Program-made: the position numbers and the translations under genes
Shown: positions 1 through 64,000 of the stretch, one piece after another
Layout of the letters: the number at the start of each line of letters is the position of its first letter
Position numbering within the stretch: position 1 is the stretch's first letter
The notes under the pieces: generated by a model
The model's database searches: none
What the model was told of the DNA's origin: nothing
Seen by the model: only the letters and a program-made list of their open reading frames with translations
From: Acidobacteriota bacterium
GTDB lineage: Bacteria; Acidobacteriota; Vicinamibacteria; Vicinamibacterales; JAFNAJ01
Reading direction: 5' to 3'
Length of the DNA stretch: 64,000 nt
NCBI GenBank assembly: GCA_023384575.1
Contig: JAHDVP010000010.1
Location: forward strand, 1-64,000

Positions 1-52
1 CCCGCGACTTCGACCTTGGCAAGGTCGCACTCTACCACTGAGTTATTCCCGC
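1..52 (-). tRNA. tRNA-Gly (GCC), 3' part cut off by window edge
   Basis: Read on the minus strand, the 5' half forms a 7-base acceptor strand (GCGGGAA), a D-arm with stem ACTC/GAGT, and a perfect 5 bp anticodon stem CGACC/GGTCG around the loop TTGCCAA. The anticodon is therefore GCC, decoding glycine GGC/GGU codons. The variable loop and the first T-stem bases (GCGGG) are present. The T-loop, the acceptor 3' strand and CCA lie beyond position 1. The cloverleaf is seen directly; only the missing 3' end is assumed. Confidence 0.93.
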
Positions 53-72
53 TCGCGCAATCGACACCAAGA

Positions 73-102
73 AGGCTACTACACCCCCTCTGCGCTTTTC
101 AA
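73..102 (-). promoter_or_regulatory. possible promoter of tRNA-Gly
   Basis: On the minus strand a TTGAAA (102 to 97) is followed 18 bases later by TAGCCT (78 to 73). Transcription would start near 66, about 14 bases before the mature 5' end. The -10 match is weak, so this is a suggestion from spacing only. Confidence 0.3.
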
Positions 103-192
103 GGGTGACACCGGATTGGACCCCCGGATTGACGCCCCGCAGTCGCGAGGAATGGGCCGGCCGGCGCGCCGCCGCCCCCACGCCCCTCGACC

Positions 193-567
193 TCACTCGC
201 CCTCGACGAACGCCGACTGCACGACCTCGACGGCAGGCCGCCCTCCGGCTCGCGGCGAGATCGCCACGACGTCGAACCGGCAAGGGACGTCGCCGAGCCT
301 GGCGCGCGCGAGAAAGTCCTGGGCCATCCGCACGAGGCGTCGCCGCTTGTGCCGTGTAATGGCCTCGAGCCCCGATCCGCACTCGTCGTGGCGCCGCGCC
401 TTGACCTCGACGAACACCAGCGTCGGGCCGTCGCGCGCGACAATGTCGAGCTCGCCAAGGCGGGTGCGATACCGGCGAACCAGGATGACGTAGCCGCGCC
501 GCTTCAACTCCGCACAGGCCACGTCCTCTCCGTCTCGCCCCATCTGCTGCCGTATGTCCGGATGCAT
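193..567 (-). CDS. yraN: YraN/UPF0102 family endonuclease-like protein
   Basis: A 124-residue protein, the usual length for the family, which has a Holliday-junction-resolvase-like fold of the restriction endonuclease superfamily. The diagnostic N-terminal GRDGEDVACAELKRRGY is at residues 10-26. The PD-(D/E)XK-type core follows as GELD (38-41) and EVKAR (54-58). The start at 567 is set by a strong GGAGGAG just upstream of ATG; the frame stays open further upstream without such a site. The cellular role of the family is unsettled and is probably DNA processing. It diverges from the asparaginase-like gene across a 322 bp gap. Confidence 0.88.
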   Translation of the reverse strand: MHPDIRQQMGRDGEDVACAELKRRGYVILVRRYRTRLGELDIVARDGPTLVFVEVKARRHDECGSGLEAITRHKRRRLVRMAQDFLARARLGDVPCRFDVVAISPRAGGRPAVEVVQSAFVEGE

Positions 568-889
568 GCCTCCTCCAGTGGCAACATCGGGGCCAGGTCC
601 GGAACGACAGCCCGCCATGTGATGAACCCGCACGGCCTCAACGGCTTCCAAGACGGACCGCGAACGACACCCCACGTGACGAGGAGCCCGAAGTCGCAGA
701 AAATGCCTGAGGCCGGGCCCGTTGAGGGCGCAGAACCTGCACTCACCTCCGCCGGGGCTGAAGCCCCGGCGCTACGCGGCGTACGGAAGCCCCGGCGCCA
801 CGGAGATCACGGCGCTGAGGACATCACGCGACGGGGTCGGCACAGGGGCGACGCGGGCGGCGACAGACACAAGCGAGGAGCGCAGGTTC
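568..889. other. divergent intergenic region
   Basis: This gap of 322 bp separates yraN (leftward) from the asparaginase-like gene (rightward). It holds one full GCCGGGGCT/AGCCCCGGC palindrome (751-770) and a degenerate half copy around 780-800. I see no convincing ORF, and no clear -35/-10 pair for either gene. Confidence 0.6.
745..775 (+). repeat. palindromic REP-like repeat, family 1, copy A
   Basis: The core at 751-770 is a perfect inverted repeat, GCCGGGGCT-GA-AGCCCCGGC. It is preceded by ACCTCC and followed by GCTAC. The same unit recurs at 1402-1437 and 3541-3571, with decayed copies at 1448-1462 and 3611-3655. As RNA or single-stranded DNA it would form a 9 bp hairpin. Confidence 0.9.
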
Positions 890-1405
890 ATGACAGGCAA
901 CGCATTGACCCGGCCGGGCACCATTCGGGTGTTGGTAACCGGCGGCACGTTCGACAAGCGGTACGACGAGATCTCCGGCCGGCTCTACTTCGAGGACAGC
1001 CACCTGCCCGAGATGCTCCGGCTCGGACGCTGCCATCTCGGCCTCTCGACGCGCACGCTGATGATGCTCGACAGCCTAGAGATGACCGACGCCGACCGCG
1101 ACCTCATCGCCCGCCACTGCCGCGACTGCCCGGAGGCGCGCATCGTCATCACCCACGGCACCGACACCATGGTCGAGACCGCACGTGTGCTCGCCGCGGC
1201 GCGTCTCGACAAGACGGTCGTTCTGACCGGCGCGATGGTGCCGTACGCCTTCGGCAGTTCCGACGGCCTCTTCAACCTGGGCAGCGCCCTGTCGTTCGCG
1301 CAGACGCTGCCCGCCGGCGTGTATGTCGCGATGAACGGACGGTTCTTCCCCTGGGACCGCGTGAGGAAGAACACCGAGACAGGCGTGTTCGAGGAAATCA
1401 GGTAG
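890..1405 (+). CDS. single-domain asparaginase-like protein
   Basis: A 171-residue protein matching only the N-terminal catalytic domain of type I/II L-asparaginases (about 330 residues). Visible active-site elements are VTGGTFDK with the expected nucleophile Thr20, ITHGTDTM with Thr91-Asp92, and a Lys108 before VVLTGAM. The C-terminal domain, which builds the dimer interface in classical enzymes, is absent. Short stand-alone proteins of this kind are annotated in other bacteria, so it need not be a broken gene. Start 890 is favoured by GAGGAG about 10 bases upstream; an in-frame start at 722 would add a translated REP repeat. The TAG stop lies in the left end of REP copy B. Hydrolysis of asparagine or another amide is inferred. 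Confidence 0.8.
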   Translation: MTGNALTRPGTIRVLVTGGTFDKRYDEISGRLYFEDSHLPEMLRLGRCHLGLSTRTLMMLDSLEMTDADRDLIARHCRDCPEARIVITHGTDTMVETARVLAAARLDKTVVLTGAMVPYAFGSSDGLFNLGSALSFAQTLPAGVYVAMNGRFFPWDRVRKNTETGVFEEIR

Positions 1406-1462
1406 CACCTCCGCCGGGGCTGAAGCCCCGGCGCTACAGAACGCACAGAGCCCAGGCGCTAC
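1402..1462 (+). repeat. REP-like family 1, copy B plus decayed half copy, between convergent genes
   Basis: Copy B (1402-1437) is the fullest: GTAGC, ACCTCC, then the 9 bp inverted repeat (1413-1432), then GCTAC, so the outer 5-mers also pair. A half copy ending in GGCGCTAC follows at 1448-1462. The two outer ends supply stop codons: TAG at 1403-1405 ends the asparaginase-like gene, and TAG on the other strand (1461-1459) ends the S9 peptidase. Between converging genes the hairpin could also act as a bidirectional terminator, although it lacks U-tracts. Confidence 0.85.
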
Positions 1463-3498
1463 TTCAGGAACCGCTCGAGCCAGCCGAGCACCTCGGCATA
1501 CCAGTGCTTCGAGTTCGCGCCGCGCAGAATCCAGTGGTTCTCGTCGGGATAGTAGACGAGCCGCGCGGGCACGCCCTTCGCCGTCAGTACGCCGTACAGC
1601 TCCAGTCCCTGGGTTACGGGCACCCGGTAGTCGCGCTCGCCGTGCAGGATCAACATCGGCGTCGTGAACCCCTTCGCGTAGCGATTGGGGCTCCACCGCT
1701 CGACGTTGTCGCGGTCGGTGAACGGATAACCGCCGTACGAATGGTGGCGGCCGAAGGTCGAATCGGACGCGAACTGCCCCATCAGGTTGTACACGCCGGC
1801 ATGGCTCACGAGCGCCTTGAACCGGTCGGTGTGGCCCGCAATCCAGTTCACCATGAAGCCGCCGTACGAGCCGCCCGCCGCCGCCATCCGCGCGTCGTCG
1901 ACGTACCCCTTCGCAATGAGCACGTCGGTTGCCCGCATGATGTCGGTGAACGGCTTGTCGGAATGCGCGCCGAGAATCGACTCGACGAACGGCTGGCCGA
2001 AGCTCGACGAGCCGTGGAAGTTCACCATCGCGACGATGTAGCCCGGCGCGGCGAAGGCGTGCGCGTGCCAGCGGAAACTGAACGCGTCGCCGAAGGTGCC
2101 CACCGGACCGCCGTGGACGAGGTGCACGAGCGGGTACTTCCGGGCCGGATCGAACTGCGGCGGAAAGACCACGAACATCTGCACGTCGGCGTCGTTGGCC
2201 CCCTTGAAGGTCATCTCTTCGACGGTGCCGAGCGACCATTGACCTACGAGCGCGTCGTTGGTCGTCGTGACGTACCGGAACCCCGAGCCGTCGGGCCTCA
2301 CCGACGCGATCTCCGGCGGACGGTTCAACGAGTGGTGCGAGAAGACGATCTGTCCACCCTCGGCGTACGTCGCGCCGCTCGTCGCCCCCCCCTTCAGCAC
2401 CTCGACTGGCGTCCCGCCCGAGACGGGAACGGTGTAGAGGTTGACCCGCGCACGCACTTCGGCATGAAACGCGAGCGTCTTCCCGTCGGGCGACCAGCTC
2501 CACCCGCCCACGCTGTTGTCCCACCCCTCGGTGAGCACGGTCGTCTTCCCGCTCGCCACGTCAAGCAGGGCGAGTCGCGTGTAGTCGGGCCAGCCGTCGG
2601 CCTTCCGCGACAGCCCGTACGCGATGAGGCGGCCGTCGGGGCTGAACACCGGGCTGCCGTCGCTCGCGGGGTTGTCGGCCGTGAGGTTGCGCACGTCCCC
2701 GCCTTCGACCGACACCATGAAGAGGTCCGTGTTCAGCGTGAGATAGGGCGGCTCGCTGCTGTTGGCCTCGAAGACGATGGTCTTGCCGTCCGGTGAGATG
2801 TCGTACGACCCCGACCCGGTCTGCAGGCTGAACAGCCGGCGCGACCCGGGCAGGATATCGGTCGCCTGCCTCGAGTCGACATCGACGACGAAGATGTGCG
2901 GGTACTCCTCGTCGGTCAGCCAGCGGTCCCAGAATCGGTACAGACGGTTCTCGGACGTCCGGGCCTTTACATGCGCCTTCTCGCGCGCCTCGAGCGCCTT
3001 CTTCGTGGCCTCGGGCGACTCGTGCCCCGCAATGACGTGCGACACGACGGCGAGGCGCCTGCCGTCGGGAAACCACTTCGGGTCGGACACGCCGAGGGGC
3101 AGTTCGGTCAGCCGCACCGGCTCGCCGCCGTCGAGGTCGAGCAGGTAGAGCTGCGAGGCGCTGTCACCCTCGCGGCGGGACACGAACGCGATCCTCCGCC
3201 CGTCCGGGCTCCACGCGGGCGACCCATCGCTCGCACGGTGCGTCGTCAGGCGGCGGGCCTCGCCCCCGCCAACGGGCGCCACCCAGATGTCGCCCGCGAG
3301 GCGGTTCTCGGCCGCGTCCCAGACCGTTACGGTGTAGGCCACGCGAGTGCCGTCCGGCGAGACGACGGGCGTGCCGACCCGCTGCACCGCCCACATCTCG
3401 TCGATCGTGAACGGACGCGGTTGCGCGGCCGCCACGACGGCGAGCCCGACGACCGCCAACGACAGGAGCGAGCACAGGAACGACGTTCGTCGCATCAT
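1459..3498 (-). CDS. secreted S9 family peptidase (prolyl oligopeptidase-type)
   Basis: A 679-residue serine peptidase. Residues 1-26 form a signal peptide (MMRRT, hydrophobic stretch, AAAQ), so it is exported. Residues about 30-400 carry repeated WD40/TolB-like propeller blades (SPDGTRVAY, SPDGRRIAF, SPDGKTLAF). The C-terminal alpha/beta-hydrolase domain has the nucleophile elbow GGSYGGF (Ser544), Asp623 in HGERDYR and His655 in DENHW, an intact triad for dipeptidyl or acylaminoacyl peptidases. GGAGG precedes the tandem ATGATG start. The stop codon lies inside a REP-like half copy. Likely role: degradation of oligopeptides outside the cytoplasm. Confidence 0.93.
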   Translation of the reverse strand: MMRRTSFLCSLLSLAVVGLAVVAAAQPRPFTIDEMWAVQRVGTPVVSPDGTRVAYTVTVWDAAENRLAGDIWVAPVGGGEARRLTTHRASDGSPAWSPDGRRIAFVSRREGDSASQLYLLDLDGGEPVRLTELPLGVSDPKWFPDGRRLAVVSHVIAGHESPEATKKALEAREKAHVKARTSENRLYRFWDRWLTDEEYPHIFVVDVDSRQATDILPGSRRLFSLQTGSGSYDISPDGKTIVFEANSSEPPYLTLNTDLFMVSVEGGDVRNLTADNPASDGSPVFSPDGRLIAYGLSRKADGWPDYTRLALLDVASGKTTVLTEGWDNSVGGWSWSPDGKTLAFHAEVRARVNLYTVPVSGGTPVEVLKGGATSGATYAEGGQIVFSHHSLNRPPEIASVRPDGSGFRYVTTTNDALVGQWSLGTVEEMTFKGANDADVQMFVVFPPQFDPARKYPLVHLVHGGPVGTFGDAFSFRWHAHAFAAPGYIVAMVNFHGSSSFGQPFVESILGAHSDKPFTDIMRATDVLIAKGYVDDARMAAAGGSYGGFMVNWIAGHTDRFKALVSHAGVYNLMGQFASDSTFGRHHSYGGYPFTDRDNVERWSPNRYAKGFTTPMLILHGERDYRVPVTQGLELYGVLTAKGVPARLVYYPDENHWILRGANSKHWYAEVLGWLERFLK

Positions 3499-3540
3499 GA
3501 CCTCCAGGTTCGCCGGGGCGCCATGGGATCACGCCACGGC

Positions 3541-3655
3541 ACCTCCGCCGGGGCTGAAGCCCCGGCGCTGCGGACGACAAGAACAAACGATGACGGGCGT
3601 AGCGCGAGCGGCTTCAGCCCCTCGCGAGGCGCCGGGACGGAAGCCCCGGCGCTAC
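3541..3655 (+). repeat. REP-like family 1, copy C and degenerate copy D
   Basis: Copy C (3541-3571) has the perfect 9 bp inverted repeat at 3547-3566. Copy D is decayed: GCTTCAGCCCC at 3611-3621 and AAGCCCCGGCGCTAC at 3641-3655 look like arms of opposed copies. The terminal CTA at 3652-3654 is, on the minus strand, the TAG stop of the class III aminotransferase. Confidence 0.85.
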
Positions 3656-4986
3656 GGACGCTGTGACTCGACGGCACCGATCGCTTCGTCGAGGATCCGC
3701 AGCGCGACGTCGGCCTGCGCCTTGGTCAACACCAGCGGCGGCGAGAGCCGGAGCGCGTTGCGGCCGGCACCGAGCACCAACAGGCCCCGCCGGAACGCCT
3801 CGTGCACCACGGCGTTGCGTTCTGTCGTCGCGCGCTCCTTCGTCGCCCGGTCGCGCACGAGCTCGATGCCGATCATCAGGCCCTTCCCCCGCACGTCGCC
3901 AATCAACGGGTGACGAGCCGCGAGCCCGGCGAGGCCCGCCATCAGGTGCGAACCGACGGCGGCCGCGTTCTCGATGAGCGAATCGGTCAGCAACCGGATC
4001 GTCGCAAGCGCCGCCGCGCACGACACGGGGTTGCCGCCGAAGGTGCTCGCGTGCGCTCCAGGCGGCCAGGCCATGACGTCGGCGCGCGCCGACGTCACGC
4101 CGAGCGGCATGCCCGAGGCGATGCCCTTGGCCATCGCCACGACGTCGGGCGTGAGGCCGAAGTGCTCCGACGCGAACATCTTCCCCGTCCGACCCATACC
4201 CGACTGCACCTCGTCGGCGACGATCAGGATGCCGTGGCGCCGGCAGAGCGCCTGCAGCCGCTGATGAAACTGCGCCGGCGGCACGAGGTATCCCCCTTCG
4301 CCCTGGATCGGCTCGACCACCACGGCCGCGACGTCTTCGGGCGACACGAGATGGACCAGGACCTGGTCTTCGAGCGTGCCGAGGCACTCGGCCTGACAGG
4401 TGTCGGGGCGCAGCCCGAGCGGGCAGCGGTAACAGTCGGCGTACGGCGCGTGGAACACGCCCGGCGCCACGGGCCCGAACCCCCGGCGCTGCACGGCCTT
4501 GCTCGCCGTGAGCGACAGGGCGCCGAGCGTGCGCCCGTGGAACGAGCCGAGGAAGGCCAGGATGAAGGGCCGCTTCGTCGAGTACCGCGCCAGCTTGATG
4601 GCGGCCTCGATCGCTTCCGCCCCGGAGTTCGAGAAGAACGAGCGCACGTCTCCCTCGATGGGCACGATCTCGGCGATGCGCTCCGCCAGCCGGACCTGAG
4701 GCTCGTAGTAGAAGTCCGTGCCCGACATGTGCAGGAATCGCCGGGCCTGCTCGACGATGGCGGCAACGACGTCCGGGTGCGAGTGGCCCGTCGAGGTGAC
4801 GGCGATGCCCGCCGTGCAGTCGAGGAACAGGTTGCCGTCGACGTCCTCGACGACGGCGCCCTCGCCGCGCGCGATGACCAGGGGGTAGTCGCGCGTGTAG
4901 GAGGGCGACACGAACCGGGCGTCGGCCTCGATGATCGCGCGGGCGTTCGGGCCGGGCAACGAGGTGATGATTCGCGGAACGGGCAT
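3652..4986 (-). CDS. class III PLP-dependent aminotransferase
   Basis: A 444-residue fold-type I aminotransferase of the acetylornithine/ornithine/4-aminobutyrate group. Visible features are the cofactor-ring aspartate in ADEVQSG (Asp258), the Schiff-base lysine in MAKGIASG (Lys287), SNSGAEAIEAA (119-129) and GSFHGRT (147-153). Residues 185-201 carry a cysteine-rich insert (CYRCPL, then two further cysteines), which to my knowledge is typical of an archaeal-like acetylornithine/ornithine aminotransferase branch. The substrate cannot be fixed from sequence. AGGAG eight bases before ATG4986 sets the start. It lies 46 bp after cysS on the same strand. Confidence 0.9.
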   Translation of the reverse strand: MPVPRIITSLPGPNARAIIEADARFVSPSYTRDYPLVIARGEGAVVEDVDGNLFLDCTAGIAVTSTGHSHPDVVAAIVEQARRFLHMSGTDFYYEPQVRLAERIAEIVPIEGDVRSFFSNSGAEAIEAAIKLARYSTKRPFILAFLGSFHGRTLGALSLTASKAVQRRGFGPVAPGVFHAPYADCYRCPLGLRPDTCQAECLGTLEDQVLVHLVSPEDVAAVVVEPIQGEGGYLVPPAQFHQRLQALCRRHGILIVADEVQSGMGRTGKMFASEHFGLTPDVVAMAKGIASGMPLGVTSARADVMAWPPGAHASTFGGNPVSCAAALATIRLLTDSLIENAAAVGSHLMAGLAGLAARHPLIGDVRGKGLMIGIELVRDRATKERATTERNAVVHEAFRRGLLVLGAGRNALRLSPPLVLTKAQADVALRILDEAIGAVESQRP

Positions 4987-5032
4987 GCAGGCGTCTCCTG
5001 CGGGGGACCGGTGAGGGGCGCGCCTCGCGCGC

Positions 5033-6448
5033 CTACTTACGTTTCCAGCGCGTGCCGGCCGGACCGTCCTCGAGCAGGATGCCTCGCGCGTCGAGCTCGG
5101 CGCGGATCCGGTCGGCCTCGCCGAAGTCACGGCGCCGCCGCGCCGCCTGTCGGTCGGCGATCGCCCGCTCGATCTCCTCGACGGGCACGGGCGGCGCAGC
5201 ATCCTCGCGCCGCCGGAGGGCGATGACGCCGAGCACGCGGTCGAACGCCTCGAAGGCCTCGCGGATCGAGGGCACGTCGGCGGCGTTGACGCCGCCGCGA
5301 TCGATCGTCGCGTTCAACGACCGCACGAGGTCGAACATCACGCCCATCGCACCCGGCACGTTGACGTCGCTCGCGAGCATCCGACCGAACTCGACCCGCG
5401 CCGCCTCGACCCGCGCCGTGATGTCCTCGTGCGGAGGGCCGTCGCCGGCGATCGTGTCGAGCCTCGCCAGGAAGTCCATCAACCTCTTCAGCGCTTCCTC
5501 GGCCTGCTGCAGGCTGGCCCACGAGAACCGCAGCTGCTTGCGGTAGTGCACCGAGATCAGGAGGTACCGCAGCGCCGACGCGCGGTACCCCTGCTCGAGC
5601 ACGTCGCGGACGACGAAGATGTTGCCGAGCGACTTCGACATCTTCTCGCCGTCGTCGAGGATGAGGTGCTCGACGTGGAACCAGAAGCGGGCGAAGGGCT
5701 TGCCCGTGGCGCCCTCGCTCTGCGCGATCTCGTTCTCGTGATGCGGGAAGATCAGGTCGACGCCGCCCGCGTGGATGTCGATGGTGTCGCCGAGCAGACG
5801 GCGCGCCATCGCCGAGCACTCGATGTGCCACCCCGGGCGGCCCGGGCCGCACCCGTAGTCCCACGTGGGCTCGCCGGCCTTCGTCGCCTTCCAGAGCACG
5901 AAGTCGCGCGCGTTCTCCTTGTCGTACTTGTCCGCATCGATCCTCGCCCCGGGCTTGATGCCCTCGTGGTCGAGGCGCACGAGCTTGCCGTAGTCGGCGA
6001 GCGTGGCGATGCGGAAGTACACCGACCCCTCGCTGCGGTACGTGTGCCCTCGGGCCTCGAGCGCGAGCACCATGTCGGCCATCGCCTGGAGGTTGGCCTC
6101 GTCGGTCGCGCGCGGCGACTCCTCGACCGGCTCGAGCCCCAGGGCGGCCGCGTCCTCGCGAAACGCCTCGATGAACCGGCCGGTGTACTCGCGCAGGGGC
6201 ACCCCGGCCTTCTGCGACTCGGCGATGGTGCGGTCGTCGACGTCGGTGAAGTTCATGACGTGCCGGACGTCGTAGCCCTCCCAGTGCTTCAGGACGCGGC
6301 GCAGCACGTCGACGGCGACGAAGGTCCGGAAGTTGCCGACGTGCCCGCGCGCGTAGACCGTGAGCCCGCAGGCGTACAAGCGAACGGTGCGTCCATCGCC
6401 TGGGACGAACGTTTCTTCGTGCCGACTCAACGTGTTGTACAGGCGCAT
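5033..6448 (-). CDS. cysS: cysteinyl-tRNA synthetase
   Basis: A 471-residue class I aminoacyl-tRNA synthetase that charges tRNA-Cys. It opens with MRLYNTLSR and shows the zinc ligand cysteine in YACGLTVY, the HIGH-like ARGHVGN, the second metal site [16 protein letters not shown], and the KMSKS loop in [10 protein letters not shown]. The C-terminal DALR and anticodon-binding helices are present and end in GTRWKRK. The family N-terminus supports start 6448 although the Shine-Dalgarno is weak. It sits in a minus-strand run with the unknown gene and ribF upstream and the aminotransferase downstream. Confidence 0.97.
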
Positions 6449-6512
6449 GCAGGACTCGGGGGCTGATGACGGGAGAGGCCACGCGGGCCCGCGTCGGCTC
6501 GTGGCGGCCGGC

Positions 6513-6941
6513 TCAGCGGGTCGCCCGGACCTGGCGCGTGAGCCGACAGACCTGACGGCCGGCCGTTCGGGCGAACTCGACACGATCGACGAGGCCGCGC
6601 ATCGCGACGTCGTCGCCGCTGGCCGCCAGCGTCTCCTCGAGCGGGAACCCTCCCGCCTCGTCTCCGTGGCACGACATGTCGACCGACAGCAGGCGGCCGT
6701 TGCTCTCGAACTCGATGTCGACCAGCCGCTGCGGGTCGCCCGCGGGCGTCGACTGGGCCACGCCGCTCACGGCGTGCCCCACTGCCTGCCCGAGCGTCGC
6801 CGCTTCGCCCGCAGGACACCCCGCGAACTCGCCGATGCGGGCGGCCACCGCCCTCACCGCGTCGACCAGCGCGGGATCGCCCGACACCGTCACGCTCACC
6901 GCGAGGTCGGCCCTGGCCGGGCGCTGCGAGTCGTCGGCCAT
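6513..6941 (-). CDS. uncharacterised protein, distant RsbW/HATPase look
   Basis: A 142-residue cytoplasmic protein I do not recognise. Residues 20-65 (SGDPALVDAVRAVAARIGEF, then EAATLGQAVGHAVSGVA) recall the first strand, helix and N-box region of anti-sigma RsbW-type HATPase domains. The C-terminal VCRLTRQVR recalls their last strand. No G-box or clear nucleotide-binding motif is visible, so the likeness is weak and any kinase activity doubtful. It lies 12 bp after ribF and 64 bp before cysS on the same strand, so it is probably cotranscribed. GGGAG lies almost against ATG6941, which leaves the start a little uncertain. Confidence 0.65.
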   Translation of the reverse strand: MADDSQRPARADLAVSVTVSGDPALVDAVRAVAARIGEFAGCPAGEAATLGQAVGHAVSGVAQSTPAGDPQRLVDIEFESNGRLLSVDMSCHGDEAGGFPLEETLAASGDDVAMRGLVDRVEFARTAGRQVCRLTRQVRATR

Positions 6942-6953
6942 CTCCCGGCGATT

Positions 6954-7907
6954 CTACAGCGAAATTCGGCCGAAGAGTGCCTCGGCCCTGGCGCAGTCGG
7001 TGGCGATCTGCGCCCGGAGCGCGTCGATCGAGGGAAAGGTGCGCTCGTCGCGCAGGCGCAGGACGAACGCCAGCCGCATGGGCCGCCCATAGAGATCGCG
7101 CGTCTCGCCGAAGAGGTGCGTCTCGATCGTCGGCGTCGCAGACTCGCCAAACGTCGGCCGGATACCGACGTTCGTGATGGCCGGCAGGAAGCGCCCGTCG
7201 ACCACCGCGATGGTCGCGTACACCCCGTGCGGCGGCAGCAACTCGTTCGCCGTCGCGAGGTTTGCGGTCGGGAACCCAATCTGCCGGCCGCGACCGTCGC
7301 CGGCGACGATGTCGCCGTCAATCGCGTAGTGATGCCCGAGCAGGGCCCCGGCCTCGTCGACGCGCCCCTCGCTCACGAGACGCCGCACGCGCGTGCTGCT
7401 CACGACGAACTCCTTGTAGCGGACGGGATCGATCTTCTCGGCGCGGAATCCGTACCGCCCGCCGAGCGACCGCAGTGTCGAGTAGTTGCCCGAGCGGTCG
7501 CGCCCGAAGAGGAAGTTGCCGCCGACCCACACCTCGCTCGCCCGCAGCCAGTCGACCAGGATCCGCTCGACGAACGCCTCGGGCTCCCACTGGGAGACCT
7601 CGGGCGTGAAACGCACCACCGCCACCCCGCCGATGCCCGCGCGACCGAGAGCCTCGAGCTTCTGCCGCATGGTCATGATGAGGGGCGGCGCCTTGTCGGG
7701 ACGCAGCACGCGCGGAGGATGCGGGTCGAAGGTCAGCACCACCGGCGTCAGCGCGCGTTCGAACGCCTGGCGGCAGACGCGCTCGACGATCTTCTGGTGG
7801 CCGCGATGAAGGCCGTCGAAGTTGCCGATGGCGATGACCGGCGCCCGCCAGCCAGCCGGGCGCGGGTCGTCGGGGAAGTGAATCACGTCGAAGCCGCCGA
7901 GTGCCAC
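6954..7907 (-). CDS. ribF: bifunctional riboflavin kinase / FAD synthetase
   Basis: A 317-residue enzyme converting riboflavin to FMN and then FAD. The N-terminal nucleotidyltransferase half has GNFDGLHRGHQ (28-38) and LTFDPHP. The C-terminal flavokinase half has GRGRQIGFPTANL and the FGES...ETHLF segment. The length is normal for the family. The start is GTG7907. No ribosome-binding site is visible; instead TATCAT sits so that transcription would begin exactly at this GTG. First gene of a minus-strand run with the unknown gene, cysS and the aminotransferase. Confidence 0.96.
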   Translation of the reverse strand: MALGGFDVIHFPDDPRPAGWRAPVIAIGNFDGLHRGHQKIVERVCRQAFERALTPVVLTFDPHPPRVLRPDKAPPLIMTMRQKLEALGRAGIGGVAVVRFTPEVSQWEPEAFVERILVDWLRASEVWVGGNFLFGRDRSGNYSTLRSLGGRYGFRAEKIDPVRYKEFVVSSTRVRRLVSEGRVDEAGALLGHHYAIDGDIVAGDGRGRQIGFPTANLATANELLPPHGVYATIAVVDGRFLPAITNVGIRPTFGESATPTIETHLFGETRDLYGRPMRLAFVLRLRDERTFPSIDALRAQIATDCARAEALFGRISL

Positions 7908-7919
7908 GCCCTCATGATA
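7907..7919 (-). promoter_or_regulatory. -10 box giving a leaderless ribF transcript
   Basis: TATCAT on the minus strand (7919 to 7914) is exactly seven bases before the G of the ribF GTG start (7907). No -35 is evident. The upstream side abuts the inverted repeat at 7922-7995. Confidence 0.4.
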
Positions 7920-7921
7920 CC

Positions 7922-7995
7922 GGGGTCGGGATGAATTTCGCCCTCTGCGACTGCGTCTCCCGAGTGTTGCGAATTCGGGAATTCATCCCGACCCC
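7922..7995. repeat. 16 bp inverted repeat with 42 bp loop (REP-like family 2 variant)
   Basis: GGGGTCGGGATGAATT (7922-7937) is repeated perfectly in inverse at 7980-7995. The GGGGTC start and mirrored layout resemble the TGGGGTCAGGTC pair at 30621-30665. Such paired arms look like REP elements mobilised by REP-associated tyrosine transposases, but no transposase gene is in the window. Confidence 0.85.
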
Positions 7996-8005
7996 AGCAT
8001 CAGAT

Positions 8006-8040
8006 ACAGGCTGCAGGCTACAGGCTGCAGGCTGCAGGCC
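8006..8040 (+). repeat. five tandem 7-base repeats
   Basis: Five consecutive copies of (A/G)CAGGCT, the last ending in C. They lie in the otherwise empty 160 bp between ribF and the PhnP-like gene, which also holds the adjacent inverted repeat. Confidence 0.85.
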
Positions 8041-8068
8041 GGCTGAAGGCTCTCCGAGTGTCTGGCCT

Positions 8069-8842
8069 TCAGCCTGCGGGACACTCCAGCTCCAGCCCGT
8101 CGTAGGCCAGCTCGACACCTGGTGGCAACGCCGCCGAGGTTTCCGCATGACCGAGGTCGTGGCAGAGGTGCGTGAGCAGCGTGCGGCGCGCGCCGATACG
8201 GGTGGCCGCCTCGACCGCCTCGGCTACGGTGAAGTGCGTCGGGTGCGGGCGGTGGCGCAGCGCGCCGATCACCACCGTGTCGAGTCGCTCGAGCAGCGGC
8301 CACGACGTGTCGGGAATGCCGTTGCAGTCGGTGAGGTAGGCGAACCGGCCGAACCGGTAGCCCAGGATCGTCCGCGGCCCGTGCCAGATGGGCACGGGCA
8401 CGACCTCGGCCGGCCCGAGGCAGAACGGCCCCGCCACCACGAAGGGCACGAGCCTCGGCACGCCGCCGCCGACCTCCTCGGGCGCATCGAACACGTACCC
8501 GAACGACCGCCGCAGGTCGTCGATGGTCCGCCGGTCGCCATAGATCGGCAGGGCGCCGCCCATCAGCGCGTTGTAGCGACGCGTCTCGTCGAGGCCGAGG
8601 ATGTGATCGGCGTGACTGTGCGTGAAGAGGATGGCATCGACCCGCTCGACGCCGTACCGGAGCGCCTGCTGCCGCAGGTCCGTCGACGTATCGACCAGCA
8701 CGTGGCAGCCGGGGGCGAGCTCGACGAGGATAGACGGACGCAGGCGGGCGTCGCGCGGATCCGGCGACCGGCACACCTGACAACGGCAGCCGATCATCGG
8801 GACGCCGTGCGAGGTGCCGGTGCCGAGGAACCGGACCCTCAC
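8069..8842 (-). CDS. PhnP-like MBL-fold phosphodiesterase
   Basis: A 257-residue metallo-beta-lactamase-fold hydrolase. It has the metal signature HSHADH (75-80) and an N-terminal cysteine trio within GCRCQVC (Cys19, Cys21, Cys24) matching the structural zinc site of PhnP. In PhnP the enzyme hydrolyses cyclic ribosyl phosphates; here no phn genes are near, so the substrate is open. The start is GTG8842, overlapping the stop of the DUF1844 gene as GTGA, so translation of the two is coupled. Confidence 0.88.
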   Translation of the reverse strand: MRVRFLGTGTSHGVPMIGCRCQVCRSPDPRDARLRPSILVELAPGCHVLVDTSTDLRQQALRYGVERVDAILFTHSHADHILGLDETRRYNALMGGALPIYGDRRTIDDLRRSFGYVFDAPEEVGGGVPRLVPFVVAGPFCLGPAEVVPVPIWHGPRTILGYRFGRFAYLTDCNGIPDTSWPLLERLDTVVIGALRHRPHPTHFTVAEAVEAATRIGARRTLLTHLCHDLGHAETSAALPPGVELAYDGLELECPAG

Positions 8843-9117
8843 GGCGTGATGATGCGCCGGTCCTGCTGGCTGGCCTCGATGTAGCGCATGCGCAGCTCGT
8901 ACAGCAGGTCGTCGACGAGCTGCTGCTCGTCGGCGGCCAGGTTCCCCTTGGTCTTCTCCTGCAGCATGGCGAGGATGTCGATCATCTGCCCCGCGGCCGG
9001 CAGGTTGACCTGCGTCGTCCCGACGCTGGGGTCGGCCACGTCGCCGAGGTGGATGGCCGCCGTGGCGCCGAGTGACACGATGAAGTTGGCGAAGGTGACG
9101 CCGGGCTGCTGCTCCAT
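8839..9117 (-). CDS. DUF1844 family protein
   Basis: A 92-residue conserved protein of unknown function, opening MEQQPGVTFANFIVSLGATA. The body has LGDV, QMIDILAMLQEKTKGNL and a helical DDLLYELRMRYIEA end, the typical DUF1844 layout. GGAG a few bases upstream sets the start at 9117. The gene overlaps the PhnP-like gene by four bases and diverges from mazG across 51 bp. A TATGCT at 9136-9131 could be its -10 box. No function is proposed. Confidence 0.85.
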   Translation of the reverse strand: MEQQPGVTFANFIVSLGATAAIHLGDVADPSVGTTQVNLPAAGQMIDILAMLQEKTKGNLAADEQQLVDDLLYELRMRYIEASQQDRRIITP

Positions 9118-9168
9118 GTGCTCCGATGCTAGCATAGGCCCCGCGCTGCTCAACCCCGCACGACCGCC

Positions 9169-10044
9169 ATGACCGATCCCGCCCCGTCCTCCGCCCGTCG
9201 CGTCCCCCCGCCGCGAGCGTCCTCGGCCGCTCCCGGTGCCGAGTTCGAACGGCTCGTCGAGATCATGCGCCTGCTCCGCTCGCCCGACGGGTGCCCGTGG
9301 GACCGGGAGCAGACGCTGGCGTCGCTCGCGCCGTACGTGCTCGAAGAGGCGTACGAGGTGATCGACGCCATCGAGCGCGGCGACCTCGAGGAACTGCGCG
9401 ACGAAGTCGGCGACCTCATCTTCGAAGGGGTGTTCCTGGCGCAGGTCGCGAGCGACGAAGGGGCGTTCAACATCGGCGAAGCGGTGCGCGCCATCGGCGA
9501 CAAGCTGATCCGACGACATCCGCACGTCTTCGCCACGCCGGGCACGAGCCCCGACCTCGACTCGCCGGCCGAGGTGAAAGAACAGTGGGACGAGATCAAG
9601 ACGCGCGAACGGGCCGACGCTGGCCGGAGCCACCAAAGCGCCCTCGACGGCATCCCCCGTGCCCTGCCGGCAGTGCTCACCGCCTGCGAGATGGGCCGCC
9701 ACGCGGCCAAGGTCGGGTTCGACTGGCCCGATGCGGCCGGGGTGCTGGCCAAGGTCCGTGAGGAGCTCGACGAGCTCGACGCCGCGCTCGCGGCCGGCGA
9801 CCGGCCGCACGCCGCCGAAGAGCTCGGCGACCTCTTCTTCTCGCTCGCCAACCTCGCCCGCCAGCTCGACATCGAGCCCGAGGGCGCCCTGCGGGCGGCC
9901 AACCGGAAGTTCGAGCGCCGGTTCCGGGCCATGGAGCTCGACATCGCGGAACGTGGACAGCGTCTCGAGACGCTGAGCGTCGACGAGATGGAGGCCGCAT
10001 GGAACCGGGTGAAAGACGCCGAGCCGCGTCCGGGGGGCGAGTAG
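9169..10044 (+). CDS. mazG: nucleoside triphosphate pyrophosphohydrolase MazG
   Basis: A 291-residue two-domain MazG that cleaves NTPs or dNTPs to the monophosphate and pyrophosphate, a house-cleaning role. The first domain shows GCPWDREQT, EEAYEVIDAIE, ELRDEVGDLIFE and KLIRRHPHVF. The linker VKEQWDEIK leads to the second domain with VGFDWPD, KVREELDELDAAL and EELGDLFFSLANLAR. The N-terminal 25 residues are proline- and serine-rich and unique to this copy. Its 3' end is followed by a hairpin and then the 221 bp element. Confidence 0.95.
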   Translation: MTDPAPSSARRVPPPRASSAAPGAEFERLVEIMRLLRSPDGCPWDREQTLASLAPYVLEEAYEVIDAIERGDLEELRDEVGDLIFEGVFLAQVASDEGAFNIGEAVRAIGDKLIRRHPHVFATPGTSPDLDSPAEVKEQWDEIKTRERADAGRSHQSALDGIPRALPAVLTACEMGRHAAKVGFDWPDAAGVLAKVREELDELDAALAAGDRPHAAEELGDLFFSLANLARQLDIEPEGALRAANRKFERRFRAMELDIAERGQRLETLSVDEMEAAWNRVKDAEPRPGGE

Positions 10045-10176
10045 GCCGGTCGGCCGCACTCGATCGCGTGCGCTGCCGACGACACCGTCGCCGGGCTCAG
10101 CCATCGCGGGCGCCAACCATCCCCGTCGCGGCGCGCTGACGCACGAACGCGCAACGGACTGGCACGAGCGCCGGTC

Positions 10177-10193
10177 GCCCGCCACCGGCGGGC
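10177..10193 (+). terminator. hairpin after mazG
   Basis: GCCCGCC-ACC-GGCGGGC forms a perfect 7 bp stem, followed by TTCCCCT. It lies 133 bases after the mazG stop and just left of the repeat element. The short T run makes a Rho-independent terminator only plausible. Confidence 0.45.
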
Positions 10194-10198
10194 TTCCC

Positions 10199-10419
10199 CT
10201 AGAGTGGATCTCACTTGTGTTGATGCTGCCACGCCCGGTTCCGACGACCGGACCGCCCTGCGAGGGCGCCGCGGGCCGCTGGCCGCGCGGGTCGCGCCGG
10301 GGCCCTGTTCCCCCGGCGCTCAACCGCGCTGGTCCCCTGGGCCTTCTCGGGCGGTCAGGCGTGGCGTGTCGGTCGTCTCCACAGGGCCCGGCATCCTCAA
10401 CACAAGTGAGTCGGTCTAG
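10199..10419. mobile_element. about 220 bp element with terminal inverted repeats, copy 1
   Basis: The element runs between CTAG sites at 10199-10202 and 10416-10419. Inside them a perfect 13 bp inverted repeat, TCACTTGTGTTGA (10211-10223), returns as TCAACACAAGTGA (10397-10409). The interior is GC-rich with several nested hairpins, for example CGCCCT-GCG-AGGGCG. About 200 bp are closely repeated, in opposite orientation, at 39318-39549, and half at 35485-35605. There is no ORF of note, so it is non-autonomous or an RNA element. Its right CTAG contains the TAG stop of comEC. Confidence 0.85.
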
Positions 10420-13001
10420 TGGTCACGGACCGGGCGCAACGCGGCCTCGTCGGCGTCGACGATCCACCGTTCTCCGATCATGGTCGAGACGCGGAGCCGC
10501 TGCCCGTCGGTCTCGACGAACACGGCGCCGTGGCGGTCGGTCCGCAGCACCCGGGCACCGGCCTGCCGATACCTCGCGACCACCGCGGGCGTCGGGTGCC
10601 CGAAAAGGTTGCCAGCCCCGGCACTGACGACGGCCAGCGTGGGCGCCGTGCCATTGACGAACGCCTCGGTGCTCGACCCGGCGCTGCCGTGGTGCGGCAC
10701 TTTGAGCACGACGAGTGGCACCGCCTCGATGCGCCGTGCGACGTCGGCCTCCACCTCGCGGCCGATGTCACCGGTGAGCAGGACGGCGACCTGTTCGTAG
10801 ACGATCTCGACAACGAGAGAGTCGTCGTTCCGTACGCGTTGCCGTTCCCAGTCGGGCGGCGGCGGGTGGAGCACGCGCAGGCGCACGCCCCCCGTGTCGA
10901 GGCTGTCCCCTGCGAACCGCTGCCGCCACACCAGGCCGAGGCGCTCGCTCTCGCGGCGGAGGCGGGCCAGCCCGCCGTCACGAGGCACGGGCACGCCCTC
11001 CCAGACCTCACGAGGCCTGAAGACGCCGACGATCGCGCGGGCGCCTCCGACGTGGTCGGCATCGCCGTGCGTCAGCAGCAGCCAGTCGAGCCGACGTACG
11101 CCGAGTGCCCATAGCGCCCTCATGACGATGCGCTCGCCGAGGTCGAAGGTTGACGTCGTCGGCGTCTGGCGGCCGTGGCCCTCCCCGGCCGCGGGCCCCT
11201 GCCCCCTCGGCGTTCCTCCGGCATCGACGAGCAGGTGCCGGCCGTCGGGCAGCGACACGAGCGTGCTGTCGCCCTGCCCGACATCGAGAAAGGCGACCCG
11301 CAGCGTCGGCCCCCGCCACGTCACCTGGTCGGCGCAGTCGCAGGTGGCCGCCCGCGCGTGTCCGAGCCGCGCGGCCCAGACCGGCCCGGCGGCAAGGATC
11401 GCTGCGCTGCCCGCGGCGGCGACCAGACCCGCGCGCGGCCACGCGCTGCCCCGACAGCCGGCCAGCCATGAGACCACGCCCGCGTAGTACAGCGCGACCG
11501 CCCACGCGGGCGCCGGGGCGACGCGCCACGTCGCCCACGGCGCGAGGTCGACGCCTCGTGCGCTCTCGACGAGGCCGACGGCCGCGACGTGCGCCACGTA
11601 CCCGGCCACGGCCGCTGCGGAGGCCGACGCGCGCTCGAGCACCAGCGTCGCCATGCCGGCCAGTTGCACGAGCGTCATGAGCGGGATGGCCACGAAGTTC
11701 AGCGCGAAGCCGGCCAGCGTGACGCGCGAGAACACCTGCACGCCGACCGGCATGAGCGCCACCTCGGCCCCGAGCGTCGCCGCGGCGAGCGCCACCACGA
11801 CCAGCAGACTGTTTCGGACCAACCGCGCCTGGCCCCGGGCGTCGAGCCAGGCGGCCACGGGTTGCACCACACGCGGCGCGACGAGCAGGATGCCGGCCGT
11901 GGCGCCGAACGTCAGGGCGAAGCCGGCGTCGAACACCGAGAGGGGCGCGGCGGCAGCGACGAGGATGGCGCTCGCGGCCAGCAGGTTCATCGAACTCGAT
12001 GTCAGGTCGAGGGCGCGGCCGGCCAGGTAGAGCGAGGCGACGAGCGTCGCGCGGACGACCGACGGCCCGCCGCCGGCCACGACGGCGTAGGCGGCGAGCG
12101 GACCGACCGCCAGTAACGCCGACAGGCGGGGTCCGACGCGCGCCACTCCGGCGACCCACAGGAGGACGCCCGTGAGAATCGCGATGTTGCCCCCTGAGAT
12201 CGCGATCACGTGGAACGTGCCGGCCTCCTGCAGCCGGCGCGTCACGTCGTCGTCGAGGCCGGCCCGGTCGCCGATGAGGATGGCCGTCACGATGGCGGCC
12301 GACTGCACGCCGTGTCGCTCGACGTGGCGGGCGACGACCTCGCGCACCCAGGCCCGGGCCGCTGCGGGCAGCTCGTCGGCCGGACCGCCGCGCTCGACGA
12401 TTTCGACGAGGGCGGCGCTCTTCACGCTGCCGACCGCGGCGACGCCGCGCCTGACGAGCGCCTGGCGCTGATCGGGAACGCCCGGATTGCGGTAGGGCGC
12501 GGGGAGCCGCAACGTCGCCGGGGCACGTACGCGCCGGCCCGCGCGCCACTCGCCGATCCGGCCGGGCACCTGCGCGCCGCCCACGGCCAGCCGCAGCCCG
12601 CCGGTCATCGCGCGCCAGCCGCGCTCGTCGCGGAGCCGCTCGATGTCGAGCACCAGCGAGGCGCCGTAGTCGGTGGGTTGCGCATCGGCACGGAGGCGCC
12701 CTTCGACGACGAAGAGCGGGGCCTCGCGCCTCGGGCCGTCGGGCAGCGCCGCCACGAACGCGGCGAGGCTGGTGCGTGTGGCCGCGGCGATCGCCTGGCC
12801 GCCGAGCGCGACGCCGGCCATCGCGAAGCCGCACAGGAGGCCGGCCTGCGCGAGCCCCGGCCGGCCAGCCCTCCACCCCGTGACGGACACCACGAGGCAC
12901 AGGACCAGGGCGCCTGCGGCCGGCGCGACGGGCCACGCGCCGGCGGCGGCCGACGCGAGGCCGGCCACGAGGACGAGCGCGGGCATGGCGGCAGCGGGCA
13001 T
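10416..13001 (-). CDS. comEC: ComEC/Rec2 family competence DNA-uptake protein
   Basis: An 861-residue polytopic membrane protein. The N-terminus has hydrophobic segments and a DUF4131-like OB region. The central competence domain contains ILIGDRAGLDDDV, FHVIAISGGNIAIL and many helices. The C-terminal metallo-beta-lactamase domain has HGDADH (645-650), a GDIG loop and a PHHGS motif near 770. In competent bacteria this protein forms the channel for single-stranded DNA. The only other transformation-linked gene nearby is pilT. The start at 13001 is followed by an alternative ATG at 12986. The stop codon lies within the right end of the repeat element. Confidence 0.93.
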   Translation of the reverse strand: MPAAAMPALVLVAGLASAAAGAWPVAPAAGALVLCLVVSVTGWRAGRPGLAQAGLLCGFAMAGVALGGQAIAAATRTSLAAFVAALPDGPRREAPLFVVEGRLRADAQPTDYGASLVLDIERLRDERGWRAMTGGLRLAVGGAQVPGRIGEWRAGRRVRAPATLRLPAPYRNPGVPDQRQALVRRGVAAVGSVKSAALVEIVERGGPADELPAAARAWVREVVARHVERHGVQSAAIVTAILIGDRAGLDDDVTRRLQEAGTFHVIAISGGNIAILTGVLLWVAGVARVGPRLSALLAVGPLAAYAVVAGGGPSVVRATLVASLYLAGRALDLTSSSMNLLAASAILVAAAAPLSVFDAGFALTFGATAGILLVAPRVVQPVAAWLDARGQARLVRNSLLVVVALAAATLGAEVALMPVGVQVFSRVTLAGFALNFVAIPLMTLVQLAGMATLVLERASASAAAVAGYVAHVAAVGLVESARGVDLAPWATWRVAPAPAWAVALYYAGVVSWLAGCRGSAWPRAGLVAAAGSAAILAAGPVWAARLGHARAATCDCADQVTWRGPTLRVAFLDVGQGDSTLVSLPDGRHLLVDAGGTPRGQGPAAGEGHGRQTPTTSTFDLGERIVMRALWALGVRRLDWLLLTHGDADHVGGARAIVGVFRPREVWEGVPVPRDGGLARLRRESERLGLVWRQRFAGDSLDTGGVRLRVLHPPPPDWERQRVRNDDSLVVEIVYEQVAVLLTGDIGREVEADVARRIEAVPLVVLKVPHHGSAGSSTEAFVNGTAPTLAVVSAGAGNLFGHPTPAVVARYRQAGARVLRTDRHGAVFVETDGQRLRVSTMIGERWIVDADEAALRPVRDH

Positions 13002-13100
13002 GCCGGCTGCCGTGCAAGCTCCGTGACAGGGCGAATCGCGCGGAGAAGAGCGCGCCGGCGCGACCGCGGCGGCGCGGGCGTCGCAGAATCTGCGACGCGC

Positions 13101-16352
<3,252 letters not shown>

Positions 16353-16355
16353 CGT

Positions 16356-17489
16356 TCACACGCGCTGTTCCATCGCGTCGAGGAACAGCCGGAAGAGGTA
16401 GTCGGCATCGTGCGGCCCGGGCGCCGCTTCGGGGTGGTACTGCACGCAGAAGACCGGACGCCCGCGATGACGGATGCCCTCGACCGTACCGTCGTAGAGG
16501 TTGACGTGCGTCACCTCCACCTCCGACGGCAGCGTGCCGGGGTCGACCGCGAACCCGTGGTTCTGCGAGGTGATCTCGACCTGACCGGTCGCGAGGTGCT
16601 TCACCGGGTGGTTCGTGCCGCGATGGCCGAACTTCAGCTTGAAGGTCCGTCCGCCCATCGCCTGCGCCAGCACCTGATGTCCGAGACAGATCCCGAACAC
16701 CGGCACGTCCTCGGCGACGAGCGCCCGGGCGTTCTCGACCACGTAGTCGAGCGCGGCCGGGTCGCCGGGTCCGTTGCTGAAGAAGATCCCGTCGGGCGCC
16801 ATCGCCAGCAGGTCGGCTGCCGGCGCCGTCGCCGGGAACACGCGGACCTGGCAGCCATACTCGGTGAAGCGCCGCAGGATGTTCCATTTCATGCCGAGGT
16901 CGTAGGCCGCGATGCGCAGCGGACGGCCAGCGACACGTTCGGCCTGGACCACGTAGGCGTCCTGACCCGGCAGAACCGGCAGCGGCTCCCAGTCGAAGGG
17001 CGCGTGGCACGTCACCTCCCGCACGAGGTCCTGCCCCTCCATCACCGGAATGGCGCGCGCGCGCTCGACGAGCCCCCGCACCTCGGCGCTGCCGGTGGCG
17101 AGCACTCCACGCATCACGCCGGCCGACCGCAGCGTGCGCGTCAGCGCCCGCGTGTCGATCCCGGCGATGGCGACGACGCCGTGGCGCTCGAGGTACTCGC
17201 GCAGCGAGCCGTCGGCTCGCCAGTTGCTGGCCACCGGCGACGACTCCCGGACGATGAAGCCCGCCACCTGCACGCCACGCGACTCGACGTCGTCGTCGGT
17301 GACGCCGTAGTTGCCGATCTGCGGCGCCGTCATCGTCACGATCTGCCCCTTGTAGGAGGGGTCCGTGAGCACTTCCTGGTAGCCGGTGAGGCTCGTGTTG
17401 AAGACGACCTCGCCCGAGGTCTCGCCGGCGGCCCCGGCCGATTCACCTTCGTACACGTCACCGTTCTCGAGGGCGAGCACTGCTCTCAT
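16356..17489 (-). CDS. carA: carbamoyl-phosphate synthase small (glutaminase) subunit
   Basis: A 377-residue subunit that releases ammonia from glutamine for CarB. The CarA-specific N-terminal domain includes GEVVFNTSLTGYQE (26-39). The class I glutamine amidotransferase domain shows SNGPGDP (238-244), nucleophile Cys268 in GICLGHQ, and His352 and Glu354 in YHPEAAPGPHD. ATG17489 overlaps the stop of the upstream pseudokinase gene by four bases (ATGA), so the two are translationally coupled, which is not the usual context for carA. Confidence 0.98.
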   Translation of the reverse strand: MRAVLALENGDVYEGESAGAAGETSGEVVFNTSLTGYQEVLTDPSYKGQIVTMTAPQIGNYGVTDDDVESRGVQVAGFIVRESSPVASNWRADGSLREYLERHGVVAIAGIDTRALTRTLRSAGVMRGVLATGSAEVRGLVERARAIPVMEGQDLVREVTCHAPFDWEPLPVLPGQDAYVVQAERVAGRPLRIAAYDLGMKWNILRRFTEYGCQVRVFPATAPAADLLAMAPDGIFFSNGPGDPAALDYVVENARALVAEDVPVFGICLGHQVLAQAMGGRTFKLKFGHRGTNHPVKHLATGQVEITSQNHGFAVDPGTLPSEVEVTHVNLYDGTVEGIRHRGRPVFCVQYHPEAAPGPHDADYLFRLFLDAMEQRV

Positions 17490-19285
17490 GGTTGCCTGAT
17501 CCGTTCGAGGGAAGCCGCCACGCGCCGCGGCGCGCCAGGCTCGAGCACGACCGCCAGCGCCCAAGGGCCGTACCCGTCGAGCTCGAGGCGAATCGTACGC
17601 GAGCCCGTCGGCAGCGACGGCAGGCGGAGCGGGGTGACGCCCGCCGGGCGATCGTCGATGAACACACGCGCCCCCGCCGGACGCGAGACGACCTCGATGG
17701 GGCCCGAGTCCGCCCGGAGCCCGGGTGGCGGCGTCGGGGCCGATGTCGTGGGTGCCGGAACCACCGGGGGCCGCGCCACAGACGTTGGCCGAGCGACCCC
17801 GCTGGCTGGCGGCGCCGTTGGCCGCGCGGCGGCAGGGGGAGACGCCACACGCACAGGAGGCCGGTCGGCCGACGCCTCGGGCGGGGCCGGCAACTGCGGC
17901 ACGTCCTCGACGATCGACTCCGGCGCGGCCGGCGTCGCCGAGACGGCGGGTGCGACGGTCGCCCGTGGCGTCGTCGGCCGGCTGCCCCACCAGTAGAGGC
18001 CGAGCGCGACAATCATCAACCCGCCCGCGACGAGCGTCCACAGGGGAACGCGTGCCACGCCGCGCGAGACGGCCGCCGCAGCCCGCCGGGGCGGCCGCGG
18101 GTCTTCCCACGCGAAACGCGGGGGCTCGGGCTGAGCCGCGGGAGGCGGGTCCGTCGGAATCGACTCGGGCGCATGGCGCGTGTCGGCGCCGCCGGCGTCG
18201 TCGGACGGCCCCGGGTGGTCGACAGACCCGGCCGACGAGGGCGCCGGGCCGCTCGGGGCCGCGCCGGTTTCCGGATCCGTGGCCTCGAGGGCGTCGTCGG
18301 GGTGGTCGGGCGGGAACCAGGGCTGTTCACTCGGTTCGAGATCGACCTGCAGCGGGAGTTCCACCGGTTCGGCGTCGACCGACGCGGCGACGGGTGCCGC
18401 GGGGGCCAGGGGCTTGGCGCCTGGGCGGCCGGCCTGCGGAGCCCCGCCAGCCGGTCGTGGAAGCGGCACGGCCTCGAACGACTCGCCCGCCGCCTCCGCC
18501 AGCGCCATCGCCAGCGTGCTGGCCGACGACAGCCGACGCGTCACGTCGTCGTCGAGCGCCGCGGCCAGCGCCCGGCGGCACGCGTCGACATCGACGCCCA
18601 ACCCCAGGGCGGTGAGCTGGGCGACGGCGCCGGTTCCCGGCCCCGACAGGCGGCGGCCGGCCAGCAGTTCGAAGACGAGCGCGCCAAGGGCGAAGACGTC
18701 GGCGCGCTCGTCGAACGCCGCGTGGGCCAGTCGCTCCGGCGCGGCGTAGGGACGCCGGGCGGGCCGGCGGACACCGACCTCGGCGAGCGCCGCGGCCACG
18801 CCGAACCCGGTGACGCGCGCCTCGCCCGTGGTCGCGACGAGCACGTCCCGCGGATGCAGGGCCCCGTGGCAGGTACCGGTGGCCGCCGCCGCGTCGATCG
18901 CCGACGCGAGCTGGGTCACGAGCGGCAGCACCTCGGGCAGGGTGACGACGGCGCGACGGCGCAGGCGGGCGTCGAGCGAGTCATACGGCACGAACTCCTC
19001 GGCCAGCCAGGCGGTCGACCGCTCCACCCCGGTGGCGAGCACCGGGACGAGCCCCGGGTGCGACGGCAGGCGGGAGGTGAGGCGACCGAGCACGTCGGCG
19101 AGCCGCTGGGCCTGCTCCGGCACGAGGTCGACCTTGAACAGCTTGACGGCGACGAGGGCGTCGCGATCCGGGTCGTGGGCCCGGTACACGGGCCCGAGCA
19201 CGCCGACACCGACCTGATGCAGGACCCGGAACGGACCGATCGTCGTCGGCGGCAGCAGCGAGCCTGGTTCGTCGGGTGTGGGCAC
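17486..19285 (-). CDS. membrane pseudokinase with C-terminal PEGA domain
   Basis: A 599-residue protein. Residues 16-270 are a Ser/Thr kinase-like domain with a glycine loop (VGVGVLGPVY, 25-34) and the ATP lysine in VAVKLF (Lys48). The catalytic loop reads HGALHPRD (140-147) instead of HRDLKPxN, and the metal site is GFG (160-162) instead of DFG, so the essential aspartates and asparagine are gone. A proline-rich linker leads to one membrane helix (about 413-434). An extracytoplasmic Pro/Ala-rich stretch and a PEGA domain (about 528-596, SRPAGARVFIDDRPAGVTP) follow. GTG19285 is chosen from AGGA four bases before it and an extended -10 further upstream. It overlaps carA by four bases. Role unknown: a scaffold or sensor, not a catalyst, is inferred. 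Confidence 0.85.
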   Translation of the reverse strand: MPTPDEPGSLLPPTTIGPFRVLHQVGVGVLGPVYRAHDPDRDALVAVKLFKVDLVPEQAQRLADVLGRLTSRLPSHPGLVPVLATGVERSTAWLAEEFVPYDSLDARLRRRAVVTLPEVLPLVTQLASAIDAAAATGTCHGALHPRDVLVATTGEARVTGFGVAAALAEVGVRRPARRPYAAPERLAHAAFDERADVFALGALVFELLAGRRLSGPGTGAVAQLTALGLGVDVDACRRALAAALDDDVTRRLSSASTLAMALAEAAGESFEAVPLPRPAGGAPQAGRPGAKPLAPAAPVAASVDAEPVELPLQVDLEPSEQPWFPPDHPDDALEATDPETGAAPSGPAPSSAGSVDHPGPSDDAGGADTRHAPESIPTDPPPAAQPEPPRFAWEDPRPPRRAAAAVSRGVARVPLWTLVAGGLMIVALGLYWWGSRPTTPRATVAPAVSATPAAPESIVEDVPQLPAPPEASADRPPVRVASPPAAARPTAPPASGVARPTSVARPPVVPAPTTSAPTPPPGLRADSGPIEVVSRPAGARVFIDDRPAGVTPLRLPSLPTGSRTIRLELDGYGPWALAVVLEPGAPRRVAASLERIRQP

Positions 19286-19334
19286 TGGTTCCTGCGCAGG
19301 TCTCCGGCCGGCAGCCGTAAGGTGAAGCCGGACA

Positions 19335-19343
19335 AGTATAGCA
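19335..19343 (-). promoter_or_regulatory. extended -10 promoter of the pseudokinase-carAB operon
   Basis: The minus strand reads TGC-TATACT, with the hexamer at 19340 to 19335. Predicted transcription start is near 19328, leaving a 43-base leader before GTG19285. No good -35. It lies back to back with bshC. Confidence 0.5.
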
Positions 19344-19389
19344 AGCGCGCCTTGACAGCTTCCGGAACGCTCTGCGAGAGTACGGGCTC

Positions 19390-21036
19390 GTGCACGCCTC
19401 GACCGAACACTCCTCGTCCCGCAGATCGATCGATTTGCGCGAGTTGCCCTGGGTCCGCCGGTTCGCCGCGGACTACGCGCATCGGTTCGAGGCCGTGTCG
19501 TCGTTCTTCGCGGGCGATCCGGCCTCGCCGGCGGCCTGGGCCGCCGCCATCGCCCGCACGGTCGGCCACTCGCGCCCTCGCGAGGCCGTCGCCACGATGC
19601 TGTCACGACAGCTCGAGGCCAGGCACGCGCCGGCCGCAGCGCGGGCGAGTCTCGAGAAGCTGCGCGATCCCAGAGCGGTCGCCGTGGTGACCGGCCAGCA
19701 GGCCGGCCTCTTCGGCGGTCCACTGTTCACCCTGCTCAAGGCCCTCACCGCCCTGCGGCTGGCCGGCCGGGTCGAACGCGAGCACGGCGTGCCGGCGCTG
19801 GCCATCTTCTGGATCGACAGCGAGGACCACGACTGGGCTGAGGTGGCGTCGGCGACGGTCCTCGACGCCGACCTCGATCCGAGGACGGTGAGCCTGCCGG
19901 CCCCCACGGGCGCCGGCGAGGTGCCGGTCGCCAGCGTGCGGCTCGGCGACTCGATGGCGGCGGCCCTCGAGGCCCTGCGGGCGGCGCTCGCCCCGACGGA
20001 GTTCAGCGACGAGCTCATGGCGGCCCTGTCGGCCGCCTACCGGCCTGGCGCCGGGATGTCGGAGGCGTTCGCCTCGTGGCTCGAGACGGTGCTCGGCAGT
20101 CGTGGTCTCGTTGTCTTCGACTGTGCCGACGGGGCGGCAAAGCCGCTCGTGGCCGACGTGTTCGCCCTCGAGGTCGAGCACGCGGGCCGGACCTCGGCGC
20201 TGGCGGCGGCCGCTGGCCAGGCCATGGAGCAGCTGGGGTACCACGCGCAGGTGACGCCGCACCCTGGCGGCGTGGCGCTCTTCTCACTCGACGGCGGCCG
20301 CCATTCCGTGCGACGCGAGGGCGAAGGGTTCTCGGTCGGCACCGACGTTGCGAGCCGGCCCGCCCTCGTCGACGAGGTCCGCCGGCGTCCCGAACGCTTC
20401 AGCCCGAACGTCCTGCTGCGTCCCGTCGTGCAGGACACCCTGTTCCCCACCGTCGCCTATGTGGCGGGACCGAGCGAGCTCGTGTACCTCGGGCAGTTGA
20501 AGGACGTCTACGCGCACTTCGGCGTGCCGATGCCGCTCGTGTACCCGCGGATCACGGCGACGCTCATCGACTCGGCCGCCAGCCGGTTCCTGGCGAGGTA
20601 CGACGTGGGCCTCGCCGCCCTGCAGCCCCAGAACGAGAGCGAGCTGAACCGGCTGCTCGAAGCGCAGCTGCCACCGACGGTCGATGCGGCCCTCGAGGAA
20701 GCGAAACGGGCGGTCGAGGAGCGGATGGCCGCGGTCGTCGCGGCGGTGCCGGCCATCGACCCCACCCTCGAAGGCGCGGCGAAGTCGACGCTCGGCCGCA
20801 TGGAGCACGACCTGCGCACGCTGCACTCGAAGATCATCCAGGCGGCCAAGCGGCGGAACGACACGCTGCGGCGCCAGTTCACGCGGACGCGCGCCCAGGC
20901 GTTCCCACATGGCCATCTGCAGGAGCGGGAAGTCGGTTTCGTCTACTTCCTCAACCGTTATGGGCCGTCGCTCGTCGACGTCCTCGAGGCGGAGCTGCCG
21001 CTCGACCTCGGACAACACTGGATCCTGACCGTATGA
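19390..21036 (+). CDS. bshC: bacillithiol biosynthesis cysteine-adding enzyme
   Basis: A 548-residue BshC, the enzyme thought to add cysteine to GlcN-malate in the last step of bacillithiol synthesis. Family signatures are VTGQQAGLFGGPLFTLLKA, FWIDSEDHDWAEV, SPNVLLRPVVQDTLFPTVAY and PSELVYLGQLKDVY. A coiled-coil arm (about 440-510) precedes the C-terminal FVYFLNRYGPS. The start is GTG19390 with no clear ribosome-binding site; TTGACA at 19352-19357 may be its -35. bshA and bshB are not in the window. It diverges from the pseudokinase-carAB operon. Confidence 0.95.
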   Translation: MHASTEHSSSRRSIDLRELPWVRRFAADYAHRFEAVSSFFAGDPASPAAWAAAIARTVGHSRPREAVATMLSRQLEARHAPAAARASLEKLRDPRAVAVVTGQQAGLFGGPLFTLLKALTALRLAGRVEREHGVPALAIFWIDSEDHDWAEVASATVLDADLDPRTVSLPAPTGAGEVPVASVRLGDSMAAALEALRAALAPTEFSDELMAALSAAYRPGAGMSEAFASWLETVLGSRGLVVFDCADGAAKPLVADVFALEVEHAGRTSALAAAAGQAMEQLGYHAQVTPHPGGVALFSLDGGRHSVRREGEGFSVGTDVASRPALVDEVRRRPERFSPNVLLRPVVQDTLFPTVAYVAGPSELVYLGQLKDVYAHFGVPMPLVYPRITATLIDSAASRFLARYDVGLAALQPQNESELNRLLEAQLPPTVDAALEEAKRAVEERMAAVVAAVPAIDPTLEGAAKSTLGRMEHDLRTLHSKIIQAAKRRNDTLRRQFTRTRAQAFPHGHLQEREVGFVYFLNRYGPSLVDVLEAELPLDLGQHWILTV

Positions 21037-21061
21037 GGCGAGGGGGCGGCCGCGCCCCCGG

Positions 21062-23401
21062 ATGGCCGTGACCCGAACCGCCCGACGCCCGGCGCCCCGC
21101 GCCCGCAAGCCACCCCGGCGGCGACGCTGGCTCGGTGCGCTCGCCGTGCTGCTGCTCCTGGCCCTGCTCGCGGGCGCCGGGGTGCTGGCCTATTTCTACG
21201 TCACGTTCTCCCACCTGATCGATGCGCGCCTGAACGATGGGCTCGAGCGGGTGGAGCCGCGCGTGTTCGCCCGCCCCTTCGTGCTGCGCAAGGGCCAGGC
21301 CATCAGCCAGCCCGAACTCATCGACCGACTGAACGACCTCGGCTACGCGCACCGGCCGCGCGCCGAGGCCCCAGGCCAGTTCGCCGTCGGCGAGCACGCC
21401 GTCGCCCTGGTGGCCCGCGGGGGTGAGCGGCACGGACAGGCCATTCGCGTGGTGTTCCGCGGCCCCGTCCGCCGGGCCTCGACGGCCTTGCCGCCCGCCT
21501 CGCAGATCGAAGCGCTCGAGGTCGTGGGCCGGGGTGCGGTCGACAGCGTGAGCGTCGAGCCTCCGCTGCTGACCGCGCTCGCGTCCGCCACGCGCGAGAA
21601 GCGCCGGCGAGTCCCGCTCGCGCACATCCCGAAGGTCGCCCAGCAGGCCGTCCTGGCCATCGAGGACCGGCGCTTCTACGACCACCCGGGCGTCGACGTG
21701 ATCCGCACGATCGGCGCCATCGTCACCAACGTGCGCGGCGACCGGCCATACCTGGTCGGTGGCAGCACGCTGACGCAGCAGCTGGTGAAGAACTTCTTCC
21801 TGACCCGCGAGAAGACGTACAAGCGGAAGCTCCAGGAGCAGCTGCTCGCCGTCATCCTCGAGCGTCGCCTGACGAAGGACGAGATTCTCGAGCTGTACCT
21901 GAACGAGGTCTATCTCGGACAGCGCGGGTCGTTCGCCGTGCACGGCGTGGCCGAAGCCTCGCGGATGTTCTTCGGCAAGGACGTCAGCAACCTGACGCTC
22001 GCCGAGGCGGCGACCATTGCCGGCGTGATCCAGTCGCCGCCGGCCTACTCGCCGTTCCGGGCCAACGAGCGGGCGCGGCAGCGGCGGAACGTGGTGCTCG
22101 GCGCGATGGCCGAAACGGGCTACATCTCGGCCGAGGCCGCGAGCCGCGCGGCCGCGTTGCCGCTCGAGCCGGTCGCGCGGGCGCTCGATGCGGAGGCCCC
22201 GTACTTCGTCGACCACATCGGCCAGACGTTCGCCGAGCACTACCCCGGCCTCGCCACCGGGGGCGGCGATGTCGACGTCTACACCACCATCGACATCCAC
22301 CTGCAGCGGCTCGCGCAGGACGCCGTGAGGGAAGGCCTCGCCACCGTCGACCAGACGCTCGCGCGACGATCGACGCGCGGCCGGGCGGAGGCCGCGCTGC
22401 TCGCGATCGACCCGCGGACCGGCGACGTGCTGGCGTGGGTGGGCGGGCGGTTCTACAACCGGTCGCAGTTCAACCGGGTGATGCACGCGCGCCGGCAACC
22501 CGGGTCCGTGTTCAAGCCGTTCGTCTACCTCGCGGCCTTCGAACGAGCGCTGGCGATGGGCGTGGCCGACCTCACGCCGGCCACGGTGGTCATCGACGAG
22601 CCGACGACGTTCTATTCGGGCGAGGAGGAATGGAACCCGCGCAACTACGGCGACGAGTACGACGGCCCCGTGACGCTGCGCCGCGCGCTGGCGCTCTCGC
22701 GCAACATCGCCGCCATCAAGGTGGCCGAGGCCGTCGGCTACGACACGGTCGCGGCGCTGTGGAAGCAGGTCGGCACGAGCATGCAGCCCAAGCCGTATCC
22801 CTCGATCGCGCTCGGCGTGTTCGAGGTGACGCCCTTCGAGGTGGCCGAGGCGTACACCGTGTTCGCCAACGGAGGCGAGCTGCGGCCCCTCCGCACGATC
22901 CTGGGGCTGCGGGCCGACGGCGGCGACGTCGCTGCGCCGGCCGTGCCGCCCACCCGCCGGCTGGCCAGCCTCGAGGCCACGTTCCTCGTCCAGGACATGA
23001 TGCGCAGCGTGATGGACGAGGGCACGGGTCTCGGCGCGCGCGCGGCGGGGTTCCGGCTCGACGCCGCCGGCAAGTCCGGCACGACCAACGACCTGCGCGA
23101 CGCCTGGTTCGTCGGCTTCACGCCCGAGCTGCTGACGGTGGTGTGGGTGGGCTTCGACGACAACCAGGCGCTCGGCCTGTCGGGCTCGCAGGCCGCGCTG
23201 CCCATCTGGACGACGTTCATGACGCGGGCCCTGTCGGGACACCCGAACCTGCCGTTTGAATCGCCCGAGACCGGCCTCACCTACGTCGAGATCGATCGCG
23301 ATACGGGCGAGCTCGCCGGGCCCGCGTGCCCGCGCGTCCTGCGCGAGGTCTTCATCTCGGGCACCGAGCCGCTCGCCCACTGCGCACTGCACCGCTTCTG
23401 A
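21062..23401 (+). CDS. class A penicillin-binding protein (PBP1b-like)
   Basis: A 779-residue bifunctional peptidoglycan synthase. A basic cytoplasmic tail is followed by a membrane helix (about 23-46). A UB2H-like region (RVFARPFVLRKGQ, ELIDRLNDLGY) suggests the PBP1b branch. The glycosyltransferase domain has the catalytic glutamate in AIEDRRFYDHPG (Glu201) and GGSTLTQQ (233-240). The transpeptidase has all three motifs: SVFK (Ser482-Lys485), SRN (546-548) and KSGT (671-674). It starts at ATG21062, 25 bases after bshC on the same strand. Confidence 0.96.
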   Translation: MAVTRTARRPAPRARKPPRRRRWLGALAVLLLLALLAGAGVLAYFYVTFSHLIDARLNDGLERVEPRVFARPFVLRKGQAISQPELIDRLNDLGYAHRPRAEAPGQFAVGEHAVALVARGGERHGQAIRVVFRGPVRRASTALPPASQIEALEVVGRGAVDSVSVEPPLLTALASATREKRRRVPLAHIPKVAQQAVLAIEDRRFYDHPGVDVIRTIGAIVTNVRGDRPYLVGGSTLTQQLVKNFFLTREKTYKRKLQEQLLAVILERRLTKDEILELYLNEVYLGQRGSFAVHGVAEASRMFFGKDVSNLTLAEAATIAGVIQSPPAYSPFRANERARQRRNVVLGAMAETGYISAEAASRAAALPLEPVARALDAEAPYFVDHIGQTFAEHYPGLATGGGDVDVYTTIDIHLQRLAQDAVREGLATVDQTLARRSTRGRAEAALLAIDPRTGDVLAWVGGRFYNRSQFNRVMHARRQPGSVFKPFVYLAAFERALAMGVADLTPATVVIDEPTTFYSGEEEWNPRNYGDEYDGPVTLRRALALSRNIAAIKVAEAVGYDTVAALWKQVGTSMQPKPYPSIALGVFEVTPFEVAEAYTVFANGGELRPLRTILGLRADGGDVAAPAVPPTRRLASLEATFLVQDMMRSVMDEGTGLGARAAGFRLDAAGKSGTTNDLRDAWFVGFTPELLTVVWVGFDDNQALGLSGSQAALPIWTTFMTRALSGHPNLPFESPETGLTYVEIDRDTGELAGPACPRVLREVFISGTEPLAHCALHRF

Positions 23402-23479
23402 GACCGACCGGCGCGGCCACGAGCGCCCGAGGGCCGTCTGCCTGCGGGCCTCTGGCCGGAGCCTGCGACCGGCAGCCGC

Positions 23480-23488
23480 TGGTATACT
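23480..23488 (+). promoter_or_regulatory. extended -10 promoter before the foldase gene
   Basis: TGG-TATACT, hexamer 23483-23488. The predicted start near 23495 gives a leader of about 33 bases that contains the GAGG ribosome-binding site at 23518-23521. Confidence 0.5.
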
Positions 23489-23527
23489 ACTGTGTTGGCG
23501 CTTCCGCCCAGATCGTTCGAGGTATCC

Positions 23528-24586
23528 GTGACCCAGCCCTTGTGCGTCGCCCTGCTCGCCCTGCTCACGGTCGGCTGCCAGAAGGCCCCGGCCCAATCGG
23601 CCAACCAGTCGGCACAGAGTGTCGCGACGTCGCCGGCCGTCGCGGAAGAGGCGACGAGCGGCGCCGACGCCACGCAGGCGGACCCTCCCAAGCCGGTACC
23701 CGCCGAGCTGCCCGACGTCGTCGCACGGGTCAACGGCGAGGCGATCAGCCGGACCGACTTCGAGCAGGCGCTGAAGAACGTCGAGGGACGGGCGGGCGGC
23801 CCGATTCCCGCCGAGCGACGCGACGAGATCCTGCGCGAGGTCCTCGACCAGCTCGTGACCATTCACGTGCTCGAGCAGGAAGCGAAGACGCGCAGCGTGA
23901 CGGTGTCCGACAGCGAGGTCGACGCGCAGATTGCCGAGATCCGGAAGCAGTTCCAGACGGAAGAGGAATTCACCAAGGCGCTCGGCGAGCGGGGGCTGAC
24001 GCTGGCCCGCCTGCGTGAGGACGCGCGGCGCGAGATGGCGATTGCCCGCATGGTCGAGGCCGAGGTCAGGCCGAAGATCGACGTCAAGGAACAGGACGTC
24101 AAGAGTTTCTACGACCAGAACCCCGACCAGTTCCAGCAGCCCGAGACGATTCGGGCGAGCCACATCCTGCTCCGAGCCGACCAGGCGGCCCCTGAGAGCG
24201 ACAAGCAGGCCGCACGCGCGAAGGCGAACGACGTCCTGAAGGAGATCCGCGCCGGCGCCGACTTCGCGGAGATGGCGAAGAAGTACTCGCAGGACGGCAG
24301 CGCATCGAACGGGGGGGATCTCAACTACTTCCAGCGCGGGCAGATGGTGGCGCCTTTCGAGGAAGCAGCGCTCGCCCTCAAGCCCGGCCAGGTGAGCGAC
24401 GTCGTCGAGACCCAGTTCGGGTACCACATCATCAAGCTGACCGATCGCCAGCCGCCGCGCACCGTGCCGCTCGACCAGGTCGCGCAGCGCATCGGGGAGT
24501 TCCTCCTGATGCGGGCGCAGCAGGAGCGGGCCAACGAGTTCATCATGGCGTTGCGCGCCAAGAGCAAGATCGAAGTCCTGATGTGA
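23528..24586 (+). CDS. PpiC/SurA-type peptidylprolyl isomerase lipoprotein
   Basis: A 352-residue exported foldase. The N-terminus is a lipoprotein signal with lipobox LTVGC (Cys17), so the mature protein is lipid-anchored. After a low-complexity linker comes a SurA-N-like helical region (VVARVNGEAISRTDFEQAL). The parvulin rotamase domain at about 207-307 has RASHILLRAD, ADFAEMAKKYSQDGSASNGG and FGYHIIKL. Start GTG23528 is preferred over an in-frame GTG at 23492 because GAGG lies six bases upstream and the signal peptide then has normal length. It probably assists folding of secreted or outer-membrane proteins. Confidence 0.9.
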   Translation: MTQPLCVALLALLTVGCQKAPAQSANQSAQSVATSPAVAEEATSGADATQADPPKPVPAELPDVVARVNGEAISRTDFEQALKNVEGRAGGPIPAERRDEILREVLDQLVTIHVLEQEAKTRSVTVSDSEVDAQIAEIRKQFQTEEEFTKALGERGLTLARLREDARREMAIARMVEAEVRPKIDVKEQDVKSFYDQNPDQFQQPETIRASHILLRADQAAPESDKQAARAKANDVLKEIRAGADFAEMAKKYSQDGSASNGGDLNYFQRGQMVAPFEEAALALKPGQVSDVVETQFGYHIIKLTDRQPPRTVPLDQVAQRIGEFLLMRAQQERANEFIMALRAKSKIEVLM

Positions 24587-25461
24587 TGCAGGAGGTCTAC
24601 CTCGCGGCGGCCGACGTGGTGGCGCGCGGCGAGCGGGCAGCCATCCTGACCATCGTGCGGGTGACCGGCTCGACGCCCCAGCGCGTGGGCGCCAAGATGC
24701 TGGTCCGAGAGGACGGCCGCGCGGTGGGCACGATCGGAGGCGGCTGCTACGAGCACGACGCGATGCAGCGGGCGCGCCTGGTGATGGACGAGGGTCGGGC
24801 GCTGCTCGCCCGCTACGACCTCAACGACGACGTCGCCGGGGAGTCCGGCCTGATCTGCGGAGGGCAGATGGACGTCTTCATCGAGCCCGTCGTGCCGCCC
24901 GCCGACCTGTTCGTCGTCGGCGCCGGCCACGTCGGCTTCCACCTGGCGCGCCTCGCGTCGTCCACCGGGTTCCGAACGCACGTCGTCGACGACCGCGAGA
25001 AGTTCGCCAACGCCGAACGCTTTCCGGACGCCGCCGAGGTGGTGGTCGACGACATCCCCACGTGGCTCGGTCGGGCCATCCTGCCGCGCGGCGCGTACGT
25101 CGTGGTCGTGACGCGGGGCCACCGCCACGACCTCGAGGCCCTGCGCGCGCTCGTCCCGCGCGACCTGCGATACCTCGGCCTGATCGGCAGCCGCGCGAAA
25201 GTGGCGCGTCTCTTCGGCGTCCTGCGCGGCGAGGGCGTCGACGAGGCCGCGCTCCAGCGCGTGCACGCCCCCATCGGCCTCGACATCGGCGCCGTCACCC
25301 CGGAGGAGATCGCCGTCAGCATCCTGGCGGAGCTGATCGCCGTGAAGTACGGCAAGCTGCGGCAGCGCGACGACGGGCGCCCGGCGACGGACGCAACGCC
25401 GTTGAAGTGGACCGCCTCCCGTGCGGCGACCCCGGCGGCCGCCGCGGGCGGGCGACCGTGA
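24586..25461 (+). CDS. XdhC/CoxI family molybdenum-cofactor chaperone
   Basis: A 291-residue two-domain XdhC-like protein. The N-terminal CoxI-like part shows VTGSTPQRVGAKMLV and GTIGGGCYE. The C-terminal Rossmann domain starts DLFVVGAGHVGFHLARLA and contains TRGHRHDLEAL and LIGSRAKVARLF. Such proteins sulfurate and insert the molybdenum cofactor into xanthine dehydrogenase-type hydroxylases, but none of those subunits lies nearby. ATG24586 overlaps the stop of the foldase gene by one base; GTG24583 is an alternative. Its own stop overlaps the next start as GTGA. Confidence 0.9.
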   Translation: MQEVYLAAADVVARGERAAILTIVRVTGSTPQRVGAKMLVREDGRAVGTIGGGCYEHDAMQRARLVMDEGRALLARYDLNDDVAGESGLICGGQMDVFIEPVVPPADLFVVGAGHVGFHLARLASSTGFRTHVVDDREKFANAERFPDAAEVVVDDIPTWLGRAILPRGAYVVVVTRGHRHDLEALRALVPRDLRYLGLIGSRAKVARLFGVLRGEGVDEAALQRVHAPIGLDIGAVTPEEIAVSILAELIAVKYGKLRQRDDGRPATDATPLKWTASRAATPAAAAGGRP

Positions 25462-26789
25462 CCCTCCTCGTCCGCAACGCGACGATCCTCACGATGAACG
25501 ACGCCTTCGACGTCGTCGACGGAGGCGTGCTCGTCGTCGAAGGCCGCATCGCGTCGGTCGGCCGCGAGGCCGAACGGTCGCCGCTCGCCGAGGGCGCGCG
25601 CTCGATCGATGCCCGCGGGGGCCTGCTGCTGCCCGGCCTCGTCCAGACCCACATTCACCTCTGCCAGACGCTGTTCCGGGGGTTCGCCGACGACCTCACC
25701 CTGCTCGAGTGGCTGCGGCGCCGAGTCTGGCCGCTCGAGGCGGCGCACCGGCCCGACTCGCTGCGCGCGGCGACGCGTCTGGCGGCGGCCGAGCTGCTGA
25801 GGACCGGGACGACGAGCGTCCTCACCATGGAAACGGTCCACGACACCGAGGTCGTGCTCGAGACGCTCGAGGGGCTCGGCCTGCGGGCGACCGTGGGCAA
25901 GTGCATGATGGATGCCGACGGCGAGGCGCCGCCTCGGCTGCAGGAGGCCACCAGCCGCTCCATCGACGAGAGCCTCGCCCTCCATCGGGCCTGGCACGGG
26001 CAGGCGAACGGCCGCCTGCGCGTCGCGCTCGCACCCCGGTTCGCGATCTCGTGCACGCGCGGCCTGCTCGAGGCGGTCGGCGCGCTGGCCCGCGAGCACG
26101 ACGTGCTCGTGCACACCCACGCCTCCGAGTCGCGCGACGAGATCGCCGTCGTCAGACGAATGTCCGGCCTCGACAACATGGCGTACCTCGCCGCGACGGG
26201 GCTGGCTTCGTCCCGGCTGTGCGCCGCGCACTGCATCTGGGTGACCGAGGAAGAGCAGGCCCTGATGGCCGAGCACGACGTCAAGGTCCTCCACTGCCCC
26301 GGGTCGAACACCAAGCTGGGATCGGGCATCGCGCCCATTCCCGAGCTGCGTGCCCGCGGCATCTCGGTGTCGCTCGGCGCGGACGGCGCCGCCTGCAACA
26401 ACCGGCTCGACATGTTCGACGAGATGCGCCTGGCGGCCACGCTGCAGGGGCTGCGGCGCGCGCCCGGGGCCCTGCCGGCCCGCGACGTCGTGTGGATGGC
26501 CACGAGGGAGGGCGCCCGGGCCCTGGGACTCGAACGGGAGATCGGCTCGGTCGAGGTCGGCAAGCGCGCCGACCTGATCGTGGTCGATCGCGGAGCGCCC
26601 CACCTGCTGCCCGGCCCCGACCCGTACTCGACGCTGGTGTACGCGGCGCGGGGCACCGACGTGCGAACGGTGGTGGTCGACGGCGAAGTCCTCGTCGACG
26701 ATTTCGTCCACACGTGTCTCGACCCCGCCGAGGTCGCGGCCGGGGCGCGGACCGCCGCAGCGGCCCTCGCCGCGCGCGCCGGCCTGTAG
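25458..26789 (+). CDS. amidohydrolase, purine-deaminase-like (8-oxoguanine/MTA-SAH deaminase group)
   Basis: A 443-residue metal-dependent hydrolase of the TrzA/AtzA/MtaD group. Metal ligands are visible as His65 and His67 in QTHIHLCQT, His219 and His221 in VHTHASE with Glu224, His258 in AAHCIW and Asp309 in LGADGAACNN. KLGSGIAP is shared with MTA/SAH and 8-oxoguanine deaminases. GTG25458 overlaps xdhC (GTGA). Coupling to a molybdopterin chaperone suggests purine catabolism, for instance deamination ahead of a xanthine dehydrogenase-type oxidation. That is inference from context; the substrate is open. Confidence 0.88.
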   Translation: MTLLVRNATILTMNDAFDVVDGGVLVVEGRIASVGREAERSPLAEGARSIDARGGLLLPGLVQTHIHLCQTLFRGFADDLTLLEWLRRRVWPLEAAHRPDSLRAATRLAAAELLRTGTTSVLTMETVHDTEVVLETLEGLGLRATVGKCMMDADGEAPPRLQEATSRSIDESLALHRAWHGQANGRLRVALAPRFAISCTRGLLEAVGALAREHDVLVHTHASESRDEIAVVRRMSGLDNMAYLAATGLASSRLCAAHCIWVTEEEQALMAEHDVKVLHCPGSNTKLGSGIAPIPELRARGISVSLGADGAACNNRLDMFDEMRLAATLQGLRRAPGALPARDVVWMATREGARALGLEREIGSVEVGKRADLIVVDRGAPHLLPGPDPYSTLVYAARGTDVRTVVVDGEVLVDDFVHTCLDPAEVAAGARTAAAALAARAGL

Positions 26790-26902
26790 CAGCCGCGAGC
26801 GCGAGCGCCACCAGGCCTGTCGGTCTCGACGGCCATGGGCCGACGTCACCGCGCCCCGCCGCCGCGCCCCGCGAGGCTCGCGTCAGCCACACCCAAGTGT
26901 GT

Positions 26903-26939
26903 ATAATCGTGGTTAGCACTCGGAGGCGTCGACTGCTAA
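26903..26939 (+). promoter_or_regulatory. CIRCE operator and promoter of hrcA
   Basis: A perfect TATAAT (26903-26908) is followed by the CIRCE inverted repeat TTAGCACTC (26913-26921), nine bases, then GACTGCTAA (26931-26939), one mismatch from the consensus. HrcA binds CIRCE and represses chaperone genes. The nine-base spacer begins GGAGG, the hrcA ribosome-binding site, and the last operator base is the A of the hrcA ATG. A bound repressor would cover transcription start, ribosome-binding site and start codon together. Confidence 0.92.
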
Positions 26940-28015
26940 TGCGCAGACCGCGCGGCGGTGCGCGTACCGCCCACGAACTTCCCGATCGTCGCCGGCGCAT
27001 CCTCGCCCTGCTCGTGCGCGAGTTCATCGAGCGCGGCGAGCCGGTGTCGTCGTCGTGGATCGCGTCGCACAGCGGACTCGGCCTGTCGTCGGCCACGGTG
27101 CGGAACGAGCTCGCCCAGCTCGAGGCGGAGGGGTACGTCCGCCAGCCGCACACCTCGGCCGGCCGCGTGCCCACCGACCTTGGATACCGGGCCTACGTCG
27201 ATCTGCTGCTCCAGAGCAGACGCCCGGCTCGTCCGGCGCCGGAGGTCGAGCAGCGCCTGCGGCAGGCCCCCACGGTGGCGTCGCTGCTCGAGCACGTGTC
27301 GCACGAGCTGTCGCGGGCTTCGCACCAGCTCGGCTTCGCCATGGTGCCGCCGGCCGACGCGACGACCCGCCTGCGCCAGATCGACTTCGTCATGCTCGAC
27401 GCGTCCCGGGTGCTGGTGGTGGTCGTCGCGATGGACGGACAGGTCACGCAGAAGCTCGTCGACCTGTCCGAGACGATGACGCCGATCGAGCTGACGCAGG
27501 CGGCCGCCTACCTCAACGCCGAGTTCGTCGGGCGGACGCTGACCGAGATTCGCGAGGCCATCGCGGCCCGCATGCACGAGGACCGTCGCCTGTACGATCG
27601 TCTGATGGCCCGCGCGCTGCTGCTCGCCTCGCGCACCTTCGAGGACGTGGCGTTGCCTCCGCTGCTGTTCATCCACGGCACGGCGGCGTTGCTGCAGGAC
27701 CCCTCGCCCGAAGACGACGGGGTGCCCATGACCACACTGCGGACCGTGCTCTCGCTGATCGAGGAGAAGCACCGTCTGTTGCGGCTGCTGAGCGAGTACA
27801 TCGACGCGCCCGGACTGACGGTGGTCATCGGCGGGGAGCACCCGACCCCCGACCTGCGCGGCTTCAGCCTCGTGGCGTCGGTCGCCGCCGGGGCCGACAG
27901 CGGGCCCACGGTCGGCGTCATCGGCCCCCGGCGCATGCGATACTCCCGGGCGATTGCCGCCGTCGACGCCGTGTCGCGTACGGTGAATCGCTTGCTGACT
28001 GCCGAATCGAACTGA
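26939..28015 (+). CDS. hrcA: heat-inducible transcription repressor HrcA
   Basis: A 358-residue repressor. The N-terminal winged helix shows RRRRILALLVREFIERGEPV and the recognition region LSSATVRNELAQLEAEGYV, followed by the family motif HTSAGRVPTDLGYRAYVD. The C-terminal half has the GAF-like HrcA domain, with VIGGEH and VGVIGPRRMRYSRAI. It is autoregulated through the CIRCE element overlapping its start. First gene of hrcA-grpE-dnaJ-prmA. Confidence 0.97.
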   Translation: MRRPRGGARTAHELPDRRRRILALLVREFIERGEPVSSSWIASHSGLGLSSATVRNELAQLEAEGYVRQPHTSAGRVPTDLGYRAYVDLLLQSRRPARPAPEVEQRLRQAPTVASLLEHVSHELSRASHQLGFAMVPPADATTRLRQIDFVMLDASRVLVVVVAMDGQVTQKLVDLSETMTPIELTQAAAYLNAEFVGRTLTEIREAIAARMHEDRRLYDRLMARALLLASRTFEDVALPPLLFIHGTAALLQDPSPEDDGVPMTTLRTVLSLIEEKHRLLRLLSEYIDAPGLTVVIGGEHPTPDLRGFSLVASVAAGADSGPTVGVIGPRRMRYSRAIAAVDAVSRTVNRLLTAESN

Positions 28016-28050
28016 CCGGCCCGTCGACGGGCCGATGCCCCGAAGCACTC

Positions 28051-28617
28051 ATGTCTGAGACCCCGAATCCCCAGGTGGCCGCGTTGCCCGCCACCCCCGA
28101 CGACGCCGCACCGGACACCGAGGCCACCGAGACACCGGCCGCATCGGAGGTTCCGGCGGACCGGGGCGAGCCGGTCGAGGCGGTCCGCGTCCAGCGCGAC
28201 GAGTACTACGATCTCCTCCTCCGCAAGACCGCCGAGTTCGACAACTACCGCAAGCGCACCGAACGGGAACGGCGCGACGCGGGCGATCGCGTCGTAGCCG
28301 AGTTCGTCACCGAGCTACTGCAGGTGGTCGACGATCTCGACCGCGCCGCCGGCGCCGAGGCGGGCGGAGGTGGTGTGGACGCGTACCGCGAGGGAATCGA
28401 CCTCATCCGCCGCCGCCTCGCAGACCTGCTGGCCAGGCGCGGCGTCACGGCGGTCGACCCCCTGGGCGAGGACTTCGACCCGCACGTCCACGAGGCCGTC
28501 GTCCGCGAGCACGACCCGACGCGTCGCGACGGCGAGGTCGTCGAGGTGCTGGCCAAGGGCTACCGCATGGGTGATCGGTTGCTGCGCCCGGCGATGGTGA
28601 AAGTGGCGGCGTCGTGA
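28051..28617 (+). CDS. grpE: nucleotide exchange factor GrpE
   Basis: A 188-residue co-chaperone that releases ADP from DnaK. An acidic, low-complexity N-terminus (about 45 residues) is followed by the coiled-coil entry [21 protein letters not shown]. The beta-wing ends with [20 protein letters not shown] and [19 protein letters not shown]. It starts at ATG28051, 35 bases after hrcA, and its stop overlaps the dnaJ start as GTGA. Confidence 0.96.
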
Positions 28618-29762
28618 CCAGGCGCGACTACTACGAGGTTCTCGGTGTCGCTCGCGACGCGTCCGAGCAGGACATCAAGAGCGCCTATCGCAAGCTCGCG
28701 CTCAAGTACCACCCCGACCGCAATCCGGGAGATCATCAGGCCGAGGAACGCTTCAAGGAGGCGGCCGAGGCCTACGCCGTGCTGGCGGACTCCGAGCGGC
28801 GCGCGGTGTACGACCGCTTCGGCCACGCCGGGCTGAACGCGCAGGGCCCGGGGGCCGGACAGGGGTTCGACCCCACGATCTTCGCCGACTTCGGCGACAT
28901 CCTCGGCGGCCTCGGCGACATCTTCGGCTTCGGCGACATGTTCGGCGGCCGTCGCCGCGGCGGCGCGCAGCGCGGCGCCGACCTGCGCTACGACCTCGAG
29001 ATCGCCTTCGACGAAGCGGCCCGCGGCAGCGAGACCACGATCCAGATTCCTCGTGAAGAAACGTGCGAGACGTGTACCGGGTCGGGTGCGGCGCCCGGCA
29101 GCAGCCCGGAGACGTGTCGCCAGTGCGGCGGCCACGGTCAGGTGCGCTATCAGCAGGGCTTCTTCACCGTCGCCCGCACCTGCGGCGTCTGCCGCGGGAC
29201 GGGCCGCGTCATCGGCAAGCCCTGTGCGACCTGTCGCGGCGCGGGCCGCACGACACGCGAGCGCAAGCTCACCGTCAGGATTCCTCCGGGCATCGCGACG
29301 GGCCAGCGCCTGCGCCTCTACGGCGAGGGCGAACACGGCATCGCCGGAGGCCCGCCGGGCGACCTCTACGTCGTCGTGCACGTTCAGGAGCACCCGCTGT
29401 TCCGCCGCGACGGCGACGACCTCTACTGCGACGTCACCGCGACGTACCCGACGCTGGCCCTGGGCGGCCAGGTGAAGGTCCCCACGCTCGACGCCGAGGA
29501 GACGGTCGACGTGCCCGAGGGCACGGCCGTCGGGAGCACGTTCAGGCTGCGCGGCAAGGGACTGCCCAACGTGTCGGGGCGCGGCCAGGGCGACCTGTTC
29601 GTCACGCTGCGCGTGGGCGTCCCGAAGAAGCTCACGAAGGAGCAGCGCCGGCTGCTCCAGGACCTTGCGCGCACGCTCGGCGACGAGAGCGTTCCGCGCC
29701 GCCGCGACGAGGGCGAGGCCGAGAAGCCGTTCTTCGAGCGCGTGAAGGACATCTTTGGCTGA
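28614..29762 (+). CDS. dnaJ: chaperone DnaJ
   Basis: A 382-residue type I J-protein that stimulates the DnaK ATPase. The J domain has HPD at 33-35. A Gly/Phe-rich stretch spans about 78-113. The zinc region carries the four CxxCxGxG repeats [24 protein letters not shown] and CATCRGAG (151-212). Substrate-binding and dimerisation domains follow. GTG28614 overlaps the grpE stop. It follows grpE directly: dnaK, which usually lies between them, is absent here. Confidence 0.97.
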
Positions 29763-30636
29763 CCCGTCGCGCGCGGCGAGGCGGCATCCCGCGCTCGACC
29801 TCGACGAGCCAGGGGGGCGCGACTGGCCAGCCGGCTTCTTGGAGACGCTCGCCCTCGCCATCGACGGCCTGGGGGTCGTCGCCGTCGACGACGGCGCGCC
29901 GGGACGGTGGCGGATCTTCTTCGAATCCCCGCCGGCACGTGAGGCAGCGCGTGCCGCCCTCGGCGCCAGCCTCGCCGGGTCGGTGGTGATCTCACCAGTC
30001 GACGTGGAAGACGAGGGCTGGACCACCCGCGTGCAGGAAGACCTGCGTGCCGTACGGGTCGAACGCCTCCTGGTCGCCCCACCCTGGGACCTCCCTCCCG
30101 CGGCCGCGGGAACGCCGTCGGAGACGCTGGTGGTCGTCATCGAACCGTCCATGGGTTTCGGCACGGGGCACCACCAGTCGACGCGGCTCTGCTTGCGCCT
30201 GCTCCAGATGACGGAGGTCGCCGGACGTCGCGCGATCGACGTGGGCACCGGGTCGGGCGTGCTCGCCATCGCCGCGCGGCGGTTGGGGGCACGTGAGGTG
30301 ATCGCCTTCGACGTCGACCCGGATGCGGTGGCGTCGGCGCGGGCCAACGTGGCGTTGAACGGTCTCGACGGCATCGAGGTGGTCGACGGCGACGTAGCGG
30401 TCCTCGGTACCGCGCCCGCCGAGGTGGTGCTCGCCAACCTGACGATGTTCCTGTTGCGTCAGCGGCGCGCGGCGGTGGCGGGCCTCGTCGCCCCGGGTGG
30501 GGCGCTCATCGCGAGCGGCTTCACGCTGAACCAGGTGGGGCTCGTGCTCGAGGCCTTCCCAGGGTTCGATGTCGAGCAGAGGATCGAGGAAGACGACTGG
30601 GTCGGCCTGGTGCTGCGCTCTGGGGTCAGGTCGTGA
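29755..30636 (+). CDS. prmA: ribosomal protein L11 methyltransferase
   Basis: A 293-residue AdoMet-dependent methyltransferase that modifies L11. The diagnostic segment is [17 protein letters not shown], followed by motif [14 protein letters not shown], the acidic ribose-binding strand [11 protein letters not shown], and VVLANLTM at the catalytic position. The start is a TTG at 29755 inside the last codons of dnaJ (8 base overlap), in line with end-to-end cotranscription. The last five residues SGVRS and the TGA stop are encoded by the left arm of a TGGGGTCAGGTC repeat. Confidence 0.94.
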
Positions 30637-30665
30637 AGAAACCGTGGATTCAAGACCTGACCCCA
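30621..30665. repeat. REP-like family 2: TGGGGTCAGGTC inverted pair at convergent 3' ends
   Basis: The arms TGGGGTCAGGTCGTGA (30621-30636) and, inverted, TGGGGTCAGGTCTTGA (30665-30650) match at 15 of 16 bases around a 13-base loop. Each arm ends in TGA, and those TGAs are the stop codons of prmA (plus) and rsmE (minus). Both proteins therefore end in GVRS. It can also serve as a hairpin terminator for both genes. Confidence 0.9.
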
Positions 30666-31417
30666 CGGTCGTCGTCCCATTCGTGACACAGGATCGCGAG
30701 GGCGACGACCGGCGCCACCTCCGCCCGCAGGGTCCGCCGGCCGAGCGACCAGCCGACCACGCCGTGCCGTGCCGCCGCGTCGACCTCCTCGGCCGTCCAC
30801 CCCCCTTCCGGCCCGACCGCGAGGCTCACGCCTCCTGCCACGGCGATGGCGCGCCGGTCTGCGATCCAGTCCTCGAGGGTGGCGCCAGACGCCCTCTCCG
30901 GCTCGACGAGCAGCAGGCGCACGGCGGCCTCGTCGGTGGCCAGCCACTGGTCGAACGTCGCCGGCGGGCGTACCTCGGGCACGACGGCCCGGCCCGACTG
31001 CTTCGCCGCCCCGACGGCGATGCGATGCCAGCGCTCGACGGCACGGCCTGAGGCGACCGCCCGCGTCGGGACGGTGCACTGCTCGGCGAGGAGCGGGACG
31101 ATCGCCGCCACGCCCAGCATCGTCGCGTCGCGGACGACGGCGTCCATCGCCTCGTGCTTGAGGACGGCCTGGACCAGTGTGACCCGTACGGCCATCTCGC
31201 GAGCCGATTCGACGACGGCGCCGAGCGCGAGGCGCGCGCCGCGCCGGGACACGGCGAGCACGCGCGCCGCGCGTTCGAGTCCACACCCGTCGAAGACCCG
31301 CACCTCGGCGCCGACGCGCAAGCGCAGCACGTGCGCGAGGTGGTGCGCCTCGTCGGGCGGAAGGTCGACGTCGAGGGCGTCGCGATCGAACGACGCGACG
31401 TGGAAGCGCGGGATCAC
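30650..31417 (-). CDS. rsmE: 16S rRNA m3U1498 methyltransferase
   Basis: A 255-residue SPOUT methyltransferase. The N-terminal PUA-like part begins IPRFHV, and the C-terminal knot shows AVGPEGGWTAEEV and LGRRTLRAEVAPVVAL. I place the start at GTG31417 rather than ATG31426. The family starts with M-x-IPR, and a perfect TATAAT overlaps the ATG so that transcription should begin at 31417. It converges on prmA, an old partner gene in many genomes. The C-terminus is formed by a REP-like repeat arm. Confidence 0.94.
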   Translation of the reverse strand: MIPRFHVASFDRDALDVDLPPDEAHHLAHVLRLRVGAEVRVFDGCGLERAARVLAVSRRGARLALGAVVESAREMAVRVTLVQAVLKHEAMDAVVRDATMLGVAAIVPLLAEQCTVPTRAVASGRAVERWHRIAVGAAKQSGRAVVPEVRPPATFDQWLATDEAAVRLLLVEPERASGATLEDWIADRRAIAVAGGVSLAVGPEGGWTAEEVDAAARHGVVGWSLGRRTLRAEVAPVVALAILCHEWDDDRGVRS

Positions 31418-31429
31418 TGCCGTCATTAT
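31417..31429 (-). promoter_or_regulatory. -10 box for a leaderless rsmE transcript
   Basis: On the minus strand TATAAT spans 31429 to 31424, and the seventh base after it is the G of GTG31417. The upstream ATG at 31426 overlaps the hexamer, so it would not be in the mRNA. Confidence 0.5.
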
Positions 31430-31454
31430 AGGCAGCGCACCCGGTCCTTTCGGC

Positions 31455-31460
31455 TATACT
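31455..31460 (+). promoter_or_regulatory. -10 box of the kinase gene
   Basis: TATACT lies eight bases before ATG31469, so the predicted start point falls within two bases of the start codon. No ribosome-binding site fits in that space. It is divergent from the rsmE promoter, 26 bases away. Confidence 0.45.
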
Positions 31461-31468
31461 CGCCCCGG

Positions 31469-32461
31469 ATGCTGTTCAAGGGGCAGACCCTCGGCAAGTA
31501 CCGAATCCTGTCGCAGCTCGGGAGTGGCGGATTCGGCACCGTCTACCTCGCCGAAGACACCTGGATCGACAAGAAAGTCGCCATCAAGGTCCCCCATCGA
31601 CAAGGGCTCGACTTCGGCGACCTCCTGCGTGAGCCCCGCCTGCTCGCCTCGGTGAGCCATCCGAACATCGTCGCCATCACGACCGCCGAGAAGCAGGACA
31701 ACACCTTCTTCATCGTGATGGAGTACGTGCCTGGCGAGACGCTCGAGAGCATCATCGGCCGTGAAGGGGCACTCGAGATCCCGCGCGCGCTCGACTACAC
31801 GGTGCAGATCTGCAACGCCATCGACCACGCGCATCGCCAGGGCGTGATTCACCGCGACCTGCGCCCGGCGAACGTGCTGGTCTCCGAGACGGGCGTGTGC
31901 AAGGTCGCCGACTTCGGCACGTCGCGTTTCCTCGAGATCGCCGCGCATGGAACGACGGTCATCGGCAGTCCGCCGTACATGGCGCCCGAGCAGTTCCACG
32001 GCAAGGCGGTCTTCGCCTCCGATCTCTACTCGCTCGGCATCACGATGTACCAGATGCTGACCGGCGTGCTGCCGTACGACACGCCTGCGCCGTCGGATCT
32101 CGACCGGCTGATGAGCGGGGAGCTCGTCTCGCCACCGCGCGTCCGGAACCCCGCGATCCCGAAGCGGCTGAACGATATCGTCATGCGGGCGCTCGCGCCC
32201 GAACTCACGGTCCGCTACGCGCGCGCGAGCGATCTGCTGAGCGACGTCCTCGGGCTGCGGCCGTCGCCCGTGCGACGACCGACGCCAGTTGAGAGGGGCG
32301 ACGCCGCGCCGCACGTGGTCGGCGGAGGCCCGGCGGCGCTCGAGAGCGTGGCCGCGAGACCCCGCTCACCGCTTCCGCAGGCCCCACGCTTCTGCTGGCA
32401 CTGCCGCAAGCCGCTGCACGCGCGGTCGGGACGCTGTCCGTTTTGCGGTGAAGCGCAGTGA
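31469..32461 (+). CDS. Ser/Thr protein kinase with C-terminal zinc ribbon
   Basis: A 330-residue soluble Hanks-type kinase with an intact active site: glycine loop GSGGFGTVY (18-26), Lys40 in VAIK, Glu55, HRDLRPAN (128-135, Arg replacing the usual Lys), DFG (148-150) and APE (172-174). After a short linker the protein ends in a four-cysteine zinc ribbon (Cys309, Cys312, Cys323, Cys326). There is no membrane helix, PASTA or PEGA domain, unlike typical receptor kinases. Substrates are unknown. It diverges from rsmE and is followed by a 398 bp gap, so it is probably monocistronic. Confidence 0.92.
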   Translation: MLFKGQTLGKYRILSQLGSGGFGTVYLAEDTWIDKKVAIKVPHRQGLDFGDLLREPRLLASVSHPNIVAITTAEKQDNTFFIVMEYVPGETLESIIGREGALEIPRALDYTVQICNAIDHAHRQGVIHRDLRPANVLVSETGVCKVADFGTSRFLEIAAHGTTVIGSPPYMAPEQFHGKAVFASDLYSLGITMYQMLTGVLPYDTPAPSDLDRLMSGELVSPPRVRNPAIPKRLNDIVMRALAPELTVRYARASDLLSDVLGLRPSPVRRPTPVERGDAAPHVVGGGPAALESVAARPRSPLPQAPRFCWHCRKPLHARSGRCPFCGEAQ

Positions 32462-32859
32462 GTGTTAGCCTTGATTCGACGATCCGGGTGACGGCTTCCG
32501 GCTGGCGGCCGGCGGCTGACGGCCCCTACACGGCCAATCCCCGCGTTCTCGCTGATTGGCCACTTCGCTGAGAGTGACCGAAGGCCACCGGGTCCAACGG
32601 CTGGTTTCGCCAGGAAGGCCGGCGGCGCCGGCCGCCAGCCGGAGTGTCGCGTGCCGAGTGACGTCACGGCTCATGCCAGCACCGAGTTCTCGCCACGTGG
32701 GGCCATCGGCCCCCCCAGGGTCGTGCCGCCCTGACGTTCTGCCGGCCGCCGGTGGGTTGACCCGTGGCGCCGCAGTCGGCCGGCGCCGAGCGGCCCTCGC
32801 GCGGCGATGCGGTGCGGCGCCTCCCGCCTCGTGCTCCCCCGGTCCAAGGAGATGGACAC
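32462..32859 (+). other. 398 bp gap / possible long ilvE leader
   Basis: No ORF with a credible start is seen. A perfect 15 bp inverted repeat lies at 32498-32512 and 32628-32642 with a 115-base loop. A 10 bp palindrome GTGACGTCAC lies at 32658-32667. AAGGAG at 32846-32851 is the ilvE ribosome-binding site. The region could be a structured 5' leader; I recognise no known riboswitch. Confidence 0.5.
32498..32642. repeat. 15 bp perfect inverted repeat, 115-base spacing
   Basis: CCGGCTGGCGGCCGG at 32498-32512 returns inverted at 32628-32642. Both arms sit in wider CGGC-rich sequence, so chance pairing in a GC-rich region is possible. Confidence 0.7.
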
Positions 32860-33837
32860 ATGAGCTTCCCGGTGAACGGTAAGGTCTGGATGAACGGCGC
32901 CCTCGTCGACTGGAGTGACGCCACCATCCACATCGCCTCTCACGTCATCCATTACGGCAGCGGCGTTTTCGAGGGCGCCCGGTGCTACGACACGCCCAAG
33001 GGCTCGGCCTGCTTCCGGCTCGACGCGCACATGCGCCGGCTGTACGACTCGGCCCGGATCTACCGGATGGACTACCGGGTGCCCCTGGCCGAGATGACGG
33101 CGGCCGTCGTCGAGACGATTCAGGCCAACCACCTCAAGGCCTGCTACATCCGGCCGATTCTGTACCGGGGGTACGAGACGCTGGGTGTCAACCCGCTCCC
33201 CTGTCCGGTCGACGGGGCCATCCTCGTCTGGGAGTGGGGGGCGTACCTCGGCGCGGGGGCGACGGATCAGGGCGTCGACGTCTGCGTCAGCTCGTGGAAC
33301 CGACCGGCGGCGAACACACTGCCCGGGCTCGCGAAGACCACGGCGAACTACGCGAGCTCGCAGTTGATCAAGATGGAGGCGATCGCCGAGGGGTTCGCCG
33401 AGGGTATCGCCCTCGATACCCAGGGCTACCTGAGCGAGGGCTCCGGGCAGAACCTCTTCCTCGTCCGCGACGGCGTCCTCTACACGCCGACGATGAGCGA
33501 GGCGATCCTGCCCGGCATCACGCGCGACTCGATCGTGACGCTCGCGCGCGAGCTGGGCTACCGGGTGCGGGAGGAGCGGCTCCCCCGCGAGATGCTCTAC
33601 ATCGCCGACGAGGTCTTCTTCGTCGGCACGGCGGTCGAGATCACGCCGGTGAAGTCGGTGGATCGCATCACGGTCGGCTCGGGGGCGCGCGGACCGGTGA
33701 CCGCGGCCCTGCAGAAGGCGTTCTTCGCGATCATCAACGGCGAGGCGCCCGACACGCACGGCTGGCTCACGTACCTGCCGGCCGGCGGCGGCGCCGAGGC
33801 CACGGCAGCCGCAGGGAAGGCGGCCACGGAACGGTAA
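32860..33837 (+). CDS. ilvE: branched-chain amino acid aminotransferase
   Basis: A 325-residue fold-type IV PLP enzyme that transaminates leucine, isoleucine and valine or their keto acids. Markers are HVIHYGSGVFEGARCY (28-43), the PLP lysine in PGLAKTTANYASS (Lys159) and EGSGQNLFLV. ATG32860 is chosen because AAGGAG lies eight bases upstream; an earlier in-frame start would add 32 atypical residues. The tail after TYLPAGG is low in complexity. pilT follows on the same strand after 31 bases. Confidence 0.95.
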   Translation: MSFPVNGKVWMNGALVDWSDATIHIASHVIHYGSGVFEGARCYDTPKGSACFRLDAHMRRLYDSARIYRMDYRVPLAEMTAAVVETIQANHLKACYIRPILYRGYETLGVNPLPCPVDGAILVWEWGAYLGAGATDQGVDVCVSSWNRPAANTLPGLAKTTANYASSQLIKMEAIAEGFAEGIALDTQGYLSEGSGQNLFLVRDGVLYTPTMSEAILPGITRDSIVTLARELGYRVREERLPREMLYIADEVFFVGTAVEITPVKSVDRITVGSGARGPVTAALQKAFFAIINGEAPDTHGWLTYLPAGGGAEATAAAGKAATER

Positions 33838-33868
33838 CGCGGTCGGCCACCGCAGCGAGCGCGACACG

Positions 33869-35017
33869 ATGCACATCAACGAACTGCTCCGCACCGCCAT
33901 CGAGCGACGCGCCTCCGACCTGCACATCAAGGTGGGCAGTTACCCGATGATGCGCGTCGACGGCACGCTGATCGTCTGCAGCGAGGAGAAGCGCCTCGAG
34001 CGGGACGACACGGAGGCGATCGCCCGGACGATGATGTCGCCCGCCCAGTTCGAGAAGTTCCGGAAGATGAGCGAGGTCGACCTGGCCTACAGCGTGCCCG
34101 GGCTCGGCCGCTTCCGCTGCAACCTCTTCCACCAGCGCGGCACGATCGGTCTCGTCGTCCGCATCATCCCCACGGTGGTGCCGACGGTCGACGAGCTCGA
34201 TCTGCCCCCCGTGCTGAAGCGCATCGCGTCGGAGGAGCGCGGTCTGGTGCTCGTCACCGGCACGACGGGCTCGGGCAAGAGCACGACGCTCGCCGCGATG
34301 ATCAGCCACATCAACCACACGCGCTCGACCCACATCATGACGGTGGAGGACCCGATCGAGTACCTCCACCGCGACCACTTCTCCATCGTCAATCAGCGCG
34401 AGGTGGCGGTCGACACGCCGTCGTTCGCTCATGCGCTCCGCAGCGCGCTGCGGCAGGACCCCGACGTCATCCTCGTCGGGGAGATGCGCGACCTCGAGAC
34501 GGTCGAGACGGCGCTGCTCGCCGCGGAGACCGGCCACCTCGTCTTCTCGACGCTGCACACGCTCGATGCGCCGGAGAGCATCAACCGCATCGTGGCGGTG
34601 TTCCCGCCGCACCAGCAGCGCCAGGTGCGTCTGCAGCTCGCCAGCGTCCTCAAGGCGGTGATCTCGCAGCGCCTCATGCCCCGCGCCAACGGCGCCGGGC
34701 GCATCGCGGCCGTCGAGGTGATGCTCGCCACGCCGTTCATCCGCGACTGCATCATCGACAAGGACAAGACGCACCTCATCCTCGGCGCGATCGCGGCGGG
34801 CACGTCGCAGTACGGCATGCAGACGTTCGACCAGGCCATCTTCTCGCTCTACGAGCGGGGGACGATCTCCTTCGACGACGCGGTCCGCTACGCCTCGAAC
34901 AAGGACGAGTTCAACCTGAAGGTCCAGGGCATCGCCTCGACGTCGGAGATCGCCCGCGAGCAGATGCTCCGCTCCGCCACCGGAGAGGACGCCGACATCA
35001 TCCGCTTCGGCGGGTAG
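33869..35017 (+). CDS. pilT: type IV pilus retraction ATPase PilT/PilU
   Basis: A 382-residue hexameric secretion-type ATPase. It opens MHINELLRTAIERRASDLHI. Walker A is GTTGSGKST (131-139). The Asp box TVEDPIEYLH, Walker B PDVILVGEMRD and His box FSTLHT follow. It powers pilus retraction, twitching and DNA uptake. No pilin or assembly genes are adjacent, so the rest of the system is elsewhere. recX starts three bases after its stop. Confidence 0.95.
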   Translation: MHINELLRTAIERRASDLHIKVGSYPMMRVDGTLIVCSEEKRLERDDTEAIARTMMSPAQFEKFRKMSEVDLAYSVPGLGRFRCNLFHQRGTIGLVVRIIPTVVPTVDELDLPPVLKRIASEERGLVLVTGTTGSGKSTTLAAMISHINHTRSTHIMTVEDPIEYLHRDHFSIVNQREVAVDTPSFAHALRSALRQDPDVILVGEMRDLETVETALLAAETGHLVFSTLHTLDAPESINRIVAVFPPHQQRQVRLQLASVLKAVISQRLMPRANGAGRIAAVEVMLATPFIRDCIIDKDKTHLILGAIAAGTSQYGMQTFDQAIFSLYERGTISFDDAVRYASNKDEFNLKVQGIASTSEIAREQMLRSATGEDADIIRFGG

Positions 35018-35020
35018 ACC

Positions 35021-35488
35021 GTGGCCGACGCGTACTCGACCGGCCTGCGACTGCTCGGGCGGCGCGAGCTGTCCACACGGCAGGTGCGCGACCGGCTGGC
35101 GCGTCTCGGGTTCGCTCCGCCAGAAGTCGACGGCGCCGTCTCCCGCCTGACCCGCGCCGGCGCGCTCGACGACGGCCGCGTCGCCCGCGCGTTCGCGCGG
35201 ACGAGCGCCGCGGTGAAGGGCCGCGGACCCGACCGCGTACGACGTGAGCTGGCCCTGATGGGAATCCCGGCGGAGCTGGCCGACGTGGCCCTGACCGAGG
35301 TCTTCGGCGAGGTCGACGAGGCGGCGCTGCTTCGTCGCGCGCTCGCGCGAAAGGCCCCCCGCGGCCTCGGCGACGCGCGAGCGCGGCGGCGGGTCTTCGC
35401 CGCGCTCGTGCGCCAGGGGTTCGCCCCCGAGCGGGTGCTCGCCGCACTGCGCGCCCACGGGGTCGACGACGCCATCGAGTCGGACTAG
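35021..35488 (+). CDS. recX: RecX family regulatory protein
   Basis: A 155-residue three-helix-repeat protein; RecX modulates RecA filaments. Features are LLGRRELSTRQVRDRLARLG (residues 11-30) and GRGPDRVRRELALMGIP, followed by C-terminal helices with RRRVFAALVRQGF. It lacks an adjacent recA but precedes alaS, and recA-recX-alaS is a common order, so recA has been lost from this spot or moved. GTG35021 is the start. The TAG stop is part of the CTAG end of the second repeat-element copy. Confidence 0.88.
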   Translation: MADAYSTGLRLLGRRELSTRQVRDRLARLGFAPPEVDGAVSRLTRAGALDDGRVARAFARTSAAVKGRGPDRVRRELALMGIPAELADVALTEVFGEVDEAALLRRALARKAPRGLGDARARRRVFAALVRQGFAPERVLAALRAHGVDDAIESD

Positions 35489-35605
35489 ACCGGATCTCAC
35501 GTGCGTTGAGGATGCCGGGCCCTGTGGAGACGACCGACACGACACGCCTGACCGCCCGAGAAGGCTCAGGGGCCCAACGCGGTTGACCGGCGCACCCGCG
35601 CCCCG
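35485..35605. mobile_element. repeat element, copy 2 (half copy)
   Basis: It starts at the CTAG of the recX stop and runs CCGGATCTCACGTGCGTTGA and on, matching the right half of copy 1 in inverse and the left half of copy 3, through CGACCGACACGACACGCCTG to GCGGTTGA (about 35586). After that the match becomes patchy and the other terminus is missing. It is a decayed or one-ended copy between recX and alaS. Confidence 0.75.
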
Positions 35606-35629
35606 CGACCCCGTTCGACACGGCAGCGC

Positions 35630-35642
35630 TACAATAGGCGGA
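35630..35642 (+). promoter_or_regulatory. -10 box for a leaderless alaS transcript
   Basis: TACAAT (35630-35635) puts the predicted transcription start exactly on the A of ATG35642. The bases between (AGGCGG) leave room for only a very close ribosome-binding site. Confidence 0.4.
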
Positions 35643-38344
35643 TGCACTCTCGCGAGATTCGGCGCGGTTTCCTCGACTTCTTCGAACAGCACGGCCACCG
35701 CATCGTCGCCAGCTCACCGCTCGTCCCCGCCGACGACCCGACGCTGCTCTTCACGAACGCCGGGATGAACCAGTTCAAGGACCTGTTCCTCGGCAAGGAG
35801 CGGCGGAGCTACGCGAGGGCCGCGACCTCGCAGAAGTGCATGCGCGTCAGCGGGAAGCACAACGACCTCGACAACGTCGGGCCGTCGCTGCGCCACCACA
35901 CCTTCTTCGAGATGCTCGGGAACTTCTCGTTCGGCGACTACTTCAAGACCGAGGCCATCGAGTTCGCCTGGCGCGCGCTCACCGAGGTCTGGGCGCTTCC
36001 GGCCGATCGCCTGCACGCCACCGTCTTCTGCGGCGAGCACGGCGTCCCGCGTGACGCCGAGGCCTTCGACCTGTGGACGCGTTACCTGCCGACGGCACGC
36101 ATCGTGGAGCTCGGCAGCGCCGACAACTTCTGGCAGATGGGCGAGACAGGACCGTGCGGACGCTGCTCCGAGATCCACTTCCACCGGCCAGAGCTGCCCT
36201 GCCCGCGCCCCGTGTGCCAGGGGCCCGCCTGCGATTGCGACCGCTTCGTCGAGATCTGGAACAACGTCTTCATGGAGTTCGATCGGCAGAGCGACGGCAC
36301 GCTGAACCCCCTGCCGGCGCCGTCGATCGACACCGGCATGGGGCTCGAGCGCCTCACGGCGGTCATTCAGGGCACGCTGTCGAACTACGACACCGACCTG
36401 TTCCAGCCCGTCCTCGGCGAGATCGGCCGCCTCACCGGACACCGGTACGGCGACGACCCGCGGTCGGACGTCTCGATGCGGGTCGTCGCCGACCACGTGC
36501 GCGCCATGACGTTCCTCGTCGCCGACGGCGTGGTGCCCTCGAACGAGTGGCGCGGCTACGTGCTCAGGAAGATCATGCGGCGCGCCATGCGCCATGGGAA
36601 GAAGCTCGGCGCGACCGAGCCGTTCCTCTTCCGGCTCGTGGCCGTCCTCGCGCGCGAGATGGGCGATGCCTATCCCGAGCTCGTCTCGGGACAGGAGACG
36701 ATCGAGCGGACGGTCCGGGCCGAGGAGGACCGGTTCGACGCCGTGCTCACGTCAGGACTGCCGCGACTCGAGGAGGCGCTCGAACGCGCGGCGGCCGGCA
36801 CTCGCGTCGTGGCCGGCGACGACGTGTTCAGGCTCTACGACTCGCTCGGCGTCCCGGTCGACTTCGTCGAGGACCTCGCGAGCGAGCGCGGCCTCGCCGT
36901 CGATCGCGCCGGCTTCGACCGGGCCATGGAGGGACAGCGCGAGAAGGCCAGGGCCGCCAGCGCGTTCGAGTCGAAGCGCGGCGAGCAGTTCACGTTCGCG
37001 TCGGAGCAGGAGGGCACGCGTCTGCTCGCACTCGACGATCGGTTCGACGGGTACGCGACGACCGTGGTGACGGGGCAGCCGGTCGTCGCCCTGTTCGACG
37101 ACACGCAGGGCCAGGTCGACACGCTGCCGGAAGGCGCCACAGGTTTCGTGCTGCTGCCGCGCACGCCGTTCTACGTCGAGTCGGGCGGGCAGGTCTCGGA
37201 CACGGGAACCCTCCACTCCGACGCCACGGGCGCGGTCGCCCACGTCGTCGGCATGACGCGCCTCTCGGCAGGCGGTCCGCGCGTGCATCGCGTGGTGGTC
37301 GCCAGCGGGTCGCTGCGCGCAGGCGAGATCGTGGCGGCCGAGGTCGACCGCAATCGTCGCGACGCCACGCGGCGCAACCACACCGCCACGCACCTGCTGC
37401 ACGCCGCCCTGCGACGCGTGCTCGGACCGCACGTGAAACAGGCGGGGTCGCTCGTGGCGCCCGACCGGCTGCGGTTCGACTTCGTCCACTTCTCGCCCAT
37501 CTCGAAGGAGGAGCTCGCCGAGATCGAGCGCATCGTCAACGCCGAGATCTACCGCAACACGCCCGTCGAGACCGAGGTCAAGGCGACCGACGAAGCCATC
37601 GCGGCAGGCGCCATGGCGCTCTTCGGCGAGAAGTACGGCGAGACGGTCCGCGTCGTGTCGGTGGCGTCCTTCAGCCTCGAGCTCTGCGGCGGCACGCATT
37701 GTCGCGCCACGGGCGACATCGGCCCCTTCGTCGTCGTCGCCGAGGGCGGCATCGCCGCCGGCACGCGGCGGATCGAGGCCGTGACCGGCGACGGGGCGGT
37801 GGCCCTGATTCAGGCGCGCGGCGCGACGCTCGCCCGGCTGCTCGAGGCGATCGGCCAGCCGGAGGATCAGGCCGTCGACGCCATCGATCGACTGCACGCC
37901 GAGGTGAAACGGCTCGGGCGCGACGTCGCGGACCTCAAGGTGAAGCTCGCGATGGGCGGCGGTGCGGCCGCTCAGGACGATGCGCTGGACGTCGAAGGCG
38001 TCCGTCTCGTCGCGCGGCGCGTCGACGGCCTCGACAAGCACGCGCTGCGCACGCTCGCCGACTCGCTGCGGTCGAAGCTCGGCAGTGGGGTCGTCGTGCT
38101 GGCGTCAGCCGGCGACGGCAAGGTGACACTGGTCGTCGGCGTCACGAAGGACCTGGTCGATCGCGTTCCGGCGGGCCGCGTCGTGAGGGACCTCGCGCCG
38201 ATCGTCGGTGGACGTGGCGGCGGGCGCGCAGATTTTGCCGAGGCCGGCGGGCGCGACGCGATGAGAATCGGCGACGTCCTCGCCGCGAGCCGCGAGGTGG
38301 TCGCGGACCTGCTCAAGGGAGCGATGCGCGACGGTCGCGCGTAG
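35642..38344 (+). CDS. alaS: alanyl-tRNA synthetase
   Basis: A 900-residue class II synthetase. The catalytic core opens MHSREIRRGFLDFFEQHGH and shows NAGMNQFKDLFLG, and a Cys-rich insert (CGRCSEIHFHR, then PCPRPVCQGPACDCD, about 175-200) lies before IWNNVFMEF. The editing domain has HTATHLLHAAL and CGGTHCRATGDIG, the zinc ligands for clearing mischarged Ser/Gly. The C-terminal DHHA1-type domain ends GGRGGGRADFAEAGG. The length is normal. Its -10 box suggests a leaderless message. Confidence 0.97.
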   Translation: MHSREIRRGFLDFFEQHGHRIVASSPLVPADDPTLLFTNAGMNQFKDLFLGKERRSYARAATSQKCMRVSGKHNDLDNVGPSLRHHTFFEMLGNFSFGDYFKTEAIEFAWRALTEVWALPADRLHATVFCGEHGVPRDAEAFDLWTRYLPTARIVELGSADNFWQMGETGPCGRCSEIHFHRPELPCPRPVCQGPACDCDRFVEIWNNVFMEFDRQSDGTLNPLPAPSIDTGMGLERLTAVIQGTLSNYDTDLFQPVLGEIGRLTGHRYGDDPRSDVSMRVVADHVRAMTFLVADGVVPSNEWRGYVLRKIMRRAMRHGKKLGATEPFLFRLVAVLAREMGDAYPELVSGQETIERTVRAEEDRFDAVLTSGLPRLEEALERAAAGTRVVAGDDVFRLYDSLGVPVDFVEDLASERGLAVDRAGFDRAMEGQREKARAASAFESKRGEQFTFASEQEGTRLLALDDRFDGYATTVVTGQPVVALFDDTQGQVDTLPEGATGFVLLPRTPFYVESGGQVSDTGTLHSDATGAVAHVVGMTRLSAGGPRVHRVVVASGSLRAGEIVAAEVDRNRRDATRRNHTATHLLHAALRRVLGPHVKQAGSLVAPDRLRFDFVHFSPISKEELAEIERIVNAEIYRNTPVETEVKATDEAIAAGAMALFGEKYGETVRVVSVASFSLELCGGTHCRATGDIGPFVVVAEGGIAAGTRRIEAVTGDGAVALIQARGATLARLLEAIGQPEDQAVDAIDRLHAEVKRLGRDVADLKVKLAMGGGAAAQDDALDVEGVRLVARRVDGLDKHALRTLADSLRSKLGSGVVVLASAGDGKVTLVVGVTKDLVDRVPAGRVVRDLAPIVGGRGGGRADFAEAGGRDAMRIGDVLAASREVVADLLKGAMRDGRA

Positions 38345-38443
38345 CGCCAGCTCGATTCGCCTCCACGGAGCGTTCGCGGACCGTCGACGCGGTCGGCCCT
38401 GCCATCGGGCACGGGTCGTGCATCGGTGCTGTCTCAGCACGCG

Positions 38444-39175
38444 ATGCCGCCGAGCCCATACCGCCGCGTCCGCCCGTTCGTCCTGCTGCCGGTCCTGGTG
38501 GGGCTGGCGCTCGTTCCGTCACCAGCCGAGGCGCAGATCTACGTCGCCCGCGACGCCAACGGCACGCTCGTGCTGTCGGATCGACCGCTCGGCCCCAACG
38601 CCCGCACGTACCCCGTTCCGGGTACCGCCTCGATCGTCACGACGCAGCCGCCCGCGCCCACGGGCCGGTCGGCGGCCGCCTACGACGACCTGATCGAGAC
38701 GCACGCGCTGGCCCAGCGCGTGCGGCCCGAGCTCGTTCGGGCAGTCATCCAGGTCGAATCGGCCTTCAACCCGTTCGCCCGGTCGCACAAGGGCGCCATG
38801 GGCCTGATGCAGCTGATGCCGGGTACGGCGCGTGAGCTCGGCGTGGCCAACCCCTACGATGCCGCCGACAACATCCGCGGCGGCGTCACCTACCTGCGCA
38901 CGCTGATCGACCGCTTCGAGGGCAACGAGGAACTGGCGCTCGCCGCCTACAACGCGGGGCCCGGGGCGGTGGAGCGGTACGGGCTGAGGATTCCCCCCTA
39001 CCGCGAGACGCGCGACTACGTGCGGCGCGTGCGCACGCGGACCGACCTCGAAGATGCGCCCGCCAGAACCGCGATCTACAAGACCATGGAGGTCGTCGAC
39101 GGTCGGCTGGTTCCTCGGTACACCGACAGGCGGCCCGCATCGGGGCCGTACGAGGTCGTCACGCGCGGCCGCTGA
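38444..39175 (+). CDS. lytic transglycosylase with DUF4124-like N-terminus
   Basis: A 243-residue exported murein-cleaving enzyme. Residues 1-30 are a signal peptide ending AEAQ. A short DUF4124-like segment follows ([19 protein letters not shown]). The SLT domain has the catalytic glutamate in [20 protein letters not shown], then [29 protein letters not shown] and [16 protein letters not shown]38444 gives a normal signal; GTG38426 in frame is an alternative. It lies 99 bases after alaS. Confidence 0.93.
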
Positions 39176-39242
39176 CCGGCGGCGAATCCGTGATCGCCGT
39201 ATCGGGATCGTAATCGCCGCGGGGTCCTCCGCACCCTGACTC

Positions 39243-39258
39243 CGGGGTTCTCACCCCG
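39243..39258 (+). terminator. hairpin after the lytic transglycosylase gene
   Basis: CGGGGT-TCTC-ACCCCG gives a perfect 6 bp stem 68 bases after the stop. There is no T run, so terminator function is tentative. Confidence 0.4.
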
Positions 39259-39317
39259 ATGTGACGATGCGGCTGGCGACTGGCCTTCGCTTCACTCCCA
39301 GTGAGGCAGGGCCACAA

Positions 39318-39549
39318 CCGGATCTCACGGGTGTTGAGGAGGCCCAGCCCTGTGGAGACGACCGACACGACACGCCTGACCGCCCGAGAAGGCCCAGGGG
39401 ACCAGCGCGGTTGAGCGCCGGGGACCGGGCCCCGGCGCGACCCGCGCGGCCAACGGGCCGCGCCGCCCTCGCAGGGCGGTCCGGTCGTCGGAACCGGGAT
39501 GGGCCGCATCAACACACGGGAGATCCGCTCTGGACCGGGCTAGAGCTAG
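39318..39549. mobile_element. repeat element, copy 3 (full, inverted relative to copy 1)
   Basis: Termini CGGATCTCACGGGTGTTGA (39320-39338) and, inverted, CGGATCTCCCGTGTGTTGA (39525-39507) match at 17 of 19. The interior matches copy 1 closely over about 200 bp, including the CGCCCT-GCG-AGGGCG hairpin. The right end has two CTAG sites (39540-39543, 39546-39549). The second contains, on the minus strand, the TAG stop of the TerB-like gene. It lies between convergent genes, as does copy 1. Confidence 0.85.
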
Positions 39550-40088
39550 ACCCCCTGGACGGGATCGCGCACGTCTCGCACCGCGCGGAGCTGCTCGCGC
39601 CAGGCCGACCGGGCCTCGATGAACTCCTGGTGGGGAATCTTCAGCTCCATCGAGATGCGACGGATCTCGTTGTCCTCGGCGGTCACGACCGCGTCGTCCG
39701 ACGCCGACACCGCGAACAGGCACCTGAGCAACGACCGTTTCTGCTCGTCGGTGGCCACCTCGCGGAATTCCTGGGTGACGTTGAAGTCCTCGCTGCCGCC
39801 GAACAGGAAGCTCTCGGCCTTCGCAATCTGCACGACGATGATGGCCTGAGCTTCTGGCAGACCGCCCTCCTCCATGACAATGCGCTCCATCGTCCGGGTC
39901 TCGGCGTCCGTCACCTGCTGGTCGGCGTGGGCCACGCGGCCGAGGAGGTAGGCGAAGGCGGCAAGGTACCGCGCCCGGTCGGGCTCCATTTCGTTGAGCG
40001 CCGTGGTGATGCGGCGCACGACCTCGGTTTCGGTGGGAACCGCTGGACCAGGACCGCGCCGAATGCCGAGCCAGTCGAGGATGGACAT
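39546..40088 (-). CDS. TerB-family protein
   Basis: A 180-residue helical protein with a TerB fold: LAAFAYLLGRVAHADQQVTD (residues 41-60) resembles the metal-binding acidic helix of TerB, and a second half (LLRCLFAVSASDDAVVTAED) repeats the pattern. TerB domains occur in tellurite-resistance and membrane-stress contexts; here no ter genes are present, so that function is not implied. Its ATG40088 follows the stop of the holin-like gene with no gap. Its stop is within the repeat element. Confidence 0.8.
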   Translation of the reverse strand: MSILDWLGIRRGPGPAVPTETEVVRRITTALNEMEPDRARYLAAFAYLLGRVAHADQQVTDAETRTMERIVMEEGGLPEAQAIIVVQIAKAESFLFGGSEDFNVTQEFREVATDEQKRSLLRCLFAVSASDDAVVTAEDNEIRRISMELKIPHQEFIEARSAWREQLRAVRDVRDPVQGV

Positions 40089-40433
40089 CTACTCTCTCGC
40101 AGCGAACTGGGCGATGAACCACGAGATCAGGCTGATGACGATGGCGCCCCCGATGGCCGACCAGATCGAGGCCACCGTGAACCCCCGGGTCACGGCCGCC
40201 GCCAGCATGAAGGCGAGCCCGTTCACGACGAAGTAGAACAGGCCGAGCGTCACGACCGTGATCGGCAGCGTGAGGACGAGCAGGACGGGCCGGACGACGG
40301 CGTTGACGAACCCGAGCACCAGGGCACCGACGAGCAGAGCTCCCGTCGACTCGACGTGCACCCCGGGCACCACGCGGGCGGCCACGGCGAGACCGATCGC
40401 AACGACCGCCCAATGCACCAGAAATCGTGTCAT
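40089..40433 (-). CDS. small four-helix membrane protein, phage holin superfamily IV type
   Basis: A 114-residue membrane protein with four hydrophobic segments (about 4-22, 30-52, 56-78, 85-108). The conserved GLAFMLAA and PGVHVESTGALLVGAL pattern belongs to the widespread family annotated as 4-TM phage holin. In bacterial chromosomes such proteins are generally not phage genes. ATG40433 is preferred to longer in-frame openings because the upstream part is not membrane-like and overlaps the S4 gene promoter. Immediately upstream of the TerB-like gene. Confidence 0.82.
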   Translation of the reverse strand: MTRFLVHWAVVAIGLAVAARVVPGVHVESTGALLVGALVLGFVNAVVRPVLLVLTLPITVVTLGLFYFVVNGLAFMLAAAVTRGFTVASIWSAIGGAIVISLISWFIAQFAARE

Positions 40434-40483
40434 GGCTCTCCGGTTCCGCGAGGACGCCGCCTGTCGTGCCAGCGCCGGTTGGA

Positions 40484-40513
40484 AGCATACCACCCGGGTG
40501 GATAATGGGGTCG
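40484..40513. promoter_or_regulatory. divergent promoters sharing a CACCCGGGTG palindrome
   Basis: The palindrome (40491-40500) abuts GATAAT (40501-40506) for the plus-strand S4 gene, and on the minus strand TGG-TATGCT (hexamer 40489-40484) for the holin-like/TerB genes. Predicted plus-strand start is 40513, exactly the GTG of the S4 gene. The same palindrome precedes the tonB-like gene at 60949. Confidence 0.45.
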
Positions 40514-40914
40514 TGTCCGAACCTCCCGCGCCTCGCGTGCGGCTCGACGTGTGGCTCGACGTCGTGTGCCTGTTTCGCACCCGCTCCGAGGCCCAGAAAG
40601 CCTGTCAGGCCGGCCGTGTGGAGGTCGGCGGGCAGCGGGCCAAACCGCACCGGGAGCTCAGGATCGACGACCGGCTGACCATCCACCGCCCGATGGGCCG
40701 TCGCCAGCAGCTCGTCGTGAAGGGCCTCGCCGAGCGCCACCTCCCCAAGGCCGAGGCCCGGAAGCTCTACGAGGACGTCACGCCGGCGCCCACGCCCGAG
40801 GAGGCCGCGCTCCGCCAGATGGCCGCGCTCGCGCGGCCGCTGCGGCCTGCCGCGGCCCCGGGATCGCGCGAGCGACGCACCCTGCGGCGTCTCAAGGAGG
40901 AGTGGGGCGACTGA
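40513..40914 (+). CDS. S4-domain RNA-binding protein (HslR/Hsp15-like)
   Basis: A 133-residue protein with an N-terminal S4 domain (VRLDVWLDVVCLFRTRSEAQ, VEVGGQRAKPHRELRIDDRL) and a basic C-terminal tail (RERRTLRRLKEEWGD), the architecture of Hsp15, which binds free 50S subunits carrying nascent chains. GTG40513 is the start and coincides with the predicted transcription start, so the message may be leaderless. It lies 146 bp before rpsT, which has its own promoter. Confidence 0.85.
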   Translation: MSEPPAPRVRLDVWLDVVCLFRTRSEAQKACQAGRVEVGGQRAKPHRELRIDDRLTIHRPMGRRQQLVVKGLAERHLPKAEARKLYEDVTPAPTPEEAALRQMAALARPLRPAAAPGSRERRTLRRLKEEWGD

Positions 40915-40954
40915 GGTCGAGACACCGGGCGCGGTGGGTGGGGGGCGACGCCTG

Positions 40955-40963
40955 TGGTATACT
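40955..40963 (+). promoter_or_regulatory. extended -10 promoter of rpsT
   Basis: TGG-TATACT, hexamer 40958-40963. Predicted start near 40970 gives a leader of about 91 bases before GTG41061, long enough for autogenous control by S20, although no specific structure was recognised. Confidence 0.5.
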
Positions 40964-41060
40964 TTGGGTTTTGCGGGTGGCCCGGTCGGGCCTGCCGGGA
41001 CGGGGGCGATCGGCTCGCCGCCGGTCACCGCCTGGGATCAGTCATCGAAGGACGTACGCA

Positions 41061-41339
41061 GTGGCCAGTCACAAGTCTGCCCTCAAGGCGCACAAGCAGA
41101 GCCTGGTTCGGCGCGCCGCGAACCGCGCCTACCGCAGCCGTCTTCGCACGGCCCTGAAAGACATCCGCACCGCCCTCACCGAGGGCCGCGCCGACGACGT
41201 GAAGGCGTCGTTGTCGCAGACCGTGTCGCTCATCGACAAGATGGCCGGCAAGGGCATCATTCACGACAACGCCGCCGCCCGCTACAAGTCGCGGATCGTC
41301 AGGCGCTACTCGGCCCTCTCGACCTCACCGTCGGCCTGA
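41061..41339 (+). CDS. rpsT: 30S ribosomal protein S20
   Basis: A 92-residue, lysine/arginine-rich helical protein: SHKSALKAHKQSLVRRAANR, then LSQTVSLIDKMAGKGIIHDN and AARYKSRIVRRY, the S20 hallmarks. AAGGA lies about eight bases before GTG41061. The last 15 bases overlap the 3' end of holA, which comes from the other strand. Confidence 0.96.
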   Translation: MASHKSALKAHKQSLVRRAANRAYRSRLRTALKDIRTALTEGRADDVKASLSQTVSLIDKMAGKGIIHDNAAARYKSRIVRRYSALSTSPSA

Positions 41340-42377
41340 CGGCCTCGGCTGGGTCGGGGCCGCTCCACACAGCTCGACGACCAGCCGCTCGAGGAGGATC
41401 TGCGGGTCACCGCCAGACCCCTTCATGGCCAGGTCGGTGCGCAGGACCGCATCGGTCGCGTCCCTGACTCGGCCAGGAGCGAAGCGGGGGAGCTTGCTGC
41501 GCACGAACCAGCCGAGCTGCCCCAGCACCTGGTGCGGTGACGCGCCGCCATCGAGGCTCAGGGCGAGCGCCTTGAGCGCCGCGGCCGGCTGCCGCTGCTC
41601 GATGGCGTTGGTCACGGCCCACGGGTCGACCGACACCTCTCCACGGACGACCGCGCGCGCGTCGGCCACCTTCACCACGGGCCGCTCGCCGACGTAGGTC
41701 AAGACGCGCTCCACGGCACTGCGCAGCAGGGCGATGTCGGCGCCCGCGTACTGCGCCAGCGGTCCGATCGCGTCATGTGCGATCTGCTTGCCCGCCTCGG
41801 CCACCCGGTCGCGCACGTAGGCTTCGGCCCTGGCGGCGACGAGGCCGGCCACCCCGCGCCCTCGAAGTTCCCGCTCCTCCTTGAGGCCCCAGTACTCGAC
41901 GACGACCGCGTGCTTGACGACGAGCTTGGCCAGCCGGCTGGCCCGGTTGATGTCGGCCGCCACGAGCACGAGCGTCGTCTCCGGAATGGGCGAAGGCAGG
42001 TAGGCCTCGAGATCCGATACGGCGGGATCCGACGGCATCGCGGCCTCTTCGGCCCCGCCCTGATCTTCCTCGTCGGCGTCGCGTGCCGGCCCGCGACGCT
42101 TCGGCTTCAGGAGGATCTCGGCCCTGAGCAGCAGCACGACGCGGCGCCCGCCGAGCAGCGGCACCGTGCGGACCGACGCGAGCACGTCGGCGAGACCCGT
42201 CTCGCCCGCGTAGAATCGCTGCAGGTTGAAGGGCGCGACGTCGGGCTCGACGAGCGACGTCAGCGCGTCGAGCAGGCCCGCCTTCCCCACCTCGTCGTCG
42301 CCGACGAGCAGGTAGAGGGGCGCCACCCGACCCTGCTGGAGCTGCCGCCTGACGTCGGCATCGGAAAGCGGGGGCAC
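41325..42377 (-). CDS. holA: DNA polymerase III delta subunit
   Basis: A 350-residue clamp-loader subunit that opens the sliding clamp. The N-terminal AAA+-like domain shows APLYLLVGDDEVGKAGLLDA and GRRVVLLLRAE. The C-terminal collar has VDPWAVTNAIEQRQPAAAL and VLGQLGWFVRSKLPRFAPGR. An acidic insert (DADEEDQGGAEEA, near 100-113) is unusual. It starts at GTG42377, 19 bases after lptE. Tail-to-tail overlap with rpsT. Confidence 0.92.
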   Translation of the reverse strand: MPPLSDADVRRQLQQGRVAPLYLLVGDDEVGKAGLLDALTSLVEPDVAPFNLQRFYAGETGLADVLASVRTVPLLGGRRVVLLLRAEILLKPKRRGPARDADEEDQGGAEEAAMPSDPAVSDLEAYLPSPIPETTLVLVAADINRASRLAKLVVKHAVVVEYWGLKEERELRGRGVAGLVAARAEAYVRDRVAEAGKQIAHDAIGPLAQYAGADIALLRSAVERVLTYVGERPVVKVADARAVVRGEVSVDPWAVTNAIEQRQPAAALKALALSLDGGASPHQVLGQLGWFVRSKLPRFAPGRVRDATDAVLRTDLAMKGSGGDPQILLERLVVELCGAAPTQPRPSGRR

Positions 42378-42396
42378 GTGCTGATCCGCGGCCAGC

Positions 42397-42963
42397 CTAG
42401 AAGGCCTCGAGAATCGACGTGACCACGGTCTTCGCGAAGTCCGTCGCCATGCGATCGAGCGCGTTCGACGCCTGTCCGAAGAACGCGTTGGGGTCGAGCG
42501 CCTCGGATCCGGTCGTCTGCTCGTACTCCTCGCGGAAGACGAGCGAAGGGTTCTCCCAGAGGACGCGATTCTCCTTCACCTCGCGCAGCTCGGCCTTCAA
42601 CGTGACGACGACGAGGTAGCGCGTCGCCTGCTGCTGATCGTTGAAGGCGCTCGGCAAGAGCGCCACGGAGGTGATCTCGCCGGTGAGCGTGGCGTCGGCG
42701 CCCCCGTCGGTCGGCAGAACCTTGTAGCGGCCGCGACCGATGAACTCGGCGCGCACCCGCTGCGTCAGCAGCTCTTCGATGTCGAAGATCGTGGTCCGGT
42801 TCACGAAGAGCGGCACGCCGATCGTCTGGATGTAGGCGGGCAGGAACGATCCGCGACCGGCGAGCGCGTACCCGCACCCGGAGGCGGCGAGGGTGGCCGC
42901 CAGTGTCGCCATCAGCGCGGCGACGCGCGCGAGGCGGAAGCTCCTGGATCTGTTCGCGCTCAT
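42397..42963 (-). CDS. lptE: LPS-assembly lipoprotein LptE
   Basis: A 188-residue lipoprotein with a basic start, hydrophobic signal and lipobox AASGC (Cys30). The mature part begins GYALAGRGSFLP and has IGVPLFVNRTTIFDIEELLT, the pattern of the LptE/RlpB family that plugs LptD in the outer membrane. It implies an LPS-type outer membrane. It lies nine bases after leuS and before holA; leuS-lptE-holA is the classical order in proteobacteria. Confidence 0.9.
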   Translation of the reverse strand: MSANRSRSFRLARVAALMATLAATLAASGCGYALAGRGSFLPAYIQTIGVPLFVNRTTIFDIEELLTQRVRAEFIGRGRYKVLPTDGGADATLTGEITSVALLPSAFNDQQQATRYLVVVTLKAELREVKENRVLWENPSLVFREEYEQTTGSEALDPNAFFGQASNALDRMATDFAKTVVTSILEAF

Positions 42964-42972
42964 CGGTCCGCC

Positions 42973-45522
42973 CTACCTGACCACGATGCCCACGAGGCGC
43001 CCGCGCACGACCACGGTACGGACGAGGGTCTTGCCCGCGGTGTGCGCCTGAATCGACGGGTGCGCGAGGGCCGCCGCCTCGATCTCGGCATCCGGGGCGT
43101 CGGCGTCGACGGTGAGGCGCGCACGGACCTTGCCGTTCACCTGCACGGCCATCTCGACCTCCTCGGCGCGCGCGACCGCCTCGTCGAAGGTGGGCCAGCC
43201 CGCCGACGTGACGCCGGCGTCGTGCCCGAGCCGCTCCCAGAGCTCCTCGGCCATGTGCGGCGCAAACGGCGCGAGCATGCGGACGAGCGCGCTGACGGCC
43301 TCGCCGACGACGGCGCGCGTCTCGGTCCGCTCGATCGTCAGCGGCGGCTCATCGGCCTCGGCCCGGCGCCCGGCGCGCAGGCACCCGGCGCGGTCGCAGT
43401 AGAGGTACAGCTCGTTGACGAGCTCCATGAGCGCCGACACCGCGGTGTTCAGGTGGACGCGCGGGTAGAGGTCGGCGCTCATCCGTCTGACGGTGTCGTG
43501 CGTCTTCCGCCGCAGCGCGCGATCGTGCGCGTCGAGCGCCAGCGCCTCCCAGGCGGGGCGCTGCCCGGCGGTGAGCGTCTCGCAGAGCGGCTCGACGAGC
43601 CGCCACACGCGCGCGAGGAACCGGTAGCTGCCCTCGAGGCCGGCGTCGGTCCACTCGACCTCCTTCTCGGGCGGCGCCACGAACATGACGTAGGTGCGGA
43701 GGGCGTCGGCGCCGAACTTCGCGATCATCTCGTCGGGATCGACGACGTTGCCCTTCGACTTCGACATCACGGCGCCGTTTCTGAGCACCATGCCCTGCGT
43801 GAGGAGGCGGGCGAACGGCTCGTCGTGCGACACGAGCCCGAGATCGCGGAAGACCCGCGCGAAGAAGCGCGAGTAGATGAGATGCAGGATGGCGTGCTCG
43901 ACGCCGCCGCTGTAGAAGTCGACCGGCGCCCAGTAGGCGACCTTCGCCGCGTCGAACGGCGCCGAGCCGTTCGTGGGATCGCAGAAGCGATAGAAGTACC
44001 ACGAGGAGTCGACGAACGTGTCCATCGTGTCGGTCTCGCGGCGGGCCGGAGCGCCGCACGCGGGACACGCCGTGTCGACGAAGTCGGCCATCTGCGCCAG
44101 CGGCGAGTCGCCGCGCCCGGTGAACTCCGTCACCATCGGCAGGACCACGGGCAGGTCGGCGTCGGGCACGGGCACGACGCCGCAAGCGTCGCAGTGAATC
44201 ATCGGGATTGGCGTGCCCCAGTACCGCTGGCGCGAAATGCCCCAGTCCTTGAGCCGGTACTGCACCGTGCGGCGACCGAGGCCGCCAGCTTCGGCGTGCA
44301 CGGCCATCCGCTCCCAGGCCTCGCCCGACGGCAGACCGTCGAACGGCCCCGACTGCACCATGGTGCCCGGGCCGTCGTACGCTCCGGCCATCGTCGCGGG
44401 GTCGAGTCCGTCGCCATCCGGCTGCACGACGACGACGATCGGCAGGTCGTACTTGCGGGCGAACTCGAAGTCGCGCTGGTCGTGCGCGGGCACCGCCATC
44501 ACGGCCCCCGTGCCGTACTCGCCGAGCACGAAGTTGGCCACCCAGATGGGCACGGCCACGCCCGTGAACGGGTTCAACGCGAAGCGCCCGGTGAAGAACC
44601 CCTCCTTCTCGACCTCGCCCGACATCCGCGCCACGCGGTCCTGAGCGCGGAACTTCTTGAGGTCGGTGTCGAACGCTGCGGGGTGATCGGCATCCGCCAG
44701 GACCTGCTCGACCAGCGGGTGCTCCGGCGCGAGCAGGACGAACGTCGCGCCGTAGATCGTGTCGATGCGCGTCGTGAAGACCTCGATCGGCCGGCCGGCG
44801 GCGCCGTCGCGGCCCACCAGCGGGAACCCGACCCTCGCGCCCTCGGAGCGGCCGATCCAGTTCCGCTGCATCGTCAGGACCTTCTCTGGCCAGTCCTCGA
44901 GGCCGTCGATGGCGGCGAGCAGCTCGTCGACGTACTCCGTGATGCGGAAGAACCACTGTTCGAGCTCGCGCTGCACGACCGGGGTGCCGCAGCGCCAGCA
45001 GCCGCCATCGACCACCTGCTCGTTGGCCAGCACGGTCTGGCAGCTGCCGCACCAGTTGACCGAGGATCGACGCCGGTACGCCAGGCCGCGCTCGAACATC
45101 CGGAGGAACAGCCACTGGTTCCAGTGGTAGTACTCCGGCAGGCAGGTCGCAATCTCGCGGCCCCAGGCGTAGCTGATGCCCAGGCGCTGGAGCTGCCCCT
45201 TCATGTGGGCGATGTTGTCGAGCGTCCACCGCTCCGGGTGCAGGCCGTGCTTGATCGCGGCGTTCTCGGCCGGCAGCCCGAAGGCATCCCAGCCGAACGG
45301 GTGCAGGACGTTGAACCCCTGCATCCGCTTCAGGCGGGCCACGACGTCGCCGATCATGTAGTTGCGCACGTGCCCGACGTGCGCGTGCCCCGAGGGATAG
45401 GCGAACATCTCGAGGCAGTAGAACTTCGGTCGCGACGGGTCCTCGGACACCTCGAACGCGCCGGAATCGGTCCAGCGCTGCTGCCACTTCTTCTCGATGA
45501 TCTGGGGAGTGTAATCGGCCAC
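42973..45522 (-). CDS. leuS: leucyl-tRNA synthetase
   Basis: An 849-residue class I synthetase. Features are [14 protein letters not shown] at the N-terminus, the HIGH signature in [14 protein letters not shown], a zinc-binding insert ([23 protein letters not shown]), and the CP1 editing domain with [12 protein letters not shown]. The KMSKS loop is [14 protein letters not shown], and the C-terminus ends [15 protein letters not shown]. The start is GTG45522 without a clear ribosome-binding site, 44 bases from the promoter -10. Confidence 0.97.
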
Positions 45523-45565
45523 GGCGGTTCGGTCGGTGCGGGTCGTTGAAACCGGTGAACTTCAG

Positions 45566-45571
45566 ATTATA
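45566..45571 (-). promoter_or_regulatory. -10 box of leuS within the end of the upstream gene
   Basis: TATAAT on the minus strand (45571 to 45566). Its TAA (45569-45567) is the stop codon of the histone-deacetylase-like gene, so the leuS promoter begins inside that coding region. Predicted start 45559, leader 37 bases. Confidence 0.5.
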
Positions 45572-46589
45572 GCGCAGGCCAGTACGGCGCCAGCGCCCGG
45601 CGGGCCGCCGCGACCGCCGCGCGCGCGCGCACCGTGTCGCCGGCCACGGGCGACGGCGCGGCCGCCGGCGTGTCGAGCGCGTCGAGGCTCGCCTCGAGGC
45701 TCGCCGCGAGCGCGTGCAGGTCGTACCCGCCCTCCGTGACGAGCACGAGCCGCCCCCCGGCCAGCGCCGACGCGACCGCCCAGACGTGGGCGGTCATGAC
45801 GCCGAAACCCTCGGCGGTCAGGCGCATCCCTCCCAGCGGGTCCCGATAATGGGCATCGTAGCCGGCTGAGAGCACCACGAGACCCGGGGCGAAGCACTCC
45901 AGCAGGGGTACGACGCACTCACGGAAGGCCAGGTCGTAGTCGGCGTCGGTCGCTCCGGCTTCCAGGGCGAGGTTGGCGGTTCGTCCGAGGCCAGGTCCCC
46001 GGCCGACGTCGGCCGGCGCCCCGGTGCCGGGATAGAACGGGTACTGGTGCAGCGAGACGTAGAGCACGTCGGGATCGGCCTCGAACATCGCCTCGGTCCC
46101 GTTGCCGTGGTGCACGTCGAAGTCGACGACCGCCACGCGGCCGACGCCGCGGGCACGGGCGTGCGCCGCGGCCACGGCGGCGTTGTTGAACAGGCAGAAG
46201 CCCATCGCCGCCGCCGGCTCGGCATGGTGCCCGGGCGGTCGGACGAGGGCCGCGGACGGCCGTTGGCGCTCGATGGCCTCGTCGACCGCCTGGCACGCGG
46301 CCCCGGCCGCGAGCCTGGCGAGGTCGACGGTCTCCGGCGAGGTGAACGTGTCGGGGTCGAGCGCGACGGTCCGGCCGGCCATGGCCGCCATCGTGTCGAC
46401 GTACCCGCCGTCGTGCACGCGCACCAGCTCCTCGCGCGAGGCCTCGCGCGGCGCGATCAGTCGAACGCCACGGCTCCCCCAGCGTGCCGCCACGGCGTCG
46501 AAGACGGCCGCGCGCTCGACCCGCTCGGGGTGTCCCGGCGGCGTGACGTGTCCGGCGAACCGCGGCGTCGTGATGAGATCAATCGGCAT
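45567..46589 (-). CDS. histone-deacetylase-like (class II) hydrolase
   Basis: A 340-residue arginase-fold deacetylase. Catalytic features are RPPGHHAEP (His121, His122), the zinc ligands in VDFDVHHGNGTE (Asp156, Asp158, His160), MGFCLFNNAA and LVLSAGYDAH. Bacterial members (HDAH, acetylpolyamine amidohydrolase, AcuC) remove acetyl groups from small molecules or proteins. The downstream position to an acyltransferase and ETF genes would fit acetyl or acyl turnover, which is inference. ATG46589 overlaps the stop of the DUF374 gene by about 11 bases. Confidence 0.92.
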   Translation of the reverse strand: MPIDLITTPRFAGHVTPPGHPERVERAAVFDAVAARWGSRGVRLIAPREASREELVRVHDGGYVDTMAAMAGRTVALDPDTFTSPETVDLARLAAGAACQAVDEAIERQRPSAALVRPPGHHAEPAAAMGFCLFNNAAVAAAHARARGVGRVAVVDFDVHHGNGTEAMFEADPDVLYVSLHQYPFYPGTGAPADVGRGPGLGRTANLALEAGATDADYDLAFRECVVPLLECFAPGLVVLSAGYDAHYRDPLGGMRLTAEGFGVMTAHVWAVASALAGGRLVLVTEGGYDLHALAASLEASLDALDTPAAAPSPVAGDTVRARAAVAAARRALAPYWPAL

Positions 46590-47283
46590 CGGCACGTCCC
46601 GCGAGCGCCCTCGCGGCCGGCCCGAGGCTGACGAGCACTGCCTCGAGGTCGGCCCGCCTCGCCTCGAGCCCCTCGTCGTCGAAGTCGGCCGGCACGACGA
46701 ACGGCGGTGCGATGACCATCGCGACGCGGCTGAACGGCTTCGGCACGAGCGTGCGATCCCAGCTCGGGGCCGTCCACGCCCGGTCGGCCTCGATGTGGAA
46801 CGGCACGATGGGGCTGCCCGTGGCACGGGCCAGCCACACGACCCCGGGCTGGACCCGGCCGGCCGGCCCCCGCGGGCCGTCGACGGTGAAGGCCGTGGCC
46901 GAACCTCGCTGCATGTCGCGTTTCATCTGGATCAGCGCCCGGATGCCGCCGCGCGACGTCGAGCCGCGCGCGGTGCCGTAGCCGAACCGCGCGATGATTC
47001 GCGCGATCCACTCCCCGTCGAAGTTCTCGCTCGTCATCACGACGATGCCGCGGCGCTGGAAGAAGACCATCCCGGGCAGGATGCGGCCGTGCCAGAACGC
47101 GATGATGGGTGGGCGCCCCGCGGCCTCGACCGCCGCGAGGTGTTCACGGCCCTCGACGACCCACCTGAACGTCCGGCCGAGCGCCGCGGCCAGCGGATAG
47201 CCGACGGCGGCGATGGTGGCCACCTGCCAGCGCTTCGCGCGCGACGCGCGCCAGTCGTCGGTCCGGGTCGTCGTGGCGTTCAC
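46579..47283 (-). CDS. DUF374 lysophospholipid acyltransferase-family protein
   Basis: A 234-residue LPLAT-superfamily protein. The PlsC-like block IIAFWHGRILPGMVFFQRR has the HxxxxD motif replaced by HGRILP, as usual in DUF374. SRGGIRALIQMKRDM and FTVDGPRGPAGRVQPGVVWL are the other family blocks; the latter matches the lipid-A-type KDO acyltransferase relatives. The acceptor is probably a lysophospholipid or a lipid A precursor and is not fixed by sequence. GTG47283 overlaps the fadF stop (GTGA). Confidence 0.88.
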   Translation of the reverse strand: MNATTTRTDDWRASRAKRWQVATIAAVGYPLAAALGRTFRWVVEGREHLAAVEAAGRPPIIAFWHGRILPGMVFFQRRGIVVMTSENFDGEWIARIIARFGYGTARGSTSRGGIRALIQMKRDMQRGSATAFTVDGPRGPAGRVQPGVVWLARATGSPIVPFHIEADRAWTAPSWDRTLVPKPFSRVAMVIAPPFVVPADFDDEGLEARRADLEAVLVSLGPAARALAGRADAD

Positions 47284-49130
47284 GCCTGGGGCGTCGGGCC
47301 CGCGCCAGCCACGGGCGGCGCAGCGGATTTCAGGCGGCCATCGACGTAGGTCATCAGGTCGACCATCTCCGTCGAGGCGTTGGCGCTGGCCTGCGCCCCC
47401 TTCAGCATGATCGAGCAGAACGGGCAGGCCATCACGACGGTGCCGGCCCCGGTGGCCTGGAGCTGCTCGAAGCGTTCCTGACTGATGCGCTTGCCCGCTT
47501 CGTGTTCCTCGAACAGCAGACCGCCGCCCGCGCCGCAGCAGAACGGGTTGTCGCGGTGGCGCACGGGCTCGCGAACGACGGCGCCCACGCGTTCGAGCAG
47601 CGCGCGCGGCTCCTCGTGGTGCCCGGCGTACCGCCCGAGATAACACGGGTCGTGGAACGTCACCTCGCCGGCCGCCGGGAGACGGACGTCGGTCGTCAGC
47701 CCGGCGACGAGCACCGACGAGTGGATGACGTCAGCCTCGAACCCGAACAGCCGGTAGTCGTGGCCGATCGTCTTGAGGCAGTGTGGACACGAGGTGACGA
47801 TCTTCTTGACGCCAGCCGTCGTGAACGCGTCGATGTTCTGCGTCGCGAGCTCCTGGTACATGAACTCGTTGCCCGCACGCTTGGCGACGTCGCCGGTGCA
47901 GCGTTCGCTCGCGAGCACGCCGAAGGTCACGCCCCTCGAGCGCAGGATCTCGAAGAGCGCGCGCAGCGACTTCTGGAAATCGGCCTCGAACGCCCCCGCG
48001 CAGCCGAGCCAGACGAGGTACTCGTGGCGTGTCGGATCGAAGATCTCGAGGCCGGCCGCCTGCACGAACTTCTGCCGCTGGTCGTACAGCAGCCCCCAGA
48101 TGTTGCCGCGGCGTTCGAGATTCGTGAAGACGGGTCCCAGGTAATCGGCGGCCTCGCCGTTCGACACCAGGCCACGCCGCGCCCCGATGATCACCGGCAG
48201 GTGCTCGACGCCCACCGGGCACTGGTTCTCGCACGCACCGCAGGTGGTGCACTGCCACAACACGCCCTCGTCGAAGACGTCGACGAGCTTCGCGTCGAGC
48301 CGGCCGGCGAGCAGGGCGTCCTCGCCCTGCAGGATCAGCTGTTTCGGATTGAGCGCCTTGCCGGTCGCGTACGCCGGGCAGTTCTCCTGGCACCGGCCGC
48401 ACTCGACGCAGGTGAACGCGTCGAGCACCTGCTTCGATGGCAGATCCCTCAGCGTCTCGAGCCCGACCTGCTCCTTCTCGAAGTCGAGGTTGGGCACGGT
48501 GCCGAGCACCGGCGACTTGAGGAACACGGTGAGCGGCGAGACGACCAGGTGCAGGTGCTTCGAGTTCGGGATGAGCGCGAGGAACGCGAGGATCACCAGC
48601 ATGTGGATCCACCAGTTCACGCGCCCGGCGAGCCCTCCCTCGAGGCGGAACTCGAGCAGGAAGGTGGCCATGAGCGTGACGATGAAGAAGCCAATGAGGA
48701 TCGACTCCTTCGAGACGGTGGCTCCGAGCTCCGGCGGCTGCACGATCCCGCGTCGAACGAGCAGCGCGACGATGCCGGCGAGCACGGCGACGCAGAACGG
48801 CACCAGCGCCAGCTTGTAGTAATGGAAGAAGGTCGTGCCCGTCAGGTCGGCGAGGCCGAGACCGCGGAGCATCTCGACGAGCGTGTAGCCGCCGAAGGCC
48901 ACGAACCCCCAGAAGACGAAGAGGTGGGCGAAGCCCACGACCGGCTTGGCCCGGATGACCTTCGTCTGGAAGACGACCTCGCTGACGAAGCGAGTCACGC
49001 GGCCGGGCAGATCGGCCAGGTCGAAGTTGTCGGGTGCCGCCTTGACGAGTCGGACGCGCGTCGCAATCTGCGCGCCGAACCAGCCGACGGCGGCGAGGAA
49101 GACGACCCAGAACGCGAGAACCTCGACCAT
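47280..49130 (-). CDS. membrane-bound FeS oxidoreductase (FadF/HdrD-like)
   Basis: A 616-residue protein. The N-terminal half has five to six membrane helices of the NarI-like type (about 5-215). Two ferredoxin-type 4Fe-4S sites follow, [12 protein letters not shown] and [12 protein letters not shown]. Two CCG domains close the protein, with [23 protein letters not shown] and [10 protein letters not shown]. Such proteins take electrons from ETF and reduce membrane quinone. Next to etfA and etfB, this is most likely the ETF:menaquinone oxidoreductase of fatty-acid beta-oxidation. Confidence 0.92.
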
Positions 49131-49233
49131 GATGTCCGCCCGTGCGCCGTGGCGCGCTCGCCGCCGGCGCGGGCCGCCGGCGGTGTCCGCTTCCCCTGCG
49201 TCGGCGGGCCGGTCGGCAGGCCCGCCGTCGCAC

Positions 49234-50193
49234 CTACGACTTCAGCGCCTCGATCATCGGCGGCACGACGTCGAAGAGGTCCGCGGCAATCCCGAAATCG
49301 GCGACCTCGAAAATCGGCGCCTCGGGATCCTTGTTGATGGCGACGATGGTACGCGTCCCCTTCATGCCGACGACGTGCTGGATGGCGCCGGAGATGCCGA
49401 GCGCGAGGTACAGCTTCGGCGCGACGGTCTGGCCCGAGCTGCCCACCTGTCGATCCATCGGGAGCCAGCCGGCATCGCAGATGGGGCGCGACGCGGCGAG
49501 CTCGGCGCTCAGCGCCTCGGCGAGCTGCTTGGCGAGTTCGATGTGTTCCGGCCCCTTGATGCCGCGTCCGACCGAGACGATGCGCTCGGCCGCCGTCAGG
49601 TCGACGGCCTGCTTGGCCTCCTTGAACGGCGCCTCCGGTACCTGGCGCACGGTCACGCCGGCGAAACTGACGGGCACGACGCGCACCGGTGCCGCTTCCC
49701 CGCCCTTCTGGAGGGCGTCGAGCTTGTAGGCGCCGATCTGGAACGTGACGAAGTGCGGGGCCGGCCCCTCGGCCACGACGTCGGCGTGGAGCTTCGCCTG
49801 GAACATCGGCCGGCCGAACGCCAGACCGCTGCCGTGCGCCTTCGTCGAGACGACGTCGGTGATGAGCCCGCGATCGAGCCGAGCGGCGAGCTTGGGCGCG
49901 AAATCGCGTGCCTGGTACGTGTGCGGGATGAAGACGAGCGACGGCTGCTCGGCGGTGATGACCTCGACGAGCGCGTGGGTGACGCCGTCGGCGGTGTACT
50001 CGGCGAGCTCGGGCGCCTGCACGGCGAGCACCTCCGTCACCGCCGCCGCCGCGAGCTCCTGCGCGGCGGTCGCGACGTCGGCTCCCACGACGGCGACCTT
50101 CACGGGTTCTCCGGTGCCCTGGGCGGCGACGATCGACTCCCAGCTGGCCCGGTTCAGCTTGCCTTCACGCTGTTCCGCAATGACGAGAATCAT
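49234..50193 (-). CDS. etfA: electron transfer flavoprotein alpha subunit
   Basis: A 319-residue subunit carrying FAD. The N-terminal domain opens [19 protein letters not shown]. The C-terminal FAD domain shows [20 protein letters not shown] (end of the hinge), [18 protein letters not shown] and [20 protein letters not shown]. Pairs with etfB 34 bp upstream and delivers electrons to the FadF-like protein downstream. Confidence 0.97.
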
Positions 50194-50227
50194 GGCAGGT
50201 GCTGTCCTCTGGGCGGAATACCGCGCC

Positions 50228-50989
50228 CTAGAAAACCCGGGCCTCTTCGCGAAGCACCCGAACGAGCTCCTTGGCGGCCTCGGCAGGCGTGCCGCCCAGC
50301 ATGCGGGTCTGCTTCGTCTTCTCCGGGAAACTCAGATTGACGATCCGCTGGCGCGCCACGAGCCCCGCCGGCGCCTCCACCCGGCGGATCTCCTTCTTCT
50401 TGGCCGCCATGATGCCCTTGAGCGTGGCGTAGCGCAGCTGGTTGATCCCGCTCTGAATGGTGACGAGCGCAGGCAGGGGCAGGGTCACCCACTGGAACCA
50501 CCCGCCCTCGAGCTCGCGCTTCACGCGCAGCCGGCCGTCGGTCACCTGCACTTCCATGATGATCGTGGCGTGAGCCAGACCGAGCTTCTCCGCCAGCACG
50601 ACGCCAACCTGGGCGAAGCCCTGGTCGTCGGATTGCAGGCCGGCGAGCACGAGGTCGACCTGCTCGTCGCGGATGGCGGCGGCGAGGGCGTCGGCCACCC
50701 CGAACGCGTCGGTGGTGGCGAGCGCGTCGTCTTCCACGTGGATCGCGCGGTCGGCTCCACGGGCGAGCGCCTCGCGCAGCACCTGGGCCACGCGCGTCGG
50801 GCCCGCCGAGACGACGATGACCTCGCCGCCGTGCTGCTCTTTGAGGCGCAGGGCCTCCTCGAGCGCATACGCGTCGGGCTCGTTCATCTCGAAGCTGGCG
50901 TCCTGGTCGCGCACCCAGGTCTTGTCGTCGTTGACCCGCAGCTGCCACTCGCGGGTCACGACCTGCTTGACGCAGACAGCGATCTTCAT
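50228..50989 (-). CDS. etfB: electron transfer flavoprotein beta subunit
   Basis: A 253-residue AMP-binding subunit: MKIAVCVKQV start, NEPDAYALEEALRLKE, VDLVLAGLQSDDQGFAQVG and the C-terminal ATLKGIMAAKKKEI. ATG50989 is set by AGGAA just upstream and by the family N-terminus. First gene of etfB-etfA-fadF. It accepts electrons from acyl-CoA dehydrogenases, none of which is in the window. Confidence 0.97.
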   Translation of the reverse strand: MKIAVCVKQVVTREWQLRVNDDKTWVRDQDASFEMNEPDAYALEEALRLKEQHGGEVIVVSAGPTRVAQVLREALARGADRAIHVEDDALATTDAFGVADALAAAIRDEQVDLVLAGLQSDDQGFAQVGVVLAEKLGLAHATIIMEVQVTDGRLRVKRELEGGWFQWVTLPLPALVTIQSGINQLRYATLKGIMAAKKKEIRRVEAPAGLVARQRIVNLSFPEKTKQTRMLGGTPAEAAKELVRVLREEARVF

Positions 50990-51122
50990 AGGCGTTCCTG
51001 GCGATGAAGGAATGGACGGGCCGGGCACCGGGCGGCCCGGCAGCTGCCGCACTGCGGCATTCTACCCCAGAAGCCCTGCCGTTCGCACCGGCGTCGGCCA
51101 CGGCGCGATGCCGCGGTGCGGC

Positions 51123-52367
51123 TCACGCGCCGTCGAACCGCCGGAGCAGCAGCGCGGCGTTGGTCCCACCGAACCCGAACGAGTTCGACAGGGCGTAGGT
51201 GATGGCCATGGACCGGGCCGCGTGGGGCACGTAGTCGAGGTCGCAGCCGTCGTCCGGGTGGTCGAGATTGATGGTGGGCGGCGCGATCTGATGCCGGAGC
51301 GCGAGCGCGACGATGCCGGCCTCGAGTCCGCCCGCTGCGCCGAGCAGGTGTCCGTGCATCGACTTGGTCGACGACACGGCGAGCCGGTAGGCGTGGTCGC
51401 CGAAGCACCGCTTGATCGCCATCGTCTCGGTGGGGTCGTTGAGGGGCGTCGACGTGCCGTGGGCGTTGATGTAGTCGACCTGGTCCGGACGGACGCCGGC
51501 CTTGGCGAGCGCCATCTGGATCACCCGCACCGCGCCGTCGGCGTCTTCCGGCTGCGCGGTCATGTGGAAGGCATCCGACGTCATGCCGTACCCGACGACC
51601 TCGGCGTAGACGCTCGCGCCGCGCGCCAGGGCGCGCTCGTACTCCTCGAGCACGAGGACACCGGCGCCCTCGCCGATGATGAACCCGTCGCGATCGCGGT
51701 CGAAGGGCCGGCTCGCGCGCTCGGGCTCGTCGTTGCGGGTCGAGAGCGCCCGCATGGCCGCGAAGCCCCCGACGCCCATCGGCGTGATGGCCGCCTCCGA
51801 GCCCCCGGCAATCATGACGTCGGCGTCACCTCGCCGGATGATCTCGTAGGCATCGCCGATGGCGTGGGCCGAGGCGGAGCAGGCCGTGCAGGTGGCCGAA
51901 TTGGGTCCCTTGGCGCCGAACCGGATCGAGACCTGGCCGGCGGCGAGGTTGATGATGGCGGAAGGGATGAAGAACGGCGAGATCTTCCGCGGACCGCCGG
52001 CGAGATACGCGGCGTGCTCGCGCTCGATGGTCCCGAACCCGCCGATGCCCGACGCGATGAAGACGCCGACGCGGGTGGCGATGTCGGGCGTGATCGCCAG
52101 CGCGGCATCGTCGACCGCGAACTGCGAGGCGGCGATGGCGTACTGGATGAAGACGTCGACCTTCTTGACGTCCTTCTTCTCGACGTACTGCAGGGGGTCG
52201 AATCCCTTGACTTCGCCCGCGATGCGCGTCGAGAAACCAGACGAGTCGAAGTGCGTGATCGGGCCGACTCCACTCCTGCCCGCGCAGAGCGCCGCCCAGT
52301 TCGCCTCGGTTCCAATCCCGAGCGACGAGACCAGCCCGACGCCCGTGACGACAACTCGCCTGCTCAA
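51123..52367 (-). CDS. fabF: 3-oxoacyl-ACP synthase II
   Basis: A 414-residue condensing enzyme for chain elongation. The nucleophile cysteine is in TACSASAHAIGDAY, and the two histidines are in NAHGTSTPLND and STKSMHGHLLGAAG. It ends SFGFGGTNAALLLRRF. It lies 14 bases after acpP in the order fabD-fabG-acpP-fabF, the classical fatty-acid cluster. Confidence 0.98.
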   Translation of the reverse strand: MSRRVVVTGVGLVSSLGIGTEANWAALCAGRSGVGPITHFDSSGFSTRIAGEVKGFDPLQYVEKKDVKKVDVFIQYAIAASQFAVDDAALAITPDIATRVGVFIASGIGGFGTIEREHAAYLAGGPRKISPFFIPSAIINLAAGQVSIRFGAKGPNSATCTACSASAHAIGDAYEIIRRGDADVMIAGGSEAAITPMGVGGFAAMRALSTRNDEPERASRPFDRDRDGFIIGEGAGVLVLEEYERALARGASVYAEVVGYGMTSDAFHMTAQPEDADGAVRVIQMALAKAGVRPDQVDYINAHGTSTPLNDPTETMAIKRCFGDHAYRLAVSSTKSMHGHLLGAAGGLEAGIVALALRHQIAPPTINLDHPDDGCDLDYVPHAARSMAITYALSNSFGFGGTNAALLLRRFDGA

Positions 52368-52381
52368 TCGGCCTCCCGGGT

Positions 52382-52624
52382 CTACTTCTTCGCCTTGGCG
52401 CGGCCCTCGATGTACTCGATGGCTTCCTTGACGCGCGTGATCTTCTCGGCTTCCTCGTCGGGAATCTCGATGCCGAACTCTTCCTCGAACGCCATGACGA
52501 GCTCGACCACGTCCAGCGAGTCGGCGCCGAGATCCTCGACGAACGACGCGTCTGCGGTGACCTCTTCCTCGTCGACGCCGAGCTGCTCGACGATGATGCT
52601 CTTGACCTTGTCAGCTACCGCCAT
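52382..52624 (-). CDS. acpP: acyl carrier protein
   Basis: An 80-residue acidic protein. The phosphopantetheine serine is Ser36 in the DSL motif of [15 protein letters not shown]. The tail EGRAKAKK is basic. It carries growing fatty acids as thioesters. AGGAGGT-type sequence precedes ATG52624. It sits between fabG (9 bp) and fabF (14 bp). Confidence 0.98.
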
Positions 52625-52633
52625 CGGAACCTC

Positions 52634-53377
52634 CTAGGTGTACATCCCGCCGTTGACGGCGAGAACCTGCCCGGTAATATACGCTGCCGCGTCCGAAGCC
52701 ACGAAGCACACGGCCGCGGCCACGTCGTCGGGCGTACCGAGGCGCCCGAGCGGAATGCGCGACGTCCAGTCGACCCGCGCGTCTTCGGTGAGCGAACGCG
52801 TCATGTCGGTCTCGATCAGGCCCGGCGCGACGACGTTGACCGTGACCTGCCGCGACGCGACCTCGCGGGCGAGGGCCTTCGCGAACCCGATGATCCCCGC
52901 CTTCGACGCGGCGTAGTTCGCCTGGCCGGCATTGCCCATCTGGCCGACGACCGAACTCACGCAGATGATCCGCCCGGCGCGCTGCCTGATCATCGTCCGC
53001 AACACCGCCTGCGTGCAGAGGAAGGTCCCGGTGAGGTTCGTCGACACCACCTCGTCCCATTCCTCGCGCTTCATGCGCATCAGCAGCTGATCGCGAGTGA
53101 TCCCGGCGTTGTTGACGAGGATGTCGATCCGCCCGAACCTGGCGAGCGCCGCGTCGGCCACGGCGGGCGCCGACGCCGGGTCGGTGAGGTCGAGCGCGAC
53201 CGTCAGCGCCTGTCCTCCCGCGGCGGCGATCTCGGCGGCCGTCGACGCCGCGTGGTCGCCGCGCGCCGCCGCCACGACGGCGGCCCCCGACCGGCCGAGC
53301 GCGAGCGCCACGGCGCGCCCAATCCCTCGTGACGCCCCCGTCACGATCGCGACTTTGCCCGTGAGATCGATGGTCAC
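52634..53377 (-). CDS. fabG: 3-oxoacyl-ACP reductase
   Basis: A 247-residue short-chain dehydrogenase reducing 3-oxoacyl-ACP with NADPH. The cofactor loop TGASRGIGRAV (13-23), NNAGITRD (89-96) and the catalytic set Ser142, Tyr155 and Lys159 (QANYAASKAG) are visible. It ends ITGQVLAVNGGMYT. ATG53377 overlaps the fabD stop by four bases (ATGA). Confidence 0.98.
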   Translation of the reverse strand: MTIDLTGKVAIVTGASRGIGRAVALALGRSGAAVVAAARGDHAASTAAEIAAAGGQALTVALDLTDPASAPAVADAALARFGRIDILVNNAGITRDQLLMRMKREEWDEVVSTNLTGTFLCTQAVLRTMIRQRAGRIICVSSVVGQMGNAGQANYAASKAGIIGFAKALAREVASRQVTVNVVAPGLIETDMTRSLTEDARVDWTSRIPLGRLGTPDDVAAAVCFVASDAAAYITGQVLAVNGGMYT

Positions 53378-54306
53378 GATGCCGGAAACAGCGCCTCCAA
53401 CGCAGGCGACCCCAGGTCGGCTTCTGTGCTGAGAACGGTCGCCTCGCGGTCGATCTTGCGCACCAACCCGGTGAGCACCGTCCCCGGACCTACTTCAACA
53501 TACGTGCGGACGCCTTCCGATGCAAGGCGCCGCACCACGTCTTCCCAGCGCACCGGCCGCGACACCTGAGCCACGAGGGCCTCGAGGGCGGCCGCGCGGT
53601 CACGCTTCGGCTCGGCGTCCACGTTGGCCACGACCGGCACCTGTGGGTCGCGTGCCTCGAGCGCCCGCAGCTCCGGCGCCAGCCGCGCTTCCGCCGGCGC
53701 CATCAGGGCACAGTGAAACGGTGCGCTGACCGGGAGCGGGACGACCCGCTTCGCCCCGAGCGCCTTGGCCCGCTCGCCGGCCCGCGCGACGGCTGCCGCG
53801 CTGCCCGCGATCACCACCTGCCCCGGCGCGTTCAGGTTCGCCGGGCTCACGACCTCGCCGCCGGCCGCATCCGCACACGCCTCCGCCACGCGTTCGGCGT
53901 CGAGGCCGAGCACGGCGGCCATCGCACCGGCCCCCACGGGCACGGCCTCCTGCATGTAGCGGCCGCGACGCCGGACGATGCGCAACGCGTCCGCGAAGGA
54001 TACCGTACCGGCCGCCACGTGTGCCGAGTACTCGCCGAGGCTGTGCCCGGCCACGAAGGCCGGCCGGAGGCCCCGCGAGAGCAGCAGACGGCAGGCGGCC
54101 ACGCTGACCGTGAGGATGGCCGGCTGCGTGTTCTCGGTGAGCACGAGCTGGTCTTCGGGCCCCTCGAAGCACAGCCGGCTCAACGGCTCGCCGAGAGCGG
54201 CGTCGGCTTCTTCGAACGTCTCCCGACACACGGCATCCCGGTCGAAGAGCGCGCGCCCCATGCCCACCTTCTGCGAACCCTGTCCTGGAAAGACGAATGC
54301 AATCAT
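53374..54306 (-). CDS. fabD: malonyl-CoA:ACP transacylase
   Basis: A 310-residue acyltransferase that loads malonyl groups onto ACP. It opens MIAFVFPGQGSQKVGMG. The active-site serine is Ser89 in GHSLGEYSAH, with LPVSAPFHCALM carrying the catalytic histidine. The start is the ATG at 54306; no clear ribosome-binding site is seen, and the 25-base gap to plsX suggests cotranscription. Confidence 0.97.
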   Translation of the reverse strand: MIAFVFPGQGSQKVGMGRALFDRDAVCRETFEEADAALGEPLSRLCFEGPEDQLVLTENTQPAILTVSVAACRLLLSRGLRPAFVAGHSLGEYSAHVAAGTVSFADALRIVRRRGRYMQEAVPVGAGAMAAVLGLDAERVAEACADAAGGEVVSPANLNAPGQVVIAGSAAAVARAGERAKALGAKRVVPLPVSAPFHCALMAPAEARLAPELRALEARDPQVPVVANVDAEPKRDRAAALEALVAQVSRPVRWEDVVRRLASEGVRTYVEVGPGTVLTGLVRKIDREATVLSTEADLGSPALEALFPAS

Positions 54307-54331
54307 GACGGCGATCACCGCGAGCGAACGT

Positions 54332-55375
54332 TCAGGTTGACGTGCGCACCCCGGCGGCCCCCGACGCGGAGAGGGCCGCCGCGAGCCGAGGCCCGAGGCC
54401 GTCGCGCGCGAAGCGCGCCGCGAGAGCGATGGCGTTGCGAACGGCCCGCGCCGTCGACCGCCCGTGCCCGACGAGGCAGACCCCGCCGACTCCCAGCAAC
54501 GGCGCCCCACCGTACTCCGAGTAGTCGACGCGGCGGCGGAATCGGTGAAACGCCCGCTGCGACATCAGCGAGCCCAGACGCGTCGGAAAGGTCCGCGACA
54601 GCTCCTCGCGCAGCAGCTGCTCCACCGCCTCGACGAGACCCTCGCTGACCTTCAGCGCCACGTTCCCGGTGAACCCATCGCAGACGATCACGTCGACGCG
54701 CCCCGTGTAGATGTCGCAGGCCTCGATGTTGCCAAGGAAGCGTACCGGCGCGCTCTTCAGGCGCCGGTGCGCCTCGCGCGTCAGGTCGTTGCCCTTCGAC
54801 TCCTCCTCGCCCGTCGACAGCAGCCCGACCCTGGGCGATGCGACGCCGAGCGCCAGGCTCGCGTAGACGCTGCCCATGACGGCGAACTGCACCAGGTGGT
54901 CGGGACGACAGGCGACGTTGGCCCCGGCGTCGACGAGCACGGCCGCCCCGGCGACGGTCGGCACCGTCGCCGCGAGCGCGGGCCGATCGACGCCGGGCAG
55001 CGGACCGAGCCACTCGTGCGCGGCGACCAACGTGGCCCCGGTGTGCCCGGCGGAGAACATCGCCTCGGCCTCGCCCCGGGCGAGCGCCTCGGCCGCGACG
55101 CGAATCGACGCGCGGCGCTTGCGGCGCAGCGCGGCCACGGGCGCATCGCCCATCTCGATCACCTCGACCGCGTCGATGACGTCGAGCGCCAGCGCGTCGC
55201 TTCCCGGATGGCGCGCCAGCTCGCGCGCCAGGTCGCCTGCAGGCCCGACGAGCCGTACGGCCACCGGCTCGGTCCGTGCCGCCCAGACCGCGCCCTCGAC
55301 GAGGAGGCCGGGCGCATGGTCGCCGCCCATGGCGTCGACAGCCACCCGGACGAGCGGTGTCGCTGGCTCACGCAC
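54332..55375 (-). CDS. plsX: phosphate acyltransferase PlsX
   Basis: A 347-residue enzyme forming acyl-phosphate from acyl-ACP, the first step of phospholipid synthesis in the PlsX/Y route. Features are VAVDAMGGDHAPG at the N-terminus, SAGHTGATLV, LVDAGANV, LLSTGEEESKGN and VCDGFTGNVALKVSEG. GTG55375 is chosen as the nearest start to the family N-terminus; GTG55411 in frame is possible. The 159 bp before it, up to rpmF, holds nothing recognisable. Confidence 0.95.
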   Translation of the reverse strand: MREPATPLVRVAVDAMGGDHAPGLLVEGAVWAARTEPVAVRLVGPAGDLARELARHPGSDALALDVIDAVEVIEMGDAPVAALRRKRRASIRVAAEALARGEAEAMFSAGHTGATLVAAHEWLGPLPGVDRPALAATVPTVAGAAVLVDAGANVACRPDHLVQFAVMGSVYASLALGVASPRVGLLSTGEEESKGNDLTREAHRRLKSAPVRFLGNIEACDIYTGRVDVIVCDGFTGNVALKVSEGLVEAVEQLLREELSRTFPTRLGSLMSQRAFHRFRRRVDYSEYGGAPLLGVGGVCLVGHGRSTARAVRNAIALAARFARDGLGPRLAAALSASGAAGVRTST

Positions 55376-55534
55376 GCGGCCGTCGCTCAGGGCCGGCCAT
55401 CGGCCCGGCACGCCGCACGCAGGCGGACGCGATGCGGTCCCGCTCGGCGCCGCCGCACGCCGCGTCGACGCACGAAGCCGCCGAGGAGCGTCGCCTGGCG
55501 CAGGTCATGCGATGCGATCGACGTTCGACCGGGA

Positions 55535-55717
55535 TCAGCTCTCTTCGACGGCCCGCACCTGCCGCCCGCGATAGAACCCGCAGGTCGGGCACACGCGGTG
55601 GGGCGGCTTCGGTTCGTGACACTGCGGGCACTCGCTCATCGGCACCGGCGCCAGAGTGTCGTGCGTCCGGCGCTTGGCCGTCCGGGTCTTGGAGTGACGT
55701 CGCTTGGGATTCGGCAT
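55535..55717 (-). CDS. rpmF: 50S ribosomal protein L32
   Basis: A 60-residue protein: [20 protein letters not shown], then a zinc ribbon with Cys30, Cys33, Cys43 and Cys46. All four ligands are kept, so this is the zinc-containing form. It lies in the usual yceD-rpmF-plsX order. Confidence 0.97.
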
Positions 55718-55761
55718 GGGTCGTCGTGTCCTGTTCGATCGATCGAGATGCGGGCCGCGGG

Positions 55762-56295
55762 TCAGTCGTCCGACCGGTCGGGACCGAGCTTCGCGAGCGG
55801 CGCGAGCCGCGGGTCGTCCCAGCGCCGTGGGCACTGGCACGTCCCGACGTTGAAGTTGGTGCCGCACACCGGGCACAGCCCCTGACACGTCGGACGGCAC
55901 AGCGGCTTCATCGGCAGGGCCAGGTAGAACTGCTCGCGCAGCAGCTGGCCGAGATCGATGCCGGCGCGATCGTAGAACGCGGTCTGCAGATCGTCGGCCT
56001 CGACCTCAGCCTCGTCGTCGCCAACGTTCTCCGACTGCGGCAGGTACCTCAGGTCGAACGCCGCGTCGACCGGCCAGGTGAACGGCTCGAGGCACCGGCT
56101 GCACGCCAGCTCGAGCCCGGCCGCCACGCGCCCGCTGAGCCGGAAATGGTCGCCCGACCGCTCGATGTCGAACGACAGATCCACGTCGCCGGCGACGGAG
56201 TACTCGTCGTCGCGCGTGTCGACCTCGGCCGGCGCGTAGTGGCGGTCGACGTGCTGGCGTTCGCCGTCGCGGAGGCGGGAGAGGTCGAAGGTCAT
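55762..56295 (-). CDS. YceD/DUF177 family protein
   Basis: A 177-residue member of the DUF177 family linked to 23S rRNA accumulation. The core has [16 protein letters not shown] and a C-terminal cysteine-rich part ([21 protein letters not shown]) that looks metal-binding. The central acidic segment is poorly conserved. First gene of the ribosome/fatty-acid locus, with its own extended -10 promoter 41 bases upstream. Confidence 0.9.
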
Positions 56296-56335
56296 CGGTG
56301 ATCCGCGCGGGAAACGGCCCGCGTGCGAACCTCCG

Positions 56336-56344
56336 AGTATACCA
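56336..56344 (-). promoter_or_regulatory. extended -10 promoter of the yceD-rpmF-plsX-fab operon
   Basis: The minus strand reads TGG-TATACT with hexamer 56341 to 56336, identical to the rpsT and foldase promoters. Predicted start 56329; leader 34 bases. Confidence 0.5.
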
Positions 56345-56355
56345 CGGGCCGCCCG

Positions 56356-57432
56356 TCAGGCCCGAATCTCAACCCAGGGTGTCGGGATGAAGAGCCGCTC
56401 GTAGAGCCGCACCGCGAAGCGGTCGGTCATGCCGGCCACGAAGTCGCGAGCCGCCGCGTCGAGACCCTCGGCCTCGAGGGTCCGAGCGTCGAGGAACTCG
56501 TCCGGCTGGGCCCTGACCTTGTCCCAGAGCCCCCCGAGGATCCCCTCGGCCTTCGCGAACTCCGCGGTGGCGATGTCGTTCTCGTAGACGGCCTCGAAGA
56601 GGAAGCCGCGGAGGGCCACGGTGGCGTCGAGGACCTCGGCGCTCATCCGCACCTCGGTGAGGCCGCCCGCGAGCGTCTCGTGGACGACGTCGGCGACCAT
56701 GCGGCCGATGCGCTGCGACCCGTCGGCGCCGAGCACCTCGACCGGGACCGGAGGCAGGTCGGCCTCGCGCAGGATGCCGGCCCGCATCGCGTCGTCGATG
56801 TCGTGATTCACGTAGGCGATGATGTCGGCGACCCTGGCGACCTGCCCCTCGATGGTCGACGCGCGGTGCGCGAGGTCGGCCCCGACCGGCAGACCGTGCT
56901 TGCCCTTCGAGTGGCGCGCGATGCCGTCGCGGACCTCCCAGGTCAGGTTGAGCCCGCGGCGGTCGCGCTCGAGCACGTCGACGATGCGCAGGCTCTGTTC
57001 GCAGTGGTTGAACCCGCCCGGCACGAGCGCCTCGAGGACGCGCTCACCGGCGTGACCAAACGGCGTGTGTCCGAGGTCGTGGCCGAGCGCGATGGCTTCG
57101 GTCAGCTCCTCGTTGAGCCGGAGCACCCTGGCCACGGTGCGCGCGATCTGCGACACCTCGAGCGTGTGCGTGAGCCGCGTCCGATAGTGGTCGCCGGCGG
57201 GCGAGAAGAAGACCTGCGTCTTGTGCTTCAGCCGGCGGAACGCCTTGGAGTGCACGATCCGGTCGCGGTCCCGGTGGAACGCCGGCCTGATCGGGTCTTC
57301 CGGCTCGGGGCGAGCGCGCCCGCGCGACCGGGCGCTGAAGGCCGCCTGCGGCGCGAGGACCTGCGCTTCGCGCGATTCCAGGTCGAGGCGGATGGTCGCT
57401 GACGCGGGAAGCACCTCGCGCACCCCCCTCAT
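56356..57432 (-). CDS. dgt: deoxyguanosinetriphosphate triphosphohydrolase-like protein
   Basis: A 358-residue HD-domain hydrolase of the dNTPase family. The metal ligands are in TRLTHTLEVSQIA, the HD pair in GHDLGHTPFGHAGE, and a later D in ADIIAYVNHDIDDA. RIVHSKAFRRLKHKTQVF is the family entry. It hydrolyses dNTPs to the nucleoside and triphosphate. Its ATG overlaps the deoB stop by four bases, which links deoxynucleotide breakdown with deoxyribose phosphate use. Confidence 0.93.
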   Translation of the reverse strand: MRGVREVLPASATIRLDLESREAQVLAPQAAFSARSRGRARPEPEDPIRPAFHRDRDRIVHSKAFRRLKHKTQVFFSPAGDHYRTRLTHTLEVSQIARTVARVLRLNEELTEAIALGHDLGHTPFGHAGERVLEALVPGGFNHCEQSLRIVDVLERDRRGLNLTWEVRDGIARHSKGKHGLPVGADLAHRASTIEGQVARVADIIAYVNHDIDDAMRAGILREADLPPVPVEVLGADGSQRIGRMVADVVHETLAGGLTEVRMSAEVLDATVALRGFLFEAVYENDIATAEFAKAEGILGGLWDKVRAQPDEFLDARTLEAEGLDAAARDFVAGMTDRFAVRLYERLFIPTPWVEIRA

Positions 57433-58610
57433 TCCCGCAGCATCGCCGACAGCATGCTCGTGCCGTGCGCGAGCGGTGGCACGCCGAACAGCTCCGCGAG
57501 CGTCTGCCCGAGGTCGGCGAAGGTCGAGCGGCAGCCGAGGTCGCAGCCGGCCGCCACCTTCGCGCCCGTCGCGATCAACGGCACGTACTCCCGCGAGTGA
57601 TCGGTGCTCGGAGTCGTCGGGTCGTTGCCGTGATCGGCCGTGACGACGAACAGATCGTCGTCGCGCAGGCGCGGCAGCAGCCCCGCGAGCCGCGCGTCGA
57701 TCCGCTCGAGGTTCCTGGCGTAGCCCTCGGTGTCGTTGCGATGACCGTAGAGCGTGTCGGAGTCGACCAGGTTCGCCATGAGCAGCCCACGGTCGAGCGA
57801 GGCCAACTCCTCCTCGACGACATCGAGGCCGTGCGCGTCGCTCGTCGTCGGCCTCGACCGCGAGATCCCGCGCCCCGCGAAGAGGTCGTTGATCTTGCCA
57901 ACCGACACGACCGGCCAGGCGGCGGCCGTCAGACGGTCGAGCAGCGTGTCGCCGGTCGGCGCACGGGCGAAGTCGTGCCGGTTGGCGGTCCGGGCGAAAC
58001 GGCCGGGCTCGCCCACGAACGGCCGCGCGATCACACGCCCGACCCCACGCCCCACCGAAACGAGCTCGAAGGCCACCTCGCAGAACCGGTACAGCTCGGC
58101 GACGGGAACGACCTCCTCGTGCGCCGCGACCTGGAACACGCTGTCGGCCGACGTGTAGACGATGGGCGATCCCGTGCGCACGTGCTCGGCCCCGAGCGCG
58201 TCGATGATCTCGGTACCCGAGGCCACCACGTTGCCGAGCACGCGCCGCCCGATCCGCCGTTCGAATTCGGCGATGATTTCCTGGGGAAACCCGTCGGGAA
58301 ACACGGGGAAGGGGCGATCGAGCACGAGCCCCATCAACTCCCAGTGGCCGGTCACCGAGTCCTTGCCGGGCGAGGCCTCCGCCATCGTGGCAAACGCGCC
58401 ACGCGGCCGATCGACGGGAGGAATGCCAGGCAGGTCGGCCAGGTGTCCGAGCCCGAGGCCGCCCAGCGTGGGGAGCGCCAGCGGCACGCGTCGCGCGATG
58501 TTCCCGAGCGTGTCGCTGCCTTCGTCCCCGTACAGGGCCGCGTCGGGCAGGGCCCCGATGCCCGCACTGTCGATCACGACGACGATGACGCGGGAAATCG
58601 GCGCCGGCAC
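57429..58610 (-). CDS. deoB: phosphopentomutase
   Basis: A 393-residue alkaline-phosphatase-superfamily mutase interconverting (deoxy)ribose 1- and 5-phosphates. Metal and catalytic sites are VIDSAGIGALPDA, GNIARRVPLALPTLGGLGL, KDSVTGHWELMG (phosphorylated threonine) and VTADHGNDP with DHSREYVPL. It starts at GTG58610, three bases after the hfq stop, and overlaps dgt. Confidence 0.96.
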   Translation of the reverse strand: MPAPISRVIVVVIDSAGIGALPDAALYGDEGSDTLGNIARRVPLALPTLGGLGLGHLADLPGIPPVDRPRGAFATMAEASPGKDSVTGHWELMGLVLDRPFPVFPDGFPQEIIAEFERRIGRRVLGNVVASGTEIIDALGAEHVRTGSPIVYTSADSVFQVAAHEEVVPVAELYRFCEVAFELVSVGRGVGRVIARPFVGEPGRFARTANRHDFARAPTGDTLLDRLTAAAWPVVSVGKINDLFAGRGISRSRPTTSDAHGLDVVEEELASLDRGLLMANLVDSDTLYGHRNDTEGYARNLERIDARLAGLLPRLRDDDLFVVTADHGNDPTTPSTDHSREYVPLIATGAKVAAGCDLGCRSTFADLGQTLAELFGVPPLAHGTSMLSAMLRE

Positions 58611-58613
58611 GGA

Positions 58614-58874
58614 TCAGTCGTGCGACGAGAAGTAGTTGCTCACGGTCCGGGGCGAGCGGATGGTCGCGATCGCGTGCTTGAAGATCATGTGGTCGGCCCC
58701 GTTGTGCTCGACGATCACGGCGAACCGATCGAAGTTCTTGATCCGCCCTTCCATGTCGCTGCCGTCCATCAGGCGGAGCGCGACGGTCAACCGCTCGCGC
58801 CGCGCGTAGTTCAGGAACACGTCCTGAATGTTGGGCGAGCCCGACGGGCCCTTCGACTCACGTGCCTGCGCCAT
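58614..58874 (-). CDS. hfq: RNA chaperone Hfq
   Basis: An 86-residue Sm-like protein that pairs small RNAs with mRNAs. Sm1 begins NIQDVFLNYARRERLTVALR and the Sm2 motif is FKHAIATI (YKHAIST in enterobacteria). The C-terminal tail is short. ATG58874 shares one base with the miaA stop; miaA-hfq is the classical order, so the two are cotranscribed. Confidence 0.96.
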   Translation of the reverse strand: MAQARESKGPSGSPNIQDVFLNYARRERLTVALRLMDGSDMEGRIKNFDRFAVIVEHNGADHMIFKHAIATIRSPRTVSNYFSSHD

Positions 58875-59824
58875 CAGCGCACCATCCCTCGTCCACGAAG
58901 CGCCGCCCATGCGGCATCGAGTGTCGCCGGCGCCTCACCCGACGCCTCCAGCCACGCTAGATTAGGCTCTTTCCTGAACCAGATCAACTGGCGCCGCGCG
59001 TACCGGCGGTTCTCCCGGACGATCAACTCGCGCGTCTCGCGCTCGCCGCGCACGCCGTGCAGCATCTCGAGGATCTGCCGGTAGACCAGGCCCGAGAACG
59101 GGTGCGCCGTCTCGGGCACGCCGTCGGCGAGGATCGCGCGCACCTCGTCGACCACGCCACGCGCGAACTGCCGGTCCACGCGGCGCGCGACACGCTCGGC
59201 CGTGATCGCCGCCGGCACGTGCAGGGCCACCGACACGACCTCGTACGGATCGAGCGGCGATTGCGTGTCGGCGAAGTGCGACGACAGGGTCCGGCCCGTC
59301 AGGCGGTAGACCTCGAGCGCGCGCACGAGGCGCTTGCGATCGCGCGGCATGATGCGCACCGCCGACGGCGGATCGACGCGCGCCACCCACCGGTGCAGGA
59401 ACTCGACGCCCCGCCGGTCGGCGACCCGGTCGAGCCTCGCGCGCAGCGCCACGTCGCGCGCGGGTCCCGGGAACAGCCCCCGCGTGAGCGCACGGTAGTA
59501 CAGCCCCGTGCCGCCCACCACGATGGGCACGCGCCCGCGCGAGGTGACCTCGTCGATGACCGCCCGCGCCTCGATCGCAAACCTCGCGGCCGAGTACGTC
59601 TCGGTCGGCTCGACGACGTCGATGAGGTGGTGCGGGATGCCCCGGCGTTCCGCCTGCGGCACCTTGTCGGTCCCGATGTCGAACCGCCGGTACACGGCGG
59701 TCGAATCGGAGTTGATGACCTCGCCGCCGAGGCGTTCGGCGAGCGCCACGGCCAGCCCGCTCTTCCCCGTCGCCGTCGGCCCGACGACGGCCACGACCCA
59801 CGGTCGCCCCGCCTCCGTCGTCAC
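58874..59824 (-). CDS. miaA: tRNA dimethylallyltransferase
   Basis: A 316-residue enzyme adding a prenyl group to A37 of tRNAs reading UNN codons. The P-loop is GPTATGKSG. NSDSTAVYRRFDIGTDK replaces the usual DSMQVY with DSTAVY. LIVGGTGLY-like IVVGGTGLYYRAL and MPRDRKRLVRALEVY follow. GTG59824 is chosen since it overlaps the stop of a tiny upstream ORF (GTGA) and gives the family N-terminus; an in-frame start at 59902 is less likely. Confidence 0.94.
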   Translation of the reverse strand: MTTEAGRPWVVAVVGPTATGKSGLAVALAERLGGEVINSDSTAVYRRFDIGTDKVPQAERRGIPHHLIDVVEPTETYSAARFAIEARAVIDEVTSRGRVPIVVGGTGLYYRALTRGLFPGPARDVALRARLDRVADRRGVEFLHRWVARVDPPSAVRIMPRDRKRLVRALEVYRLTGRTLSSHFADTQSPLDPYEVVSVALHVPAAITAERVARRVDRQFARGVVDEVRAILADGVPETAHPFSGLVYRQILEMLHGVRGERETRELIVRENRRYARRQLIWFRKEPNLAWLEASGEAPATLDAAWAALRGRGMVR

Positions 59825-59907
59825 GAGGCCCGCCACAGCACGAGCAACGCGAGGACGCCGAGCACGAGCATCAGGCCGAGTTGTTGACGAGGGGTGGGCC
59901 ACGCCAT
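59821..59907 (-). CDS. tiny predicted membrane protein (28 residues)
   Basis: An ORF too small for usual gene finders, starting ATG59907. It encodes MAWPTPRQQ followed by a continuous hydrophobic stretch (residues 10-25, rich in Leu and Val) and ends WRAS. Its TGA overlaps the GTG of miaA by four bases, the same coupling seen at six other junctions in the window. There is no strong ribosome-binding site, and the reading could be chance in a 126 bp gap. If real, it is a single-pass membrane peptide. Confidence 0.4.
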   Translation of the reverse strand: MAWPTPRQQLGLMLVLGVLALLVLWRAS

Positions 59908-59950
59908 GGACTGACGCCGCCCCAGACGGGCACGGGTGAATCCGGCCACG

Positions 59951-60928
59951 TCAGGGTGAGGGCGGCTGCTCGTTGTAGTAGAAGGTCACCGTGAAGAAGG
60001 CCTTGTCGGCCGGGTACTCGGGCGGCAGCGGGTGGGTCGGGTTCGAGGCCACGAGCGCGTTGAACGCCGCGTTGTTGAACGCCTCGGTCGACGAGGGCCC
60101 GACGACCTGCAGGTCGGAGATCCGCCCGTCCTTGTGCACGTTGAACGTGATCACGACGTGCCCCCTCAGCGACATCGCCGCGTACGGGATGAACCAGTTG
60201 CGCTTGATCTGCGCGACGAAGCGGCGGATCCACGGCCCGAACTCGACGCCCTTGGTGTCGAACTGGATCGCCGGGCCGAACGCGCCCCCACCCTGCGGGT
60301 TCTCGAAGCTCTGGTCCTGGGTGTAGCGCTGCAGGTTGCGCAGCGCCTCGCCCAGAGCGCCCCCCCCGGGGCGCAGCCCGCTCTCGCCCTCCCGCCGGCT
60401 CACCGCCGCACCTCGACCGGCATCGTAGGCGAGCGCGCCCGTGTTGCCGTTCGAGCCGGCCGCTTCGCTCTCGGCCGTCGCCGGCGAAGGTGGTCGGTCG
60501 GGATCCGGTCCCTGCCCCCTCGGCCGCTCGGCCACCTGGTTCTCGACGAACTCCGCGGAGTTGCCTCGCGCAAACGGCAGCGGATTCGAGGGGTTCGGCG
60601 CCCGCTCCGGCGACGAGGTCACCCGGTCCTGGTCGGACATGAAGGCTCGGGGGGGAGGCGCCGGGGCCGGCGTATCGAGGCGCGGCTGCACGAACACGAA
60701 CCGGGTCTCGTCTGCCTGCGCCTGCTGGCGCTGTTGCTCGATGCGGGCCAGCGCGAGCTCGCGCGCCCGCTCCTGCATCTGCTGGACGAACGGCAGCTGC
60801 GGGGCGAAGAGCACCGCGGCGAACAACACCGCGTGGACGACCACGGACAGGAGGATCCCCTCGCGGCGGGAGATCGCGCTCTCGAGCGTCGGCGTCTCGG
60901 GTCGATAGTCCTCGAAATCGAAGTACAT
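59951..60928 (-). CDS. TonB-family energy transducer-like protein
   Basis: A 325-residue protein with one membrane helix near the N-terminus (about 25-44, ILLSVVVHAVLFAAVLFAP). A long coiled-coil and Pro/Gln-rich periplasmic linker (about 50-215) follows. The C-terminal TonB-like domain is at about 230-320 (NWFIPYAAMSLRGHVVITFN, VHKDGRISDLQVVGPSS). No exbB or exbD is adjacent. TonB proteins pass membrane energy to outer-membrane receptors. Its leader is only about 7 bases. Confidence 0.87.
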   Translation of the reverse strand: MYFDFEDYRPETPTLESAISRREGILLSVVVHAVLFAAVLFAPQLPFVQQMQERARELALARIEQQRQQAQADETRFVFVQPRLDTPAPAPPPRAFMSDQDRVTSSPERAPNPSNPLPFARGNSAEFVENQVAERPRGQGPDPDRPPSPATAESEAAGSNGNTGALAYDAGRGAAVSRREGESGLRPGGGALGEALRNLQRYTQDQSFENPQGGGAFGPAIQFDTKGVEFGPWIRRFVAQIKRNWFIPYAAMSLRGHVVITFNVHKDGRISDLQVVGPSSTEAFNNAAFNALVASNPTHPLPPEYPADKAFFTVTFYYNEQPPSP

Positions 60929-60941
60929 CAGAGACTTAGCA

Positions 60942-60958
60942 ATTATAACACCCGGGTG
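60942..60958 (-). promoter_or_regulatory. extended -10 with CACCCGGGTG palindrome before the tonB-like gene
   Basis: The palindrome at 60958-60949 is followed by T and then TATAAT (60947 to 60942), so its last TG doubles as the extended -10. Predicted start 60935, ATG at 60928. The same arrangement is at 40491-40500. Confidence 0.5.
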
Positions 60959-60973
60959 GGCCGACGCCGGAGT

Positions 60974-61714
60974 TCAGCGCGGCTTGCGCGCCGTATAGAG
61001 ATAGACGACGCCGAAGGTCATCGGGACGGCGCGGACCTCGGAGAACCCCACACGCGTGACCAGTGCCGCGAACGCGTCAGGGGGGAAGAACGCGCCGACC
61101 GACTCGGGCAGGTAGGTATAGGCGTCGCCGTGTCGCGAGATGAGTCGCCCGATGCGCGGCAGCACGTGCCGGAAGTACCACAGGTAGAGACGTCGCAGCC
61201 ACGGCCGCACCGGGAGCGAGAACTCGAGGATCGCCAGCTGCCCGCCGGGGCGCAGCACCCGGAACACCTCGGCGCACGCGACGTCGGGATCCTGGACGTT
61301 CCTGACGCCGAAGGCCATCGTCGCCGCGTCCATCGTGTGGTCGGCGAGCGGAAGGCGCATGGCATCGGCGCGCACGAGCGGGGCCCTGGCCGACAGCCGG
61401 CGGGCGCGCAGCTTCGCCTGGCCCACGCGCAGCATCTCGCCCGAGAAATCGAGGCCGACGACGCGGCGGGCGGCCCTGCGCCGTGGCCTGAGCGCCGCGA
61501 GCGCGAAGTCGCCGGTGCCGGTGCACAGGTCGAGCACCGCTTCCTCCCCCGTGAACCCGAGCGTCCGGATCGCGCGGGCCCGCCAGTACAGGTCGAGGCC
61601 GCCGCTGAGGAGGTGGTTGAGCAGGTCGTAGCGCCTGGCGATCGCGTCGAACATCCCGGCGATCTTCGCCGGGTGCTTGTCGACGCTCACGGGTGCGCGG
61701 CCGGGTCCGGGCAT
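60974..61714 (-). CDS. ubiE: UbiE/MenG quinone methyltransferase
   Basis: A 246-residue class I methyltransferase. N-terminal KIAGMFDAIARRYDLLNHLL, motif I LDLCTGTGDFALAAL, then TMAFGVRNVQDPDVACAEVF and LEFSLPVRPW. It C-methylates demethylmenaquinone or its ubiquinone counterpart. Grouped with ubiX, ubiA and an amidohydrolase, a menaquinone role is more likely. It starts five bases after ubiX. Confidence 0.94.
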   Translation of the reverse strand: MPGPGRAPVSVDKHPAKIAGMFDAIARRYDLLNHLLSGGLDLYWRARAIRTLGFTGEEAVLDLCTGTGDFALAALRPRRRAARRVVGLDFSGEMLRVGQAKLRARRLSARAPLVRADAMRLPLADHTMDAATMAFGVRNVQDPDVACAEVFRVLRPGGQLAILEFSLPVRPWLRRLYLWYFRHVLPRIGRLISRHGDAYTYLPESVGAFFPPDAFAALVTRVGFSEVRAVPMTFGVVYLYTARKPR

Positions 61715-61719
61715 TCCGG

Positions 61720-62343
61720 CTAGCCCTTCCAGGACGGATACAGGTCGTGCTCGAAACCGAGCACCGACAGAATCTTGCCGGCGAGGAACGTGGCGAGATC
61801 GTCAATCGTCCTGGGTTCCTGGTAGAAGGCGGGCATGGCGGGCAGGATCGTCGCACCAGCCTCGGCACACGCCACCATGTTGCGCAGTTGCGGCAGGCTG
61901 AGCGGGGTCTCCCGCGGCACGATGACGAGGCGGCGCCCCTCCTTCAGCATCACGTCGGCCGCGCGTTCGACGAGGCTGCGCGACAGGCCGTGGGCGACAC
62001 CGGCGAGCGTCTTCATCGAGCACGGCACGATGACCATCCCCTCGCACCGCTGGCTGCCGCTCGCCAGCTTCGCCCCGAGATCCTTGTTGCTGTGCAGCCG
62101 GAGCGAGCCGCGACCGACCTCGTCGCCCCAGCGGTCGGCGAGAAACCCCGGCCATCGCTCGACGGCGGCGTCGTGACCCATCTCGTCGCGAAGAAGGCGC
62201 CGTCCGTACTCGGTCACGACCAGATCGAGCTCGCATCCCTGGGCGAGCAGGGCCGCGACGGTGCGGGCGGCGTAGATGGCGCCCGACGCCCCGGTCACGG
62301 CCACCGCGATGTTGCGCGCGCGCGCGACGGATTCAGCCGACAT
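61720..62343 (-). CDS. ubiX: flavin prenyltransferase UbiX
   Basis: A 207-residue enzyme that makes prenylated FMN for a UbiD-type decarboxylase. It has VAVTGASGAIYAARTVAAL, VIVPCSMKTLAGVAHGLSRS, RRLVIVPRETPLSLPQLRNM and ILPAMPAFYQEPRTID, the family blocks. In the futalosine menaquinone route UbiX and UbiD homologues act late; no ubiD is in the window. The start at 62343 overlaps the ubiA 3' end by 11 bases. Confidence 0.94.
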   Translation of the reverse strand: MSAESVARARNIAVAVTGASGAIYAARTVAALLAQGCELDLVVTEYGRRLLRDEMGHDAAVERWPGFLADRWGDEVGRGSLRLHSNKDLGAKLASGSQRCEGMVIVPCSMKTLAGVAHGLSRSLVERAADVMLKEGRRLVIVPRETPLSLPQLRNMVACAEAGATILPAMPAFYQEPRTIDDLATFLAGKILSVLGFEHDLYPSWKG

Positions 62344-63190
62344 AGAGCGCCACTCCCGTCGTCAGCAGGTACAGGACGCCGACGTAGCCGTTCAGATCGA
62401 AGGCCTGCTTGACCTTCGACAGGTCGTCGGCCCGGACGAGCGACTGCTCGTAGGCGAGCAGCAGCGCGACGGCCGCCACGCCGGCGTGGTAGATCGCGCC
62501 GAGGCCGGCGAGGTGTCCGAGCGCGAACAACGATCCGACCGTCACCACGTGCAGCCCCCGCGAGATCGCCAGGGCCGTCGGCACGCCGAAGCGGACCGGG
62601 ATCGAGCGCAGGCCGTGGGTCCGGTCGAAGTCGAGGTCCTGGCAGGCGTAGAGGACGTCGAACCCGCCGACCCAGGTACCGATGGCGACAGCCAGCCAGA
62701 CCGGCTCCCACCCCAGACCACCGCCGGCGGCCAGCCATCCTCCCACGGGGGCGACCGCCATCGCCAGCCCGAGGAAGAACTGCGTGCTCCAGGTGAAGCG
62801 TTTGGCGAGCGAGTACCAGAAGACGATGGCCAGCGCCACGGGCGAGAGAGCGAAGCAGATCGGCCCGAGTTGCCACGCCGAGACGACGAACCCGACCGAC
62901 GCGACGCCGACGAACCACGTCGCCTCGGCCCGTGACATGCGCCCCTGGGGCAGCTCGCGCATCGTCGTGCGGGGGTTCAACGCGTCGAACCTGGCGTCGA
63001 CCAGCCGGTTGAAACCCATCGCGGCGCTCCTCGCCGTCACCATCGCCACGAGAATCCACCAGACGCGCCACGGCGTGAGCGGCTCGGCGCGTGCCGCGAG
63101 CAGCGCGCCGACCAGGGCGAACGGCAGCGCGAAGACCGTGTGGCCCACGCGCACGAACGACGCGTACGTTCTGAGACGCTCGATCACCAA
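62333..63190 (-). CDS. UbiA-family prenyltransferase (probably MqnP-like)
   Basis: A 285-residue membrane prenyltransferase with about eight helices. The two Asp-rich motifs are NRLVDARFDALNPRT and DLDFDRTHGLRS. Members prenylate 4-hydroxybenzoate (UbiA) or, in the futalosine pathway, a naphthoate (MqnP). The FNRLVDARFDALNPRT form and neighbours favour the latter, by inference. Spacing to the upstream amidohydrolase is 38 bp. Confidence 0.92.
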   Translation of the reverse strand: MVIERLRTYASFVRVGHTVFALPFALVGALLAARAEPLTPWRVWWILVAMVTARSAAMGFNRLVDARFDALNPRTTMRELPQGRMSRAEATWFVGVASVGFVVSAWQLGPICFALSPVALAIVFWYSLAKRFTWSTQFFLGLAMAVAPVGGWLAAGGGLGWEPVWLAVAIGTWVGGFDVLYACQDLDFDRTHGLRSIPVRFGVPTALAISRGLHVVTVGSLFALGHLAGLGAIYHAGVAAVALLLAYEQSLVRADDLSKVKQAFDLNGYVGVLYLLTTGVALYVG

Positions 63191-63228
63191 GTCCTACCCT
63201 GCTTCGCCGGCAAGCGCGCCGGCGTCCT

Positions 63229-64000
63229 TCACGGCTCCACGAGGTCGCGCAGCCAGTGTACCCGCGACGGCTCGATTCCCGAGACGAGCGCCGCCTCGAC
63301 GTCCGCGACGCCCGGCGGCACGTCGACAGCGACGAGCGCCGGCCGCGCGCCCGCCACGATGGCCCCCAGCCGCCCCTCGACACCCAGGGCCCGCGCGCCA
63401 CCGAGGGTGGCCGCCTCGATCAGCCGGCGCGGCGAGATGTCGGGCGCGAGCCGGCGGAGCGCCGCGAGCTCCGAGAACAGGTTGAGATCGGCGTTGCTCG
63501 CCAGGCTGTCGGTCCCGACGGCGAGGGTGACGCCCGAGGCGAAGAACGCGGCGACCGGGGGCGGGCCGGCCCCCACCCAGACATTGCTGCGCGGACAGGT
63601 GACGAGCGTGGCGTCCCATTGCGCGAGGCGCTCGAGGTCGGCCGCGCCAAGCTGCGTGCCGTGCACGCAGACCATGCGCGGGTGAGCGAACCCGACTCGC
63701 TCGAGGTACTCGACGGGCCCGCACCCGGGGGGCCGCCAGTCTCCCGTCCAGACGCCGAGATCCTCGAGCAGGGTTCGCCACGGCCCGGTGCCATCGGCCA
63801 GCAGCTCCAGCTCCTCGGCCGACTCGGCGAGGTGCACCGACGCCCATCCGGGTGGCTGGGCCGCCGCGGCCCGCCCCACTTCGGCGAACAGGGCCGGAGC
63901 CACCGAATATGGCGCATGGGCCGCGAGACCCGCCCGGAGCCCGCCCGACGGATCTGCCGGAGCCTCGCGCCCTGCCGCGCGTGCGACCACCCTCCGGAAG
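63229..64000 (-). CDS. amidohydrolase (possible aminofutalosine deaminase), 5' end missing
   Basis: The frame is open to the window edge, so at least 256 C-terminal residues are present and the N-terminus with the HxH metal pair is missing. Seen are LAAHAPYSVAPALFAEV, VHLAESAEELELL (metal histidine and glutamate), VCVHGTQL, TCPRSNVWVGAG and GTDSLASNADLNLFSE (metal Asp). This is the TrzA/SsnA-type deaminase pattern. Beside ubiA/ubiX/ubiE-like genes it may deaminate 6-amino-6-deoxyfutalosine (MqnX). The assignment rests on context. Confidence 0.82.
   Translation of the reverse strand, partial: FRRVVARAAGREAPADPSGGLRAGLAAHAPYSVAPALFAEVGRAAAAQPPGWASVHLAESAEELELLADGTGPWRTLLEDLGVWTGDWRPPGCGPVEYLERVGFAHPRMVCVHGTQLGAADLERLAQWDATLVTCPRSNVWVGAGPPPVAAFFASGVTLAVGTDSLASNADLNLFSELAALRRLAPDISPRRLIEAATLGGARALGVEGRLGAIVAGARPALVAVDVPPGVADVEAALVSGIEPSRVHWLRDLVEP

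Follow-up and report, generated by a model that had tools for sequence, protein, structure and literature searches.

A REP/MITE-like palindromic repeat with a covarying core and an outer stem conserved in pairing

Here, we describe a non-coding repeat of ~220 bp of which a 5.9-Mb Acidobacteria-type genome carries at least 40–45 copies, counting complete, partial and internally deleted forms. The repeat represents a new, structurally constrained, REP/MITE-like element family, whose mechanism of movement we infer. Small palindromic repeats are common, but the part of them that is under selection can seldom be identified. In the present case, the distant relatives separate the selected parts, with the sequence and helices of the core being kept, whereas the outer stem keeps its pairing only. 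The combination of a covarying core with a free but paired outer stem suggests that the element is recognised mainly by shape. We lean, with some reserve, towards the view of a mobile repeat of the REP/MITE kind which is non-autonomous and without an ORF, and which is recognised most likely as a folded hairpin (a cruciform or ssDNA) rather than through a fixed terminal sequence.

Results

Copies in the window and in the genome

The window, i.e., the whole stretch of 64,000 nucleotides that was analysed, contains two full copies and one half copy of the element, at the places given in the original prediction and identified with both BLAST and a covariance model (Table 1). No fourth copy was found in the window, the next match of covariance model R2 having E=0.05. 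Copy 3 is reversed in orientation with respect to copy 1 and 91% identical to it. Conservation is higher in the interior of the element than at its ends, and copy 1 lacks, at its right end, the AT of GGATC.

Table 1. Coordinates of element copies, their parts and adjoining stop codons in the window
Feature	Positions	Strand	Remarks
Full copy 1, CTAG to CTAG	10199..10419	+	Query copy; covariance-model core match 10234-10384
Half copy 2, comprising the right half	35485..35611	-	BLAST and covariance-model match
Full copy 3, between SLT transglycosylase and terB	39313..39533	-	BLAST, end motif, covariance model
Left outer arm/terminal inverted repeat, CTAGAGTGGATCTCACTTGTGTTGA...	10199..10233	+	Pairs with right arm; covariation
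Core helix S1, 5' side, GACGACCG	10243..10250	+	3' side 10370-10377; cross-genus covariation
Core helix S2, 5' side, GACCGCCC	10251..10258	+	3' side 10349-10356; cross-genus covariation
Right outer arm/terminal inverted repeat, ending CTAG	10385..10419	+	Pairing, covariation
comEC stop codon TAG, supplied by the element's terminal CTAG	10416..10418	-	
recX stop codon, from the terminal CTAG of half copy 2	35486-35488		

The predicted number of three copies holds for the window but not for the genome as a whole. When copy 1 was used as a query against its own genome, at least 46 BLAST matches were obtained, including near full-length copies (86–98% identity to copy 1), halves and short derivatives. 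Allowing up to 2 mismatches, the terminal motif GGATCTCACNNGTGTTGA has at least 54 matches in the genome, compared to 0 for a reversed-pattern control, and the covariance model of the core identifies at least 37 places. Internal deletion derivatives range from 85 to 144 bp. Several contigs start or stop within element copies, as expected of a repeat in a draft assembly. Thus, the element is not confined to the three loci of the window, nor is the homology of its copies explained by a coding sequence: given that there is no conserved ORF, a coding element was rejected.

A single long hairpin

Each full copy is one imperfect palindrome of ~220 nt. In an alignment of 17 full copies (230 columns, mean identity 86%), the pairing of the two arms follows a single diagonal that starts at the ends and runs into core helix S1, and the consensus fold is a single long hairpin. 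Single copies fold ~6 standard deviations better than shuffles (z ~-6). The interior, previously described as nested hairpins, is indeed folded, but not only into local nested structures, the hairpin encompassing the whole element.

Covarying base pairs, which the original prediction had proposed to look for, are strongly represented both in the outer stem, among the copies of this genome, and in the core, across genera. In the outer stem, 11 of the 26 pairs are double-changed, a number reached by none of 500 shuffles, and sliding the pairing partner by 1–3 columns reduced pairing from 84% to 34–41%, with all slid controls being lower. Template switching in the quasi-palindrome, without selection, could be the source of part of this covariation. 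Perfect pairing is not simply the end point of change in the hairpin: nearly all copies carry mismatches at two column pairs (28/205 and 30/203), and a TCC/TCC internal loop is conserved.

Conservation of the core in other genera

With covariance model R1 and its successor R2, the core was detected in at least seven genera, all belonging to a second family of this order (G036, G054, G115, G121, G138, G144 and G004). The remaining genomes sampled, whether from the order, the class or the phylum, gave no core match with either model, apart from marginal ones in G015 and G001. Across the families, 97% pairing is kept in helices S1 and S2, and 11 of 16 pairs are double-changed (29 distinct sequences), in an alignment that was fitted to a model and hence leans towards structure. 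The double-changed cells number 82, compared to 20 in shuffles, and 0 of 500 shuffles were as high. Because only 31–40% of the positions are paired in the slid controls for this alignment, model fitting is unlikely to explain the core covariation. Beyond the core, the outer stems (25–35 bp) are unrelated in sequence between subfamilies, even within one genome; those of the other genera, despite the differing sequence, are almost fully paired.

Some of the relatives have pairs of copies 80–140 bp apart, arranged either in tandem (G054, L085 1501-1866) or as inverted repeats of each other (G115, L101 1501-1943). In G121, two inverted copies ~0.9 kb apart (L092 1441-2712) flank a gene for a PIN-domain toxin-like protein and a small neighbour gene, a possible VapBC pair. 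A 6S RNA (Rfam RF00013, 72 bits; L058 511-697 in G054) lies ~800 bp from an element copy and was judged to be incidental.

Position at gene ends and stop codons

As predicted, the two full copies lie in opposite orientation between convergent gene pairs, and the identities of the neighbours, MazG and ComEC around copy 1 and SLT transglycosylase and TerB around copy 3, are borne out. Half copy 2 is found between RecX and a putative alaS-like gene starting at 35642 (named from sequence). Genome-wide, 44 copies were placed with a simple codon-usage gene finder. Among the 35 that have both neighbours, 17 are in convergent, 16 in codirectional and 2 in divergent settings, and none is within a CDS. 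The convergent share (17/35) greatly exceeds that of the junctions in 155 kb of the genome (11/112, expected ~10%; p=6e-9).

Stop codons of adjoining genes lie exactly 1–3 bp outside CGGATCTCAC at 12 element ends, in the registers TAG-AC-CGG, TGA-AC-CGG and TAA-C-CGG, compared to only 3 at 9–20 bp. In the same 155 kb, CTAG occurs 4 times in CDS, 10 times at stop codons and 11 times in intergenic regions. As CTAG is rare in coding sequence, the stop-codon register would be accounted for if the end or target were CTAG-like, although the TGA and TAA cases indicate that the CTAG register is not strict.

Near several copies, and once elsewhere, there is a short repeat, TGTGACRATSCGGCTGG (window 39260-39276, L004 1726-1742, L018 1709-1725, L062 4658-4674). 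Another sequence, GTAGTTCTGAGTTG, adjoins two copies (L022 1441-1500, L024 1441-1500) and is absent from the window.

RNA-level or DNA-level pairing

The competing explanation that survives best is that the element is a structured RNA at transcript 3′ ends, i.e., a bidirectional terminator, an RNase III site or an mRNA stabiliser, retained for helping the flanking genes. The location of the copies between convergent genes, directly after stop codons, the very stable fold and the strong covariation are all compatible with such a function, and in the lower strand the conserved unpaired bases are purine-rich, as expected of RNA. A bidirectional terminator had also been suggested in the original prediction, and the position at gene 3′ ends keeps it possible. 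However, neither an intrinsic terminator nor a promoter was found at the two full copies, which have no G+C hairpin followed by a T run. Furthermore, gene ends read into either end of the element in about equal numbers, with no orientation bias, so that transcripts could be affected only in a bidirectional manner. The distribution of the copies does not require a role as a terminator or at mRNA ends, possible though such a role is, since avoidance of genes and promoters combined with a CTAG-like target could produce it.

The mismatches also bear on this question. A selected RNA helix should tolerate G-U pairs on the transcribed strand. In the covarying core, however, G-U accounts for only 2 of 462 cells, and when the arms are compared directly, the mismatches include 37 of the G/T type and 47 of the A/C type (p=0.33). 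Given that A/C mismatches are as frequent as G/T mismatches and that G-U is rare in the core, DNA-level pairing fits better. In the predicted fold of the upper strand, G-U cells outnumber A-C cells; the folding energies of the two strands are nearly equal, so that strand assignment is ambiguous. Altogether, the mismatch statistics point, in a suggestive rather than decisive manner, towards structure at the DNA level, or towards a process that is symmetric between the strands, more than towards an RNA helix. A scan against Rfam 15 yielded no match of the element above the gathering score, and a known RNA family was accordingly rejected. We consider an RNA function unlikely to be the reason for which the element is retained.

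Mobility and the search for an enzyme

In four relatives, the convergent mazG/comEC pair lacks the element and is separated by spacers of 63 (G001), 34 (G008), 37 (G021) and 28 bp (G004), compared to a gap of 371 bp, including the element, in this genome. These element-free orthologous loci, together with the many copies and the strong covariation, support both spread and a conserved structured function, which had been offered as alternative readings. As for target-site duplications, there is no clean one, and the copies disagree in their ends. Some copies have CTAG at both ends, L004 ends in TTAG...CTAA, and others are degenerate. Because CTAG is its own reverse complement, a duplication and a terminal repeat are indistinguishable in the copies with CTAG at both ends.

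The full-length transposase with the same ends that had been proposed as a further sign was likewise not found, either among the at least 54 end motifs (≤2 mismatches) or on the 20 smallest contigs of the draft genome. Nor do the end motifs found include an inverted pair 0.5–6 kb apart enclosing a transposase. On contig C82, a candidate composite transposon between copies encloses one long gene and no transposase, and was rejected. The lack of such an inverted pair among the ends found weighs against the possibility that a DDE transposase, since lost or overlooked in the draft assembly, mobilised the element in trans as an ordinary MITE by recognising conserved terminal inverted repeats. Such an origin would be in line with the terminal repeats CTAGA-CGGATCTCACnnGTGTTGA in this genome, the internal deletion derivatives, the multicopy spread and the lack of an ORF, but the relatives conserve the core and not the ends, which is the opposite of terminal-repeat recognition, and we regard it as improbable.

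A REP/REPIN family of a RAYT (Y1 HUH) transposase would occupy the same position, with repeat ends supplying stop codons, as in GTAG REPs (PMC3733652), but is highly improbable, given that no element lies within ~1.5 kb of either the one Y1 gene of this genome or any of the 13 listed for relatives, that two element-bearing genomes have no Y1 match, and that the element is 220 bp rather than 20–40 bp long and ends in CTAG rather than GTAG or CGTC; RAYT was thus rejected as a partner.

A retron or group II intron derivative was also rejected, as there is no RVT_1 (reverse transcriptase) match in this genome. The genome carries one partial IS110 gene, on contig C68, which has no listed copy of the element, and IS110 was not found in three element-bearing genomes. 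In these genomes, neither reverse transcriptase nor IS110 appears to be co-distributed with the element. Phage carriage was rejected as well, given that viral contigs lack the exact core pattern.

Discussion

Under the reading that we prefer, a mobile repeat recognised as a folded hairpin, a trans-acting enzyme would bind the core of the extruded hairpin, with its conserved mismatches and helices, and the same putative enzyme would move the element. The end or target sequence would be CTAG-like and, CTAG being nearly absent from coding sequence, insertions would settle at stop codons, where they would be tolerated. The 3′ ends of the two adjoining transcripts may plausibly be influenced as a secondary consequence. 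More tentatively, the element might exemplify a new class, namely, mobile repeats recognised by their folded shape, with a covarying, mismatch-bearing DNA hairpin core and a sequence-free outer stem, and moved by a putative structure-specific enzyme into CTAG/stop-codon sites; we hold this broader claim to be possible but doubtful. The contrast between core and stem makes structure-based recognition directly testable, and R2 provides a defined search model for the missing enzyme. The element would also add an example of repeats settling exactly at stop codons, perhaps via a rare tetranucleotide that is concentrated there.

We found nothing matching in the literature on such an element in this bacterial group, and the closest parallels come from three known systems. 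Integron attC sites fold at the DNA level into long imperfect hairpins that immediately follow stop codons and bear conserved unpaired bases, and the element is alike in these respects. Unlike attC, however, it lacks the RYYYAAC...GTTRRRY pair in that order and forms no cassette arrays; its GTT and AAC occur the other way round and lack conservation in the other genera, and this identity was rejected. With bacterial MITEs (ERIC, NEMIS/Correia, RUP), which are ORF-less, 70–300 bp long and intergenic, with terminal inverted repeats and a hairpin fold, the element shares short length, lack of an ORF, multiple copies and terminal inverted repeats. Unlike these, it conserves the core and its pairing between genera rather than the terminal sequence.

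REP/REPIN sequences of the GTAG and CGTC superfamilies are similarly palindromic and intergenic, present in many copies, and found at gene 3′ ends and in convergent pairs; the repeat ends often give a TAG stop, and the CGTC type also lacks a transposase (PMC3733652). Of the REPs between convergent genes, most have both 3′ ends no more than 20 bp away, and the ends of GTAG REPs often supply the TAG stop codon (PMC3733652). The element likewise has a gene-3′-end location with an end-supplied stop, but neither the GTAG/CGTC tag with a 20–40 bp hairpin nor an accompanying Y1 gene. Instead, it is ~220 bp long, with CTAG-type ends, a multi-helix core conserved across genera and no RAYT association. 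Thus, close as it is to REPs and MITEs in behaviour, the element is distinct from both, its core being kept by compensatory change across genera and its outer stem by pairing only.
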